From Arthrobacter citreus (lineage in GTDB: Bacteria > Bacillota > Bacilli > Bacillales > Bacillaceae_G): a stretch of 64,000 nt of DNA. Where the stretch lies: assembly GCA_013200995.1 (NCBI GenBank), contig CP053688.1, positions 1,860,001-1,924,000 on the forward strand. Direction: 5' to 3'. The position numbers were made by a program, and so were the translations under genes. The notes under the pieces are model-generated. The model was given only the letters and a program-made list of their open reading frames with translations, ran no database searches and was not told the origin of the DNA. Shown in pieces: positions 1-64,000 of the stretch (the first letter of the stretch is position 1; every line of letters begins with the position of its first letter).

Positions 1-1834
1 GTAAAGTCGCATGTGATGGTCGTGCTCGTTTATACGCATCGCCTTTCCCCATATTATTATTTAGCTCGTCATGATAATTCATATCCTGCTCTGCTGCATC
101 TTTAAGCATTTTTAGAAGCAAGAAACCAGTGGCTTCAGCATCATAAATCGCTCTATGATGTTGTGTTAAGTTAATATCGAATTTTTTACATAGTGTATTT
201 AAGCGGAAGTTTTTAAAATCTGGATACAAGTTTCTAGCTAACTCAAGCGTATCAATTACACCGTTATTCGTAATACCAATATCAAATTTTTTAAAGCCCA
301 TTTGAATAAAGCCCATATCAAATGATGCATTATGTGCGACAAGTATATCGTCACCCATCCACTCTTTAAATTCCCGAAGAATAACATCTACATTTGGAGC
401 ATCTTTAACCATTTCGTCTGTAATTCCAGTTAATTCGATTGTAGTTGCGCTTAAAGGGTGATGTGGATTTGCGAATCGTTCAAATCGATCAATAATTTCA
501 CCTTTATGAATCTTAACAGCAGCTAATTCGATAATCGTATCGTAAACCGCTGATAGTCCAGTTGTCTCTACGTCAAATACAACATAGGTTGCTTCCTCTA
601 ATGAAACATGAGATGGATTATATGCTGTTGGAACACCATCATTTACTAGATTTATTTCAACACCATATAATATTTTCACACCAAGTTTTTTACCTGTTCC
701 AAATGCTTCTGGGAAGGACTGTACAACTGCATGATCCGTGATGGCAATTGCCTCATGTCCAAACTTACTTGCTTGCTTAACTAAGTCTCCTGCTGAAACT
801 ACAGAATCCATTTGGCTCATATGAGTATGTGCATGTAACTCGATTCTGCGCTCACCTTCTTTTGCCTTATCCTTCCGTTCTTCAGGAGTAATCTCATTAA
901 TATCATTTGCCATCATCACTAAATCACGTACAAATGTATCATTTTGTACTGATCCTCTTACTTTTAACCACATACCCTTTTTGATTCTATTTAACATCGG
1001 GATATCTTCTTTGTCTCTAGAGAACATTTTCACTAGTATTGAGCTAGTGTAATCTGTCATTTTAAACGTAATTAAGACCCTGCCACTTTTAAGTTCACGT
1101 ACTTCAGAATCAAATACATAACCTTGGACTACAACACGTTTTTCTTCTTCAATGATTGACGAGATTGTATTAATTTCTGTTTCCTTAATATAATAACCGA
1201 CAACTAGAGGACCTTGTGGTTCATCTCCCTCAGCCTCTTCTGCCTCTCTCTTATCTAATTCAACAAGTACTTCCATCGCTCTTTTGCGATCTTCCTCAGC
1301 CTTTTTCTCAAGAAACTCGGCTTTTTCTTCTACATTTTCAAGAATCGTATTCTCAAAAAATAATTTCGGAAAGCCTACTTTTTGGTATAAGTCTTGAAGC
1401 TGAGGTACATATCTACTTGTAAATGTATTTTCTTCAATTAGACTATTTAAATTAATCGTTACTTTATTATTTTCAACTGAAGGTATTGCTCCTTCTATAT
1501 GTTGTAAAATTGGAGATTTTGATTCAACTGATTGAATCATAAATGACCAATAATCGATTACTTTTTGTTCTTCAATAGTTAGGTTATCTGTTTTAATAAC
1601 TACTGAAACATCTGCTATATGTTTAAACGTCCTTAATAAACTTGTAACAAAAACTTGAAACGTTGCAAAAGGTAAAACATTTTCTATTTTAAAGATAAAC
1701 TGCCATTTTCTTTCACTTTTATTTACTTCAAGATTTACGATTTCTCCGTTTTTAAAATACAGTTCTCGCATTTCTTGAGGAAATTGAAGTTGATCTAATA
1801 ATAGCTGAAAACGTTCCTCTCGAGTTTGTCCCAT
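1..1834 (-). CDS. polC: DNA polymerase III PolC-type alpha subunit (N-terminal part, cut by window edge)
   Basis: This is the replicative DNA polymerase of low-GC Gram-positives. Only the first 611 or so codons are present; the polymerase domain lies beyond position 1. The start is the ATG at 1834-1832 and the protein begins MGQTREERFQ. The N-terminal region is followed by an OB-fold and part of the PHP region. The proofreading exonuclease then starts with the DVETTG motif, encoded near 560-590 on the minus strand. The frame stays open to the window edge. It lies downstream of proS as in Bacillus, separated by a terminator. Family length is about 1,430-1,450 aa, so this is truncation by the window rather than gene damage. 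Confidence 0.95.
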   Translation of the reverse strand, partial: MGQTREERFQLLLDQLQFPQEMRELYFKNGEIVNLEVNKSERKWQFIFKIENVLPFATFQVFVTSLLRTFKHIADVSVVIKTDNLTIEEQKVIDYWSFMIQSVESKSPILQHIEGAIPSVENNKVTINLNSLIEENTFTSRYVPQLQDLYQKVGFPKLFFENTILENVEEKAEFLEKKAEEDRKRAMEVLVELDKREAEEAEGDEPQGPLVVGYYIKETEINTISSIIEEEKRVVVQGYVFDSEVRELKSGRVLITFKMTDYTSSILVKMFSRDKEDIPMLNRIKKGMWLKVRGSVQNDTFVRDLVMMANDINEITPEERKDKAKEGERRIELHAHTHMSQMDSVVSAGDLVKQASKFGHEAIAITDHAVVQSFPEAFGTGKKLGVKILYGVEINLVNDGVPTAYNPSHVSLEEATYVVFDVETTGLSAVYDTIIELAAVKIHKGEIIDRFERFANPHHPLSATTIELTGITDEMVKDAPNVDVILREFKEWMGDDILVAHNASFDMGFIQMGFKKFDIGITNNGVIDTLELARNLYPDFKNFRLNTLCKKFDINLTQHHRAIYDAEATGFLLLKMLKDAAEQDMNYHDELNNNMGKGDAYKRARPSHATL

Positions 1835-1911
1835 TCTTTCACCAACCTTTTAAAAAATTGCATTAAAAAATACAATACATTTTTGAAATTATAAAAGTCT
1901 AGATTTTGACT

Positions 1912-1948
1912 AAAAATTGAAAGTACCTCTCAAAAAAGAGGTACTTTC
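1912..1948 (-). terminator. Rho-independent terminator after proS
   Basis: A perfect 12-bp inverted repeat (1919-1930 with 1937-1948) has a 6-nt loop. Read on the minus strand it is followed after two A residues by a run of five T. It sits between the proS stop and the polC start, so polC probably has its own promoter or depends on read-through. Confidence 0.85.
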
Positions 1949-1995
1949 ATTATTTGTGTGCCCGTCACTCTTTAAGAGGTCGACCCACTTTTATT

Positions 1996-3693
1996 TTATT
2001 TTAACATATTTATTTCATTCACAAGGTTAGAAATTTCTACTTCTTTGCTAACTTGTCCATCTCTAGTTTTTAATTCTACAATTCCTTCTGCAGCCTTTTT
2101 ACCAACTACTACACGTACAGGAATACCGAAAAGATCTGCATCTGCGAACTTAACGCCTACGCGTTCATTTCGATCATCTAGTAATACATCTTGTCCAATT
2201 TCTTTTAATGTTTTATAAATATCATCCGCTAGAGTAACTTGCTCTTCATTCTTTGTATTTACAGTAATAACATGTACATCGAATGGAGCAAGATTTTTAG
2301 GCCAGACAATACCTTTTTCATCATTATATTGTTCTACAATTGCAGCTAATGTACGAGATACACCGATTCCGTAGCATCCCATAATGATTGGATTTGATTT
2401 ACCATTTTCATCTAAGAATGTAGCATTCATAGACTCAGAATATTTTGTACCTAATTTGAATACATGACCTACCTCAATACCTTTTGCAAATGAGATTGTA
2501 CCATTACCGTCTGGTGATAAGTCACCTTCTTGAATAAATCTTAAATCTACAAAGTCTTTAACGTTATAGTCGCGATTTACAGTAACGTTAATGTAGTGGT
2601 AACCTTCTTCATTTGCTCCACAGCAACCATTTACAATTCCTTTAATTGCTTGATCAGCTAAAACTAATAAATCAGATTTCACGCCGATAGGACCTAATGA
2701 TCCGATTTCACAGTTCATTAGTTCTTTTACTTCTTCTTTAGAAGCAAGCTCTACCGAATGTGCACCTAAATAATTTTTCAATTTAATATCGTTGATTTCG
2801 TGATCACCACGAGCAAGAACTAAAACAAAATTTTCGTCTGCTTTAAAAATAATTGATTTAATACTTTTTTCAATCGGTAAATTTAAGAATTCAATCACTT
2901 CATCGATTGTTTTTTGATTTGGCGTTTCTACTTTTTGAACTTCTTCTAGCGGCTCGTCTGATGGTTCATAATTTGTAATAATTGGAGCCATTTCAATATT
3001 TGCTGCATAGTTAGATTCATTCGAAAAAGCAATCGTATCTTCACCGATGTCAGATAACACCATAAACTCATGTGTATCTTTACCACCCATTGCACCTGAA
3101 TCTGCTACAACCGCTCTGAAATTCAGACCACAGCGTGTAAATACATTACTATAAGCAGTAAATAGTCGATCATACACTTCATCTAAACTCTCTTGAGTCG
3201 CATGGAATGAATAGGCATCTTTCATTAAGAACTCACGACCACGTAGTAATCCAAATCGAGGACGTTTTTCATCACGGAATTTAGATTGAACTTGATAAAG
3301 TGTAATCGGTAACTTTTTATACGATTTTAATTCATCGCGAATAATTGAAGTAACAACTTCTTCATGAGTTGCCCCTAGAGCAAATCCTCTACCATGACGA
3401 TCTCTTAAACGCATTAATTCTGGTCCAAAATTTTCCCAACGACCTGATTCTTCCCATAATTCTTGTGCTTGCATTGATGGCATTAACATTTCCATCGCAC
3501 CTGCATTATTCATTTCTTCTCGAACGATATTTGCTACTTTTTGAAGAACTTTATTCCCAAGTGGTAAAAAACTATATATACCAGATGCATTCTGTCTAAT
3601 AAAACCAGCTCTTAATAATAATTGATGGCTTTTAATATCTGCATCTGATGGTACTTCACGAAGAGTTGGACTATATACTATACTTTGTTTCAA
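1996..3693 (-). CDS. proS: Prolyl-tRNA synthetase (bacterial type, with editing insertion)
   Basis: A class II aminoacyl-tRNA synthetase that charges tRNA-Pro in the cytoplasm. Its 565 aa match the bacterial-type enzyme. The class II motif 2 region ([12 protein letters not shown], near residue 135) and motif 3 region ([13 protein letters not shown], near 440) flank a long insertion near 225-405, where the INS mischarged-tRNA editing domain lies. The C-terminal anticodon-binding domain follows. The start codon is TTG, preceded by GAGGTGAATCC. It is the last gene of the uppS-cdsA-dxr-rseP-proS run and is separated from rseP by a terminator-like repeat. No T-box sequence was found upstream. Confidence 0.97.
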
Positions 3694-3768
3694 AAGGATT
3701 CACCTCATATTTTTTCTTTTATTCTCAAATTCTTTTTTTACTAATAATGATAAGAATCCGCTCCCACT

Positions 3769-3802
3769 AAAAAACGGGCTCACTAAGTCCGTTTTTTTTT
3801 AG
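3769..3802 (-). terminator. Terminator-like hairpin between rseP and proS
   Basis: Minus-strand AACGG and CCGTT arms (plus 3789-3793 and 3773-3777) end in a run of T. A T run also follows on the plus strand, so it could act both ways. It is enclosed by a further perfect 9-bp inverted repeat (3753-3761 with 3813-3821). Confidence 0.7.
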
Positions 3803-3850
3803 CAAGTAAGACGCGGATTCTCATTACACGTTTAAATTAAACAGAGCTTC

Positions 3851-5107
3851 TTATAAGAATAATCTTTTAATATCGTTCCAAGTTACGATAATCATTAATA
3901 ACATTAATAGCGCAAAACCGATAAAGTGAACAACACCTTCTTTTTGGCGATCAATCGGTCTTCCTCTTAATGCTTCTATTGCAAAAAATGTCAGTCTACC
4001 ACCATCAAGAGCTGGTAGTGGTAATAAATTCATAATACCAAGGTTGATACTTAAGAATGCTGCCCATTTCATTAAATAGAATATACCTGAATGTGCAGCT
4101 TGATCTGTAACTTGATAAATACCAACTGGACCAGAAAGATTATTAATAGAGAATTGACCAGTAACTAAATGACCAACTGCTAAAACTATTTCTTTTGTCC
4201 AACCATACGTTTCAGTTATTCCATATTTAATCGAAGAAAAAACATTTTTCTCAACTGGCGCATATACACCAATTAAGCCATTTACTTTATGATCAATTTC
4301 TTCTGATTTTGGCGTAACTGGAAGCGAAATCGTTTTGTTATCTCGTTTAACTTTAAATAATAATTCTTTTCCCGGGCTTTCTCTTACAATCTTAACTACT
4401 TCCGCCCATTTCGAAACTGAATGATTATCAATTGATAAAACCGCATCTCCTTCTTTTAGACCAGCCGTTTGCGCTGCACCTTTTGGAAGTAGCTTACCGA
4501 TTTTTGCATCGTTAACAGGTGTTCCTTGAAGTAAACCTAGTAAGATGAAAATAACTAAAGCTAAAACAAAGTTCATCATCGGACCAGCAAAAATTGCAAT
4601 CGCTCTTTTACCAACAGATTTACTATTAAATTGTCTGTTATACGGTGCAATTTGATGACCTTGTCCTTCACTATAAACGAACGCTTTTTCATTTACATTG
4701 AATTTAGAAACTTCTTCAGAACCTTCTTCTATTCCAATGATTTCTAGCTTATGCTCTAAATCAATCGAATCTACTTCAACAAAACGAAGGTCTTGGAAAC
4801 GATCAAATTGATCAACAACAATCTTTGTTACTTCATTATTTGAATTAAATTGTAATCCGATATGTGATCCAGGCTTAACTTGTACCATTTCCGGATCTTC
4901 TCCAGCATATCGAACATAGCCACCAAGTGGTAATAATCTTATTGTATATGTAGTTTCATTTCGATAAAACGAGAAAACTTTTGGACCAAATCCAATTGCA
5001 AATTCTCTACATAATATACCAGCACGTTTTGCAAAATATAGATGACCTAGTTCATGAAAAAATACAAGTGCGCCAAAAATTACGATAAACGCGATTACTG
5101 TATTCAT
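3851..5107 (-). CDS. rseP: RseP/RasP site-2 intramembrane zinc metalloprotease
   Basis: A membrane-embedded S2P-type protease that cuts within transmembrane segments. In B. subtilis RasP cleaves anti-sigma factors (RsiW), FtsL and signal-peptide remnants. The zinc motif HELGH is at residues 18-22 in the first membrane helix and the second metal-ligand motif LDGGR at 367-371. A PDZ domain lies near 205-290, with further hydrophobic segments around 170-195 and 390-410. The 418-aa length is typical. The start ATG has AGGGTGG upstream. The gene follows dxr by 13 nt, so the two are co-transcribed. Confidence 0.95.
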   Translation of the reverse strand: MNTVIAFIVIFGALVFFHELGHLYFAKRAGILCREFAIGFGPKVFSFYRNETTYTIRLLPLGGYVRYAGEDPEMVQVKPGSHIGLQFNSNNEVTKIVVDQFDRFQDLRFVEVDSIDLEHKLEIIGIEEGSEEVSKFNVNEKAFVYSEGQGHQIAPYNRQFNSKSVGKRAIAIFAGPMMNFVLALVIFILLGLLQGTPVNDAKIGKLLPKGAAQTAGLKEGDAVLSIDNHSVSKWAEVVKIVRESPGKELLFKVKRDNKTISLPVTPKSEEIDHKVNGLIGVYAPVEKNVFSSIKYGITETYGWTKEIVLAVGHLVTGQFSINNLSGPVGIYQVTDQAAHSGIFYLMKWAAFLSINLGIMNLLPLPALDGGRLTFFAIEALRGRPIDRQKEGVVHFIGFALLMLLMIIVTWNDIKRLFL

Positions 5108-5120
5108 GTAATTACCACCC

Positions 5121-6272
5121 TTACTTTAATAGTGATGAAACGAATTGTCTTGTTTGATCATCAATGCTACGAATTTCTTCCAATGAAGGATTACTTATTA
5201 CATTGTGTTTTTCAAGAGCATTTTCTATAAAATTCTCAATTTGTAAGAATGATATTTTTCCCTGAAGAAAAGCAGCTACTGCTTCTTCATTTGCCGCATT
5301 TAACACTGTTGGTAAACTACCACCTATTTTTCCAGCATGATAAGCAAAATCCAAACATTTAAACCTGTTAAAATCCATTTTTTCAAAATGAAGTGTCCCA
5401 AATTTAATTAAATCTAATGGTTTATGATTTGCTACTGGTTTTCTTTCAGGATAGTTTAGTGCATAAGCGATAGGGACTCTCATATCAGGTGTTCCTAATT
5501 GTGCCATTACACTACCGTCTTTAAATTCAATCATAGAGTGAATAACACTTTCTCTATGTAATACTACATCAATTTGTTCATATGGCATATTAAATAACCA
5601 ATGCGCTTCAATGACTTCTAAACCTTTATTCATCATTGTAGCTGAGTCAATCGTAATTTTAGCACCCATTGACCAATTTGGATGATTTAGGGCATCTTCA
5701 ATTGTAACATCTTTTAATTGATTTCTTGACTTGTCTCTAAAACTACCACCGGAAGCTGTGATGATTAATTTATGTATTTCATTTGGGTTTTCACCATTTA
5801 AACATTGGAAGATCGCCGAATGCTCACTATCTACTGGCAAGATTGAAACACCATACTTTGCTGCTTCTGCCATTACAATATGACCAGCCGTTACTAAAGT
5901 CTCTTTATTCGCTAGAGCGATTGTTTTACCACTTTGGATTGCTTTCATTGTAGGCACTAAGCCAACACTTCCAACGACTGCATTTACTAGAATTGTACTG
6001 TCTTCGTGGACTGCAACTTCGATTAGACCTTCTTCGCCATATAAAATTTTCGTCTTAGAAGGGATATCCAGCCCCGCTAGTCTTTTTGCTTCTTCTTTAC
6101 TTGCAACTGAAACTAGTTTTGGATTAAATTCTAAAATTATCTTATATAATTCGTCAATATTTCTACCGGCAGAACATGCGACTAATTCAAAATCATTCGA
6201 TTGATTTCTAATTATATCAAGTGTTTGAATACCGATTGAACCAGTTGCTCCGAGTAAGCTGATTTTCTTCAT
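5121..6272 (-). CDS. dxr: 1-deoxy-D-xylulose 5-phosphate reductoisomerase
   Basis: This enzyme of the MEP isoprenoid pathway converts DXP to 2-C-methyl-D-erythritol 4-phosphate using NADPH. The NADP-binding motif GATGSIG is at residues 8-14, and substrate- and metal-binding segments ([19 protein letters not shown]) are visible. I chose the ATG at 6272, because the longer frame from 6296 runs through the Shine-Dalgarno AAGGAGA. This start gives 9-10 nt spacing and 383 aa, the usual length. It is followed closely by rseP and preceded by cdsA, and supplies precursors for the UppS product made by the same operon. Confidence 0.96.
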
Positions 6273-6305
6273 TCTCATATGTCTCCTTAAATACAAAAAC
6301 TAATA

Positions 6306-7094
6306 CTATAACGTAAATAATAAATAGACGATTGGCAATGTGAAAATGATACTATCAAATCTGTCTAAAATCCCACCATGACCAGGTAACAGGTTTCCTG
6401 AGTCCTTTACACCGTAATGTCTTTTATATGCAGATTGAACAAGATCACCTAATTGACCAAAAATCGATACTAAAACGGCTATTAGTACTAAATATAGTAT
6501 ATTATGATTTAAAGTTAACATAATCGATAAAATTACTGCAACAACTATGGCACAAATAATTCCACCTATTGAACCTTCAATCGTTTTATTTGGACTAATA
6601 TCTGGCCAAAGTTTTGTTTTACCCATTGCTTTACCAATAAAATATGCACCCGAATCAGTTGCCCATATGACGAATAATGGGAAGAAAAAGTAAGCAATCC
6701 CCATATTTCTCATTTCGTACATATAATGAAAACCAAAACCAACATATAAACTACTTAATACTATGAAAGAAGCATCTTCAAAAGTAAATGTATTCTTTGT
6801 AATTACCGTATATGATAAAAGTAAGAGGATTAATACAATAGAAATTTCAGTTTTACCAATTTGATCTGGAAATATCTTATTTGACAGATCATTCGGTATG
6901 ATAGAAACCAATGTTAAAATTAATCCTAGTACCGTTTGTGCACTAGATAAATTAAACTTTTTCATTTTTATTAATTCAAAATAGCCGATTGTGCCTAAAG
7001 CAAATACAAGTATCCCAAACGGCCATTTACCAAATATTACTAATCCTAAAAATAATGCTCCAGCTATAACTCCTGTTATAATACGCTGTTTCAA
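6306..7094 (-). CDS. cdsA: Phosphatidate cytidylyltransferase (CDP-diacylglycerol synthase)
   Basis: An integral membrane enzyme that makes CDP-diacylglycerol from phosphatidate and CTP, the branch point of phospholipid synthesis. The 262-aa protein is strongly hydrophobic with about seven or eight membrane segments. The C-terminal family signature is present (YKRHYGVKDSG, then LPGHGGILDR), as is the conserved DSGAYFIGK segment. It lies 17 nt after uppS, so the two are co-transcribed, as in other Bacillaceae. Confidence 0.96.
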   Translation of the reverse strand: MKQRIITGVIAGALFLGLVIFGKWPFGILVFALGTIGYFELIKMKKFNLSSAQTVLGLILTLVSIIPNDLSNKIFPDQIGKTEISIVLILLLLSYTVITKNTFTFEDASFIVLSSLYVGFGFHYMYEMRNMGIAYFFFPLFVIWATDSGAYFIGKAMGKTKLWPDISPNKTIEGSIGGIICAIVVAVILSIMLTLNHNILYLVLIAVLVSIFGQLGDLVQSAYKRHYGVKDSGNLLPGHGGILDRFDSIIFTLPIVYLLFTL

Positions 7095-7111
7095 ATTCGT
7101 TCACCGCTTTC

Positions 7112-7891
7112 TTAAATACCACCATATCTTCTTGCACGATTTTGATATTCTTTCACTGCTTCAATTAAAGATCCTTCAGTAAAATCTGGCCATAATACAT
7201 CAGTAAAATATAGTTCAGAATAAGCAATCTGCCAAAGCATAAAATTACTAATTCTTAATTCCCCACTAGTTCTAATTAACAAATCTGGATCTTTAAAATC
7301 ACTCGTCATTAAATACGAATTAAACAATTCATCATTAATTTCTTCTTTATTTATTTTATTATCCGATACATCTGAAGAAATCTTTTTAACTGCATTTATT
7401 ATTTCATCTCTAGATCCATAATTTAGAGCAAAGTTTAATACCATACCTGTATTATCCTTTGTTTCCTCAACGGCCTTTAAAATTGCTTCGGTTGTATAGC
7501 TTGGTAATTGCTCTTTATTTCCAGTTAGTCTTACTTGTACATTTTCCTCGATTAATTCAGGTAAAAATGTACCTAGAAATTCTTGTGGCAACTTCATTAA
7601 GAATTCTACTTCAGTTTTTGGTCTTTTCCAGTTTTCAGTTGAAAAAGCATATAGAGTTAAAGTCTTAATTCCTAAATTACTTGCAGTTCTTGCGATTTTT
7701 CGAACTACTTTCATTCCCTCGTAGTGACCCTTTACTCTTGGTAAACTTCTCTTTTGTGCCCATCTACCATTACCATCCATTATTATAGCAACATGCTCAG
7801 GAATTACTCCATCGACCCCATTTAATTGCGAACTTGGAGGTACATTTTTCTCTACCTTATTTCTTTTAAAAAAAGAAATTAATTTAAACAT
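7112..7891 (-). CDS. uppS: Isoprenyl transferase (undecaprenyl diphosphate synthase)
   Basis: This cis-prenyltransferase elongates farnesyl diphosphate with isopentenyl diphosphate to the C55 lipid carrier for peptidoglycan and teichoic acid synthesis. The DGNGRWA motif with catalytic Asp39 is followed by the C-terminal RTSGELRISNF and SELYF motifs. At 259 aa it is typical. It is the first gene of the uppS-cdsA-dxr-rseP run. A promoter lies upstream near 7988-8016, with a strong terminator hairpin between promoter and gene, so expression may depend on read-through. Confidence 0.97.
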   Translation of the reverse strand: MFKLISFFKRNKVEKNVPPSSQLNGVDGVIPEHVAIIMDGNGRWAQKRSLPRVKGHYEGMKVVRKIARTASNLGIKTLTLYAFSTENWKRPKTEVEFLMKLPQEFLGTFLPELIEENVQVRLTGNKEQLPSYTTEAILKAVEETKDNTGMVLNFALNYGSRDEIINAVKKISSDVSDNKINKEEINDELFNSYLMTSDFKDPDLLIRTSGELRISNFMLWQIAYSELYFTDVLWPDFTEGSLIEAVKEYQNRARRYGGI

Positions 7892-7929
7892 CTTTAATCC
7901 TCCGTTTAAGTATATCTAATTAAAGCATT

Positions 7930-7968
7930 GAGTAAAAAAACCCCCTTAAACAGAGGGTCTTTTTACTC
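7930..7968 (-). terminator. Terminator hairpin between frr and uppS
   Basis: A long inverted repeat pairs 7930-7943 with 7955-7968 (GAGTAAAAAxACCC with GGGTxTTTTTACTC). On the minus strand the second arm contains a run of seven T. It is positioned to end frr transcripts but also lies downstream of the candidate uppS promoter. Confidence 0.75.
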
Positions 7969-7987
7969 AAAGCGCTTAGTTTATTTA

Positions 7988-8016
7988 ATTATAATGCAAT
8001 AATGAAATTATGTAAT
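7988..8016 (-). promoter_or_regulatory. Candidate sigma-A promoter for uppS operon
   Basis: On the minus strand a perfect -10 TATAAT (plus 7988-7993) is preceded at 17 bp by ATTACA, a 4/6 match to the -35 consensus. The predicted start is near 7981, about 90 nt before uppS and upstream of the terminator hairpin at 7930-7968. A 9-bp inverted repeat (AGCGCTTAG 7971-7979 with CTAAGCGCT 8044-8052) brackets the promoter. Confidence 0.55.
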
Positions 8017-8078
8017 ACAAAACATGAAAAAATCATTATTTTTCTAAGCGCTAGTAAGATATACCTTGCAATGCAGTA

Positions 8079-8636
8079 TTAAACTTCCATTATCTCTTTT
8101 TCTTTATCTTTTGAGATTCCATCGATTTTTTCGATATGTGAATCTGTTTGTTTTTGAATGTCTTCTACAAGACCACGTAATTCATCTTCAGTAATATCGC
8201 CATTTTTTTCTGCTTTCTTTAAATCATCATTTGCATCACGGCGAATGTTACGAACTGCAACTTTAGCATCTTCTGCTAATTTCTTTACACTTTTAACTAA
8301 ATCGCGGCGACGCTCTTCAGTTAATGGTGGGAATGTTATTCTGATTACATTTCCGTCATTTGAAGGATTTAAACCTAAGTCAGCTTTTTGAATTGCTTTA
8401 TCCATATCGTTAATTACAGTTTTATCATAAGGAGTAATTAATAATAATCTTGCCTCTGGCACTGAAATATTTGCCATTTGGTTAAGTGGTGTTGGAGCAC
8501 CATAGTATTCAACTAAAACTCTATCTAAAATAGCTGGATTTGCACGACCAGCACGAACAGTCGCTAATTCTCTTGTGTAAGCTGAAACAGCTTTAGTCAT
8601 TTTTTCTTTTGCTAAAGAGATGATTTGATTAGACAT
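8079..8636 (-). CDS. frr: Ribosome recycling factor
   Basis: RRF works with EF-G to split the post-termination ribosome complex. The 185-aa, highly charged protein contains the conserved [18 protein letters not shown] and [12 protein letters not shown] segments and the RDANDDLKK region of the three-helix bundle. It begins 2 nt after the pyrH stop, so the two genes are translationally coupled in a pyrH-frr unit. The terminator at 7930-7968 follows. Confidence 0.98.
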
Positions 8637-8638
8637 TT

Positions 8639-9361
8639 TTATTTCCCCCTTACTATTGTTCCAATATTTTCGCCAAGAACGGCACGTTTAATATTACCTT
8701 CTTCCATAATTGAGAATACAATTAGTGGAATGTCATTGTCCATACATAATGAAGATGCTGTTGAATCCATTACACCTAAACCTTCTTTTAATACGTCTAA
8801 GTATGTTAGTGTTTCGTATTTTACAGCCGTTTTATCGATTGATGGGTCAGCTGAGTACACTCCATCAACATTATTTTTTGCCATTAAAATAACATCTGCT
8901 TCGATTTCAGCAGCACGTAATGCAGCAGTAGTATCAGTTGAGAAATAAGGATTTCCTGTACCAGCAGCAAAAATGACAACACGTTTTTTCTCTAAATGAC
9001 GAATTGCTTTACGACGGATATATGGCTCTGCAACTTGACGCATTTCAATTGATGATTGTACACGTGATTGTACACCAAGTGTTTCAAGACTATCTTGAAG
9101 TGCTAACGAGTTCATTACTGTACCTAACATACCCATGTAGTCTGCAGTAGCACGGTCCATACCCATTTCGCTACCTGTTTTACCGCGCCAAATATTACCA
9201 GCACCAACAACAACTGCAACTTCAACATCTAGTTCTGCGATTTCTTTAACTTGCTCAGCAATTGATTTAATAACTGATGGATTAATTCCAAATCCTTGCC
9301 CACCAGCTAATGCTTCTCCACTAAGTTTTAATACTACACGATTATACTTTGCTTTACTCAT
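8639..9361 (-). CDS. pyrH: UMP kinase
   Basis: Phosphorylates UMP to UDP in pyrimidine nucleotide synthesis; the bacterial enzyme is hexameric and of the amino-acid-kinase fold. The N-terminal [10 protein letters not shown], the GAGNIWRG segment and the [17 protein letters not shown] segment are typical. The start was placed at the ATG at 9361 ([10 protein letters not shown]), because the upstream ATG at 9373 overlaps the Shine-Dalgarno GGAGGG. The result is 240 aa, the usual Bacillus length. It is separated from tsf by a terminator and coupled to frr downstream. Confidence 0.97.
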
Positions 9362-9403
9362 AATACCCTCCATTTAAGTACCTCTATGTAATTTACGTTC
9401 TTT

Positions 9404-9436
9404 AAAAAATAGGGAACACATAGTGTCCCCTATTTT
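9404..9436 (-). terminator. Rho-independent terminator after tsf
   Basis: On the minus strand, AAAATAGGG and CCCTATTTTTT arms surround a further ACAC/GTGT pairing, and the hairpin ends in a T run. It lies between the tsf stop (9454) and the pyrH start. Confidence 0.85.
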
Positions 9437-9453
9437 CATTCATAGTAACTAAA

Positions 9454-10338
9454 TTAGTTACCTTTAACTTGATTCATTACTTCTTCAGCAAAGTTATCTT
9501 CACGTTTTTCTAAGCCTTCTCCAACTTCATAACGAACGAAAGATGTAACAGTTCCGTTAGCAGCTTTAACGAATTGACCTACTTTAACGTCTGGGTTTTT
9601 AACGAAAGATTGATCTAATAAGCAGATTTCTTCGAAGTATTTACCAATACGTCCTTCAACCATTTTAGCAACGATGTTTTCTGGTTTACCTTCGTTTAAT
9701 GCTTGTTGAGTTAAAATTCCACGCTCATGCTCAACTTCTTCTTGAGAAACAGCATCACGAGAGATATATTTAGGGTTGATTGCAGCGATGTGCATAGAAA
9801 CGTCTTTAGCAACGTCTTCTTTAGTAGTTCCTTCTACAACTGAAAGAACACCGATACGTCCACCACTGTGTAAGTATGCACCAAATGCGTCAGCATCTGT
9901 TTTAGAAACTAGTTCAAAACGACGTAAAGAGATTTTTTCTCCGATTTTAGCGATTGAATGGTTGATGAAAGTTTCAAGAGTTTCACCGTTTTCCATTGTT
10001 TGAGCTAAAGCTTCTTCAACAGTTGCAGGTTTGTTAGCAACAATGTGTTTAGCTAAAATAGAACCTAATTCTTTGAAACCTTCGTTTTTAGCAACGAAAT
10101 CAGTTTCAGAGTTTACTTCGATTAGTACTGCATCGTTTCCAGAAACTTCAACGAAAGTTAAACCTTCAGCAGCGATACGATCACCTTTTTTAGCAGCTTT
10201 TGCGATCCCTTTTTCACGAAGGTAGTCGATTGCTTTTTCCATGTTACCTTCAGTTTCAGTTAATGCTTTTTTACAATCCATCATACCAGCGCCAGTTTTT
10301 TCACGTAATTCTTTTACCATTTGTGCAGTGATTGCCAT
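9454..10338 (-). CDS. tsf: Elongation factor Ts
   Basis: The nucleotide-exchange factor that regenerates EF-Tu-GTP during translation. The N-terminal UBA-like domain carries [19 protein letters not shown]. The dimerisation core has SETDFVAKN and the C-terminal part DQSFVKNPD. The start was set at ATG 10338 ([10 protein letters not shown]), because the ATG at 10347 immediately abuts AGGAG while this one has 9 nt spacing. The 294 aa are typical. It follows rpsB in the standard rpsB-tsf pair, although a terminator hairpin lies between them. Confidence 0.98.
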
Positions 10339-10413
10339 AGTATTCATCTCCTATATGTAAGCTTATTTTATTTAATCGTTTTATAAGGTAAACATTTTTT
10401 GATTATTTTAACC

Positions 10414-10456
10414 TTAAAAAAAGGTGATAAAAGGCTAAACCCTCTTATCACCTTTC
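10414..10456 (-). terminator. Terminator (attenuator-like) between rpsB and tsf
   Basis: On the minus strand AAAGGTGATAA and TTATCACCTTT arms form a stem of 11 bp, followed by a T run. Placement inside rpsB-tsf suggests partial termination that sets rpsB above tsf; that role is inferred. Confidence 0.8.
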
Positions 10457-10465
10457 AATTTCTCA

Positions 10466-11273
<808 letters not shown>

Positions 11274-11279
11274 TGGATT

Positions 11280-11308
11280 ACTATAGCATATGTAGAATTA
11301 TTTATCAA
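11280..11308 (-). promoter_or_regulatory. Sigma-A promoter of rpsB
   Basis: On the minus strand TTGATA (plus 11303-11308) is followed by a 17-bp spacer and TATAGT (plus 11280-11285), each 5/6 to consensus. The predicted start is near 11273. Confidence 0.75.
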
Positions 11309-11556
11309 GAGAAAACGAGAAATTATTGTCGAACTTTCTACTCTCTTATTTGAGTTGATTTAAATTTGACGTTTCCTGACTGATTTCAACTATAGAAAAG
11401 TCCAACATATTCTACAATTTATTTAATTGCTTCTATTAAAATAAATTTTTCTTTTGTCACTTGAATTTTTATTTGATTCTAAAAGCAATATTATCAGTAT
11501 AGGAATTTTTTGTTAATTTATTCAAAATTTATCTTGTATATTTTCTGTTCTTCAAA

Positions 11557-11587
11557 GAAAAAGCAAGAAACTTTGTCTGTTTCTCGC
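11557..11587 (-). terminator. Rho-independent terminator after sigD
   Basis: On the minus strand GCGAGAAAC and GTTTCTTGC (one G:T pair) close a 7-nt loop and are followed by TTTTTC. It lies about 110 nt past the sigD stop and separates sigD from rpsB. Confidence 0.75.
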
Positions 11588-11694
11588 AAAATTTTAAAAA
11601 ACGCATTCTTTCATTAAAGCAAAATAATTAAATAATAATGCCAACTACTTATTAAGAAAAAAATTTAATCCACACGATATTAAGTTGAATAATA

Positions 11695-12462
11695 CTAGTT
11701 ATTACTAAAAAAATCCCTAAGTTTAAAAATTGCTTTTGCATGGATTTGAGAAACTCTAGATGTAGACAAGTTAATAATTGACCCTATTTCAGTAAATGTT
11801 AATTCTTCATGATAAAACAAGCTAATAACCATTTGTTCTTTCTCATTTAATTCAGCAACAATCGTCTCGGCTAACTGTTTAATTTGTTCATCCTTCAGTA
11901 TTTCCTCTTCTGGTGTTAATGTTTCGTGATTTCTAATCGTCTGGATAAAATTTACTTGTCCATCTCCATCATCTTTTATTTGGTCATCAAATGATAACAT
12001 ATTTGAAAAAAATACATCATTAATGACATTAACAACTTCTTTTGAGGAAAAACCAGTATATTGTGCAATTTCTTCTGGGGTGACTTTGCGCTGAAGCGTT
12101 GGTTCTAGCTTTTCAATAGCATAATCAATTTTCTTAGCTTTATCTCTCGTAGTTCTAGGTAGCCAATCCTCTTTTCGAAGACCATCCATTATATTTCCAC
12201 TTATTCTAATTGAAGCATAGGTTTCAAACTTTAAATCCCTATTTGGATCGAACTTCTCTAATGCGTCATATAAGCCCATCATCGCAAAACTTCTTAAATC
12301 ATCTCTACTGACATTTGAAGGTAATCTATGAGCTATACGATTAACTTGAAAATGAACTAATGGCATATAAATGCGAACTAACGCATCTCCTGCATTTACA
12401 TCGCGATCCTCTATCCACGTTTTCCAATAACTTTGTGAAACATTTTTTTGAACTTGCAACAC
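11695..12462 (-). CDS. sigD: FliA/SigD-family RNA polymerase sigma factor, detached from any flagellar operon
   Basis: A group 3 sigma-70 factor that in Bacillus directs flagellin, motor, chemotaxis and autolysin genes. Region 2 is intact (MGLYDALEKFDPNRDLKFET, then ASIRISGNIMDGLRKEDWLP). Region 3 follows, and region 4 carries ELTFTEIGSIINLSTSRVSQ. Length is about 255 aa, as for B. subtilis SigD. The frame opens at GTG 12471, inside the Shine-Dalgarno GAGGTG, so GTG 12462 or TTG 12459 is the more likely start. Its normal upstream fla/che genes are absent; codY is the next gene. Nothing in the conserved regions looks damaged. No SigD-type promoter (TAAA with CCGATAT) was found in the gap upstream. 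Confidence 0.92.
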   Translation of the reverse strand: MLQVQKNVSQSYWKTWIEDRDVNAGDALVRIYMPLVHFQVNRIAHRLPSNVSRDDLRSFAMMGLYDALEKFDPNRDLKFETYASIRISGNIMDGLRKEDWLPRTTRDKAKKIDYAIEKLEPTLQRKVTPEEIAQYTGFSSKEVVNVINDVFFSNMLSFDDQIKDDGDGQVNFIQTIRNHETLTPEEEILKDEQIKQLAETIVAELNEKEQMVISLFYHEELTFTEIGSIINLSTSRVSQIHAKAIFKLRDFFSNN

Positions 12463-13552
12463 GTCTTTCACCTCAGCGAATTACCATATTATGTTGATAA
12501 CTTGATTCAAATTCAACTCCCTTTAAGTTTGAGTTTACTTGTGAAAATTAATTAGGTCATTAATACATTAGTAGAATTGAATCGTTGTGCTCTCACACAT
12601 CTTTTTTGTAGTCCTCTTTAAATTTAATAATTAATTTTAAAGTGATTTTTTTATGTATTATAAATGCATTGCCACAATATACTGATGTCTTGCTTCATTC
12701 GTTCCATCACTTAAAATGTTATGCTAATTGAACCTTAACAAAGCGAAAAAATTATACGGTTATATCAATAAACAAATAATTTAGGTAATGAATATGAATC
12801 TATTAAAAAATTTCCGACTTTCTTTAATAAGAATCAACTAAATCTTCAAACTCAAATAGTATTTCAAATACACACTACATCTTTTAAAAAGCGATTTTGT
12901 TTTCCCGTAATTACTTTACGAATTAAACTTTATGGTTCACTTTTCTACTACCTTAAAAAAATTATAATATTAAATCCACCAATTTTATCCTCATATTCTT
13001 TAAGATACTGTGAAAACTTTTCTAATTTTTTTAAAACATTTCATTAAAATGAATGATCCATGTTAATTTTTTAAAATAATTATTAAATTTTAGAATTCTA
13101 TTTTAAGCACATAAAAATATTAGATTTAATTAAAGAGGTTGAGCTATTAAATAAAATACTTAATAAAGATCTTTTTTTAATCTATATTGATTTTTCTCTT
13201 TTAAATATTTTGATTAAAATTAAATTCTAGAGTGTATCATTCTAAAAATAGTATACGTTCAAAAGGCTAAATATTCTTTCATTACAAAGTTTATATTCGA
13301 GCAATGTTTTTTCATAATAAAATAAACCTTCACAGTTTTGTATATAATTTTTACACAATATTAAAAAGATAATTCTACATTATCCATTTTTATGAAGAAC
13401 CTAGTTAGCTTCCAATATTAATAATTAGAAAAAAATTATCGTATTTCCTAGATTAGAGACCTTCAAAGTATTCATCTAACAATAGTTGAGTAAAAAATAA
13501 AAAACCTTTCCTCTAATGTTCCATAAGAGAAAAGGTTTTTATTTATTATTAA
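12463..13552. other. AT-rich gene-free interval where the fla/che operon would lie
   Basis: About 1.1 kb separates codY from sigD. It is visibly more AT-rich than its surroundings, full of A and T runs, and has frequent stops in all frames. I found no frame with a ribosome-binding site and no recognisable fragment of a flagellar protein. Apart from the codY terminator at its right end I see no feature I can name. Confidence 0.75.
13497..13541 (-). terminator. Rho-independent terminator after codY
   Basis: On the minus strand AAAAACCTTTtCTCT pairs with AGAGgAAAGGTTTTT across a 12-nt loop, followed by a T-rich tract. It closes the xerC-hslV-hslU-codY unit. Confidence 0.85.
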
Positions 13553-14332
13553 TTAGTTAGACTTTAATTTTTCTAATTCTAATAAGAATTTATCATTTAG
13601 TACTTTAATATAAGTACCTTTCATTCCTAGTGATCTAGATTCGATAACACCAGCACTTTCTAATTTACGTAGTGCGTTTACGATCACAGATCTTGTAATT
13701 CCAACACGGTCAGCAATTTTACTTGCTACTAATAAACCTTCGTAACCATTTAATTCTTCAAAAATATGCTCAATTGCTTCTAATTCGCTATAAGAAAGAG
13801 ATGAAATAGCCATTTGTACAACAGCTTTACTTCTTGCTTCTTCTTCAATTTCTTCAGCTTTTTCACGTAGAATTTCCATACCTACTACTGTTGCGCCATA
13901 TTCAGCTAAGATTAAATCGTCATTTTCAAAATCTTGATTAATTCGCGCTAGTACTAGAGTACCTAAACGCTCACCACCACCGATAATTGGAACAATCGTT
14001 GTTAAACCACCAGAAAATAAATCTTTATTTTCAACTGGGAATGCAGTGTATTCACTGTTAATATCTATATTTGAAGAAGTTTCATTAATATTAAATAGGG
14101 TTTGAGTGTACTCTTCAGGGAATTGGCGATCACTGAACATTTTTTGCATACGCTCATTTTCGATTTTTTGGTGAAGACCATAACCTAATAACTTCCCTTT
14201 ACGGCTTAAAATAAATACGTTTGATTCAATTACTTCTTCTAATGTATCAGCCATTTCTTTAAAGTTTACTGGTTTACCTGCAGATTGTTGTAATAACTTA
14301 TTAATCTTTCTTGTTTTTTCTAATAATTGCAT
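13553..14332 (-). CDS. codY: GTP-sensing global transcriptional repressor CodY
   Basis: CodY binds branched-chain amino acids and GTP and represses stationary-phase and amino-acid genes in rich medium. The 259-aa length equals the Bacillus family. An N-terminal GAF domain (about 1-155) binds isoleucine/valine. A linker helix follows, then a winged helix-turn-helix at about 203-235 ([17 protein letters not shown]). The ATG has GGAGG 11 nt upstream. It is the last gene of the conserved xerC-hslV-hslU-codY cluster and ends at a clear terminator. Confidence 0.98.
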
Positions 14333-14366
14333 CTTTCTAAATGCCTCCTATTTAATTGTACGTTTC

Positions 14367-15758
14367 CTATAAAATGAATTGACTTATGTCTTTATCTTTT
14401 GCAATATTTGCGAGTTTTTCATTTACGTATTGTGGTGTAATCATGATTGTACCCATTTGAATCTCAGAAGCTTCAAACGATAAATCCTCAAGAAGTCTTT
14501 CCATAATCGTATGCAATCTTCTCGCACCAATATTGTCAGTAGTCTGATTAACATCAAATGCTATTTCTGCTATTCTACGTATAGCATCGTCAGAAAATTC
14601 GATTTGTATACCTTCTGTAGACAATAATGCTTTATATTGTTTAATAATTGAAAAATCTGGTTCAACTAAAATCCGAACAAAGTCATCAACAGATAGCTTT
14701 CCTAATTCTACACGAATTGGGAAGCGCCCTTGTAATTCAGGTATTAGATCAGAAGGTTTTGAAATATGAAATGCTCCCGCTGCAATAAATAGAATATGAT
14801 CCGTTTTGATTGGTCCATACTTTGTTACAACTGTACTACCTTCAACAATTGGTAAGATATCTCTTTGTACTCCTTCTCTAGAAACATCTTGAGTAGAGTT
14901 TTGTTTACTTGCAATCTTATCAATTTCATCTATGAAAATAATACCTAATTGTTCAGCCCTATAAACTGCTTCCTGGGTTACTTCATCCATATCAATTAAT
15001 TTCTGAGCTTCTTCATTTGTTAAAATTTTACGAGCTTCTTTAACGGAAAGCTTTCTTTTTTTAGTTTTCTTTGGAAATAAACTACCCAATGACTCTTGAA
15101 AGTTCATCCCCATTTGTTCCATTCCAGTTCCTTGCATGAAATCTAGCATTGGAGCTTGCTGTTGTTCTACTTCAACAGAAACAAGTTCTTCTTCTAGTTT
15201 TCCAGATAAAAGTTGAAATTCTATATTTCTTCTTTTAGACGTTAATTCTGTATCATTCTCTTCTTGCTCAGCATTCGAGTTTTGTGCATCTTGATTAAAA
15301 AGCATCTCAAGTGGGTTTTTAAATGAAGCTTGTTTTTTCATACTCGGTACAAGAAGTTTTACTAATCTAGTATTAGCATTTTTTTCAGCTTGTTCTTTCA
15401 CCTTATTCATACGCTCTTCTTTTACTATTCGAATGGCAGTTTGGGTTAAATCACGAATCATTGATTCAACATCTCTACCAACATAACCAACCTCAGTAAA
15501 TTTAGTAGCTTCAACTTTAATGAAAGGAGCTCCAACTAATTTTGCCATCCTTCTAGCAATTTCAGTTTTACCTACACCAGTTGGGCCAATCATTAATATA
15601 TTTTTTGGTGAAATCTCTTCTCGGAATGACTCTTCAAGTAAACTTCTACGATATCGATTTCTGAGTGCAATTGCTACTGCTTTTTTCGCTTGTTGCTGTC
15701 CAACAATATATTGATCTAGTTTTTCAACAATTTGACGAGGCGTGAAAGAAGTACTCAT
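14367..15758 (-). CDS. hslU: ATP-dependent protease ATPase subunit HslU/ClpY
   Basis: AAA+ unfoldase that feeds substrates to HslV. The Walker A motif GPTGVGKT is at residues 58-65, the Walker B segment is [11 protein letters not shown], and a variable I-domain with charged and Gln-rich stretches lies between them. The conserved C-terminal tail ends in KDISQFIL, the part that inserts into HslV. The start is ATG 15758 ([11 protein letters not shown]) with AGGAG upstream; a longer frame overlaps hslV. Length is 463 aa. The gene begins 11 nt after hslV. Confidence 0.97.
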
Positions 15759-15769
15759 AATACACTCTC

Positions 15770-16315
15770 CTATTCTAATTCTTCTAATATTATATTTCCG
15801 TTCGTATAAACACAAATATCACTAGCAGTCTTTAAACTTGCATAAGCAATTTGTTTTGCTGAAAGATTGTCACCTGCGTTTTCCTTTAATGCACGGCCTG
15901 CTGCAAGGGCGTAATTCCCTCCAGAACCAATTGCAAGAATTCCATCATCAGGTTCAATTACTTCACCAGTACCAGAAATTAATAATAATGAATTATGATC
16001 CATTACAATCAGTAAGGCTTCAAGTTTATGTAATACTCGATCTGTTCTCCATTTTTTTGCTAATTCAACAGCAGCTCGTTGAATATTACCATTATATTCA
16101 ACTAACTTGCCCTCAAAAAGTTCGAATAAAGTAAATGCATCTGCAACTGACCCTGCAAATCCAGCTAAAACTTTTCCATTAAAAAGCTTTCTAACCTTTC
16201 TTGCAGTGTGCTTCATTACTACTGCATTACCAAAAGTTACTTGACCATCACCTGCCATGGCACTTTTTCCATTGTGGCTAATTGCGAAAATCGTTGTAGC
16301 ATGAAAATTGGACAT
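15770..16315 (-). CDS. hslV: ATP-dependent protease peptidase subunit HslV/ClpQ, Ser-type N-terminus
   Basis: Peptidase half of the HslUV (CodWX) proteasome-like complex. Core motifs [23 protein letters not shown] and [12 protein letters not shown] are present. The N-terminus is [10 protein letters not shown], so removal of Met exposes Ser2 instead of the Thr found in most HslV proteins. B. subtilis CodW has the same arrangement and is known to use a Ser nucleophile. The aligned TT pair sits five residues further in. At 181 aa it is full length. AAGGAGG precedes the start. Confidence 0.96.
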
Positions 16316-16362
16316 TTGAATCCTCCTTAGAAATGTCGATTAATTTCTAAAATTGAGCTCGT

Positions 16363-17262
16363 CTATGCTCTAGGATGATGTAAATTGTATACTTTTTGTA
16401 ATCTTTCCTTCGTTACATGTGTATAGATTTGAGTAGATGATAAGTTCTCATGTCCAAGTAATTCTTGTACACTACGAATATCAGCACCGTTATCAAGCAT
16501 ATGCGTAGCAAAGGTATGCCTTAACATATGTGGATAGATTTTATTAGTCAACGAAGTATCATTGATCATTTTTTCTAAAATACCACGGACGCCCCTTGCT
16601 GTAAGCCTTGTACCACGGTGATTCAAAAAAAGATCATCATTTATTTGCTTGTTAGCTACTATCAGTCTATTTCGGCCATCTTCTATATATGTATGAAGAG
16701 CTTTTTCTGCATAACTACCAAAGGGAATATACCGCTGCTTATTCCCTTTGCCTGTTACCAAAATAGTCCCAATTTGAAAATCTATGTCTTTTAATTTCAA
16801 ACTACAGCATTCACTTACTCGCATACCTGTAGCATATAGCAATTCTAAAATGGCTTGATTTCTTTGTCCAAGTTCCGTATCTAGATCGCTAACCTTAAAT
16901 AGTTTTTCAAGTTCTTCCTTGTATAAAAATCTTGGTATCATAGTTTCTTTTTTAGGAAGTGACGCTAGCACAAAAGGATTCTCTTTTGCCTCATTTTCTC
17001 TCATTAGAAAACGATAGAAACTTCTTAAACAAGAAATATGTTTTGAGACTGTACGTCTTGATAGCTGTTTGTCATGCAAAGTTGTTAAATAGAGACGAAC
17101 ATCAGAATAAGTAACTGAAGAAAATGAAATAATGGATTGTTGTTCCATAAAAACTAGAAATTGTTCAACAATTTTTTTATAACTATTTAATGTGTATTGT
17201 GAAGAGTTTTTCTCTAATTGTAAATACTGAATGAACAATTGACACAATATTTTAATATTCAA
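16363..17262 (-). CDS. xerC: Tyrosine recombinase XerC (CodV)
   Basis: Chromosome dimer resolution recombinase acting at dif with XerD/RipX. The core-binding N-terminal SAM-like domain covers about 1-90. The catalytic residues are all visible: Arg148, Lys172, His245, Arg248, His271 and the nucleophile Tyr280. It starts with TTG at 17262, eight nt after GAGGAG. The 299-aa length and the place between trmFO and hslV are as in B. subtilis codV, so this is the chromosomal housekeeping enzyme and not an integrase of a mobile element. Confidence 0.95.
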   Translation of the reverse strand: MNIKILCQLFIQYLQLEKNSSQYTLNSYKKIVEQFLVFMEQQSIISFSSVTYSDVRLYLTTLHDKQLSRRTVSKHISCLRSFYRFLMRENEAKENPFVLASLPKKETMIPRFLYKEELEKLFKVSDLDTELGQRNQAILELLYATGMRVSECCSLKLKDIDFQIGTILVTGKGNKQRYIPFGSYAEKALHTYIEDGRNRLIVANKQINDDLFLNHRGTRLTARGVRGILEKMINDTSLTNKIYPHMLRHTFATHMLDNGADIRSVQELLGHENLSSTQIYTHVTKERLQKVYNLHHPRA

Positions 17263-17326
17263 GGTATTTTCTCCTCACAAGCCACTACATACTAACATAT
17301 TAAGTAGCTATTTGCAATTTATTTTC

Positions 17327-18631
17327 TTAACATTCTACAAAATTCATAATTGATTCTAATGCTCTATTTGCATAAGCTTCGTAGCGTTCTTGTTTTCGCT
17401 TAATTTTCATTTCAAGTCTTGGGAATAGTCCGAAATTTGCATTCATTGGCTGGAAATGTTTCTCGCTAGTAGTCGTAATATAATTTGCCATACTTCCGAT
17501 TGCAGTTTCTGCTGGGAATACTACTAATTCTTTTTCCATTACATGTCTAGCTGCGTTAATTCCAGCTACTAAACCAGATGCTGCTGATTCTACATAACCT
17601 TCTACTCCAGTCATTTGGCCAGCGAAAAATAAATCATTACGTCCTTTAAATTTATAAGTTGGTTCTAATAGTTTAGGTGAATTAATAAACGTATTTCGAT
17701 GCATTACTCCATAACGTACAATTTCAGCATTTTCAAGACCTGGAATTAACTGTAGTACCTCTTTTTGAGGACCCCATTTTAAATGTGTTTGGAACCCAAC
17801 AATATTATATAAAGTTCCAGCACTGTCATCTTGACGTAGCTGTACGACTGCGTGTGGTATCTTTCCTGTTTTTGGGTCTTCTAACCCTACTGGTTTCATT
17901 GGACCAAACAGTAACGTCTGTTTTCCACGTTTAGCCATTACTTCAACTGGCATACATCCTTCAAAGAATATTTCCTTTTCAAACTCTTTTAAAGGTACTG
18001 TTTCTGAAGTTGTTAATGCTTCATAAAAGCGATCGAATTCTTCTTCATTCATTGGACAGTTTAAATAAGCCGCTTCGCCTTTATCGTATCTCGATTTTAA
18101 ATATACTTTATTTAAATCAATACTTTCCTTTTCTACAATTGGAGCAGCTGCATCATAGAAATAAAAATAATCCTCTCCAGTCAATTCTTTTAATTGCTGT
18201 GAAAGTTCTGGTGAAGTTAAAGGTCCTGTTGCGATAACAGTTGGTCCTTCAGGTATTTTTGTCATTTCTTCGTTATGCACGGTTACATTAGGATGATTTT
18301 TTACATATTCCGTAACACGACTTGCAAATTCATGACGGTCGACAGCAAGTGCACCACCTGCAGGAACAGCACATTCATCAGCAGATCGAATAATAACCGA
18401 ATCAAGTCTTCTCATTTCTTCTTTCAAAACACCTACAGCGTTTGTTAATGTATTTGCTCTTAGTGAATTACTACAAACTAACTCAGCAAACTTATCTGTA
18501 TGATGTGCAGGAGTTTGTCTTACTGGTCTCATTTCGTATAAGTGTACTTTTATTCCTCTTTTTGCAATTTGATAAGCAGCCTCACTTCCTGCTAAACCTG
18601 CTCCGATTACATTAATAAATTGTTCCTTCAT
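17327..18631 (-). CDS. trmFO: tRNA m5U54 methyltransferase, folate/FAD-dependent TrmFO
   Basis: Methylates U54 in the T-loop of tRNAs, using methylenetetrahydrofolate and FADH2 (formerly Gid). The N-terminal FAD-binding motif is [14 protein letters not shown]. The family segments [10 protein letters not shown] (with a conserved Cys), [10 protein letters not shown] and [18 protein letters not shown] follow. Its 434 aa are typical. It lies between topA and xerC, as in B. subtilis. Confidence 0.97.
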
Positions 18632-18726
18632 TGATAACTCCTTCTACGCTGTTTAAATAAAAATTACGTAATATTATTTTATATTTTTTTTCTTAAAGTT
18701 TTCTTAATCAATAGTTGATATGAAAA

Positions 18727-18753
18727 GTAAAAGTGAGCAAATTAATTGCTCAC
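18727..18753 (-). terminator. Rho-independent terminator after topA
   Basis: A perfect 8-bp stem (GTGAGCAA 18733-18740 with TTGCTCAC 18746-18753) has a 5-nt loop. It begins 1 nt after the topA stop and is followed on the minus strand by TTTTACTTTT. Confidence 0.8.
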
Positions 18754-18754
18754 A

Positions 18755-20830
18755 TCACACTTGTTGATCCTCTTTGTAATCACAAGATACACATTGAACT
18801 TGAATTCCTTTTTTCATTTTCTTTTCAACTAATAAGTTGTCACATTTCGGACAAGGTCTTCCGATTGGCTTATCCCATGATAAGAATTCACATTCAGGAT
18901 AATTCGTGCATCCATAGAAAATTCGATTCTTTTTCGATTTACGTTCAATAATATTGCCGTCTTTACATGTAGGGCATTTAACGCCAATATCTTTTACGAT
19001 TGCTTTTGTATTACGACAATCTGGGAAGTTTGAACATGCCATAAACTTACCGTATCGACCCATTTTAAATACCATAGGGCTTCCACATTGTTCGCAATCT
19101 TCACCAGCAGGTTCATCTCTGATTTCAACTTTTTGCATTTCTTTTTCTGCTATTTCTAAGTGTTTTTCAAAACCTTTATAAAATTGATCAATGATTTGAA
19201 TCCAATTCACATTGCCGTCTTCAATTTTATCAAGGTCACCTTCCATTTGAACTGTAAATTCAATATTAATGACTTCTGGGAAAAATTCAACGACTAAATC
19301 AAACACTATTTGACCAAGTTCAGTTGGTACAAATCGTTTATTATCTAAAGAAACATATCCACGCTTTTGAATAGTTTCTAATGTTGGTACGTAAGTTGAT
19401 GGTCGACCAATTCCGACCTCTTCAAGCGTTTTTACTAGCCTTGCCTCTGTATAACGTGGAGGTGGCTGTGTAAAATGTTGTTCAGGTAAAATATCTTCCA
19501 TTTTAACCTTTTCACCTTCAGCTAGTGGTGGAAGTAAGCGATCTTTTTCCTCAGTACCATCATCATTACTTTCAATATAAACCTTCATGAAGCCGGGAAA
19601 TTTAACGACAGAACCATTTGCTCTAAATATTACATTATTATTAGTTAGATCAACTTTAACCGTATCAAGCACTGCTGATGACATCTGACTAGCAACAAAT
19701 CGTTCCCATATTAATTTATATAGTCGATATTGATCTCGGCTTACATGTGCTTTAATCGTATCTGGTGAACGCAATGTAGATGTTGGCCTAATTGCTTCGT
19801 GTGCATCTTGTACTTTATCTGATTTTTTTTCATTTTTTTTATTTGTAGCAACAAAATCAGCGCCGTATGTTTCAACAATATAAGATTTTGCTTCTTCAGT
19901 TGCAACATCTGAAATACGTGTCGAGTCAGTTCTCATGTAAGTGATTAGTCCGACTTGCCCTCCACTACCTAAAGAGATTCCTTCATATAATTGCTGGGCA
20001 ATCATCATCGTTTTCTTAGCGCGCATATTCAATTTCCTAGCCGCTTCTTGTTGAAGTAAAGAAGTAGTAAATGCAGTAGCTGGATTACGCTTACGTTCTT
20101 TTCTAGTGACACTTTGAACTTCGAAGCTATCACCTTTTATTTGTGATAAAACTTTTTCTACTTCAGCTTCTGAGCCTAATTCTAATTTTTTTCCATTAAC
20201 ACCGTAAAAAAATGTATCAAATGCTTCTTTCTTTGTAATCCCCTTACTCTTAATTGTCCAATATTCTTCAGGTTGGAAAATTTCAATTTCTTTTTCTCGT
20301 TCAATAATCAGTCTTAATGCGACGGATTGAACTCGACCTGCACTTAAACCTTTTTTTACTTTCTTCCATAGTAATGGACTAATGTTATATCCTACTAAAC
20401 GATCTAATACGCGTCGAGCTTGTTGTGCGTCTACTAAATTCATATTAATTGGTCTAGGTTTTTTAAAAGATTCTTTAATAGCATCTTTTGTAATTTCATT
20501 AAACACTACACGACAATCTGAACTTGTATCGATATTAAGTGTATTAGCAATGTGCCAGGCAATTGCTTCTCCTTCACGATCTGGATCGGCCGCTAGATAT
20601 ATTTTCTTTGCTTTTTTGGCAGCTGATCTTAAATCCTTTAAAACTGGCCCTTTTCCACGAATTGTTATGTATTTTGGGTTGTAATCGTTTTCTATTTCAA
20701 TCCCCATCTGGCTCTTAGGTAAATCTCGAACATGTCCCATCGATGCAATTACTTTAAATTTTTTACCTAAGTACTTTTCAATTGTTTTAGCCTTTGAAGG
20801 GGACTCCACTATCACTAAATTTTCTGCCAT
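18755..20830 (-). CDS. topA: DNA topoisomerase I (type IA)
   Basis: Relaxes negative supercoils through a transient 5'-phosphotyrosine link. An N-terminal TOPRIM domain contains [15 protein letters not shown] and [14 protein letters not shown]. The catalytic Tyr lies in [11 protein letters not shown] near residue 298. Three C-terminal zinc-binding modules of the C4 kind follow (starting [16 protein letters not shown] and CPKCDNLL). Length is 691 aa, the same as the B. subtilis enzyme. The terminator at 18733-18753 abuts the stop. Confidence 0.97.
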
Positions 20831-21069
20831 CTTTTAAGCCTCCTGAGAGTTTACTATTCATTACTCTCTGTATTCCTTGTTTCATTCATTAATTCTTATT
20901 TATTCTCAAATAGATTCATAATAAGAAGAGTTCAATTATATTTTTAATTTTCCTTCATACAATTTCAAATTGTATAGTTTATTCTATACATTAGTCAAAT
21001 TTTATTTAGATATAAAATAACACAAGTCGCAATAGTATTGTCAAATTTTTGTAATATAAACATATTTTT

Positions 21070-21954
21070 TTATTTTTTAGTATATTCCTTAAATTCCTCT
21101 AAAATATCATTTGTACAAGTAATTAACTTCGCTCCATCCTGAATTAAACGATGATTTCCTTTATATTCTTCCATTATAATCGGACCTGGCACAGCAAATA
21201 CCTCTCGATTATATTGAATTGCAAAATTTGCTGTGATCATCGTGCCACTTTTCTCATTTGCCTCTAATACGATTAAACCTTTTGATAATCCTGCAATAAT
21301 TCTATTTCTTCTAGGAAAATACCTTTTTTCTGGTTTAATATAATAGGGATATTCACTAATAATTAAATGCTTACTAGCTATTTCATCAAATAAGTTACGA
21401 TTTTCTTTCGGATAAATATAGTCTAACCCACATCCTACAACTGCAACCGTCGTTCCATTATGGAAAATAGTTGATTTATGCGCAATAGAATCGCATCCAG
21501 CTGCCATTCCACTTACAATTACACAATTTTCTTTCATTAAGTCTTTTATTAATGAATGACAAATTATATTTGCAAATAATGATGGTTTTCTAGCACCTAT
21601 TATACTGATCATAAATTTTTTATGTAAGATATTTTGATTACCTATTAAATATAAAACAAATGGAGGGTCACAAATTTCTTTTAGCAAATCGGGATACAAA
21701 TCATCATAAATTGTAATAATTTTAATATTTTTTTTATAGTTTTCTTTTAAAATATCAAGAATGGAAGATGAATGAAGTTGATTATATAATTTTTCCGCAG
21801 CTTTTGAAGACATTTGAAAAGTAGTTTGAAATATTGAAGGTGAATAATGATAGAGGTTTTCCAAGTTTGGATCATAGTGAAGAATTTTCTTGATCGCTTG
21901 ATAATTTTCAAATAAAAAGTGATGCAAATGAATCAGTCGAATTTTCTTTCCCAT
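21070..21954 (-). CDS. dprA: DNA-processing protein DprA/Smf
   Basis: DprA loads RecA on incoming single-stranded DNA during natural transformation. The Rossmann-like core carries GARKPSLFAN, VSGMAAGCDSIAHK and FPRRNRIIAGLSKG. A helical N-terminal region covers about 1-80. The 294-aa length fits the short Firmicute form, lacking an extended C-terminal domain. It lies between sucD and topA, the usual Bacillus position. Presence of dprA alone does not prove competence. Confidence 0.95.
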   Translation of the reverse strand: MGKKIRLIHLHHFLFENYQAIKKILHYDPNLENLYHYSPSIFQTTFQMSSKAAEKLYNQLHSSSILDILKENYKKNIKIITIYDDLYPDLLKEICDPPFVLYLIGNQNILHKKFMISIIGARKPSLFANIICHSLIKDLMKENCVIVSGMAAGCDSIAHKSTIFHNGTTVAVVGCGLDYIYPKENRNLFDEIASKHLIISEYPYYIKPEKRYFPRRNRIIAGLSKGLIVLEANEKSGTMITANFAIQYNREVFAVPGPIIMEEYKGNHRLIQDGAKLITCTNDILEEFKEYTKK

Positions 21955-21973
21955 AAACTCTCCTTCCTTTTAA

Positions 21974-22001
21974 GAAAAGTAGCCTCCAAATGGAGGCTAC
22001 T
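21974..22001 (-). terminator. Rho-independent terminator after sucD
   Basis: A perfect 10-bp stem (AGTAGCCTCC 21978-21987 with GGAGGCTACT 21992-22001) has a 4-nt loop and on the minus strand is followed by TTTTCTT. Confidence 0.88.
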
Positions 22002-22012
22002 TATTTAACATT

Positions 22013-22927
22013 TTATACTAAAGCTTCGTGTGTCTTACATTGTTCATATAAGCCACGCTCTTTTAATACACTAATTAAAGTTTCGCCCATTACTGCTGGA
22101 GTAAGAGCTACTTTAATGCCACAGCTTTCCATTGTAGCCATTTTTTCTTTAGCAGTACCTTTACCGCCTGCGATGATTGCACCAGCATGGCCCATACGTT
22201 TACCTTCTGGAGCTGTTTGACCGCCAATGAATCCTACTACTGGTTTCGCCATATTAGCTTGTACCCACTCAGCAGCTTCTTCTTCTGCAGTTCCACCGAT
22301 TTCACCAATCATAATAACTGCATAAGTTTCTGGATCTTCATTGAATGCTTTTAAAACATCGATGAAGTTTGTTCCGTTAACTGGGTCTCCACCAATACCT
22401 ACAGCTGTAGATTGACCTACACCTGCTTGAGATAATTGATGAACAGCCTCATAAGTTAACGTACCAGAACGAGATACGATACCTACGTGACCTTTGTTAT
22501 GGATGTAACCAGGCATAATTCCGATTTTGCACTCATCAGGAGTAATAACACCTGGGCAGTTTGGACCAACTAGTCTAGTTTTTTTGCCTTCCATATACTT
22601 TTTAACTTTTACCATGTCAAGTACAGGAATTCCTTCAGTAATACAAATAGCGATATCTAATTCAGCATCAACAGCTTCCATGATCGCATCTGCAGCAAAT
22701 GCAGGTGGTACATAGATAACAGATGCGTTAGCACCAGTTGTAGCTACTGCTTCTGAAACAGTATTAAATACAGGTACGCCAGCGATATCAGTTCCACCTT
22801 TACCAGGAGTTACACCGCCAACAATTTTAGTACCATACTCAAGCATTTGTGTAGTATGGAATAAGCCTTGAGAACCAGTAATACCTTGTACAATGACTTT
22901 TGTATCTTTATTAATAAATACGCTCAT
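22013..22927 (-). CDS. sucD: Succinyl-CoA synthetase alpha subunit (ADP-forming)
   Basis: TCA-cycle enzyme that converts succinyl-CoA to succinate with phosphorylation of ADP or GDP. The CoA-binding N-terminal Rossmann domain carries [11 protein letters not shown]. The phospho-carrier His247 is in the GHAGAI motif. The RSGTLTYE segment and the [10 protein letters not shown] segment are typical. It has 304 aa and starts 16 nt after the sucC stop, so sucCD form one operon ended by the terminator at 21974-22001. Confidence 0.98.
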
Positions 22928-22943
22928 TTTTATCCTCCCTTTC

Positions 22944-24104
22944 TTAGCCTACAAGTGCAACGATTTTTTCAGCGCCATCAGCCATTGAATCTGCTGCAAC
23001 AATGTTTAAGCCAGATTCATTAAGAATCTTCTTACCTAATTCAACATTCGTTCCTTCTAAACGAACAACTAATGGTAAGTGTAAACCAACTTGTTTAGTA
23101 GCTTCGATTACACCTTCTGCAATAACATCACATTTCATGATGCCACCGAAGATGTTAACGAAAATACCTTTAACATTTTGGTCTGAAAGGATGATTTTAA
23201 ACGCTTCTGTAACTTTCTCTGCAGTAGCACCGCCCCCCACATCAAGGAAGTTAGCCGGGTCTCCGCCGTAATGTTTAATGATGTCCATAGTAGCCATTGC
23301 AAGACCTGCACCATTAACCATACAACCAATATTTCCGTATAAAGAAATATAGTTTAAGTCGTACTTAGAAGCTTCGATTTCTTTTGGATCTTCTTCTTCT
23401 AAGTCACGGTAAGCTAAAATATCAGCATGACGATATAAAGCATTTGAGTCAAAGTTTAACTTTGCATCTAATGCCATTACTTCGCCATCACCCGTTACTA
23501 CTAGAGGGTTAATTTCAGCGATAGAGCAATCTTTTTCAACAAACGCACTGTATAAGCCCATCATGAACTTTACAGCTTTGTTAACTAAGTTGCTAGGGAT
23601 GTTGATATTGAACGCAATACGACGAGCTTGGAAGCCTTGTAGACCTACTGCAGGATCAATATACTCTTTAAAGATTTTTTCAGGTGTTTTTTCAGCTACT
23701 TCTTCAATTTCAGTTCCACCTTCTTCAGAAGCCATTAATACAACTTGTGAAGTAGCGCGGTCTAAAACTAAACCAACATAATATTCTTTTTTAATATCGC
23801 AGCCTTCTTCGATAAGTAAGCGCTTAACTTCCTTACCTTCTGGTCCAGTTTGATGAGTAACTAATACTTTACCTAGAATCTCACTAGCATATGTATTTAC
23901 TTCATCTAAATTTTTTGCTACTTTTACGCCGCCCGCTTTACCGCGACCACCAGCGTGAATTTGAGCTTTTACTACGCATACAGCTGTACCTAATTCTTTT
24001 GCTGCTTCTACTGCTTCTTCAACTGTGAATGCAACTTTACCATTTGGTACTTTTACGCCATAGCTTCGTAGGATTTCTTTCCCTTGATACTCATGGATAT
24101 TCAT
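22944..24104 (-). CDS. sucC: Succinyl-CoA synthetase beta subunit
   Basis: Partner of SucD; it carries the ATP-grasp nucleotide-binding domain and the hinge that binds succinate. The N-terminus [17 protein letters not shown], the [16 protein letters not shown] segment and the C-terminal [17 protein letters not shown] motif are diagnostic. The start was placed at ATG 24104, with GGGGAGG upstream; a longer in-frame reading runs through that site. Length is 386 aa. A good promoter lies at 24151-24179 and an inverted repeat overlaps its -35 box. Confidence 0.98.
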
Positions 24105-24150
24105 GATCCATCCTCCCCTTTTAGAACAAGACAAATTAAAACACATCCCT

Positions 24151-24179
24151 ATTGTATCTCTTACAGAATATACTGTAAA
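24151..24179 (-). promoter_or_regulatory. Sigma-A promoter of sucCD with overlapping palindrome
   Basis: On the minus strand TTTACA (plus 24174-24179) and TACAAT (plus 24151-24156), each 5/6 to consensus, are 17 bp apart. The inverted repeat TTACAG-N6-CTGTAA (24161-24178) covers the spacer and -35 and could be an operator. Confidence 0.7.
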
Positions 24180-24405
24180 TACTTTAGTAGAAAAGAATTA
24201 AATATTCTATGTTTTTATATAGAAAACCTTTTCAGAAACAATAGATGATGTCAGTTTATCATATTACAATATTAATTTTTAATTTGTTTTTTGTAAATAT
24301 TAAGAAAATTCTTGCTTCAAATAAAAAAAATACGTCCATTTTCGAAAACATTTGAGTAGCTACCCTAATACTTATAGATGCCAATTTATATGTGTTATTA
24401 TGTAA

Positions 24406-24439
24406 GAAAAACCGGGCAAAAAACGCCCGGTCTTTTTTT
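24406..24439. terminator. Bidirectional-looking terminator between rnhB and sucC
   Basis: The stem ACCGGGC 24411-24417 pairs with GCCCGGT 24425-24431. It is flanked by T runs on both strands (minus GTTTTTC, plus CTTTTTTT), so it can act in either direction. Confidence 0.8.
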
Positions 24440-24456
24440 GCTTAGAGTACAGCAGC

Positions 24457-24486
24457 AAAAATACCACAGTTTTTAGAACTGTGGTA
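24457..24486 (-). terminator. Rho-independent terminator after rnhB
   Basis: A perfect 10-bp stem (TACCACAGTT 24462-24471 with AACTGTGGTA 24477-24486) has a 5-nt loop. On the minus strand TTTTT lies at the stem base. It is the nearer of two tandem terminators downstream of rnhB. Confidence 0.78.
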
Positions 24487-24612
24487 CACCTCAAAATTTA
24501 TACTTTGTTATCTTTTTAAAAAAATTCTTCGTTGTTACTTGTGTAATTTTAAAAAGCAAATTACTTCAATTAACGAAGGATTTGTAATCGTAATTTTACT
24601 TATTCTATACTC

Positions 24613-25389
24613 TTATGTATTAGAATTAACTTGTTCTTTTATAGGCGCAAATGATCTCCTATGTTCATTTATTATTCCATGCTTTTCAATTGCTTGGAGA
24701 TGTTCTTTCGTTCCATATCCCATATGCTTTTCAAAGCCGTAGTTTGGATGCTTTAAACTTAGTTCGCACATTAAAGAATCCCTTGTTTCTTTTGCAAGGA
24801 CAGATGCTGCTGCAATACTTATGCTTGTTGCATCACCTTTAATGATTGATGTTTGAGAAATTTCCATTGGTAGTTTCATTGCATCAATTAATAAATGTTC
24901 AGGCAAATGTTTAAGTTGCTCTATTGCACGTTTCATTGCTAATTTTGTTGCTTCATAAATATTGATTTCATCTATTTCGCTTGAGCTAGCCATACCAATT
25001 CCATATGAAATTGCTTCTTCCTTAATTCGTTTAACGAAATACTGTCTTTTCTCTTTTGATAATTTTTTTGAGTCATCAAGGCCGATCAGTTCAGTATCTT
25101 CTGCTAAAATTACTGCCGCTGCTACTACTGGTCCAGCTAATGGCCCTCTTCCAACCTCATCTACTCCTGCAATTAATTTTACATTTTGCATATATAGATT
25201 CTTTTCATATTCCATCATCTTTAAAAATTTTAAGCGAGCTTGCTCTTTTTTTTCTTGTTCTCTATACCACTTTGCAACTAGCTTTTGCACACCAATTCGC
25301 TGATCACTTTCAAATTCTTTTAAGAGTTCACTACTTGGGTCAGTTAGTTCATTTAATTTATTTTTTATTTCGTCTATTTTCAGCGACAT
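24613..25389 (-). CDS. rnhB: Ribonuclease HII
   Basis: Removes ribonucleotides misincorporated in DNA and cleaves RNA-DNA hybrids. The catalytic GVDEVGRGPLAGPVVAAAV segment has Asp77 and Glu78, and further acidic residues follow in GLDDSKKLS and LLIDAMKL. The N-terminal extension of about 70 residues is typical of Bacillus RNase HII. It has 258 aa with GGAG upstream. It follows rbgA and ends at the two tandem terminators. Confidence 0.96.
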   Translation of the reverse strand: MSLKIDEIKNKLNELTDPSSELLKEFESDQRIGVQKLVAKWYREQEKKEQARLKFLKMMEYEKNLYMQNVKLIAGVDEVGRGPLAGPVVAAAVILAEDTELIGLDDSKKLSKEKRQYFVKRIKEEAISYGIGMASSSEIDEINIYEATKLAMKRAIEQLKHLPEHLLIDAMKLPMEISQTSIIKGDATSISIAAASVLAKETRDSLMCELSLKHPNYGFEKHMGYGTKEHLQAIEKHGIINEHRRSFAPIKEQVNSNT

Positions 25390-25427
25390 AAATTTTGTAC
25401 TCCTTTTTTAACTTTATCTATTTCATT

Positions 25428-25467
25428 AAAAAAGAAGAAAGTACGCTTACTCATGCGTACTTTCTTC
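25428..25467 (-). terminator. Terminator overlapping the rbgA stop codon
   Basis: A perfect 13-bp stem (25434-25446 with 25455-25467, GAAGAAAGTACGC and its complement) has an 8-nt loop containing the rbgA stop, and is followed on the minus strand by TTTTTT. One arm therefore lies inside the coding sequence. Confidence 0.85.
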
Positions 25468-26346
25468 TAGTATTTCATCAGTCACTTCAAGCATCGAAGG
25501 ATTCTCAAATGTTAATCTGCCTAATTTCCCAGCTCTTAGCTCACGTAAAAATAAATCAGATGTTTTATCATAATCTATAATTCCGCCTGACATTAAAAAT
25601 CCACGTTTTTTCCCAATATGATCAAAAACATCTACTACATTTTCAGAAAATAAAATTTCATCATTCATGTCGTATCGATCTTTTAATACATTTGGATAAT
25701 ATTCTCTTAAGAATTTAATAGCATAGATCATTACTTCTTGTAAATTAATAATACTGTCTTTTATTGCCCCTGTTGTTGCTAAGCGTAGACCAACAATTTG
25801 GTCTTCAAACTTTGGCCATAATATCCCAGGTGTATCAAGCAATTCAATTTCTTTCCCTACTTTTATCCATTGTTGTGCTTGTGTTACGCCGGGACGGTCA
25901 CCAGTTTTAGCAATATTTTTGCGTGCTAGCTTATTAATTAAAGTCGATTTACCTACGTTAGGAATCCCTACGATTAAAGCTCGAATTGCGCGAGGTTTAA
26001 TCCCTCTCGATCTCATTTTATCGAATTTCTCTTTAACTAGAATTTCACACGAACTAATAATTGCTTTTAATCCTTGTCCAGAAGCTGCATCAATAGCAAT
26101 AGCCATTACTCCTTGCTTTTCATAATATGCTAACCATTGCTGCGTATTTCTTGGGTCTGCTAAATCTGCTTTATTTAATAAAAGCAATCTAGGCTTATTT
26201 GAAATAATTTCATCGATCATTGGATTTCTTGAAGCTGCTGGTACTCTAGCATCCGCTAATTCAATTACAACATCAATTAATGAAAGCTTTTCAGTAACCT
26301 GCCTTCTAGCTTTTGCCATATGACCTGGAAACCATTGAATCGTCAT
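25447..26346 (-). CDS. rbgA: Ribosome biogenesis GTPase RbgA (YlqF)
   Basis: A circularly permuted GTPase needed for a late step of 50S assembly, including entry of L16. The permuted order is visible: G4 NKAD at residues 58-61 precedes G1 GIPNVGKS at 127-134, followed by G3 DTPG at 171-174. The start is ATG 26346 ([10 protein letters not shown]), with AAGGTGG upstream; a longer in-frame reading overlaps lepB. Length is 299 aa. The lepB stop lies 46 nt upstream, so the two are probably co-transcribed. Confidence 0.96.
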
Positions 26347-26392
26347 GTTGCCACCTTCTTTATGCAATAAATATTCAAGTTTAATATGGCAT

Positions 26393-26947
26393 TTATTTTG
26401 CCATTTTAACCTCAGAGATCGGCCAGAATACAATGCTCGCTCGACCTAAAATTTCTTTTTGACTAACCGTTCCGATAATACGACTATCTTTACTTAATCG
26501 ACGATTATCCCCTAAAACGAATACTTGTCCTTTTGGTACAGTCTTTTTGCCAGTAATCTCTTCTAGCGTAAAGTCTTCCGTAAGAGGACCATCCTTTGTT
26601 TCTTTTTTATATTCATTCAAATATGGTTCTTTATACGGTTTACCGTTAACATATAGAACATCATTTCTATATTCAACTGTGTCACCTGGTAAGCCGATTA
26701 CACGTTTAATATAATCTTTTTCCTTAGTAGCATGGAAGACTACAATATCAAAACGTTTTGGTTCATGAATCTTGTAAACAATTTTATTTACAATCATTCT
26801 ACTTTGATCTTGTAATGTTGGCATCATTGAGATACCGTCAACTAAAACCGGTGTAAAAAGGAATGTTCGAATACCAAGTGCAAGTACAAGCGCAATAAAG
26901 ATTGTTTTAACTAATTCCCAAATTCCACCACTATTGCTTTCTTTCAA
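26393..26947 (-). CDS. lepB: Type I signal peptidase
   Basis: Membrane-anchored serine protease that removes signal peptides at the outer face of the membrane. One N-terminal membrane helix (about residues 9-31) is followed by the Ser box DGISMMPTL with nucleophile Ser40 and the KRVIGLPGD box with general base Lys81. The [11 protein letters not shown] segment closes the fold. The frame opens at TTG 26962, which overlaps the Shine-Dalgarno GGAGGG, so TTG 26947 was chosen. The protein is 184 aa, like Bacillus Sip proteins. It sits between rplS and rbgA; B. subtilis does not place a sip gene exactly here. Confidence 0.93.
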
Positions 26948-27063
26948 CCTAAATCCCTCCAATTATAACCATACGTTTTGAAGTATTAACCTTACAAAAG
27001 TTAAAACCTTTATTTATGTATTCTATTTTACTTTTTATTATATCCATAATCTACATTTATTGG

Positions 27064-27096
27064 AAAAAAAGGAGCTTGTTTTATACAAGCTCCTTT
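27064..27096 (-). terminator. Rho-independent terminator after rplS
   Basis: A 12-bp stem (AAAGGAGCTTGT 27068-27079 with ACAAGCTCCTTT 27085-27096) has a 5-nt loop and is followed on the minus strand by a run of T. Confidence 0.88.
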
Positions 27097-27103
27097 CAAA
27101 AGA

Positions 27104-27448
27104 CTATCGAAGTTCTTTAATTCTTGCTTTTTTACCAGTAAGTGCACGTAGGTAGTAAAGTTTAGCACGACGTACTTTACCGCGACGAACAACGTCTAAT
27201 TTAGCAATTTTTGGAGTGTGAATTGGGAACGTACGTTCAACACCAACTCCGTAAGAAATTTTACGAACTGTGAAAGTTTCGCTAATTCCGCCACCACGAC
27301 GTTTAATAACTACACCTTCGAATAATTGGATACGCTCACGAGTACCCTCAACAACTTTAACGTGAACTCGTACAGTATCACCAGGACGGAATGCTGGTAA
27401 GTCAGTTCTTAGTTGTTCTTTTGTAATTTCGTTGATTAAATTTTGCAT
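27104..27448 (-). CDS. rplS: 50S ribosomal protein L19
   Basis: L19 lies at the 30S-50S interface of the ribosome. The 114-aa basic protein contains [42 protein letters not shown] and [14 protein letters not shown], all family hallmarks. It is preceded by a leader of about 95 nt with its own candidate promoter and followed by a terminator, so it can be expressed separately from trmD. Confidence 0.98.
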
Positions 27449-27542
27449 ATTTTATGCGCTCCTTTTCCAACCGATGCTCTTACAAGATACATTGCTCGCA
27501 GCGGAACACCGAGAATAAAGGCTTAAGTATTAACTTAAGCCA
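27449..27542 (-). ncRNA. L19 (rplS) mRNA leader candidate
   Basis: A structured 5' leader is expected here: Rfam describes an L19 leader upstream of rplS in Bacillales. On the minus strand a perfect hairpin GGCTTAAGT/ACTTAAGCC (27520-27541) is followed by TGTTCCGCTGCGAGCAATG and a second part near GAGCATCGG, then the ribosome-binding site AAAGGAG. The assignment rests on position and hairpin content; a covariance search would settle it. Confidence 0.6.
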
Positions 27543-27548
27543 CAAGTT

Positions 27549-27577
27549 ATATTAACATATTCTTTTAGTGCGTGCAA
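27549..27577 (-). promoter_or_regulatory. Candidate promoter of rplS
   Basis: On the minus strand TTGCAC (plus 27572-27577) is followed by 17 bp and TAATAT (plus 27549-27554). Neither box is strong. It begins right after the trmD stop. Confidence 0.4.
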
Positions 27578-28327
27578 CTAGTTTTCTTGTTTTAATTCTT
27601 CTTTAACTTGCTCAATCCATTTAGACTCTTTTTCAGATAAAGTGTAGTCCTTAAGTAGATCTGGACGACGTGTTAAAGTTCGTTTAAAAGATTGTTTTGT
27701 ACGCCATTCCTCAATAAGAGCATGATTTCCAGATAATAATACCTCTGGCACTTTATGTCCTCTAAAATCGGCAGGTCTTGTATAATGGGGATGTTCTAAT
27801 AATCCTGTACTAAATGAATCTTCTATTTTTGAAGTTGTATTTCCGAGTACACCAGGCAATAAACGAACAACACTATCAGCAATTACCATAGCACCAAGCT
27901 CTCCACCAGTTAATACATAATCACCGATTGAGATTTCATCTGTTACGACATGCTCACGAATTCGCTCATCATAGCCTTCATAATGACCACAAATAAAGAT
28001 TAAATGTTCTTCTTTCGAAAGCTCTTCAGCTTTGCGTTGATTAAATCTCTCTCCTTGAGGGCATAAAAGGACGACTCTAGGCTTATTTTCACTTTTAGAT
28101 ACTAATTCATCCACAGCGTCAAAAATCGGCTGAGGAGCAAGTACCATACCTGCGCCTCCGCCATAAGGATAATCATCAACATTTGAATGTTTATTAGTCG
28201 AAAAATCTCTAAAATTAACGCAACGGAATTGGACTGCTTCTTTTTCTTGCGCTTTTTTTAAAATTGAGGAGTTTAATACTCCCTCAAACATTTCCGGAAA
28301 AAGTGTTAAAAAGTCTAATTTCATCAT
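27578..28327 (-). CDS. trmD: tRNA (guanine37-N1)-methyltransferase
   Basis: Makes m1G37 next to the anticodon, which prevents +1 frameshifting. The protein has the knotted SPOUT fold: the segments [31 protein letters not shown] and [16 protein letters not shown] surround the SAM-binding knot. At 249 aa it is typical. Its ATG overlaps the rimM stop (ATGA), so translation is coupled; a second ATG three nt later is an equally good start. Confidence 0.97.
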
Positions 28328-28839
28328 AATAGACCTTCCATTAATTCGATTTTAACTTTTTTATTCGTTACATCTACTTCTTTGACAATTTGTTCAATAT
28401 ATGGAATGAGCGCATCCTTTTGACCTTTTCTTTGAATAACCCAAACATCATTCGCTCCTGGAGATAATATTTCTTTTATCTTACCTATTTCTTCTCCATC
28501 AATTGTTTCAACTACACAACCGATAATCTCGTGGTAATAGTATTCATTTTTATCTAAATCATGTAGTTGGTCTTCAGTTATCTTTAATATTCCATTTTTC
28601 AGTGGCTCTACTGAGTTTAATGACTCATACCCTTCAAATGTAAGTAAATCAAAATTTTTATGTACACGGTGACTCGTTACGATTAATTTAATTGGTGTAG
28701 TTTCATTTTCTTTAAATAAATAAAGTGAATTTCCTTTTTTGTAACGTTTCTCAGGAAAATCAGTTCTTGAAATAACGCGAACCTCTCCACGAATTCCATG
28801 AGTATTTACAATTTTTCCGACATTTAAATATTTTTCCAT
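28324..28839 (-). CDS. rimM: 16S rRNA processing protein RimM
   Basis: Assembly factor for the head of the 30S subunit that binds S19. The N-terminal RimM domain has [19 protein letters not shown], and the C-terminal PRC-barrel contains [19 protein letters not shown] and [13 protein letters not shown]. The start was set at ATG 28839 with AGAGG upstream; the longer reading contributes 17 unlikely residues. Length is 171 aa. It overlaps trmD by 4 nt. B. subtilis ylqD, normally between khpA and rimM, is absent. Confidence 0.95.
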
Positions 28840-28916
28840 TCGATTACCTCTATATATAAAATTTCTTAAGTTTATAGTTAGTTTTACCATTCAGGTTGCA
28901 TATATGTCTACTAATG

Positions 28917-28950
28917 TTGAAAACGGCCCTTAGCTATAGCCAAGGACCGT
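28917..28950 (-). terminator. Terminator between khpA and rimM
   Basis: A 12-bp imperfect stem around a TATA loop (28923-28934 with 28939-28950) is followed on the minus strand by TTTTC. It separates rpsP-khpA from rimM-trmD. Confidence 0.7.
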
Positions 28951-28956
28951 CTTACA

Positions 28957-29196
28957 TTACTGAATATCTAAGTGAATACGTTTTGCGTGTTCATTACTTG
29001 CTGCGTAAACAACCGTACGAATCGCTTTAGCAATTTTACCATGTTTGCCAATCACTCTACCAGCATCTTCAGGGTTTACCTGTAAATGAAAGAATAGATT
29101 GTTCTCATCTTCTTTTACTTGAAGTGAAATATCCTCTGGATGATCTACAAGACTTGAAACAATTGCATTGATGAGTGTATTCATCTTTTTTTCCAT
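28957..29196 (-). CDS. khpA: KH-domain RNA-binding protein KhpA (YlqC)
   Basis: Small single-KH-domain protein that in Firmicutes pairs with KhpB/Jag and binds RNAs, linked to cell elongation and division. The GxxG loop lies in VIGKHGKIAKAIRTV. The whole 79-aa protein is essentially one KH domain. Its ATG is 2 nt past the rpsP stop, so translation is probably coupled; there is no strong ribosome-binding site of its own. An alternative ATG lies 12 nt downstream. Confidence 0.92.
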   Translation of the reverse strand: MEKKMNTLINAIVSSLVDHPEDISLQVKEDENNLFFHLQVNPEDAGRVIGKHGKIAKAIRTVVYAASNEHAKRIHLDIQ

Positions 29197-29198
29197 AA

Positions 29199-29471
29199 TT
29201 ACTTGCCGTTGCGAGCGTTGTGGAATTTCTCTAAGATACCAGCTTTAGAGAATAAGTTACGAACTGTATCAGATGGTTTAGCACCTGTTCCTAACCATTT
29301 TAATGCTGCTTCTTCATTGATTTTGATTTCAGCTGGTTGAGCAACTGGATTGTAAGTTCCAATTTCCTCGATGAAACGTCCGTCACGAGGAGAACGAGCA
29401 TCTGCTACTACTACACGATAAAAAGGAGATTTTTTTGCTCCCATACGTTTTAAACGAATTTTAACTGCCAT
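29199..29471 (-). CDS. rpsP: 30S ribosomal protein S16
   Basis: S16 is a primary/secondary 30S assembly protein. The N-terminus [26 protein letters not shown] is the family signature and the protein has 90 aa. CGGAGG precedes the start. It heads the rpsP-khpA unit and has its own promoter in the gap after ffh. Confidence 0.98.
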
Positions 29472-29508
29472 TTTTAAAGCACCTCCGAAAATATTTACAA
29501 CGTTTTAT

Positions 29509-29538
29509 ATATTATCAAAAACCAATACTGTTTGTAAA
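29509..29538 (-). promoter_or_regulatory. Candidate sigma-A promoter of rpsP
   Basis: On the minus strand TTTACA (plus 29533-29538) and TAATAT (plus 29509-29514) are 18 bp apart. The predicted start is about 30 nt upstream of the rpsP start codon. Confidence 0.5.
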
Positions 29539-29606
29539 GTAAAATTTCTTAACAGCATAATTTTTTATTAAATGATGTTTAAATGTTGGAAAATTATACA
29601 AAAAGA

Positions 29607-30950
29607 TTAGAATAAGCCCGGAAATTTGAAACCCTTCTTCTTCCCTTTTTGCATACCGCCCATCATTTTCATCATTTTTTTCATCTCTTCAAACTGTTTT
29701 AATAAACGGTTTATTTCTTGAACAGGACGCCCAGAGCCTTTAGCTATTCGCTTTCTGCGACTAGAGTTAATAATATCTGGAGTAAGCTTTTCCTGTTTTG
29801 TCATCGATTGAATAATTGCCTCTACATGAGCGATTTGTTTATCGTCAATTTGCAGATCATTCAACCCTTTTATTTTGTTTGCACCTGGCATCATTTTTAA
29901 AATATCGCCAAGTGGACCCATTTTTTTAACTTGGGAAAGTTGGTCTAAGAAATCATCCAAAGTAAAAGATGCATTTCTTAATTTTTGTTCCATTTCTTTT
30001 GCTTTTTCTTGGTCTACGTTTTCTTGTGCTTTTTCAATAAGAGTAAGCACATCACCCATACCTAGAATACGTGATGCCATTCGTTCTGGATGGAACGGCT
30101 CAATTGCATCTAGTTTCTCACCAAGTCCAACAAATTTAATTGGAGTATTTGTAACTGCACGAATTGATAGAGCAGCACCACCACGAGTGTCGCCGTCTAG
30201 CTTCGTTAGAACAACTCCAGTTAAACCTAATTGTTCATTAAAACTTTGTGCCACATTGACTGCATCTTGTCCTGTCATTGCATCAACAACTAGGAAGATT
30301 TCTTCAGGTTTAGAAAGTTCTTTAATTTGTGCAAGTTCTTCCATTAAACCTTCGTCAATATGTAAACGACCGGCAGTATCAATTAGAACATAATCAAGAT
30401 GTTCATCCTTTGCATGTTGAATTGCTTGTTTTGCAATCTCAACTGGACTTACTTGATCGCCTAATGAAAACACTGGCATATCTAACTGTTTACCTAAAGT
30501 TTGTAGCTGTTTAATCGCTGCAGGACGATAAATATCTGCTGCAACTAAAAGCGGATTACGATTATACTTTTTGCGAAGTAAATTAGCTAATTTACCAGTC
30601 GTAGTTGTTTTACCAGCACCTTGTAAACCAACCATCATAATAACAGTCGGCGGGCGATTTGCAACAGCAATTTTGCTTTGTTCTCCACCCATTAATGCAG
30701 TTAGTTCTTCTTGAACTACTTTAACAACATGTTGACCAGGCGTTAAGCTTTGTAATACCTCTTGTCCAACAGCTCGTTCAGAAACACGTTTCACAAAATC
30801 TTTAACAACTTTAAAGTTAACATCCGCCTCAAGTAACGCAAGACGAACTTCTCTCATCATTTCCTTGACATCAGATTCAGATACTTTACCTTTGCCTCGA
30901 ACCTTTTGTAATGTCTTTTGAAGTCGGTCGGCTAATCCTTCAAATGCCAT
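29607..30950 (-). CDS. ffh: Signal recognition particle GTPase Ffh
   Basis: SRP54 homologue that binds signal sequences of nascent membrane and secreted proteins and docks with FtsY. The N domain is followed by the G domain with G1 GLQGAGKT at residues 108-115, DTAGRL and TKLDGDTRGG. The C-terminal M domain is Met-rich and ends in a basic tail (MMKMMGGMQKGKKKG). Length is 447 aa. It lies 16 nt after ylxM, so both share the promoter at 31357-31385. Confidence 0.98.
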   Translation of the reverse strand: MAFEGLADRLQKTLQKVRGKGKVSESDVKEMMREVRLALLEADVNFKVVKDFVKRVSERAVGQEVLQSLTPGQHVVKVVQEELTALMGGEQSKIAVANRPPTVIMMVGLQGAGKTTTTGKLANLLRKKYNRNPLLVAADIYRPAAIKQLQTLGKQLDMPVFSLGDQVSPVEIAKQAIQHAKDEHLDYVLIDTAGRLHIDEGLMEELAQIKELSKPEEIFLVVDAMTGQDAVNVAQSFNEQLGLTGVVLTKLDGDTRGGAALSIRAVTNTPIKFVGLGEKLDAIEPFHPERMASRILGMGDVLTLIEKAQENVDQEKAKEMEQKLRNASFTLDDFLDQLSQVKKMGPLGDILKMMPGANKIKGLNDLQIDDKQIAHVEAIIQSMTKQEKLTPDIINSSRRKRIAKGSGRPVQEINRLLKQFEEMKKMMKMMGGMQKGKKKGFKFPGLF

Positions 30951-30966
30951 AAAACCGTCCTCCTTA

Positions 30967-31314
30967 TTATTCTAATTTCTCTAACGCATCGATTAATCGA
31001 AGAAAATCGTTATCTACAACTTTACTCTTTTCAGCGTAAGTTTTCAATTGATTTAATATTTCATTTCGTTGTTGAAATTTTTTTAGAAGTAATAATTTCT
31101 CTTCATACTCTTCTAGCATTGCTTCAGTTCGCTTTATATTATCATAAACCGCCTGTCTACTAATGCTAAACTCTTCTGCAATCTCACCTAAAGAATAGTC
31201 ATCTAAATAATATAGTGACATATAGTTTTGTTGTTTTGGAGTTAAAAGAGATTGATAAAAATCATATAGATAATTTATTCTCATCGTCTTATCTAACATG
31301 GTATGATCTGCCAA
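30967..31314 (-). CDS. ylxM: YlxM/p13-like DNA-binding protein, SRP-associated
   Basis: A small helix-turn-helix protein (UPF0122) always found next to ffh in Firmicutes; in Streptococcus it stimulates SRP GTPase activity. The HTH segment is [27 protein letters not shown], after the conserved [21 protein letters not shown]. The frame opens at a GTG that overlaps the Shine-Dalgarno AAAGGAG. TTG 31314 is 8 nt after it and was chosen (115 aa); ATG 31299 is a further alternative. Confidence 0.9.
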
Positions 31315-31356
31315 AACTATCACTCCTTTGTTAAGTGATTTGCCTTTACATATGCT

Positions 31357-31385
31357 AGTTTACCTAAAAGCTAAACTTCTGTCAA
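31357..31385 (-). promoter_or_regulatory. Sigma-A promoter of ylxM-ffh
   Basis: On the minus strand a perfect TTGACA (plus 31380-31385), 17-bp spacer and TAAACT (plus 31357-31362). The -35 box is part of a GTCAAGT/ACTTGAC inverted repeat. Confidence 0.7.
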
Positions 31386-31482
31386 GTTTTTTACTTGACG
31401 TTACTTCAAGATTTAGGAAGCGCGGGATCAAGGAAAGATAAACCTCGTTTTACCACCCTTCCAATTTGTACCTAATTTAGCA

Positions 31483-32478
31483 TTATGCTTGTTCCTTACT
31501 AATTAAATCACCAAATAGTCCATATACGAATTGTTCTGCTTGGAATGGTTGTAGATCGTCCATTTGTTCTCCTAGCCCAACGAATTTTACTGGTACTTTT
31601 AGTTCGTTTCGGATTGCTAATACAATACCGCCTTTTGCAGTTCCGTCTAGTTTCGTTAAGACAATTCCCGTTACATTTGTTGCTTCGGAGAATGTTTTTG
31701 CTTGAACAAGGCCGTTTTGACCAGTTGTAGCATCAATGACAAGTAAAACTTCATGAGGTGCTCCTGGTACTTCCCTAGCAATAACGTTACGTACTTTTTC
31801 TAGTTCTTTCATTAAGTTTACTTTGTTTTGCAAGCGCCCAGCTGTATCGCAAAGTAACACATCTACTTTACGAGCTTTTGCAGCTTGTACCGCGTCAAAC
31901 ATTACTGCTGCAGGGTCTGAACCTTCACCTTGTTTAATTGTTTCAACACCGACACGATTTCCCCAAACTTCTAATTGATCAATTGCACCAGCTCTAAATG
32001 TGTCACCTGCTGCAAGCAATACTTTTTTGCCATCAGATTTAAGTTTATGTGCGATTTTTCCAATCGAAGTTGTTTTACCTACACCGTTAACACCGACGAA
32101 TAAAACAACTGTTAAACCATTTGGATTCATGTTGATTTCAAATGAATCCTCAGTTAAATCGTCACCTTTATACAATTCAACTAATTTTTCAGAAATTACT
32201 TCTTGAACAGCTTTTGGATCTTGAATATTTTTTCGCTTTACTTCATATTTTAATTCTTCGACTAATTCCATTACTGTGTTTACGCCAACATCAGCCATAA
32301 TTAGAATTTCTTCAAGCTCTTCAAAAAAATCTTCATCTACTTTACGGTATCTAGCAAATAAATCATTTAGACCATCTGTCAGATTATTTCTAGACTTCTC
32401 TAATCCAGATTTAAATTTTTGAGTCACTGACTCAGTTTGCTTTGAGATTGTTTCTTTTAATTTCTTAAAAAAGCTCAT
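31483..32478 (-). CDS. ftsY: Signal recognition particle receptor FtsY
   Basis: Membrane-associated GTPase that receives ribosome-SRP complexes. The charged N-terminal A region is short, as is usual in Bacillus. The N domain follows, then G1 GVNGVGKT at residues 129-136, DTAGRLQNK and TKLDGTAKGG. Length is 331 aa. It starts 14 nt after the smc stop, so the two are co-transcribed, as in B. subtilis. Confidence 0.98.
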   Translation of the reverse strand: MSFFKKLKETISKQTESVTQKFKSGLEKSRNNLTDGLNDLFARYRKVDEDFFEELEEILIMADVGVNTVMELVEELKYEVKRKNIQDPKAVQEVISEKLVELYKGDDLTEDSFEINMNPNGLTVVLFVGVNGVGKTTSIGKIAHKLKSDGKKVLLAAGDTFRAGAIDQLEVWGNRVGVETIKQGEGSDPAAVMFDAVQAAKARKVDVLLCDTAGRLQNKVNLMKELEKVRNVIAREVPGAPHEVLLVIDATTGQNGLVQAKTFSEATNVTGIVLTKLDGTAKGGIVLAIRNELKVPVKFVGLGEQMDDLQPFQAEQFVYGLFGDLISKEQA

Positions 32479-32492
32479 AATTTCAATCCTTT

Positions 32493-35400
32493 CTAATTAC
32501 CATTCGATAGTAATGCTTCTCCTTCATCTAAACGGACAGATACAAGTGTTGAAACACCGTATTCTTGCATTGTTACTCCGTATAGCACATCACACTCTTC
32601 CATCGTTCCTTTACGATGTGTTATGACAATAAACTGCGTTTGTTCACTAAAGTATTTTAGGAATTTTGCAAATCGAGCTACATTGGCTTCGTCTAGTGCA
32701 GCTTCAACCTCATCTAGTACACAGAAAGGTACTGGACGAACTTGTAAAATGGCAAACAATAATGCGATTGCCGTAAGTGCCCTCTCACCGCCAGATAAAA
32801 GACTTAAATTTTGAAGCTTTTTACCTGGTGGCTGTGCGACTATATCAACACCTGTTATTAATAAGTTTTCTGCATCCGTCAGTATTAAATCCGCTCGACC
32901 TCCACCAAATAGCTGTGTAAAGACGACTTGGAATTTTTCACGAATTGCGGAAAAACTTGATTCAAAGCGCTTCGTCATTTCTTCATCCATTTCACTGATT
33001 ACATTGTAAAGTGTAGTTTTAGCTTCGTTTAGGTCAGTTCTTTGTTCTTGTAGAAAATCATGACGCTCAGAAACACGTTCATACTCATCAATTGCACCGA
33101 TATTGACAGAACCTAGTTCTTCGATTGAACGTTTTAAAAGTTTTACTCGCTTACTTGCCTCATCAACTGTCATTTCTAATGTATATTTTACTTTTGCCGC
33201 TTCATATGTCGTCATATACGTAACATTCAGTTGTTGCAGGCGGTTTTCTAATTCAACGTCAAGTCGATTACTATTTACTTCTTGTTGTTTTAACAAATCA
33301 GAAAGTGATTTATATTGACGTTGCTTTTCGCGTAAAGACTGAACATAGTCTTCTAACTCTGTTTGATAAGCAATTCGTTGCTCTCGACGTTTCGAAATGA
33401 TTTCAGTTGTTTTTGAAAATTCATTTCGAGTTTCAGAAATTATTTTCTCTAATTCTTCCTTACCATTTTCATTTGTCATAAGTTCGCTTGATAAGAAAAT
33501 AATTTTGTCCCTTGTTTCTTCAAGAACCTGCTTTTGTTTTAACGCATTTTCTTCAAATTGACGAATTCGTTCGATACTATAACTTAATTTTTGTTCTTCC
33601 TGTGCGAGAGAAATTTTAAAACTTGTTAACTTTGATTGTAATTCATCTTTTATTTCTTTTTGATTTAGTTTACGTTCAGTTAATTCATTAATCTTCTGTT
33701 CTTTGGTAATAATCTCTTGTTTTATATTAGCTTCTAATGTTGCTAATTCCCCGAGACGATCTTTTACCTTTATTAAATCACTTGCTGAGCTACCCATTTC
33801 TAAATCATAGATTGCTAATGCATCATTAATATTTTTTTCTTGAAATTCGATGCTTTTTAATTGTTCCATTATCGAATCAATTACTTGCTTAACCGAATGC
33901 ATTTCACCATTTAAACTTTGCGCTTCAGTAGTTTTTTCTTGATACAACGCTTTAAGTGTTTGGACTTCACGTTCTACTGAAGTAGTCTTTTCCTGCATAT
34001 CATCAAGCTTAATCGTTATTTCCTCTAACTCTCTTTGTCTTCCAATAAGTGAGGCATTTGTTGTTCGTACTGCACCACCGGTCATAGCACCACCAGGATT
34101 GACAACATCACCTTCAAGCGTGACAAAGCGATAACGATGACCAACGAGCTTAGCAAGTTCATTGGCACTCTTTAAATCTTGAGCTATTAAAACAGTCCCA
34201 AGTAAATTTTGAACTACTTGTTCATATTCATTTGAATAACTAACTAGCGATGAAGCAACGCCGATGAAAGAAGGATTTCTTTTTAAGCTATCAATTAGAT
34301 TTGATGGCACAGAACGAGCTTTCACAATATTCATTGGTAGGAACGTAGCTCGACCAAGTCGTTGCTGCTTTAAAAATTGAATTGCTCTTCTAGCATGCTC
34401 ATCATTTTGTACAACAATTTGTTGTGTAGCGGCACCTAGCGCAATTTCAATCGCGGTTTCATATTGTTTATTCGTTGAAATAAGTTCAGCAATTGCACCT
34501 TTAATACCCTCTAGTCTCGTGCCTCTTGCTTTTAAAATTTCTTTAACGCCTTGATTAAACCCAGCAAAGTCTTCTTGAAGTTCTTCTAGAGTTTCTTTAC
34601 GTGATTTAGTTTGTTGAATAAATTGATAAGCTTTAGATAATAATTCTTCTTTTTCCTTTAATAATCCAGTAGTTTCCTGAAGTTGAATAGTTGAAGCTTC
34701 AAATTTTTCATTTAATGCTTGAAAATTAAGATCAACTTGTTGTTTCTCATTAAGCAATTCTGTTTTTCTATGTTGTAATTCTTCTCTTTGACGAATGTAT
34801 TTTTCATTTTCTACATCTAATCGACTCGATTTTACAGAGAATTGTTGACTTTGTTTTTCGAGCATTGTTTTTTCATTTTTAATCGATGCTTGATTATTTA
34901 AGAGTTCGATATAATCTGATTTAATCAATTCGATTTGTTCTTCAATATCTCCCTCATAGGAAATAATTTCATTTTGAATGTCAACAATACTCGTTTTAGT
35001 TTTATTTACATTTTGACGAGATAATTTTTCTTGTGCTTTTTCAGTTTCGATTAATATTTTAGTCACGTTAATTTGTTCAGTAACTTCATCTACTTGTTTT
35101 CTTAATTGTTCAGATTGAGTCGAAGTATTTCTTTTTCGTTCCTTCATTAACTCTTTCTGACCTTCATATTTTTCCAAGTTTTTCGTTACGGTTAATAAGA
35201 CTTGTTGCAATTGATCAATCGACTCATCTAATGCAGTTAATTTGTCTTGTAATTCATGTTGCTTTGATTCATCTATTGAAATCTCCGTCGATAATGAGAT
35301 TTCGATATCAGAATTTTGTGCAATTTCTTTTTTTAACTCTTCCCATTTTTGATGGAGCGATTCTATTTCGTATACTAATAGAGCAGCTTCAACCTTCTCT

Positions 35401-36065
35401 AATTCATCTCTATGTTCTATGTATTCTTTTGCAATTGAAGCCTGCATACGTAGTGGTTCTATTTGAGAACCTAATTCAAATAAAATATCATCCACACGAT
35501 TTAAATTTTCTTGTGTTTCAAATAATTTCGCTTCAGCTTTTTTCTTTCGAGTTTTATACTTTAAAACGCCAGCCGCTTCTTCAAAAATCCCTCTTCGATC
35601 TTCCGGCTTACTACTTAAAATTTCTTCGACCTTTCCTTGAGAGATAATAGAGAACGCTTCTCTCCCTAGTCCAGAATCCATAAATAAATCAACAATATCT
35701 TTTAATCGACATGATTGTTTATTAATATAAAAATCACTATCACCCGAACGGTAAACTCGTCTTGTTACACTTACTTCACTATATTCAAGTGGTAATTGCT
35801 GATCTTCATTATCTAATGTGAGCGTAACCTCTGCATAATTTAAAGGCTTTCTTCCTTCGCTGCCAGCAAAAATGATATCTTCCATTTTTGCTCCGCGCAA
35901 TGATTTAACAGACTGCTCACCTAGAACCCATCTGATTGCATCTGTAATATTACTTTTACCACTTCCGTTTGGTCCTACTACTGCAGTAACACCTTTTACA
36001 AAATCTATCGTAACTCGCTGAGCGAATGATTTAAATCCAATTATATCTAGTCGTTTGAGGAACAA
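32493..36065 (-). CDS. smc: Chromosome partition protein Smc
   Basis: Condensin-like ATPase that compacts and segregates the chromosome with ScpA and ScpB. The N-terminal head has Walker A GPNGSGKS at residues 31-38. Two long coiled coils (about 165-500 and 670-1020) flank the hinge, which contains the Gly-rich EGDVVNPGGAMTGGA segment. The C-terminal head has the signature LSLLSGGERALTAIA and Walker B CVLDEVEAALDEAN. Its 1,190 aa are typical. Start is TTG 36065 after GGGGG. The gene is separated from rnc by a terminator and a structured non-coding stretch. Confidence 0.98.
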   Translation of the reverse strand: MFLKRLDIIGFKSFAQRVTIDFVKGVTAVVGPNGSGKSNITDAIRWVLGEQSVKSLRGAKMEDIIFAGSEGRKPLNYAEVTLTLDNEDQQLPLEYSEVSVTRRVYRSGDSDFYINKQSCRLKDIVDLFMDSGLGREAFSIISQGKVEEILSSKPEDRRGIFEEAAGVLKYKTRKKKAEAKLFETQENLNRVDDILFELGSQIEPLRMQASIAKEYIEHRDELEKVEAALLVYEIESLHQKWEELKKEIAQNSDIEISLSTEISIDESKQHELQDKLTALDESIDQLQQVLLTVTKNLEKYEGQKELMKERKRNTSTQSEQLRKQVDEVTEQINVTKILIETEKAQEKLSRQNVNKTKTSIVDIQNEIISYEGDIEEQIELIKSDYIELLNNQASIKNEKTMLEKQSQQFSVKSSRLDVENEKYIRQREELQHRKTELLNEKQQVDLNFQALNEKFEASTIQLQETTGLLKEKEELLSKAYQFIQQTKSRKETLEELQEDFAGFNQGVKEILKARGTRLEGIKGAIAELISTNKQYETAIEIALGAATQQIVVQNDEHARRAIQFLKQQRLGRATFLPMNIVKARSVPSNLIDSLKRNPSFIGVASSLVSYSNEYEQVVQNLLGTVLIAQDLKSANELAKLVGHRYRFVTLEGDVVNPGGAMTGGAVRTTNASLIGRQRELEEITIKLDDMQEKTTSVEREVQTLKALYQEKTTEAQSLNGEMHSVKQVIDSIMEQLKSIEFQEKNINDALAIYDLEMGSSASDLIKVKDRLGELATLEANIKQEIITKEQKINELTERKLNQKEIKDELQSKLTSFKISLAQEEQKLSYSIERIRQFEENALKQKQVLEETRDKIIFLSSELMTNENGKEELEKIISETRNEFSKTTEIISKRREQRIAYQTELEDYVQSLREKQRQYKSLSDLLKQQEVNSNRLDVELENRLQQLNVTYMTTYEAAKVKYTLEMTVDEASKRVKLLKRSIEELGSVNIGAIDEYERVSERHDFLQEQRTDLNEAKTTLYNVISEMDEEMTKRFESSFSAIREKFQVVFTQLFGGGRADLILTDAENLLITGVDIVAQPPGKKLQNLSLLSGGERALTAIALLFAILQVRPVPFCVLDEVEAALDEANVARFAKFLKYFSEQTQFIVITHRKGTMEECDVLYGVTMQEYGVSTLVSVRLDEGEALLSNGN

Positions 36066-36100
36066 CTGAATTCCCCCTTTTTGATTTAATTATATACACA

Positions 36101-36124
36101 AAAACTCCCCCATAAAAGGGGGAG
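36101..36124 (-). terminator. Rho-independent terminator between rnc and smc
   Basis: A perfect CTCCCCC/GGGGGAG stem (36105-36111 with 36118-36124) with a 6-nt loop is followed by TTTTTG on the minus strand. Confidence 0.85.
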
Positions 36125-36240
36125 CAGATTGCCCGCCAAACGCTCATCAATGCTTCGCCGTCTTTTACGGTGCGCGATTACCATTAAAGATAACTTTCGC
36201 TCCTCGAAAGACTTCATGCATTTATATGTCAAGCGCTTGC
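36125..36240 (-). other. Structured, less AT-rich segment between rnc and smc
   Basis: Between the rnc stop and the terminator the DNA is richer in G and C than other gaps. It holds a perfect hairpin 36194-36210 (6-bp stem, minus-strand loop AGGAG), a CCGT/ACGG hairpin 36158-36170 and the palindrome CAAGCGCTTG at 36230-36239. It may be a 3' UTR, a small RNA ending at the 36101-36124 terminator, or the smc leader. I cannot assign a family. Confidence 0.35.
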
Positions 36241-36302
36241 AATCAATCTAAAAACCAAGTTTTATCGTTTATTTGGCATGCTTCTACTAGATTTTAAGAA
36301 AT

Positions 36303-37046
36303 CTATTTACTTGACTCTTTTAGTTTTATTAATGCTTCTTTAGCTGCCTGTTGCTCAGCTTCTTTTTTAGATCTTCCACTACCAATTCCTAATGTTTCTC
36401 CATTTAATAATACTTTAGAAACAAATTCGCGGTTATGAGCAGGTCCTTTTTCTTGTAGTATTTTATACTCGATTGAACCTGTAGAATCTCTTTGAACAAA
36501 CTCTTGTAATTGACTTTTAAAATCCATCACATGCGAAAAAGCACCATCGTTTATTTTTGGGAATATATGAAGTGATAAGAAGTTAATAACTGTTTGTAGT
36601 CCTTGATCTAAATATAATGATCCAATGAATGCTTCAAAAACATCTGCTAGAAGTGCCGGACGTGTCCGACCACCTGTCATTTCTTCACCGCGACCAAGTA
36701 AAATAAATCGACCAAAATCTAATTCGTTCGCAAATTTTACTAACGATGGTTCACAAACGATTGCGGCGCGTAACTTTGTTAACTCGCCTTCACTCATTGT
36801 GTCATATTTTTGGAATAAATATTGTGAAACTGTAAGTTCTAAAACAGCATCCCCTAAATATTCTAATCTCTCATTATCTTCATATGGTTTTTTACGATGC
36901 TCATTCACATAGGATGAATGTGTAAACGCTTGAATAAGCAAGCCTTCATTATTAAACATAATGTTAATTTGCTTTTGGAATTTTACAAAATTCTCTTTTT
37001 CATGATCAGATAGTTTAAATTCTCTTACTCTTCTTGAATGCGGCAT
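36303..37046 (-). CDS. rnc: Ribonuclease III
   Basis: Double-strand RNA endonuclease that processes rRNA and the small cytoplasmic RNA and degrades antisense duplexes. The catalytic signature [13 protein letters not shown] starts at residue 59. The second acidic motif lies in [17 protein letters not shown]-terminal dsRNA-binding domain covers about the last 75 residues, ending with [18 protein letters not shown]. The start is ATG 37046 with GGAGG 6 nt upstream; the frame before it opens at a TTG inside that site. Length is 247 aa. Confidence 0.97.
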
Positions 37047-37107
37047 ATTTACCTCCAACTAAAAAACAGTTTGATATGCTGCTAAACCTACTAGTTAAGA
37101 AAATGAT

Positions 37108-37140
37108 GAGAAGTCCCGCATAAAATACGGGACTTTTCTC
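37108..37140 (-). terminator. Hairpin after acpP
   Basis: AAGTCCCG (37111-37118) pairs with CGGGACTT (37128-37135), extended by GAG/CTC. There is no good T run on the minus strand, so termination may be weak and rnc could be read from the acpP transcript. Confidence 0.55.
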
Positions 37141-37141
37141 A

Positions 37142-37375
37142 TTACATGTTGCTCTCTATGTAGTTCACAACATCACCAACTGTGACGATTTTTTCAGCAT
37201 CTTCGTCTGAAATTTCTAATTCAAACTCATCTTCTAATTGCATTACTAATTCAACAACATCTAATGAGTCTGCGTCTAAGTCTTCTTTGAAACGACTTGT
37301 AATTTGGATCTCAGATTCTTCTACACCTAAACGGTCAACAATAATCTTTGATACACGCTCTAATACGTCTTGCAT
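37142..37375 (-). CDS. acpP: Acyl carrier protein
   Basis: Small acidic carrier that holds growing fatty acyl chains on a phosphopantetheine arm. The attachment site is Ser37 in the [10 protein letters not shown] motif. The protein has 77 aa and is rich in Asp and Glu. GGGAGGTGA precedes the ATG. It is the last gene of the fapR-plsX-fabD-fabG-acpP operon, which FapR should control. Confidence 0.98.
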
Positions 37376-37442
37376 TATTATTCACCTCCCCCCAAAGATT
37401 GTCTACTTAAGCATTATACATAAAATTTAGGCAAACGCCAAA

Positions 37443-38186
37443 CTAAATCATTACAAGTCCGCCATCAACATTAATTGTTTGTCCTGTAATGTATCCACTA
37501 GCATCCATTGCTAAGAATACTACTGCATGTGCGATATCTTCTGGTTGTCCAAATGATTGCAATGGAATATTAGATAACATTTGTGTTCTAACTTGCTCAT
37601 TTAATTCATTTGTCATATCAGTTTCAATAAAACCAGGTGCGATTGCATTAACTGTAATATTTCTTGAAGCTAATTCTTTTGCAGCCGTTTTTGTTAAGCC
37701 TAATACACCAGCTTTAGCTGCTACATAGTTCATTTGTCCAGGATTACCAATTTGGCCTACAACTGAACTAATATTAATGATACGGCCATTACGTTGACGA
37801 GTCATAAACTTCGCTGCTGCTTTAATACAGTTGAATACACCTTTTAGGTTCGTGTCAATTACATCGTCCCAATCAGCATCTTTCATACGTAATAAAAGAC
37901 CGTCTCTAGTAATGCCTGCATTGTTTACTAGTATATCAATACTTCCGAATTCATCAACAGTATTTTTTACTAATGCTGCAACTTCTTCACTATTTGATAC
38001 ATTTGCTTTATATGCAATCGCTTTTACTCCAAGAGCTGTAATTTCCTCTACAACTTTAAGAGCAGCAGCCTCATTACCAGAATAGTTAACAACTACATTT
38101 GCACCATTTTTTGCTAAAGATAAGGCGATTGCTCGTCCAATACCTCTAGATCCACCAGTTACTAAAGCAACTTTACCATTTAGCAT
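37443..38186 (-). CDS. fabG: 3-oxoacyl-[acyl-carrier-protein] reductase
   Basis: NADPH-dependent reductase of the fatty acid elongation cycle, of the short-chain dehydrogenase family. The nucleotide motif GGSRGIG is at residues 11-17, NNAG at 88-91, and the catalytic triad is Ser141, Tyr154 and Lys158. The start ATG 38186 ([10 protein letters not shown]) lies inside the fabD end, overlapping it by 7 nt with GGGAGG upstream, so translation is coupled. Length is 247 aa. Confidence 0.98.
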
Positions 38187-39130
38187 GATTTTATTTCCTC
38201 CCACTCATTTAAAAACTGGTTTAATGTTTCAACATCATAAACATTTACTAATTTAGATGATGGAGAGATTGCTTTTACTAATCCAGTTAAAACCTTACCA
38301 GGACCAATCTCAACAAATGTATCAACACCTTGGTTAACTAATTCTTGAATTGATTGATTCCATTTAACTGGTGAGTATAATTGATTAACTAATAATTCTT
38401 TAATTTCATTTGCATCTGTCACAACGTTCGCAGTAACATTTGAAATTAATGGAGTTACACAGTCATTAACATTTATTTTACCAAGTTCATTTTGGAAATC
38501 TTCACTTGCAGGTTTCATTAATGATGAATGGAAAGGTCCACTTACCTTTAATGGTAGTACACGTTTTGCTCCAGCTTCTTTAAGTAAGCCAGAAGCGATT
38601 TGAACGCCTTCTGCATCTCCTGTAATAACAACTTGTGTTGGAGAGTTATAATTCGCAATTCCTACAGAGTGACCATTTTTATTTACTTCAGAAACAACTT
38701 CTTCAATCTTTTCTGGAGCTAAAAATAATACCGCTGCCATAGCACCTTGACCTACTGGTACAGCTTTCTCCATTAATTGACCACGCTTATGAACTAATTT
38801 AACACCATCTTCAAAAGAGATCGCGTCTGCCGCTACAAGTGCAGTAAATTCACCTAAACTATGTCCAGCAACGAAGTCTGGTTTAATGCCAGCTTCTTTT
38901 ATTTTCTCAAGCATTGCAATTGAAGTAGTTAAAATTGCAGGTTGTGCATGATATGTAGCAGTTAACTCTTCATCTGTCCCATTGAAAATAATATTAGAAA
39001 GGCTGAACCCTAATTGTTCATTAGCAGATTCAAATATTGCCCCACACTCATTATAGCTTTCAGCTAGATCTTTACCCATTCCTACTTTTTGTGATCCTTG
39101 TCCAGGAAAAATAAACGCCACTTTACCCAA
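38180..39130 (-). CDS. fabD: Malonyl-CoA-ACP transacylase
   Basis: Transfers malonyl groups from CoA to ACP to supply chain extension. The N-terminal IFPGQGSQ motif and the active-site GHSLG with Ser91 are present, and a C-terminal [11 protein letters not shown] segment follows. The start is TTG 39130, eight nt after AAGGGGG; the longer in-frame reading from 39178 would overlap plsX by 35 nt. This gives 316 aa, the family length, and a 13-nt gap to plsX. Confidence 0.95.
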
Positions 39131-39143
39131 TGGAGTGACCCCC

Positions 39144-40139
39144 TTATGCTTTTGATTCGATTTTCTCCATGTGATCACTTACTTGTTTTATCACATCATG
39201 TTCAACCATCGTTTTAGTTTGCTTAATTGCACTAAAAATACCTAAAGCATCAGAACTACCATGCGCTTTAATAACAGGTGATTTTAAGCCAAATAATGCT
39301 GCCCCACCATATTCAGCGTAATCCATTTTCTTTTTTACGCCTTTTAAGTTTGGTTTTAATATAGCAGCTGCAAGCTTTGATGTGAAGTTAGTAAGCATCG
39401 CATCTTTTATTAACGAAAACATTGCAAGCGCGGTACCTTCAATCGCTTTTAAGGCTACATTTCCAGTATATCCATCAGTAACAACAACATCTGCAACTGA
39501 GTTCATTAAGTCCCTTGCTTCAACATTTCCAATAAAATTCAGATTAGATTCTTTTAGTAACTGAAATGTTTGTTTAGTCAGTTCATTTCCTTTTTTATCT
39601 TCAGTACCGACATTTAATAAGCCAACAGTTGGATTATTAATCCCTCTTACTTTTTGGGCATAGATAGATCCCATTATCGCATATTGAAGTAAGTGATTTG
39701 CTTTTGCATCGACATTTGCTCCAACATCAAGGAAAACAAAGCCTTTGCCGTCTAAAGTAGGCATTGTAGGTGAAAGGGCAGGTCTTTCTACACCTTCCAT
39801 TCGACCAACAACTAAAAGTCCTGCAGTCATTAAAGCTCCAGTATTTCCCGCGGAAATACATGCATCAGCATTGCCTTCTTTTACTTGATTTGCCATTAAA
39901 ACCATTGAAGCATTTTTCTTTCTTCTAACTGCTCTAACTGGCTCCTCAGTACCTTCAATCACTTCATCTGTATGGATAATTGTTATATTTTTATTATTGA
40001 TTAAGAATGGTTTTATTTTTGATTCATCACCAATCAAAGTTATATGTATATCATTTAATTTTTCAACTGCAAGCATCGCACCTTCAACGATTGCTTTTGG
40101 GGCATGATCGCCACCCATTGCATCGATTGCTAACTTCAT
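39144..40139 (-). CDS. plsX: Phosphate acyltransferase PlsX
   Basis: Makes acyl-phosphate from acyl-ACP, the donor used by PlsY in phospholipid synthesis. The N-terminal [13 protein letters not shown] and the segments [28 protein letters not shown] and [12 protein letters not shown] are typical. ATG 40139 is 9 nt from AGGAAG and was preferred over the ATG at 40145. Length is 331 aa. It starts 13 nt after fapR in the FapR-controlled operon. Confidence 0.97.
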
Positions 40140-40152
40140 CTTCATTCACTTC

Positions 40153-40719
40153 CTATTCTTCAATACTTCGGTGATACATTTCAAATAAGCCTTGGAATAC
40201 ATGCTCTTTTTCAACGTAGCCATTGATATCAACTGTTGTACGCCTCGGATCTCCTGTTTGCGGTAAAACCTTCGCCTTAGCAATTACTCGATCATTTGTC
40301 TTTACTGGTTTAATAAAAACAAAATTCGACTTAGCAGTTAGTGCTAAATCATCATGAATAACTGCAACAGCTAAAGAATTAGCTTGTGCAAATAGGTGAT
40401 GACCACGTGCAATACCATTCCTACTAAAAGTATGCTCTTCCTTCACATCAAATATCGAAATCGCACTTTCGTTTAAATGGATATCAATCACTTCACCGAT
40501 TATTTCATCTACAGGTAGTGATTTTACATCTTCCAATTGCTGAGTGGCAACATTTTTGATACGTTCTCTAAGCTCAGGAATCGATAATTCAAGACGATCA
40601 AGACGAATAGTTTGTATGCTCACAGATAATTGACTAGCTAAATCTTCATCTGTAATAAACGGATTTTCTTTTATAATTTTTTTTAACAATTCATGACGAT
40701 CTTTTTTATTTCTTCTCAT
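40153..40719 (-). CDS. fapR: Fatty acid and phospholipid biosynthesis repressor FapR
   Basis: Repressor of fatty acid and phospholipid genes that is released from DNA by malonyl-CoA. The N-terminal DeoR-like helix-turn-helix is [25 protein letters not shown]. The C-terminal hot-dog domain has [22 protein letters not shown]. The start is ATG 40719 ([10 protein letters not shown]) with AGAGGT upstream; the longer reading is unsupported. Length is 188 aa. Two FapR-like inverted repeats precede it, so it is probably autoregulated with the operon plsX-fabD-fabG-acpP. Confidence 0.97.
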
Positions 40720-40741
40720 ATTACATACCTCTACTACTAAT

Positions 40742-40758
40742 TTGTGACCAGGTATTAA
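40742..40758. promoter_or_regulatory. Candidate FapR operator near the fapR transcription start
   Basis: The minus strand reads TTAATACCTGGTCACAA, a degenerate match to the 17-bp inverted-repeat FapR site. It lies just downstream of a TATAAA -10-like box (plus 40765-40770), where bound FapR would cover the transcription start. The -35 box is weak. Confidence 0.45.
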
Positions 40759-40809
40759 ATACATTTTATATTAAAAATCCATGTATTACAATAGTTTTTT
40801 GACAAACTT

Positions 40810-40826
40810 TTAATACCTAGTACTAA
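40810..40826. promoter_or_regulatory. Candidate FapR operator overlapping the recG stop
   Basis: TTAATACCTAGTACTAA is a near-palindrome and the better of two matches to the FapR site. It overlaps the recG stop codon, upstream of the fapR promoter region. Confidence 0.5.
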
Positions 40827-42871
40827 TCTAATTTTTCTGAATCAAATATTCCCGTTCGTTCTAAGTACGTTCTTAACGCTTGATATTTATTAGCTTCCCA
40901 AAAAACATCTGAATTAACTAATAATGTAGCATCATTTCTTGCAACCTCTAGAGCACGATAATCATGTACCATATCAGCCATTTTAAATTCAGGTACTCCA
41001 CTTTGTTGTTTTCCAAAGAAATCTCCTGGTCCTCTAAGCTCTAAATCCTTTTCGCTTAGCTCAAACCCATCATTTGTTTCCGTCATGATTGTTAGTCTTT
41101 CTTTCCCTACTTCACTTTTTGGATCTCCCACTAAAACACAATACGACTGCTCAGAACCACGTCCAACTCGCCCTCTTAACTGATGTAATTGTGAAAGTCC
41201 AAATCGATCAGCATCATAAATAACCATTACAGTTGCATTAGGAACATTTACCCCTACTTCTACAACCGTAGTTGATACTAAAATTTGAACTTCATTTGCT
41301 GCAAAATCCTTCATTACTTCATCTTTTTCAGAAGAGGAGAGCTTCCCATGCATTAATCCTACCTTTGCCATATTTTTATAATGGAATGATAGTACACTAT
41401 GCAAATCTAATGCATTTTGAAGATCTAGTTTTTCAGATTCTTCAATAAGTGGACAAATCAAGTATGCTTGTCTCCCGTTTTTGATCTCTTTGCCTATAAA
41501 ATCTAAAACACGATCAAACATTTCCTGTTTAACCCAATACGTTTCTATTTTCTTACGTCCAGCCGGATATTCGTCAATAATCGAAACATCCATTTCTCCA
41601 AAAGCAGTGATCGCTAAAGTTCTAGGGATCGGAGTCGCTGTCATAAATAAAACATCAGGGAAATAACCTTTTTCTCTTAACACTCTTCGTTGACCAACAC
41701 CAAATCGATGTTGCTCATCTGTTATGACAATCCCTAATTTATTAAATTGAACTTCATCTTGAATTAAAGCATGCGTACCGACTAATATATGAACGTCTCC
41801 GTTTTTTAATCTTTCAAGAATCTCACGACGCTTTTTTCCTTTTACTGAACTAGTAAGAAGTTCAACTTTCATATCTGTATGCTGTAGCATTTTTGATAAC
41901 GATTCAAAATGTTGTTCAGCTAAAATTTCTGTAGGTACCATTAATGCCCCTTGATAGCCATCAAGTGTACATGCATATAAAGCAATGGTAGCGACAACAG
42001 TTTTTCCGGAACCAACATCACCTTGTAATAAGCGATTCATGCGATACGGACTTTCTAAATCGTTGAATATTTCTTGTACAACTCTATTTTGAGCTGATGT
42101 CAGAGGAAATGGTAGGGATTGGATTAGTTGTTGAATTTTGTCATTTTTTAATACTTTTGGAATGCCTTTAGACTGATTGCGCTGAATTTTTCGAAGGGCT
42201 TGCATTTTCAACTGAAATAGAAAAAACTCTTCATAAACAAAACTTCTTCTAGCTTGTTTTAAACTATTTGCATCGATCGGATGGTGAAGCAATCTCATCG
42301 TTTCTGAACGATTCAATAGTTTATAATTATGAATTAATTCCGTTGGTATTAAATCATTTATTAAATGTCCAAACTTTTTAAATGACTGGTCAACAAATTT
42401 CCTCATTGTTTTGACAGACATTTTCCCTTTAATTGAATAGACAGGTTCAATTTCATGGCTATTCGTACGGGCACCAAAAACAAGCTCAGATAAAGTAATA
42501 GATTGTTTATGTTGATCCCATTTACCAGTAATCGTTACATGTTCATTTAAATTTAATTTCGTTTTAAAATAAGGTCGATTAAAACAAATAACAGTAATTA
42601 AGTAACGATCTACTAAAACTCGAAATGTTAAACGTGATTTGTTCTTACCAAAATATTGAAGAAGAGGAGCGCTATGAACAATCCCTTCAACTGTCACGCG
42701 CTCTTCATGTTTTACTTCTGATAACTCTTTATTTCGATAATCCTCATATCGATATGGTAAATACTCGATTAAGTCATTTATTGTAAAAATACCCATATCG
42801 TTTAGCTGTATTTCCGTTTCCTCACCAACACCACTTAATATAGATACTTTTTGTTCTAATTCAATACTCAC
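40823..42871 (-). CDS. recG: ATP-dependent DNA helicase RecG
   Basis: Branch-migrating helicase that reverses stalled replication forks. The N-terminal wedge/OB domain covers about 1-150. The helicase core has Walker A GDVGSGKTVVA, the DEQH box and ATPIPRTLA, and motif VI QLRGRVGRG. The C-terminal RGPGDFFGKQQSG segment is typical. Length is 682 aa. Start is GTG 42871, sharing one base with the sdaAA stop (TAGTG), so recG is translationally coupled to sdaAA. A FapR-like site overlaps its stop. Confidence 0.97.
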   Translation of the reverse strand: MSIELEQKVSILSGVGEETEIQLNDMGIFTINDLIEYLPYRYEDYRNKELSEVKHEERVTVEGIVHSAPLLQYFGKNKSRLTFRVLVDRYLITVICFNRPYFKTKLNLNEHVTITGKWDQHKQSITLSELVFGARTNSHEIEPVYSIKGKMSVKTMRKFVDQSFKKFGHLINDLIPTELIHNYKLLNRSETMRLLHHPIDANSLKQARRSFVYEEFFLFQLKMQALRKIQRNQSKGIPKVLKNDKIQQLIQSLPFPLTSAQNRVVQEIFNDLESPYRMNRLLQGDVGSGKTVVATIALYACTLDGYQGALMVPTEILAEQHFESLSKMLQHTDMKVELLTSSVKGKKRREILERLKNGDVHILVGTHALIQDEVQFNKLGIVITDEQHRFGVGQRRVLREKGYFPDVLFMTATPIPRTLAITAFGEMDVSIIDEYPAGRKKIETYWVKQEMFDRVLDFIGKEIKNGRQAYLICPLIEESEKLDLQNALDLHSVLSFHYKNMAKVGLMHGKLSSSEKDEVMKDFAANEVQILVSTTVVEVGVNVPNATVMVIYDADRFGLSQLHQLRGRVGRGSEQSYCVLVGDPKSEVGKERLTIMTETNDGFELSEKDLELRGPGDFFGKQQSGVPEFKMADMVHDYRALEVARNDATLLVNSDVFWEANKYQALRTYLERTGIFDSEKLD

Positions 42872-43752
42872 TATTTTTTTAGCGAAACACCAAATATCTT
42901 TGCTTCTAATTCTCGTCCTGTTGGCGTTGCCGCTAGTCCTCCTTCTGCAGTTTCTCTTAGAGCAGATGGCATTGTTTGTCCAATTCGATACATAGCATCA
43001 ATTACTTCATCGCATGGAATACGACTTGTAATACCAGCTAAAGCCATATCTGCAGCTACCATTGCATTTGCAGCACCCATTGCATTTCGCTTAACGCAAG
43101 GAACCTCTACTAACCCTGCAACTGGGTCACAAACTAAACCAAGCATATTCTTTAATGTAATAGCAAATGCTTGAGCACTTTGACTTGGAGAGCCTCCAGC
43201 CATTTCTACAATCGCTGCTGCAGCCATACCACTAGCAGAGCCTACTTCGGCTTGACAACCACCTGCAGCACCTGAAATAGACGCATTATTAGCTACAACA
43301 AAACCGAATGCTCCAGAGGCAAATAAGAATTCGATCATTTGCATTCGAGTAGGGTTTAATTTATTTTTTACTGCAAAAAGTGTACCTGGCACTACCCCAG
43401 CAGACCCTGCTGTAGGAGTCGCACAAATTGTACCCATTGCAGCATTTACTTCATTTGTCGCAACTGCTTTACTTACGGCATCTAAAAGTAGAGTACCCGA
43501 AAGGGAATTTCCTTTGGCAATATAATTTTGAAGTAATACAGCATCTCCACCAGTTAATCCTGTTGGCGAATGAACACCTGCTAACCCTCTTTCAACTGCC
43601 TTTTCCATAACTACAAGGTTTTGATCCATTTTCGCGATAATTTCTTCACGACTTCTCCCAGTAAAAAGCATCTCTTGTTGGATCATTATTTCTGAAACTT
43701 TTACATTTTTTGATTCAGCTAATTCTACTAATTCTGCAACATTTTTAAACAT
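42871..43752 (-). CDS. sdaAA: L-serine dehydratase, iron-sulfur-dependent, alpha subunit
   Basis: With SdaAB it deaminates L-serine to pyruvate and ammonia using a [4Fe-4S] cluster. The likely ligand Cys residues are in GTICATPTAGSAGVVPG and VCDPVAGLVEVPC. Gly- and Ala-rich segments such as NASISGAAGGCQAEVGSASG are conserved. The start is ATG 43752 after AAGGAGAGGGG; the longer frame overlaps sdaAB. Length is 293 aa. The gene follows sdaAB by 16 nt. Confidence 0.96.
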   Translation of the reverse strand: MFKNVAELVELAESKNVKVSEIMIQQEMLFTGRSREEIIAKMDQNLVVMEKAVERGLAGVHSPTGLTGGDAVLLQNYIAKGNSLSGTLLLDAVSKAVATNEVNAAMGTICATPTAGSAGVVPGTLFAVKNKLNPTRMQMIEFLFASGAFGFVVANNASISGAAGGCQAEVGSASGMAAAAIVEMAGGSPSQSAQAFAITLKNMLGLVCDPVAGLVEVPCVKRNAMGAANAMVAADMALAGITSRIPCDEVIDAMYRIGQTMPSALRETAEGGLAATPTGRELEAKIFGVSLKK

Positions 43753-43768
43753 TATTATCCCCCTCTCC

Positions 43769-44431
43769 TTAATCAACCATTTTCGTAACGCGAATGATAT
43801 GTGGTAAAGATTCTATTTCTTGAATTACTTTTTCATCTAAGTCTTGGTCAACTTCGATTGCCATCAATGCTATTTGTCCTACTTCTTTACGTGAAACTTC
43901 CATATGCCCAATATTCACAGAATACTTCATCAGTACATTTGTTACACCTGCAATTGAACCGAAGCGATCATTATGCACGACAAGTATGGCAGGGTAATTC
44001 CCCGAAAGCTTAAGTTCAAATCCATTCAACTCAATAATTTCAATTTTTCCACCACCAATTGAAATTCCTACTAATTCAAATGGTTGATCGTCATCTAGTA
44101 TTGTAATTTTTACTGTATTTGGATGTTCAGTAACTGCATCTTCCTCAACGAAATCCACAGACATTCCATTTCCATTAGCAATTTTTAATGACTCTGGAAT
44201 ACGCTCATCAAATGTATCAAAGTCTAATAATCCACCGACTAGTGCAACATCTGTCCCATGTCCTCGATAAGTTTTAGCAAAAGAACCATATAATGAAATT
44301 AAAACCTTCTTTGGTTCTTTTCCGTAAAGATTTCTCGCTACACGACCAATTTTAGCCGCTCCAGCTGTATGTGAACTTGATGGACCAATCATAATTGGAC
44401 CAATAATGTCAAAAACACTTTTATATTTCAT
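43769..44431 (-). CDS. sdaAB: L-serine dehydratase, iron-sulfur-dependent, beta subunit
   Basis: Regulatory/partner subunit of the two-part serine dehydratase. The N-terminus has the motif FDIIGPIMIGPSSSHTAGAAKIGR. The C-terminal about 75 residues form an ACT domain (LVVHNDRFGSIAGVTNVLMKYSVNIG), a common amino-acid sensor. Start ATG 44431, following GGGGGAAAC; an in-frame GTG lies just before it. Length is 220 aa. It heads the sdaAB-sdaAA-recG unit. Confidence 0.96.
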   Translation of the reverse strand: MKYKSVFDIIGPIMIGPSSSHTAGAAKIGRVARNLYGKEPKKVLISLYGSFAKTYRGHGTDVALVGGLLDFDTFDERIPESLKIANGNGMSVDFVEEDAVTEHPNTVKITILDDDQPFELVGISIGGGKIEIIELNGFELKLSGNYPAILVVHNDRFGSIAGVTNVLMKYSVNIGHMEVSRKEVGQIALMAIEVDQDLDEKVIQEIESLPHIIRVTKMVD

Positions 44432-44676
44432 CACGTTTCCCCCATTACGTTAATTAAAAGCGTGTTTAATTTAGTTTTTCTTACGTATTAACAATTCATT
44501 TATATAAAAAATTGGTATTAAAGACAAAACAATGTCCACCTTATAGTGTAATACGAATTTCTACAGAGTTCTACGTTATTTTACATTAGTCGTTAAATAA
44601 TGTGCAAAAAAAAAGAAGTGTCTCTTCATTTCTTCCTTGGGTTATTATATAATTTGCCATTTTATACTTCACTTAC

Positions 44677-44721
44677 AAAAAAAGTGTAGAGAAATTTCAC
44701 AGATTTCTCTACACTTTTTTT
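44677..44721 (-). terminator. Rho-independent terminator after yloV
   Basis: A long stem (AGTGTAGAGAAAT with ATTTCTCTACACT, near 44683-44715) is flanked by A and T runs, so it may act on both strands. It is 9 nt past the yloV stop. Confidence 0.85.
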
Positions 44722-44729
44722 AATTTATT

Positions 44730-46418
44730 TTATTCGATTGAAAAAATATATGAATACAATGGTTGATTTCCATTATGAACTTCGATTTCTAAATGATCAA
44801 AGCTTTCTTCAGCAAATTCAACTAATTTTGAAATTTCTTCTTCAGAAACATCTTGACCGTATAAAATCGTTAATATTTCAGACTCTTCATCAATCATATC
44901 TTGCAATAATTTCTTTGCAGCCTCAAATTGATTCGCGTCAGTTGTTACAATTTTACTTTCAAGAATCCCCATGAAATGATCCTTCGTTATTTCCACACCA
45001 TCAATTTCAGTATCTCTAACAGCATATGTTATTTGACCTGTTTTAACTGTTTTTAATGCTTCTTGCATCCCAACTTTATTTTCATCTAATGATGCTGTTG
45101 GATTAAATGATAATAATGCAGTCATTCCTTGAGGCACTGATTTACTCGTCACAACAGCTACATTACATTCTGCGACTGACGCAGCTTGTTCAGCAGCCAT
45201 CACTATATTCCCGTTATTAGGAAGGACAATGACGTTTTTGGCATTACACTGTTCGATCGCTTTTACAATATCTTCTGTACTTGGGTTCATTGTTTGACCG
45301 CCCTCGATCACAACAGTTGCTCCAATGCTTTCAAATAATGCTTTAATGCCTGAACCCATTGCTACAGTTACAACCCCAAATTCTTGTTGCTCAGTAGTTT
45401 GGATAGACTCATTTTTAGAAGGAGACTCATTTGAAACCTCTTCATGTAGTAAGCTAGTATGTTGTTCGCGCATATTCTCTGCTTTTAATTTCAAAAAGCT
45501 TCCAAATCGTTGACCTAAATTAAAAACTTCACCAGGGTATTCAGCGTGAATATGAACTTTTACAATTTCATCATCCGCAACTACTAATAGCGAATCACCC
45601 CATGCACTTAACTCTTTACGGAAAGTATCAATGTCAAACGGTTGTTTTTTTAATTTATCTTTTTCAAAACGCACCATAAATTCAGTACAGTAGCCATAGA
45701 CAATGTCCTCAGTATTTAACATACTTTGTACATTACGATGTTCTGCTTCCACAAGTTCCTCTAGTGAAAGTGTCACTTCAGCACCTTCTAAAGAAATTTC
45801 TTCACCTTTTAAAGATGCTAAGAACCCTTCATATACAAGGACTAAACCTTGACCACCACTATCAACTACACCAACTTGTTTTAATACAGGTAATAAATCT
45901 GGAGTACGATTTAATGATGCTTTTGCTTCAACAATTGTTTCCTCAAGAAATGGAATAAACTCTTCATGTGTTTTAGCAATTACAACCGCTTTTTTAGCCG
46001 TTTCTCTTGCAACTGTTAAGATTGTACCTTCAATAGGCTTCATAACAGCCTTATAAGCAGTCTCTACACCCGCTTCTAAAGCTTGCGCAAAATCAGCTGT
46101 TGAAATTGTATCCTTAGCTTCGATTGATTTAGAAAAACCTCTAAATAATTGAGACAGGATAACACCAGAATTTCCACGCGCTCCCATTAGTAAGCCTTTT
46201 GCAAAGCTTTGTCCAACTTTTCCTACATGATGATTCGGTTTTTCTTTTACTTCTTTTGAACCAGAAGTAATCGAAAGATTCATATTTGTTCCAGTGTCAC
46301 CATCAGGTACAGGAAATACATTTAATGAATCTACAAATTTTACATTTTTCGTTAAGTTATTTGCACCTTGAATAACCATATCTGCAAATAATTTACCGTC
46401 AATACGTTTTATCGACAC
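44730..46418 (-). CDS. fakA: DAK2-domain fatty acid kinase catalytic subunit (YloV/FakA)
   Basis: In S. aureus FakA phosphorylates fatty acids presented by FakB, feeding them into phospholipids. The N-terminal DhaL domain (about 1-205) has NVFPVPDGDTGTNM, with the Asp residues that bind Mg-ATP, and ARGNSGVILSQLFRG. A middle domain (about 235-320) and a C-terminal DegV-like domain with VVTSKSVPQGMTALL follow. Length is 562 aa. Start is GTG 46418 after GGAGGAG. It is 22 nt from yloU and forms a unit with it; the lipid role suits the nearby FapR operon. Confidence 0.93.
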   Translation of the reverse strand: MSIKRIDGKLFADMVIQGANNLTKNVKFVDSLNVFPVPDGDTGTNMNLSITSGSKEVKEKPNHHVGKVGQSFAKGLLMGARGNSGVILSQLFRGFSKSIEAKDTISTADFAQALEAGVETAYKAVMKPIEGTILTVARETAKKAVVIAKTHEEFIPFLEETIVEAKASLNRTPDLLPVLKQVGVVDSGGQGLVLVYEGFLASLKGEEISLEGAEVTLSLEELVEAEHRNVQSMLNTEDIVYGYCTEFMVRFEKDKLKKQPFDIDTFRKELSAWGDSLLVVADDEIVKVHIHAEYPGEVFNLGQRFGSFLKLKAENMREQHTSLLHEEVSNESPSKNESIQTTEQQEFGVVTVAMGSGIKALFESIGATVVIEGGQTMNPSTEDIVKAIEQCNAKNVIVLPNNGNIVMAAEQAASVAECNVAVVTSKSVPQGMTALLSFNPTASLDENKVGMQEALKTVKTGQITYAVRDTEIDGVEITKDHFMGILESKIVTTDANQFEAAKKLLQDMIDEESEILTILYGQDVSEEEISKLVEFAEESFDHLEIEVHNGNQPLYSYIFSIE

Positions 46419-46440
46419 AAATTCTCCTCCTTAATGCGTC

Positions 46441-46803
46441 TTACAGGTTTGCTACTTTCACACCTTGAACAAAAATATTGACTGAGTCAACAGACAAGCC
46501 TAATGTTTGATCAAGCGTATACTTCACTTTATTTTGTACGTTATTAGCAACTTCTGAAATCTTTGTACCATAGCTTACAATTATGTACATATCGATATTA
46601 ACGTCTTCACCAATTTGGCGAACAATAACACCTTTTGTAAAGTTTTCTTTTTTTAGGATTTCAGTAAGACCATCCTTAATTTGTTTCTTAGAAGCCATTC
46701 CAACAATACCGTAACAATCAATGGCAGCTCCACCAGCAATTGTAGCGATTACATCTGTACCAATCTCGATTGTTCCATATTGCGTTTTCATTTCTAATGA
46801 CAT
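46441..46803 (-). CDS. yloU: Asp23/Gls24 family envelope stress response protein (YloU)
   Basis: Small acidic protein of the Asp23 family (DUF322); relatives are membrane-associated and linked to the cell envelope or alkaline stress. The TQYGTIEIGTDVIATIAGGAA and GVNIFVQGV-like C-terminal (VDSVNIFVQGVKV) segments are typical. The start is ATG 46803 after AAGGGGG; an upstream extension is unlikely. It is 120 aa, as in B. subtilis. Its conserved pairing with yloV suggests a link to lipid metabolism, which is inference. Confidence 0.92.
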   Translation of the reverse strand: MSLEMKTQYGTIEIGTDVIATIAGGAAIDCYGIVGMASKKQIKDGLTEILKKENFTKGVIVRQIGEDVNIDMYIIVSYGTKISEVANNVQNKVKYTLDQTLGLSVDSVNIFVQGVKVANL

Positions 46804-47141
46804 AATTTGGTCCCCCTTATTTGGATAATCCATGTATAGTTAGTTATACTACTTACTTATTATTGTATACCTTTTTCCAAAATAATTCTATTGACTCACT
46901 TTTATTATTAGCTTTTTAATAATATTCATGGTTAATTATAGAAAATACAATTTTTTATGAATTTCTTTTAAGGTCCCTCTTAATATTTAGTATACCATAC
47001 AATTCAATGTCAAGGTTTTTTTCTTGAACAACTTACCAATAACTGTTGCATTAAGTAGAGCGGTGTGATAAATTATAGTAGTATTTCTTAATGAAAATAA
47101 TCATTGAAATGTTATTCCGTTTTTTGTAAGGAGGGAAATAG
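46804..47141. other. Divergent promoter region between yloU and rpmB
   Basis: This 338-bp AT-rich gap separates the minus-strand yloU-yloV unit from plus-strand rpmB. I see no coding frame. A weak plus-strand promoter lies at 47051-47079 and GGAGGG just before rpmB. No clear minus-strand promoter stands out. Confidence 0.6.
47051..47079 (+). promoter_or_regulatory. Candidate promoter of rpmB
   Basis: TATAGT (47074-47079) matches the -10 box 5/6. The hexamer 17 bp upstream is TTAAGT, a poor -35. A start near 47086 would give a leader of about 55 nt. Confidence 0.4.
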
Positions 47142-47330
47142 ATGGCTCGTGTTTGTGTAATCACAGGAAGAAAATCTCGTTCTGGTAACAGTCGCTCTCA
47201 CGCTATGAATGCTTCAAAACGTACTTGGGGTGCTAACCTTCAAAAAGTTCGTATTTTAGTAAACGGTAAACCAAAGCGCGTTTACGTATCAGCGAGAGCA
47301 TTAAAATCAGGTAAAATTGAGCGCGTTTAA
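47142..47330 (+). CDS. rpmB: 50S ribosomal protein L28
   Basis: L28 is a large-subunit protein. The 62-aa basic sequence starts [20 protein letters not shown] and contains [20 protein letters not shown], characteristic of the family. There is one Cys (residue 5) and no CxxC pair, so it is the zinc-free form. TAAGGAGGG precedes the ATG. It is the only plus-strand gene in the window, opposite to spoVM and yloU, exactly as in B. subtilis. A strong terminator follows. Confidence 0.98.
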
Positions 47331-47344
47331 TTTATTAACGTACT

Positions 47345-47374
47345 AAAAAGCATAGCGAACCGCTATGCTTTTTT
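47345..47374. terminator. Terminator after rpmB
   Basis: The 9-bp stem AGCATAGCG/CGCTATGCT (47349-47357 with 47361-47369) has an AAC loop and a following T run. A matching A run lets it also terminate spoVM from the other side. Confidence 0.9.
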
Positions 47375-47421
47375 ACTTTTTTATGATTCCTATTGCAACT
47401 AACCAAAAACCCCTACTTCAA

Positions 47422-47505
47422 CTATCCTTCTTTTTTAAATGTACTCAGCATGGCGCGAACAAGTCCGCCAAGAAATTTAGGTAATTTAATCGTATAAAAT
47501 CTCAT
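47422..47505 (-). CDS. spoVM: Stage V sporulation protein M (SpoVM)
   Basis: A 27-aa amphipathic peptide that recognises the convex forespore membrane and anchors SpoIVA for coat assembly. The translation starts MRFYTIKLPKFLGGLVRAML and ends STFKKEG. Pro9 and Arg17, important for curvature sensing in B. subtilis, are kept. Position 15 is Leu rather than Ile. AGGAGG lies 7 nt before the ATG at 47505. It is too short for many gene finders. Its position between thiN and rpmB matches B. subtilis, and it is the clearest sign that the organism makes endospores. Confidence 0.95.
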   Translation of the reverse strand: MRFYTIKLPKFLGGLVRAMLSTFKKEG

Positions 47506-47600
47506 GCTTTCCCTCCTACAAGCTTTCTAGCATTTTTAAGGAAAAGATTAATCCTATTACATTCTACTTGCTATTAGCAAAAACTATGACATGAAAATTT

Positions 47601-48242
47601 TTAATCTTTGCTCCTCACTACTAAAGCTATGCCTTTTGTAAAGGAAATAGACCCTACACCCTCCACTAACTCATTGCTCACACATAACGATGAACCAATT
47701 TCCAATAAATGATTAGTAAGGGGGTATTTAAAGCCTTTTAGCGTTAAATTTTCTACTGAAGTACCTAATGAAAAAAATGATACATATTTAAACTGTTTCT
47801 GTTTATTAATTAGATGCGTTCCTTCATTTATCACATATATCTCGTTATATTCATCAACAATCATAATGGGAACCTCCGAATTCATAAACTTTATTAATAA
47901 AGTTATACTTCCAAATTCGTGATCTAAACGTTTACCGGTTACACAATGAATGATTATTTTTTCAGGATTTTGATTAATTGCCCATTGAATGGCAAGTTCT
48001 AGATCTGTTTCATCTTTTTCAGGAGGGTAAATAAATACATTTGGTACAAGTCTTTTTATCTTTTCTAAATTTTCATCAATTAAAGAATCGAAATCACCAA
48101 ATATTGCTTCTGGAATCAGCCCTTCTTCAATTATATAATGGGCTCCATTATCCACTCCAATTACCATTGAATTCTCGTCATTTTGCGGTAGATTTGTAAT
48201 TGTATTCGTTTTTGGTCCTGCACCAACTATATGTATTATCAA
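47601..48242 (-). CDS. thiN: Thiamine pyrophosphokinase
   Basis: Converts thiamine to thiamine diphosphate with ATP. The N-terminal IVGAGPKTN, the acidic GDFDSLIDENLEKI segment (with metal-binding Asp residues), and PEKDETDLELAIQWA and TGKRLDHEFGSI are the family motifs. The frame opens at GTG 48254, inside the Shine-Dalgarno; TTG 48242 lies 8 nt after AAAGGTGG and gives 213 aa, close to the B. subtilis enzyme. A terminator separates it from rpe. Confidence 0.93.
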   Translation of the reverse strand: MIIHIVGAGPKTNTITNLPQNDENSMVIGVDNGAHYIIEEGLIPEAIFGDFDSLIDENLEKIKRLVPNVFIYPPEKDETDLELAIQWAINQNPEKIIIHCVTGKRLDHEFGSITLLIKFMNSEVPIMIVDEYNEIYVINEGTHLINKQKQFKYVSFFSLGTSVENLTLKGFKYPLTNHLLEIGSSLCVSNELVEGVGSISFTKGIALVVRSKD

Positions 48243-48258
48243 CTTAATTTCCACCTTT

Positions 48259-48291
48259 AAAAAAAATGCAATCGAATCGATTGCATTTTTT
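48259..48291 (-). terminator. Terminator between rpe and thiN
   Basis: The perfect stem ATGCAATCG/CGATTGCAT (48266-48274 with 48278-48286) lies between A and T runs. It ends the prpC-prkC-rsgA-rpe transcript. Confidence 0.88.
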
Positions 48292-48315
48292 GTTTCATAT
48301 TTAGATTATTTAATA

Positions 48316-48960
48316 TTAACCTCTAATTTTTTCTATTGCTTCTTTTCTGTTTTCTTTATTATATACAGCTGAGCCAGCAACTAAAACTGTAGCACCTGCT
48401 TCTTTGCACAGAATAGCTGTATGCTCATCTACACCACCGTCTATTTCAATATCAACAGATAAATTACGCTCTTTAATCAAATTAGCAACTTGCTTGATTT
48501 TAGGAACAACTGAGTGAATAAATTTCTGTCCTCCAAAGCCAGGATTAACCGTCATTAAAAGGACCATATCGATATCATCAATAATATGTTCAATTGTTGA
48601 AACAGTCGTAGCTGGATTAAGAACAACTCCTGCTTTTATACCGAATGATTTAATATTTTGAATCGTACGGTGTAAATGAGTACATGCTTCAACGTGAACA
48701 GTAATAATATCCGCTCCTGCTTTTACAAATTGCTCTATGTATTGATCAGGTTTTTCGATCATTAAGTGTACATCAAGTGGAAGCTTCGTTATTGGTCTAA
48801 TCGCTTCTACAATTAGTGGTCCAATCGTAATATTAGGTACAAAATGACCATCCATAACATCGACGTGAATTAAATCTGCTCCTCCACGTTCTACATCTAA
48901 GATTTCTTCTCCTAATTTAGCAAAATTTGCTGATAGAATTGACGGTGCAATTTTAACCAT
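48316..48960 (-). CDS. rpe: Ribulose-phosphate 3-epimerase
   Basis: Interconverts ribulose 5-phosphate and xylulose 5-phosphate in the pentose phosphate pathway. The TIM-barrel protein has APSILSANFAKLGEE, the metal-binding HVDVMDGHFVPNITIGP, LMTVNPGFGGQ and DIEIDGGV motifs. It has 214 aa. It starts 2 nt after the rsgA stop, with its GAGG inside the rsgA end, so the two genes are coupled. Confidence 0.97.
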   Translation of the reverse strand: MVKIAPSILSANFAKLGEEILDVERGGADLIHVDVMDGHFVPNITIGPLIVEAIRPITKLPLDVHLMIEKPDQYIEQFVKAGADIITVHVEACTHLHRTIQNIKSFGIKAGVVLNPATTVSTIEHIIDDIDMVLLMTVNPGFGGQKFIHSVVPKIKQVANLIKERNLSVDIEIDGGVDEHTAILCKEAGATVLVAGSAVYNKENRKEAIEKIRG

Positions 48961-48962
48961 GA

Positions 48963-49844
48963 CTAATACCTCGGCTTTCTGTCTCTTATTTCTTCCATGA
49001 ACGACACGTAATGGTCATATCTCTTAGAAGAAATTTCCCCACTTTCAACTGCAGCTTTTACAGCACATTTAGGTTCTTTTAAGTGGGTACAACCTCTAAA
49101 TTTACATTCTTGACTTTTTTCTCGCATTTCAACAAAGCAATAAGATAAATCTTCAGCTTCAATTCCCAGAAAATCTAATGAACTAAAACCAGGTGTATCG
49201 GCAACTAATCCTTCACCGATTTTAATTAATTCAACATGTCTAGTAGTATGTTTACCACGTCCTAAATGCGTCGAGATTATGCCTGTTTTTAGATCTAATT
49301 CTGGATTAATCGCATTTAGTAAAGTCGACTTACCAACGCCTGATTGACCTGCAAAGACCGAAATTTTATTTGACATATGAGGTAGTACTTTTTCTAAACC
49401 TTCCTCAGTTTTTGAAGAAGTTAAACATACTTCATAACCAATTTGGCGATAATAAGAAACATATTCATAGACTAATTTTAATTGTGTTTCTGAACATAAA
49501 TCGATTTTCGTTATAACAATTAACGGTTTGATTTCATTAAATTCAATTAAAACGAGAAATCGATCTAATAATATTGGAGAAAAATCGGGCTCTACCGCTG
49601 AAAAGACTAAAATGGCTTGATCAACATTTGCAATCGGAGGTCGAACAAGTTCATTTTTTCTCTCTTTTATTTCTAATAGATAGCCTTCTCCACTCTTTTC
49701 TAAATGGTATTCTACTTCATCTCCAACTAATGGTGTGATTTTCTTATTGCGAAAATTCCCTCTACCACGACATTGAATGATAGTATCATTTGTTTCGACA
49801 TAATAGAACCCACTCAATGCTTTTACAATTTTGCCTTCTGGCAT
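48963..49844 (-). CDS. rsgA: Ribosome small-subunit-dependent GTPase RsgA (CpgA/YloQ)
   Basis: Circularly permuted GTPase for late 30S maturation; in B. subtilis it is phosphorylated by PrkC. An N-terminal OB fold precedes G4 TKID (residues 112-115) and G1 GQSGVGKS (166-173). G3 is DTPG, in VADTPGFSS. A C-terminal zinc knuckle has CKFRGCTHLKEPKC. Length is 293 aa. It lies 20 nt after prkC, so kinase and probable substrate are co-expressed. Confidence 0.97.
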   Translation of the reverse strand: MPEGKIVKALSGFYYVETNDTIIQCRGRGNFRNKKITPLVGDEVEYHLEKSGEGYLLEIKERKNELVRPPIANVDQAILVFSAVEPDFSPILLDRFLVLIEFNEIKPLIVITKIDLCSETQLKLVYEYVSYYRQIGYEVCLTSSKTEEGLEKVLPHMSNKISVFAGQSGVGKSTLLNAINPELDLKTGIISTHLGRGKHTTRHVELIKIGEGLVADTPGFSSLDFLGIEAEDLSYCFVEMREKSQECKFRGCTHLKEPKCAVKAAVESGEISSKRYDHYVSFMEEIRDRKPRY

Positions 49845-49864
49845 ATACTCACTCCTACAGCTAT

Positions 49865-51847
49865 TTAATTCGATGGATAAGATACATCTCTTTCTGCAAT
49901 AACTTGACCATCTTTAACAATTTTATAGGAAGCTTTTTGTCCAGGATCAATTGTCACTTCTACAGGAATTGTAGTTGTTTCTGTGATCGATTTTGATATT
50001 GCAGGTTTATCACCATTATTATTTTTATCTGTAATAAATACCTCAATTAACTGAGGGGTACTAGGATTAGTCGGTGTATATGGTACTTGTACATTAATTG
50101 TTACTTTTTTCGTCTTTTCTTTAGGCTTCCCAGAAGAAATAACGACTCTAAGTTTTCCACCTTCCTTTAAAGCAGCTGTAGCAGCTGGGCTTTGGGAAAT
50201 AACATGATCTTCAGCAATTGTTTCTGATTCTGCTTTCGTAACACTAAGAACTAAGTTATTGTCACCTGCATAGTCTTCAACATCATTTCTAGACCATCCA
50301 GTAAGGTCACGAATGATTACTGTAGCTGTACCTTTACTAATCCATACGTTTAAATCTGTTTCTGAAGGGACAACATCGGCTCCCATATTTGGAGATTGAT
50401 CAATTACTTCACCTTCAGTTTCATCACTTTCGATAAAATGTGTCGTAACCGAACGATAATCATCTTGTAATCGAGACTTTATTGTGCTGTATTGAAAACC
50501 TTTTAGATCTTCCATCTCACTACTTTTTTTTCCCTTAGATTTATAAATTGTAACTGATGAATTTTCTTTAACAGTTTCCCCAATATTAGGTGATGTTTGT
50601 ACTACTTTTCCTTCATCAATTTCATTATCATAAATTTCTTTCGGATCGCTTATTTTCAATCCTTTTGAGGCAAGCAAAGTAACAGCACTTTCATATGTCA
50701 TATTCTTTACATCAGGAATTTCTACATCTTCTGGTAAGAACAAAGCAGGTATTAACGTAATAGCTAATAAACCACTAATTAAAAGTGCTATGAAAGTCCC
50801 AATAATAAATTTTGCGAAGGAATTTTTCTTCTTTCGTTTTAAATTTTTATCTGGAGCTTTTTTTACATTGTCTTTCGGTTGATTTGATTGATTTGATTTC
50901 TTCTTTATTGGTACTACTACAGTATCATCATTTATCGATCCAGGAATATCTTTAAGGATTGGAATAATCTTCGTTTCGTCATCATTTGTAGGGATAACAA
51001 AAGGTTTTTCATTCAATCGATCGGTATCTAAAGCCGTTTGTAAATCGAGCTTCATTTCATCCGCTGAATCATATCGATAGAAAATATCTTTCGCAGTTGC
51101 TTTTAAAACTATATTTTCAACACTTTGCGGTATTTCTGGATTATATTTTGTCGGTGGTGGAACTTCACTTTGTAAATGTTTTAATGCAACCGCAACAGCA
51201 CTTTCACCCGAAAATGGTAGTTTTCCAGTTAACAATTCAAACATTACAATACCTAAAGAATAAATGTCTGACTTTTTATTAGCTACTCCACCTCTTGCTT
51301 GTTCAGGTGAAAGATAGTGAACAGACCCAAGAACTGAATTTGTTTGAGTAATTGTAGCAGCTGTCGAAGCTGTTGCAATTCCAAAATCAGTGACTTTTAC
51401 GTTACCATCTTTATTTATTAAAATATTTTGCGGTTTTACATCTCTATGAACAATTTGAAAATGATGAGCGTGTGCTAACGCTGAAGCTAATTGCTCCATA
51501 ATTCGTAACACTTCTTTTGGTCTAATAGGAGTATGGTGCTGAATATACTCCTTTAAAGTCTCACCTTCGACATATTCCATGACGATATATTGTAAACCAT
51601 CTTCTTCCCCAACGTCATACGAGCTTACGATATTAGGATGAGAAAGTGATGTTACAGAATATGCTTCACGTTGAAATCTTCTTAAGAATTCAGGATCGCT
51701 TGAAAAATCAGCTTTAAGCATTTTAACTGCTACATCGCGATCTAGTATCATATCACGGGCTAAATAAACGTTTGCCATACCGCCAGTACCAATTAATTTT
51801 AAAATTTTATATCGGTCGTTTAGGCGTCTACCAATCATCACGTTCAT
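49865..51847 (-). CDS. prkC: Membrane Ser/Thr protein kinase PrkC with PASTA repeats
   Basis: Hanks-type kinase that senses peptidoglycan fragments and triggers spore germination in B. subtilis. The kinase domain has the Gly loop GTGGMANVYLA, Lys42, HRD at 134-136 and DFG at 154-156. A charged juxtamembrane stretch is followed by one membrane helix near 343-366 and three PASTA repeats (about 370-575), then a C-terminal Ig-like tail. Length is about 660 aa. The frame opens at GTG 51853. Homologues begin near MIGRRLN, so the true start may be anywhere from 51847 to 51838. It overlaps or abuts prpC. Confidence 0.96.
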   Translation of the reverse strand: MNVMIGRRLNDRYKILKLIGTGGMANVYLARDMILDRDVAVKMLKADFSSDPEFLRRFQREAYSVTSLSHPNIVSSYDVGEEDGLQYIVMEYVEGETLKEYIQHHTPIRPKEVLRIMEQLASALAHAHHFQIVHRDVKPQNILINKDGNVKVTDFGIATASTAATITQTNSVLGSVHYLSPEQARGGVANKKSDIYSLGIVMFELLTGKLPFSGESAVAVALKHLQSEVPPPTKYNPEIPQSVENIVLKATAKDIFYRYDSADEMKLDLQTALDTDRLNEKPFVIPTNDDETKIIPILKDIPGSINDDTVVVPIKKKSNQSNQPKDNVKKAPDKNLKRKKKNSFAKFIIGTFIALLISGLLAITLIPALFLPEDVEIPDVKNMTYESAVTLLASKGLKISDPKEIYDNEIDEGKVVQTSPNIGETVKENSSVTIYKSKGKKSSEMEDLKGFQYSTIKSRLQDDYRSVTTHFIESDETEGEVIDQSPNMGADVVPSETDLNVWISKGTATVIIRDLTGWSRNDVEDYAGDNNLVLSVTKAESETIAEDHVISQSPAATAALKEGGKLRVVISSGKPKEKTKKVTINVQVPYTPTNPSTPQLIEVFITDKNNNGDKPAISKSITETTTIPVEVTIDPGQKASYKIVKDGQVIAERDVSYPSN

Positions 51848-51849
51848 CA

Positions 51850-52602
51850 TCACCCCTTCTCATTATTTCTAGACTCGTACTTAATAATGGCAAGTGTGAT
51901 GTTATCTTCTCCACCGAGATCATTTGCTTGTGAAATCAACTGGTTTCCGATCATTTCAATTGGAAGATTTTCATTTAATTTTTCATTTAATTGTTCATTA
52001 GAAATTTTATTAGATAAACCATCTGAACATAAAAGGATTAAATCATCTTCTTCCCAAGTTAAAGTTTTAATATCAACATCAACTGTTTCCTCTGTACCAA
52101 GTGCTCGTGTAATTACATTTTTACGAGGATGTATTTCTGCATCCTCTCTAGAAATTTGTCCAAATTTGACGAGTTCGGCAACAAATGTATGATCTTCTGT
52201 TATTTGTTTAAAACCTTCGTCGTTCAATAAATAACTTCTACTATCCCCTACATGTGCTAGCGTGAAAAACAGAGGAGTACAAATGATTGCCTCAAGAGTT
52301 GTACCCATCCCATTGCACTCTTCATTTTGTTCTGAATGAACTAATAAGTTTGTATTCAATTGTCCTACAATGTTTTTTAGCCATGCTTCGGCTTCGATTG
52401 GTGTATCAAATTTACTAGTATTTTTCCATTCTGCTTCGAGGAAATTGATCGCCATCATACTGGCAACTTCGCCTGCTAAATGACCACCCATTCCATCAGC
52501 AACTACAGCTAATACGATTCCTGCATCGTTCGAAAATATGCCTACGCTATCTTCATTATGCCCACGAACTTTCCCCGTATCAGTTTGAAAAAAAGTTTGC
52601 AT
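51850..52602 (-). CDS. prpC: PP2C-family Ser/Thr protein phosphatase PrpC
   Basis: Metal-dependent phosphatase that reverses PrkC phosphorylation. Motifs RGHNEDSVG, VVADGMGGHLAGEVAS, GDSRSYLL and LLCSDGLSN provide the metal-binding Asp residues. The start is ATG 52602 (MQTFFQTDTG) with GAGGTGA upstream; a longer frame overlaps the rlmN end. Length is 250 aa. It lies 4 nt after rlmN and directly before prkC, the standard phosphatase-kinase pair. Confidence 0.97.
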   Translation of the reverse strand: MQTFFQTDTGKVRGHNEDSVGIFSNDAGIVLAVVADGMGGHLAGEVASMMAINFLEAEWKNTSKFDTPIEAEAWLKNIVGQLNTNLLVHSEQNEECNGMGTTLEAIICTPLFFTLAHVGDSRSYLLNDEGFKQITEDHTFVAELVKFGQISREDAEIHPRKNVITRALGTEETVDVDIKTLTWEEDDLILLCSDGLSNKISNEQLNEKLNENLPIEMIGNQLISQANDLGGEDNITLAIIKYESRNNEKG

Positions 52603-52606
52603 TGTT

Positions 52607-53698
52607 TCACCTCGTCTCCTCTTTACGCTCCTTTGCACGCAACTGTCCACAAGCTGCATCTATATCATGACCTTGTTCACGACGAATTGTAACATTGATA
52701 TTATTATTTTTTAGTACTTTTTCGAATGCAAAGATTTGTTCCTTAGGTGTTCTTACATAATTTCTTTCTGGTACATAGTTTACTGGAATTAAATTCACAT
52801 GACATTTAACTCCTTTAAGTAGTTTTGAAAGTTCTTCTGCATGCTCAACTTGATCATTCTCTCCACCGAATAGACCATATTCGAACGTAACACGTCTACC
52901 AGTCTTTTCAACATAGTAACGAACAGCGTCCATTAAATCCGGTAATTTATATGCTCTATTAATTGGCATTAATTTAGAACGTAACTCACTATTAGGAGCG
53001 TGTAATGAGATTGCAAAGTTAATTTGAAGTCCTTCATCAGCAAAGTTATAGATTTTTGGAATGATTCCACTTGTTGAAACAGTGATATGTCTTGCACCAA
53101 TGTTTAGACCTTTTTCACTATTTACGATTCTTAAGAAATCCATTAAACCATCGTAGTTATCAAACGGTTCGCCTATACCCATAACAACAATTGAGCTTAC
53201 TCTTTCTTCGACTTCATCGATTGCACGTTGTACTTCTAAAACTTGTGCAACAATTTCGCCAGCTTCTAGATTTCGTTTTAAACCGCCAAGAGTTGATGCA
53301 CAAAATGTACATCCAATTCGACAACCTACTTGTGTCGTTACACATACAGAATTGCCATAATTATGTCTCATTAAAACAGTTTCAATCGAATATCCATCAT
53401 GTAATTCAAATAAAAATTTCATTGTACCGTCTGAAGAGGTTTGTTTTACTAACGTTTTTAATGTAGTAATCGTAAAATTCTCTTCAAGTAAAACACGTAA
53501 TTCTTTTGGAATATTTTGCATTTCTTCAAAGCTTTCAACTCGTTGCACATATAGCCAATTATAAATTTGTTTCGCGCGGAAAACCTGCTGCTTTTGAGCC
53601 TTTATCCAATCCTCTAAATCACTCACCTTTAACGAGTAAATTGAGGGTTTATGTTCCTTTTTTATTTTGACTGAATTTGTAGTATTTTCTAAATTCAA
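52607..53698 (-). CDS. rlmN: 23S rRNA A2503 / tRNA A37 C2-methyltransferase RlmN
   Basis: Radical-SAM enzyme that adds a methyl group at C2 of A2503 in 23S rRNA and of A37 in some tRNAs. The cluster Cys residues are C126, C130 and C133 in [11 protein letters not shown]. The second-half motifs [17 protein letters not shown] and [11 protein letters not shown] are present, and a further conserved Cys is in DIDAACGQL near the end. It has 363 aa and starts at TTG 53698 after GAAGG. It abuts rsmB by 2 nt. The sequence reads as RlmN and not as the resistance enzyme Cfr. Confidence 0.96.
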
Positions 53699-53700
53699 CG

Positions 53701-55047
53701 TTACACCTTCTTTCTTAATCTTGCAATAAAAAATCCATCCGTTCCAAAATAATGTGGTAAAAGTTGTACATACCCATTTTGAACCGAATTGTTTTCATTT
53801 AATTTCTCTGGTAGATGATCGACCAATGAATGATCTAACTCATATTCTTGATGATTATCTAAAAAAGCTTCGATTACATCCATATTTTCTTCATGACCCA
53901 CTGTACAAGTACTATATACTAATGATCCACCAGGTTTAACTAGTTTTGAAGCTTCATCTAAAATAGACTTTTGTACTTTTTGTAAATTTGTCACATCTGT
54001 GGCATTCTTTTTCAATAAAATATCTGGTTTTCGACGAATAACCCCTAAACCTGAACAAGGAGCATCAACTAATACTTTGTCGAATAATCTTCCTTCAAAC
54101 TCAAGCGGTGCATTTCTAGCATCAAGAGCTTTTGTTTCGATATTATTTAAGCCTAAACGATTCGCTTGTTCTTTAATAAGCTTCACTTTATGCTTGTGTA
54201 AATCTAATGAGGTCACAGATCCAGAACCGCCTAACAGCTCAGCAATATGAGTCGACTTACCTCCAGGTGCTGCACAAGTATCTAATACATCGTCACCTTT
54301 TGTTACACCTAGTGCTTGGGCGACTAACATCGAACTCTCATCTTGAATTGATAAATAGCCTTCTTTAAATGCATCCGTATAAGCAACATTGCCTTTTTGT
54401 ATTTCAATTGCAAATGGAGACAGTTTCCCTATATTGGCCTGTACTCCCTCATCTTCTAACATTTTAAGGACTTCTTCTCTTGACGCCTTCATTGTATTAA
54501 CTCTTGCAGTTTGAAATGGTGGTAGTATATTCTCTTCACATATTTTTCTAGTTTCTTCTAGACCGAATTCATCTGCCCACTGTTCAATTAACCACTCCGG
54601 GTGATTCGTTTCAATTGAAAGCTTTTCGATTGGATCCTTTATTTCATCTATAGATTTCAAGCCATTTCTTTGAATATTTCTTAAAACGCCATTAACTAAA
54701 GAAGCGATTCCTTTATGGCCACGTTTTTTAGCAATTTCAACCGCTTCATTTAATACTGCATGAGGAGGTATTCGATCTAAAAAATGCATTTGATATAAAG
54801 AAAGCTTGATTAATAAATAAACCCATTCTTCTAATTTCTTCTGATTTTTTATAAACGGTTCTAAATAAAAATCTAATAATTTATCTCTTTGGATTGTTCC
54901 ATAGATAATTTCTGTTAATAGTCCCGAATCAGCAGAAGATAACTCATTCTTTTGAATATAGTTATTTACTAACAAATTACTATACGATTGATTTTTATAA
55001 ACTGAAAGGAGTGCCTCTAAGGCAATCTCTCGTACATTTTTACTCAT
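53701..55047 (-). CDS. rsmB: 16S rRNA m5C967 methyltransferase RsmB
   Basis: Methylates C967 of 16S rRNA. The N-terminal about 140 residues form a NusB-like RNA-binding domain ([29 protein letters not shown]). The C-terminal methyltransferase has the SAM motif [12 protein letters not shown] and the two Cys motifs [15 protein letters not shown] and YSTCTV. Length is 448 aa. It starts 1 nt after fmt, within the def-fmt-rsmB-rlmN-prpC run. Confidence 0.97.
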
Positions 55048-55048
55048 G

Positions 55049-55993
55049 TTATTCTCCTAACTTCATTCCACGTTCAATAAAAGAACCTGCACCGTTAATA
55101 TATTGTTTTGCTTCCATTCGCTTTTTACCAGCAGGCTGTAAATCCGTAATCTTTATGGCAGTAGTATTTCCAGTTGATACTAAAATGCCATCATTTAGAA
55201 CTTCAATTATTTCACCTGGAGTAACAGTTTTATTCGTAGTAGATTTCTCTCCCCACCAAACTTTTAAAACTTCTCCGTTTAATGTAGTATAAGCTACTGG
55301 CCAAGGGTGTAAACCTCTTATATGATTATAAATCTCCTCGCCAGTTTTCGCCCAATTAATTAGCTCTTCTTCACGCTTAATATTTCTTGCGAAGCTCACA
55401 TTACTCTCGTCTTGTTTTTTAGCAGTAATTTCACCTTTTAATAAAGCTGGAATAGTCTCAGAAAGCAAGTTAGCACCTGCAATACTTAATTTATCGTGTA
55501 GCGTCCCAACATGATCACTTTCTTCAATAGGAACAACGACTCTAGATAACATATCACCAGCATCTAATTTTTCTACCATATACATGATTGTTACACCCGT
55601 TTCACTTTTACCTTGAATGATTGAATAGTGAATTGGTGCACCACCTCTTAGCTCTGGAAGTAAAGAAGCATGTACATTTATACAACCAAATTGAGGTGCC
55701 TCTAAAATATCATTTGGGAGAATTTGCCCAAAAGCTGCTGTTACGATTAAATCTGGATTTAATGCCAATACTTTTTCTGTTTCTTCTGGTAGACGTATTT
55801 TTTCAGGTTGTAATACTGGAATATTATGCTTTAGAGCCTCAACTTTAACAGGAGGTGGCGTTAATACTCTTTTTCGACCAACAGGACGATCCGGCTGTGT
55901 CACTACCCCTACAACATCATATCCATCTTCAATTAATCTTCTTAAAACGGGAACTGAAAAATCAGGTGTTCCCATAAAAACGATTTTTGTCAT
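55049..55993 (-). CDS. fmt: Methionyl-tRNA formyltransferase
   Basis: Formylates initiator Met-tRNA using 10-formyltetrahydrofolate. The N-terminal [15 protein letters not shown] and the signature [20 protein letters not shown] (with catalytic Asn and His) are present. The C-terminal OB-fold domain binds the tRNA. It has 314 aa and follows def by 8 nt; the def-fmt pairing links removal and addition of the formyl group. Confidence 0.98.
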
Positions 55994-56001
55994 TCTTTTG
56001 C

Positions 56002-56475
56002 CTACCCTTCTAATTCACTTTCCTCATAGTATTTTGATACTTTAGAAGTGAATAAAACTCCATTTAAATGATCAATTTCATGTAAAAGTGCACGAGCTAA
56101 AAACCCACGAGCCTCAATAATAAAATATTTCCCACGTTTATTTTGCGCTTTTATTTTTGCATAGCTAGGTCTTGTAACATCCCCATAAAGGTTTGGAAAA
56201 CTTAAACAACCTTCTACATCGGTTTGCTCACCCTTTGTTTCCATGACGATTGGATTAATTAAATCAATTCTTCCATTCTCATCTTCAACGTCTACTACAG
56301 CTACTTGTTGCAGAATTCCAACTTGTGGTGCTGCTAATCCAACACCATCAGCTGCAAGCATCGTCTCATACATATTATTTAAAAGTTTTACTAAATTTTT
56401 ATCAAATGTCGTCACTTTTTCACAAGGTGTTTCAAGCACTTCATTTGGGTGTTCAATAATTGTTAATAAAGCCAA
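56002..56475 (-). CDS. def: Peptide deformylase
   Basis: Removes the formyl group from nascent proteins; an iron/zinc metalloenzyme. The three motifs are at residues 44-51 (GVGLAAPQ), 88-92 (EGCLS, metal-ligand Cys) and 132-136 (HEIDH, metal-ligand His pair). The upstream ATG at 56493 precedes the Shine-Dalgarno TAGGAG. TTG 56475 has 8 nt spacing and gives the expected N-terminus [10 protein letters not shown] and 157 aa. This is the short PDF type found next to fmt in Bacillus. Confidence 0.94.
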
Positions 56476-56603
56476 TTTCGCAACTCCTATCATGATTGTT
56501 TGTATATTTGTGTATGTTTAATTTCTTATTTTCATCTTTATTATTTGATTTAACTGACTAAAGATTTTCCCTATAGAGCTGGGCAAACTTGCTCCACTTT
56601 TCG

Positions 56604-59003
56604 TTACATAAACATAGTAGGTTGAAAGTCGATTGTCAGTTGTAGTTTCGCTTTGTCTGTTTCATCTTGGTAATATTGTTGGATTCGGTTTAGTACGTCG
56701 TATAGTGCAGGCTCAGATTTGTATTTTATCATACATTGATAACGAAAATGGTCTTTTATTTTTGCGATTGGCGATGCGACTGGTCCAAGTATAATAGAAC
56801 TTTCCGATAAATGTTCTCTTAAATAGCTTGCGATTTGTTCACTTACTTTTACTGTTTTTATTAAATCATTATGTGCTATTGAGATTAAAACTAAATAATA
56901 AAACGGTGGATATCTAAACGAGCGTCTAATTTTCATTTCTTCTTCATAAAACGCAACATAGTTTTGAGTTTGCGCTAATTCAATACTATAATGCTCTGGA
57001 GAATATGTTTGTATGACTACTTCACCTGGTTTTTCATGTCGACCAGCTCTTCCACTTACTTGTGTTAATAAGCTAAAAGTACGTTCGCTTGCTCTGAAAT
57101 CTGGTAAATGAAGTGAACTATCTGCTGCTAAAACACCAACCAATGTAACATTTGGAAAATCAAGTCCTTTAGCAATCATTTGGGTTCCTAATAATATGTC
57201 TGCCTCACCATTTCCGAATTGCTTAAGCATTTTTTCGTGTGCACCTTTACGGCTAGTTGTATCATTATCCATCCTGATTACTCTTGCTTCTGGATAAGCT
57301 TTTGTAATAGCTTCTTCTACTTTTTGTGTTCCAGTTCCAAAAAAACGTATATGCTCACTTTGGCAAGAAGGGCATTGCTTTGGCATATATGTTTCATATC
57401 CGCAATAATGACATTTCAAATGATGATTATGTTTATGATAAGTTAAGGAAACCTCGCAATGGGGGCATTGAATTGTGTAACCACAATCTCTACACATTAC
57501 AAATGAAGAATAGCCTCGACGGTTTAAAAATAAGATGATTTGTTCCTTTTTTTCTAATCGATCAATTATTTTTTCATGTAAAGCGGTAGAAAACATCGTA
57601 CGATTACCGATTCTTAGTTGTTCTCTCATATCGACGATTTCAACTTCAGGTAAAGGACCTTGATTGACCCTTTTTGACATTATATTTAGTTCGTAAACTC
57701 CTTTGCTTGCTCTAGCAAATGATTCAAGCGTAGGAGTTGCACTTCCTAATACTACAGGACAATGGTGATAATCACCTCTCCAAATAGCAATATCTCTTGC
57801 GTGATATCTTGGATGTTCATCCTGTTTATACGTCGTTTCATGTTCTTCATCAATGATGATTATTCCAATATTTTCAAATGGAGCAAAAATAGCTGAACGC
57901 GCACCAACTACTACTTTCACTTCTTTTCTCTGAATTTTTCTCCATTCATCATATTTCTCACCAATTGATAGTCCGCTGTGTAGTACTGCCACATCATTTC
58001 CAAATCTGCTTTTAAAGCGACCTACAATTTGTGGGGTAAGTGAAATTTCTGGTACTAATACAATTGCTTCCTTCCCCTGCAACAGTACTTCCTGGATCGA
58101 TTGCAAATAAACTTCTGTTTTTCCACTACCAGTTACACCGTTTAAAAGATGGATCTTATTTTCTTTATTATTAAAGGAAGAAACAATTTGCTCAAATGCC
58201 ACTTGTTGTTCTGCCAGCAGTGGTAACGGCTGAGACTTCACAATTTCTCTTCCTACATAAGGATCTCGATATACTTCAACCGTTTTAATTGAAATAACCT
58301 TGTTTTTCTCCAAAGTCTTAATCGGAGAGTCAGTGATGCCAAGACATTCTTTTAACTCTTTCACACTTGTTTCGCCATTCATACGTAAATATTCAATAAT
58401 GTCCATTTGCTGCGGAGAAATTTTGTTTGGAAGTTCCTCATCTAACACTTTTAAAAGTGAAGCAACTCGTTCGGTTTTTTTATTTGCTTTATTTTTTACC
58501 TCATATTCAATTTCAAGCAAACCATCTTTAACAGCACGTTGAACTAAAGAAATATTACTTACAAGACTTTCTACTTCAGACCATTCTCTTCTTTTAACTA
58601 CAGAGAATAGATTTGCTAATTCAGGAACTAGCTGTTCATAAGCTTGTTCTGTACTTACTTGAACATGTTTTTTATATACAGCTTTTATTGCTGTAGGTAG
58701 CATTGCTTGATAGGCAGAAATTAAAAAGCAAAGTGTTTTTTCAGAAATATACGAACCTAAAAGAAGAAGCTCTTCAGTTAAAACTGGCATTACATCAAGA
58801 ACTTCTTCAATTTCTTTCACCTTGTCTAAACTAGTTGTTTCCTTTATGGACAAAACAAAGCCTTGAACCTTTCTTGGACCAAATGGAACAATTACTCTCA
58901 TTCCCGGCTGAATTGCATCCGCCCAACTAGTTGGAACTTTATAATCAAAAGGACGGTCAGTTTGTCTGACTGAGACATCAACTAAAACTGATGCGTATGT
59001 CAT
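56604..59003 (-). CDS. priA: Primosomal helicase PriA
   Basis: 3'-5' helicase that restarts replication at abandoned forks. The N-terminal DNA-binding domain (RPFDYKVP onward) precedes the helicase core. Walker A GVTGSGKTEVY lies near residue 290, DEEH and GSATPTLES follow. A Cys-rich zinc-binding insert contains CRDCGYTIQCPHC and CHYCGYE. Motif VI lies in QVSGRAGRHEKPGEV. Length is 799 aa. Its ATG overlaps the coaBC stop (ATGA). Confidence 0.97.
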   Translation of the reverse strand: MTYASVLVDVSVRQTDRPFDYKVPTSWADAIQPGMRVIVPFGPRKVQGFVLSIKETTSLDKVKEIEEVLDVMPVLTEELLLLGSYISEKTLCFLISAYQAMLPTAIKAVYKKHVQVSTEQAYEQLVPELANLFSVVKRREWSEVESLVSNISLVQRAVKDGLLEIEYEVKNKANKKTERVASLLKVLDEELPNKISPQQMDIIEYLRMNGETSVKELKECLGITDSPIKTLEKNKVISIKTVEVYRDPYVGREIVKSQPLPLLAEQQVAFEQIVSSFNNKENKIHLLNGVTGSGKTEVYLQSIQEVLLQGKEAIVLVPEISLTPQIVGRFKSRFGNDVAVLHSGLSIGEKYDEWRKIQRKEVKVVVGARSAIFAPFENIGIIIIDEEHETTYKQDEHPRYHARDIAIWRGDYHHCPVVLGSATPTLESFARASKGVYELNIMSKRVNQGPLPEVEIVDMREQLRIGNRTMFSTALHEKIIDRLEKKEQIILFLNRRGYSSFVMCRDCGYTIQCPHCEVSLTYHKHNHHLKCHYCGYETYMPKQCPSCQSEHIRFFGTGTQKVEEAITKAYPEARVIRMDNDTTSRKGAHEKMLKQFGNGEADILLGTQMIAKGLDFPNVTLVGVLAADSSLHLPDFRASERTFSLLTQVSGRAGRHEKPGEVVIQTYSPEHYSIELAQTQNYVAFYEEEMKIRRSFRYPPFYYLVLISIAHNDLIKTVKVSEQIASYLREHLSESSIILGPVASPIAKIKDHFRYQCMIKYKSEPALYDVLNRIQQYYQDETDKAKLQLTIDFQPTMFM

Positions 59004-60205
59004 CTCTCTACCTCATTTAGTAAGTGATGCACTTCAAGTAATATTTCTTTAGCTACTTCTTTTTTACTCATTTTAGGTAACGGTTTACTTTCACCATTCC
59101 GCTTAAAAATCGTTACAATATTCGTATCAGACCCAAAACCCGCCCCAGCTTTTGTTACATCATTTGCAACAATCATATCAGCATTTTTCTTTATCAGTTT
59201 ACTTTTTGCATACTCATCTATTTGGCTTGTTTCTGCAGCAAAACCAACTAAAATTTGATGTGTTTTATTTTGACCTAAAGTTAAAAGTATATCTTTTGTA
59301 CGTTTAAACGAAATTGAAAGATCACCTTCAACCTTTTTTACTTTTTGGTCATACGAAATTGAAGGGGTATAATCAGCTACTGCTGCAGTTTTTATAACAA
59401 CATCAGCCTCATCATACTGTGACCAGATCGCTTCAAACATTTGTTCAGCAGACTCAATTTGGATAAATTTACAACCATCAGGTGGAGTTAAATTAGATGG
59501 ACCTGATACTAAAGTTACTTCTGCACCTAATGAGACTGCAACTTCTGCAATACTATAACCCATTTTGCCTGTTGAGTGATTTGAAACAAATCGAACTGGA
59601 TCAATTTTTTCTACTGTCGGTCCAGCGGAGATAATTATTTTTTTTCCTTTTAATAACCCAACTTCTCTTTGGAAATATTCATTTACAAATTGAACAATTT
59701 CCTCAGGCTCAGCTAATCTACCTTTCCCCACATAACCACATGCTAAATACCCTTCATTAGGTTCGATAAATCGATGTCCGATTTCTTTCAAAGTACTCAT
59801 ATTTTTTTGAACAATTGGATGATTATACATATTAACATTCATAGCTGGCGCGACCCAAACTGGCTTTGTTGCAGCAAGTAAAGTTGCTTGAATCATTTCA
59901 TCACCAAGACCGTTTGCAAGCTTTCCAATTGTATTAGCAGTTGCTGGTGCAACAATAATTAAATCAGGCCAATCCCCTAAATCGATATGCGCAATTTTAG
60001 AACTATCCTTTTCATCAAACGTATCTATATATACATCATTTCTTGATAAAGCTTGAAACGTTAAAGGTGTCACAAATTCAACTGCAGAAGGGCTCATCAT
60101 TACTTTAACGTCATATCCTGCTTGTACTAGTTTACTTGTAAGTGCCGCTGCCTTATAGACTGCAATCCCACCTGTAACACATAGGAGAATCTTTTTCTGT
60201 ACCAC
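59000..60205 (-). CDS. coaBC: Bifunctional phosphopantothenoylcysteine decarboxylase / phosphopantothenate-cysteine ligase
   Basis: Catalyses two successive steps of coenzyme A synthesis. The N-terminal CoaC flavoprotein domain (about 1-185) has GGIAVYKAA, APAMNVNMYNHP and the catalytic Cys in EGYLACGYVGKGRL. The C-terminal CoaB domain (about 186-401) has ISAGPTVEKIDPVRFVSNHSTGKMG. Length is 401 aa. Start is GTG 60205. It overlaps priA by 4 nt. Upstream lies the unusual gap 60206-60579. Confidence 0.97.
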   Translation of the reverse strand: MVQKKILLCVTGGIAVYKAAALTSKLVQAGYDVKVMMSPSAVEFVTPLTFQALSRNDVYIDTFDEKDSSKIAHIDLGDWPDLIIVAPATANTIGKLANGLGDEMIQATLLAATKPVWVAPAMNVNMYNHPIVQKNMSTLKEIGHRFIEPNEGYLACGYVGKGRLAEPEEIVQFVNEYFQREVGLLKGKKIIISAGPTVEKIDPVRFVSNHSTGKMGYSIAEVAVSLGAEVTLVSGPSNLTPPDGCKFIQIESAEQMFEAIWSQYDEADVVIKTAAVADYTPSISYDQKVKKVEGDLSISFKRTKDILLTLGQNKTHQILVGFAAETSQIDEYAKSKLIKKNADMIVANDVTKAGAGFGSDTNIVTIFKRNGESKPLPKMSKKEVAKEILLEVHHLLNEVER

Positions 60206-60322
60206 TCACCTTCACCCTTTCAAATCTTATACTTTCTATGTAATGTCAAAAAATAGTTCTTTTTGATGTTCTATGTCTAAGATACCACAAATATGTTTTA
60301 AATAAATATTAAAGACTTATAT

Positions 60323-60344
60323 AAAGAAAACCCGCCAACTGGCG
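60323..60344 (-). terminator. Terminator after rpoZ
   Basis: The stem CGCCA/TGGCG (60333-60337 with 60340-60344) is followed on the minus strand by GGTTTTCTTT. It is about 235 nt beyond the rpoZ stop. Confidence 0.7.
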
Positions 60345-60452
60345 AGCCTTATCGTCGAAATTAAAGGCAAGTTGCCTTTATCTTAATTTCTAGAAACAGG
60401 AACCTTCGTCGAGAATGATCCTTGCTGCCACTTTATACATTAAAACGTAAAA

Positions 60453-60566
60453 ATAAGACTGTCCCCATCTGACTAGTCACCACGAAACTTTTTAAGGAAG
60501 TGTTAAAACACCACGTTGTCCTTTTTAGTCATATGGATATTAGCAAATGTTTTGGGACAGCCTCAT
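60453..60566. mobile_element. MITE-like / IS-end remnant
   Basis: The ends form an imperfect terminal inverted repeat. The left end reads ATAAGACTGTCCC (60453-60465). The reverse complement of the right end reads ATGAGGCTGTCCC (60554-60566); 11 of 13 positions match. GGCTGTCCCAAAA-type termini are common on Firmicute insertion sequences. The 114-bp body has no coding frame and contains a GTGTTTTAACAC palindrome. No clear target duplication is visible. It could instead be a simple structured 3' UTR. Confidence 0.45.
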
Positions 60567-60579
60567 CACACGTTAAATA

Positions 60580-60792
60580 TTAGTCTTCTTTAACTTCTTC
60601 AAGTTTTCTATAAGATAATAGTCCAGCATTAATTTCTTCTAATGCTTTTCCTACAAATTTGTCAGATACAGGTTTTTCAACACGAGTATCTTTAGTTACT
60701 TGCATTTCACGAGCACGCTTTGATGCAACTGTTACTAGTGTGTATTTTGAGTCTAATTTTGTTAATAAACGGTCAATCGAAGGATATAACAT
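60580..60792 (-). CDS. rpoZ: RNA polymerase omega subunit
   Basis: Small subunit that helps assemble and stabilise the beta-prime subunit. The 70-aa protein begins [20 protein letters not shown] and includes ASKRAREM and [15 protein letters not shown], the conserved omega segments. Its GGAGG lies in the end of gmk and its start follows the gmk stop by 3 nt, so the two are coupled. Confidence 0.97.
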
Positions 60793-60795
60793 AGT

Positions 60796-61413
<618 letters not shown>

Positions 61414-61564
61414 TTATGACCCTACCCTTCTAATTCTTAAACAGTTTAAATAATTAAAGGTCAATCTATTTCTTTATCTTGTGTTAGAGTCAATTAACAA
61501 AATTAATTAGTCTTCTAATTCACATTGTTACCGGACCTTTGCAACTATAAACAAATCTTTTACA

Positions 61565-62434
61565 TTATTCAATATTTTGAACTTGCTCTCTAATTTTTTC
61601 AAGATTATTTTTAATTTCAACTACTTGTTTTGAAATATCCAATGAATTTGCTTTTGAACCAATCGTATTAACTTCGCGATTCATTTCTTGTACGATGAAA
61701 TCTAGTTTACGTCCCATTGATTCATTTAAATGCAATGTTTCTTTAAATAAGTCTAAATGACTAGTTAGTCGAACTAATTCTTCAGAAATATCGCAGCGAT
61801 CTGCAAATAGCATGATTTCTGTTAATAATCTTTGCTCATCTACAGTAGTTAATTCAACTTCTGCCAATTTAGATTGAAGTTTTTCTCGATATGATTTCAC
61901 TACTTGAGGAGAATACTCAGCAATCTGTTTTTTACATTCTTCAATCGCTGATAATCTTTCTATCAAATCTTTTTCTAGTTGCCTACCTTCTTTACACTTA
62001 ACATCAAAAAATTGTTTACATGCGTTTTCGGTAGTCGTAAATAATAATTCTTCAAAATTATCATTAATTTGTTCTACTTCACTAACTGTAGTTACTTCAG
62101 GTAACTTTAATAAATCAATTGGATTATAAGTAGATTCATTTTGTTTTTCACCTGAAAGATTTTCAATCGCTTTTTTATATTGTTGAATTAAGCCTTCATC
62201 TATTTGTAATGTACGTTGTAACAAACCTTCAATTGTAACAAAAACCTCTACTCGACCTCGACTAGTATATTCGGCTACAATTTTCTTAATTGCATCTTCA
62301 TATGCTAATAATTGTCTAGGCATTCGAACGATTGTCTCTAAATATCGATGATTTACTGCCTTCATTTCAATATGTATTTTGTACTGTTCATTTGACAAAA
62401 TGGCTTTACCATACCCTGTCATACTTACAACCAT
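61565..62434 (-). CDS. YicC/YloC family endoribonuclease
   Basis: Conserved protein of the YicC family (B. subtilis YloC); members have been shown to be endoribonucleases acting on small RNAs and mRNAs. The N-terminus MVVSMTGYGKA, the segment EMKAVNHRYLETIVRMP and the C-terminal GRKLDFIVQEMNREVNTIGSKAN are hallmarks. The protein is 289 aa, mostly helical in the second half. Upstream is the P-type ATPase gene with a terminator; downstream is gmk after a gap of 151 nt. Confidence 0.9.
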   Translation of the reverse strand: MVVSMTGYGKAILSNEQYKIHIEMKAVNHRYLETIVRMPRQLLAYEDAIKKIVAEYTSRGRVEVFVTIEGLLQRTLQIDEGLIQQYKKAIENLSGEKQNESTYNPIDLLKLPEVTTVSEVEQINDNFEELLFTTTENACKQFFDVKCKEGRQLEKDLIERLSAIEECKKQIAEYSPQVVKSYREKLQSKLAEVELTTVDEQRLLTEIMLFADRCDISEELVRLTSHLDLFKETLHLNESMGRKLDFIVQEMNREVNTIGSKANSLDISKQVVEIKNNLEKIREQVQNIE

Positions 62435-62497
62435 TGTTCCACTTCCAATACACTAATTTTCTCTCTAATTTAATTACCAATTTTTATTCAATATGTA

Positions 62498-62535
62498 AAA
62501 GAGAAAAGGTAATAGAGCGTACCTCTACTACCTTT
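62498..62535 (-). terminator. Terminator after the P-type ATPase gene
   Basis: A 13-bp stem with one mismatch (62505-62517 with 62523-62535) has a 5-nt loop and is followed by TTTTCTCTTTT on the minus strand. Confidence 0.8.
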
Positions 62536-62581
62536 AGGAATTATAACATATTTTAAATTGGTTATCCATTTTGTTCTTAAA

Positions 62582-64000
62582 TTATTTTTTCTTTGTAAAT
62601 AAAGCTCCAGCAAGCATAAAAGTTGGGATCGACGAAAGTCCGCCTATTAGGAACCAATCTCTACCCACAATTGGAATCGTTTTGAAAATAGGTTGTAATG
62701 GTGGATAATAGATTACGACTAACATTAATAACATTGAAATAATAACAGCACCAATTAAATATAAATTTCCAAATACGTTTCGATGGAAAATGGAACGCTC
62801 ACTTCTACAATCAAATACATGAATTAATTGCGCTAAAACTAAAGTTGAAAATGCTACTGTTTGAGCGTATTCTAATTGATTCGGATGCTGATTATAGGAG
62901 ATTATGAATGCCAATAGTGTGACAAATCCAATTAAAAATCCTCTCGAAATGATTTTCCAACCTAACCCTCTTGCAAAAATCCCTTCTGATAATGAGCGAG
63001 GACTTCTTTTCATCACATCGTCTTCAGCAGAATCTACACCTAATGCCATTGCTGGTAAGCCATCCGTTACTAAATTTACCCATAAAATTTGTACTGGTAC
63101 TAGTGGTAATGGTAAGGCTAACAACATCGCAAACAACATAACCAAAATTTCCCCGACATTCGAAGCTAATAAGTAACGTATGAATTTTCGAATATTACTA
63201 TAAATATTGCGTCCTTCTGTAATAGCCGATTTGATTGTCGCAAAATTATCATCGAGTAAGACTAAAGACGAAGCTTCTTTCGCTACATCTGTGCCTGTAA
63301 TCCCCATCGAGATTCCGATATCTGCTGCCTTGATTGCTGGTGCATCATTTACACCATCACCAGTCATAGCTACGATATGTCCATTTGCTTGAAGCGCTTT
63401 AACAATTTTTAATTTATGCTCAGGAGAAACTCGGGCAAACACCGAAGCATCTTCAACGAATTCCTGAATTTGCTCGATCGATAGTGCATCTAATTCTTTT
63501 CCTTCTACTACTCTACCATTATCTCTTAATATCCCTAGTTTTCTAGCGATACTTGAAGCAGTTAATTTATGATCACCAGTAATCATAATCGTTTTAATCC
63601 CTGCTTCTTTACATTCTTGAACAGCTTGTGCAACTTCTGCTCTTGGAGGGTCAATCATCCCTTGCAAACCAATAAAAGTTAAATTATTTTCAAGCTCCCT
63701 TTCATCAATAATCGTTGCTTTTAATGGTTTAAAAGCAATCGCAATCGTACGGAGAGCATTATTTGCATAGGATTCAATTGTACTTTCAACAGCGTTTTGT
63801 CTAAACGTATTTAATTGCTCTTCTCTTTCATGCCATAAAATTGTCTTACATTTAGAAAGTAACACGTCAGGAGCACCCTTCGTAATTACAAACTGTTCAC
63901 CTGAACGATTTTTTACAACAACCGTCATCATTTTCCGTGTACTATCAAATGGGACCTCATGTACTCTAGTGAAATTCGAGCTTACATATTCTCGGTCGAT
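62582..64000 (-). CDS. P-type Ca2+-transporting ATPase, C-terminal part (cut by window edge)
   Basis: A P2A-type cation pump (B. subtilis YloB/PacL). The frame is open to position 64000, with residues upstream of the first in-window ATG (…RVHEVPFDSTRKMM) fitting the nucleotide-binding domain. Visible motifs are KGAPDVLL, TGDHKLTASSIA and TGDGVNDAPAIKAAD. The C-terminal membrane segments M5-M10 include ILWVNLVTDGLPAMALG. The phosphorylation site (DKTGT) lies beyond the window. B. subtilis YloB is a calcium pump of vegetative cells and spores; the substrate here is inferred from the family. Confidence 0.93.
   Translation of the reverse strand: MDREYVSSNFTRVHEVPFDSTRKMMTVVVKNRSGEQFVITKGAPDVLLSKCKTILWHEREEQLNTFRQNAVESTIESYANNALRTIAIAFKPLKATIIDERELENNLTFIGLQGMIDPPRAEVAQAVQECKEAGIKTIMITGDHKLTASSIARKLGILRDNGRVVEGKELDALSIEQIQEFVEDASVFARVSPEHKLKIVKALQANGHIVAMTGDGVNDAPAIKAADIGISMGITGTDVAKEASSLVLLDDNFATIKSAITEGRNIYSNIRKFIRYLLASNVGEILVMLFAMLLALPLPLVPVQILWVNLVTDGLPAMALGVDSAEDDVMKRSPRSLSEGIFARGLGWKIISRGFLIGFVTLLAFIISYNQHPNQLEYAQTVAFSTLVLAQLIHVFDCRSERSIFHRNVFGNLYLIGAVIISMLLMLVVIYYPPLQPIFKTIPIVGRDWFLIGGLSSIPTFMLAGALFTKKK

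Follow-up and report, generated by a model that had tools for sequence, protein, structure and literature searches.

In the window, the whole 64,000-nucleotide stretch of DNA that we analysed, the sigma factor gene sigD lies directly beside codY and outside any fla/che operon, which raises the question of where the operon went and what this sigma factor could still be doing. A sequence-only reading had described the two genes as neighbours separated by about 1.1 kb of AT-rich DNA holding no gene, and this description proved accurate: the interval contains no ORF of at least 60 aa, and its GC content falls to 0.192 (500-base windows) versus about 0.30–0.37 in the flanking genes. The only coordinate corrected was the start at 12463, which lies 9 bp inside sigD. 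An Rfam scan of positions 11000–14500 returned zero families at E ≤ 0.1. Just 3' of codY, at 13498–13540, an inverted repeat with a T run is visible by eye; the terminator scan was silent there. Besides the score given in Table 1, the sigD product passed TIGR02479 (245 against a cut-off of 189.6) and the Pfam models of Sigma70 regions 2, 3 and 4, each above its cut-off, and the nearest solved chain is 6pfj.

Table 1. Features of the codY–sigD locus (positions in the window) and of the glucosaminidase locus (positions on contig C1 of the same genome).
Feature	Position	Strand	Evidence or remark
ORF taken to be rpsB, downstream border	10466..11206	-	ORF; same place in the operon-bearing genomes
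Possible swrB remnant between sigD and rpsB	11491..11553	-	75% over 65 bp to G012 swrB, E 7e-5, without shuffle control
Terminator-like hairpin 3' of sigD	11563..11587	-	one found versus 0.8 expected from shuffles
sigD, FliA/WhiG-family sigma factor, 258 aa, GTG start	11695..12471	-	NF005809, 364.6 bits, cut-off 326
codY–sigD interval, apparent scar of the lost fla/che operon	12472..13552	.	1,081 bp
cheD 3' end remnant, merging into the sigD ribosome-binding site	12472..12549	-	72% over 79 bp to G012; 1/540 shuffles as good
Candidate weak sigma-A-like promoter match directly 5' of sigD, TTGAAT-17-CATAAT	12488..12516	-	9/12 matches
Fragment homologous to cheC interior	12788..12841	-	82% over 55 bp to G012, 51.8 bits; 0/540 shuffles as good
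codY, upstream border of the deletion	13553..14332	-	NF003170, 423.1 bits
Glucosaminidase gene	C1:3466537-3468966		
Glucosaminidase promoter	C1:3469125-3469153		pattern match

We compared 13 genomes of Gottfriedia, including that of the window (G000; 5.47 Mb, 3 contigs, 99.98% complete), and six genomes from the same family. Judging from named relatives, the window's genome belongs to Gottfriedia; the named close relatives of its SigD come from Gottfriedia species and from Bacillus sp. strains whose present placement is near Gottfriedia. The three genus genomes with the fla/che operon (G008, G010 and G012) are called keepers below, and the ten FlhA-less ones losers. One of the latter, the flagella-less G013, is assembled in 800 contigs, and because its codY contig ends 70 bp beyond codY, it was left out of the codY–sigD comparison as not judgeable there; with sigD unmatched at E ≤ 1e-30, it was also omitted from the sigD work.

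In the keepers (3 of 13 genus genomes), codY and sigD are 26.2–26.3 kb apart with the operon inside, and G018, which belongs to a sister genus, likewise has the operon there, the two genes being separated by 25.8 kb. Apart from FlhA, the gene names used for the keeper operons are those that we take to apply from gene order and sequence. In nine losers the distance is 710–1,329 bp (1,081 bp in the window's genome), and since the order codY, short gap, sigD recurs in these nine genus genomes, the interval is neither a chance arrangement nor an assembly gap. FlhA (PF00771) and flagellin (PF00669) were found in the same three genomes and are missing from the other ten. A tree of 18 marker genes, sigD excluded, groups the ten FlhA-less genomes as one clade with a branch support of 100 at both the DNA and the protein level (G013 and G016 contribute 6,984 and 10,299 of the 16,611 aligned bases), so that the most parsimonious interpretation is a single loss in the ancestor that they share.

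The loser intervals were also searched for traces of the operons of the three keepers, with 540 dinucleotide shuffles as a control. In eight of nine losers the 110 bp bordering sigD can be aligned, at the same place, with the cheD 3' end (0–2 of 540 shuffles as good), and the ribosome-binding site of sigD forms part of this cheD-like block; the cheD tail of G015 was unmatched above control (377/540). The cheC-like fragment stands in the window's genome only, 20-bp matches of this kind in G007 and G015 being at chance level (283/540). Matches to one place of flhG in five loser intervals are individually weak (in G005, G006, G009, G011 and G016, respectively, 4, 58, 22, 203 and 58 of 540 shuffles did equally well), and we make no claim for them. 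Loss of the operon from this place, one of the two options offered by the sequence-only reading, is supported over original absence, because three congeners and G018 have the operon here and eight of nine loser gaps align to cheD. That reading had also named what would speak against it, namely close relatives that never had fla/che genes here, or decayed flagellar genes produced by an assembly or deletion error. Three congeners carry the operon, and small remnants are indeed present, but they are shared across the clade, which points to an old loss and not to an assembly error.

SigD was found in 12 of the 13 genus genomes, and its frame is open in all nine flagella-less genomes where it was found. 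Its dN/dS in these nine, pooled, is 0.147 (95% codon bootstrap 0.116–0.192; codY, 0.020), a value indicating that the protein is under purifying selection in the losers. The median is 0.142 in losers versus 0.070 in keepers (three pairs, dS high), so some relaxation is likely. Two substitutions mark the clade. Residue 91 is Ser in 9/9 losers and Arg in 3/3 keepers and in 107/107 other homologues among the matches listed (120 of 1,682); at residue 124 the losers have Pro or Thr, and the keepers and all 107 other listed homologues have Gln. The remaining 13 listed matches are Gottfriedia-like, 11 with Ser91 and 2 with Arg91. In an alignment with 6pmi (E. coli FliA), residue 91 falls on Arg76 and presumably sits just before the promoter-contacting helix. 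The clade-fixed Arg91Ser change could weaken SigD.

A genome search for flgM, which the sequence-only reading had suggested, recovered FlgM (PF04316) in 13 of 13 genus genomes. The protein of the window's genome scores 45.7 bits against a cut-off of 25; with the full-length model TIGR03824 it reaches 40.3, just under the cut-off of 40.75, in a match that begins at residue 27, and that of keeper G012 passes at 50.5. In the window's genome flgM directly follows comFC, a layout shared by the other losers, which are without the neighbours of flgM in the keepers: yvyF before it, and flgN, flgK, flgL, fliW, csrA and hag after it. Here Pfam identified FlgN, and the flagellin search identified hag and flgL; comFC, yvyF, flgK, fliW and csrA are our presumed names, and Pfam gave no match for YvyF. 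The FlgM annotated as G. luciferensis belongs to the keeper type, and the abstract of PMC5073260 describes B. luciferensis as a motile rod.

The two parts of FlgM were considered separately (G005 and G018 were left out of the alignment and dN/dS, as the anchors failed to match). With nine losers pooled, dN/dS is 0.289 in the C-terminal part (codon bootstrap 0.182–0.456) and 0.745 in the N-terminal part (0.350–1.675), as compared with 0.297 and 0.424 in keepers (three pairs, dS high). The sigma-binding end of FlgM is thus constrained, as judged by these ratios, and this conserved part and its dN/dS are all that favours the predicted binding of FlgM to SigD in losers. Relaxation of the N-terminus, which presumably holds the export signal, is suggestive only, because the interval of its ratio is wide. 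In the window's genome, the missing FlhA would exclude flagellar export of FlgM altogether.

SigD-type promoters were compared between the two groups. In the keepers, TAAA-N16-TCGATATAA precedes hag (3/3), and TAAT-N16-CCGATATAA precedes yvyF in G008 and G010, G012 being unmatched. In the losers, removal of yvyF puts a promoter of the TAAT-N16-YCGATATAA type directly before flgM, exact in eight of ten; its -10 box deviates in G005 (AACGATATAAA) and in G015, where it is shorter (ACGATATAAA). Among 259 upstream windows compared between nine losers and two keepers (G005 and G012 excluded), this -10 box was the best conserved (0.99) and the -35 box the next, the overall value of 0.29 being lowered by end gaps. 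A second SigD-type promoter lies about 12–15 kb from flgM, before a gene for an SH3/N-acetylglucosaminidase with five SH3 repeats and PF01832 (803 aa in G013), the domain combination of a LytD-like autolysin, and is exact in 9/10 losers and in 2/3 keepers (G010 and G012). Its -10 box, with an identity of 0.99 versus 0.41 overall, was the best of 402 windows (ten losers versus two keepers; G008, having no orthologue at 1e-30, was left out). SigD presumably transcribes from both promoters. The expectation of the sequence-only reading that sigD is still used is supported by its dN/dS together with these conserved promoters, and its suggestion of other targets such as autolysins gains support from the second footprint.

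Several genomes depart from this pattern. In G015 the glucosaminidase -10 box is altered as well (CTATATAAT), making it the sole genome with both SigD-type -10 boxes altered (L081, flgM; L197, glucosaminidase), its sigD being open. An apparent split of the G015 glucosaminidase gene coincides with a run of N, so decay is not claimed. Frames of 1,088, 945 and 950 aa in G005, G009 and G011, compared with about 803–812 aa elsewhere, gave overlapping query matches and probably reflect variation in SH3 repeat number. In G008, a nearly identical SigD-type promoter (L230) precedes a PA14-domain ORF at the syntenic place of the glucosaminidase gene.

Genome-wide scans with strict patterns did not show a larger regulon: 24 matches against 19 for the reversed control in the window's genome, and 143 against 96, 62 against 68 and 76 against 59 for three patterns over 13 genomes each. 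Because these counts hardly or never exceed the reversed controls, only flgM and the glucosaminidase gene are proposed as targets. The recurrent matches examined from the 143- and 62-match patterns lie mostly inside ORFs. Thirty loci were examined of the 76 matches of the third pattern; ten lie outside ORFs, including three before flgM and three before the glucosaminidase gene, with no third conserved intergenic site among the thirty.

The sequence-only reading had further argued that the control of SigD must differ in this genome. This follows from the absence of both the operon and FlhA, but the supply of SigD need not be wholly new, because a portion of PMC9250202 gives an annotated promoter immediately upstream of sigD in B. 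subtilis. A sigma70 scan upstream of sigD found no clear promoter, and the weak sigma-A-like match in Table 1 could be due to chance, since the region has fewer such matches than its shuffles (9 observed, shuffle mean 18.7). By position only, the kept cheD tail, where the minor promoter of B. subtilis would lie, is a candidate place for a sigD promoter. At 13060–13250, blocks such as those around TTTCACATTATTTTAAAG...TATAATTTT are conserved across losers and matched no family; they may possibly be a regulatory site for sigD.

The family-level controls from beyond the genus are weak. G002, G003 and G017 are without FlhA, SigD (E ≤ 1e-30) and FlgM; since two flagellate congeners of G002 and G003, namely G001 and G004, are also without SigD and FlgM, only G017 resembles the usual outcome.

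Overall, we consider it about 70% probable that the SigD–FlgM loop has been retained because it serves cell-wall remodelling, with FlgM no longer exported by a flagellum. A common ancestor of most sampled Gottfriedia would have lost by deletion the fla/che locus that separated codY from sigD as well as the second flagellar locus, the yvyF-to-hag stretch after comF, with sigD and flgM spared at the edges of the deletions. SigD would then transcribe flgM from the old yvyF/flgM promoter and FlgM would restrain SigD, giving a closed regulatory module in which SigD activates the gene of its own inhibitor, and free SigD would transcribe at least one cell-wall hydrolase, the SH3-repeat N-acetylglucosaminidase. 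With no flagellar gate for FlgM to be exported through, SigD output would depend not on hook completion but on turnover or on how sigD and flgM synthesis are balanced, and this balance might be tuned by comF read-through or DegU input. In B. subtilis, ComK read-through from comFA and DegU-P raise FlgM, according to passages of PMC4793158. A bolder version, in which the flagellar checkpoint is now a flagellum-independent cell-wall switch, with FlgM as a pure feedback inhibitor, an Arg-to-Ser change in region 2 of SigD and release by means other than export, is tentative and falls somewhat short of even odds; if it is true, SigD must be freed by a mechanism so far not known for FlgM, such as synthesis ratio or proteolysis.

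Could sigD and flgM instead be functionless relics, slowly decaying and retained by chance? The roughly twofold higher dN/dS of sigD in losers, the near-neutral N-terminal part of FlgM and the somewhat lower number of near-invariant SigD columns kept (71–73/82 in losers versus 75–77/82 in keepers) would fit such decay. We nevertheless regard it as very improbable, as the dN/dS of sigD excludes neutrality. The sigD of the window's genome differs from those of the other losers at 125–152 of 786 alignment positions, and simulated random substitutions at half that distance leave the frame open in only 2–4% of trials per lineage. Both promoters are footprinted, moreover, while the remainder of the codY–sigD interval scarcely aligns.

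It is likewise unlikely, to a lesser degree, that SigD mainly serves another, unrecognised programme, as WhiG serves Streptomyces sporulation, with the autolysin as a minor target. The scans covered strict patterns only, the clade-fixed Arg91Ser and Gln124Pro changes might shift the specificity of SigD, and G008 has its similar promoter before the syntenic PA14-domain gene; against this, both footprinted sites retain the flagellate-type CCGATATAA, and the loci examined yielded no further conserved intergenic site. As for flagella encoded elsewhere, with SigD in its usual job, which was the other option of the sequence-only reading (an operon moved and not lost), neither PF00771 nor PF00669 was matched in the window's genome, with controls positive in the expected named genomes. 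Short of all flagellar genes lying in the 0.02% of the genome that is missing, this explanation is refuted, and its probability is negligible.

In the open-licence literature, our searches found nothing on sigD or flgM in Gottfriedia, on a SigD–FlgM pair in a flagella-less bacillus or on FlgM and SigD retained together once the flagellum had been lost. FlgM is a textbook anti-sigma factor whose release couples to organelle assembly. In this clade the organelle and the export gate are gone, and sigma factor, anti-sigma factor and promoters persist under selection. The clade is thus a natural experiment on three points: what the circuit does besides motility (cell separation, chaining), how SigD is released when FlgM is not exported, and which region of FlgM serves export alone.

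The proposed circuit resembles the B. subtilis SigD–FlgM checkpoint in its orthologous sigma and anti-sigma factors, the same gene places and the same promoter type, as far as portions of PMC4793158, PMC4054197 and PMC9250202 describe the latter. According to these portions, SigD of B. subtilis drives hag, motAB, flgM, flgK, flgL and autolysins (PMC4054197), lytC and lytD are under its control (PMC4793158), and FlgM is secreted through the flagellum (PMC9250202). A cell-wall hydrolase is thus included in that regulon, as it is, putatively, in the losers. Unlike B. subtilis, the losers are without FlhA, flagellin and the fla/che operon, which would make export of FlgM by a flagellum impossible, and their SigD-type promoter directly precedes flgM, yvyF being gone. 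FliA-type sigma factors without flagella are already familiar from WhiG and from sigma-28 of Chlamydia. The chlamydial factor shares with the losers a FliA-type sigma without a flagellum; the losers additionally have FlgM and a flagellar scar, and we know of neither an FlgM-type partner nor an adjacent flagellar scar in Chlamydia. In Streptomyces, WhiG–RsiG pairs a FliA-family sigma factor with an anti-sigma factor in bacteria without flagella, and WhiG serves sporulation. The losers would be similar in giving a FliA/WhiG-family sigma factor a non-flagellar job; unlike in Streptomyces, their inhibitor is a true FlgM (PF04316), the loss is recent enough for operon scars to persist, and their sigma factor probably acts on the cell wall.
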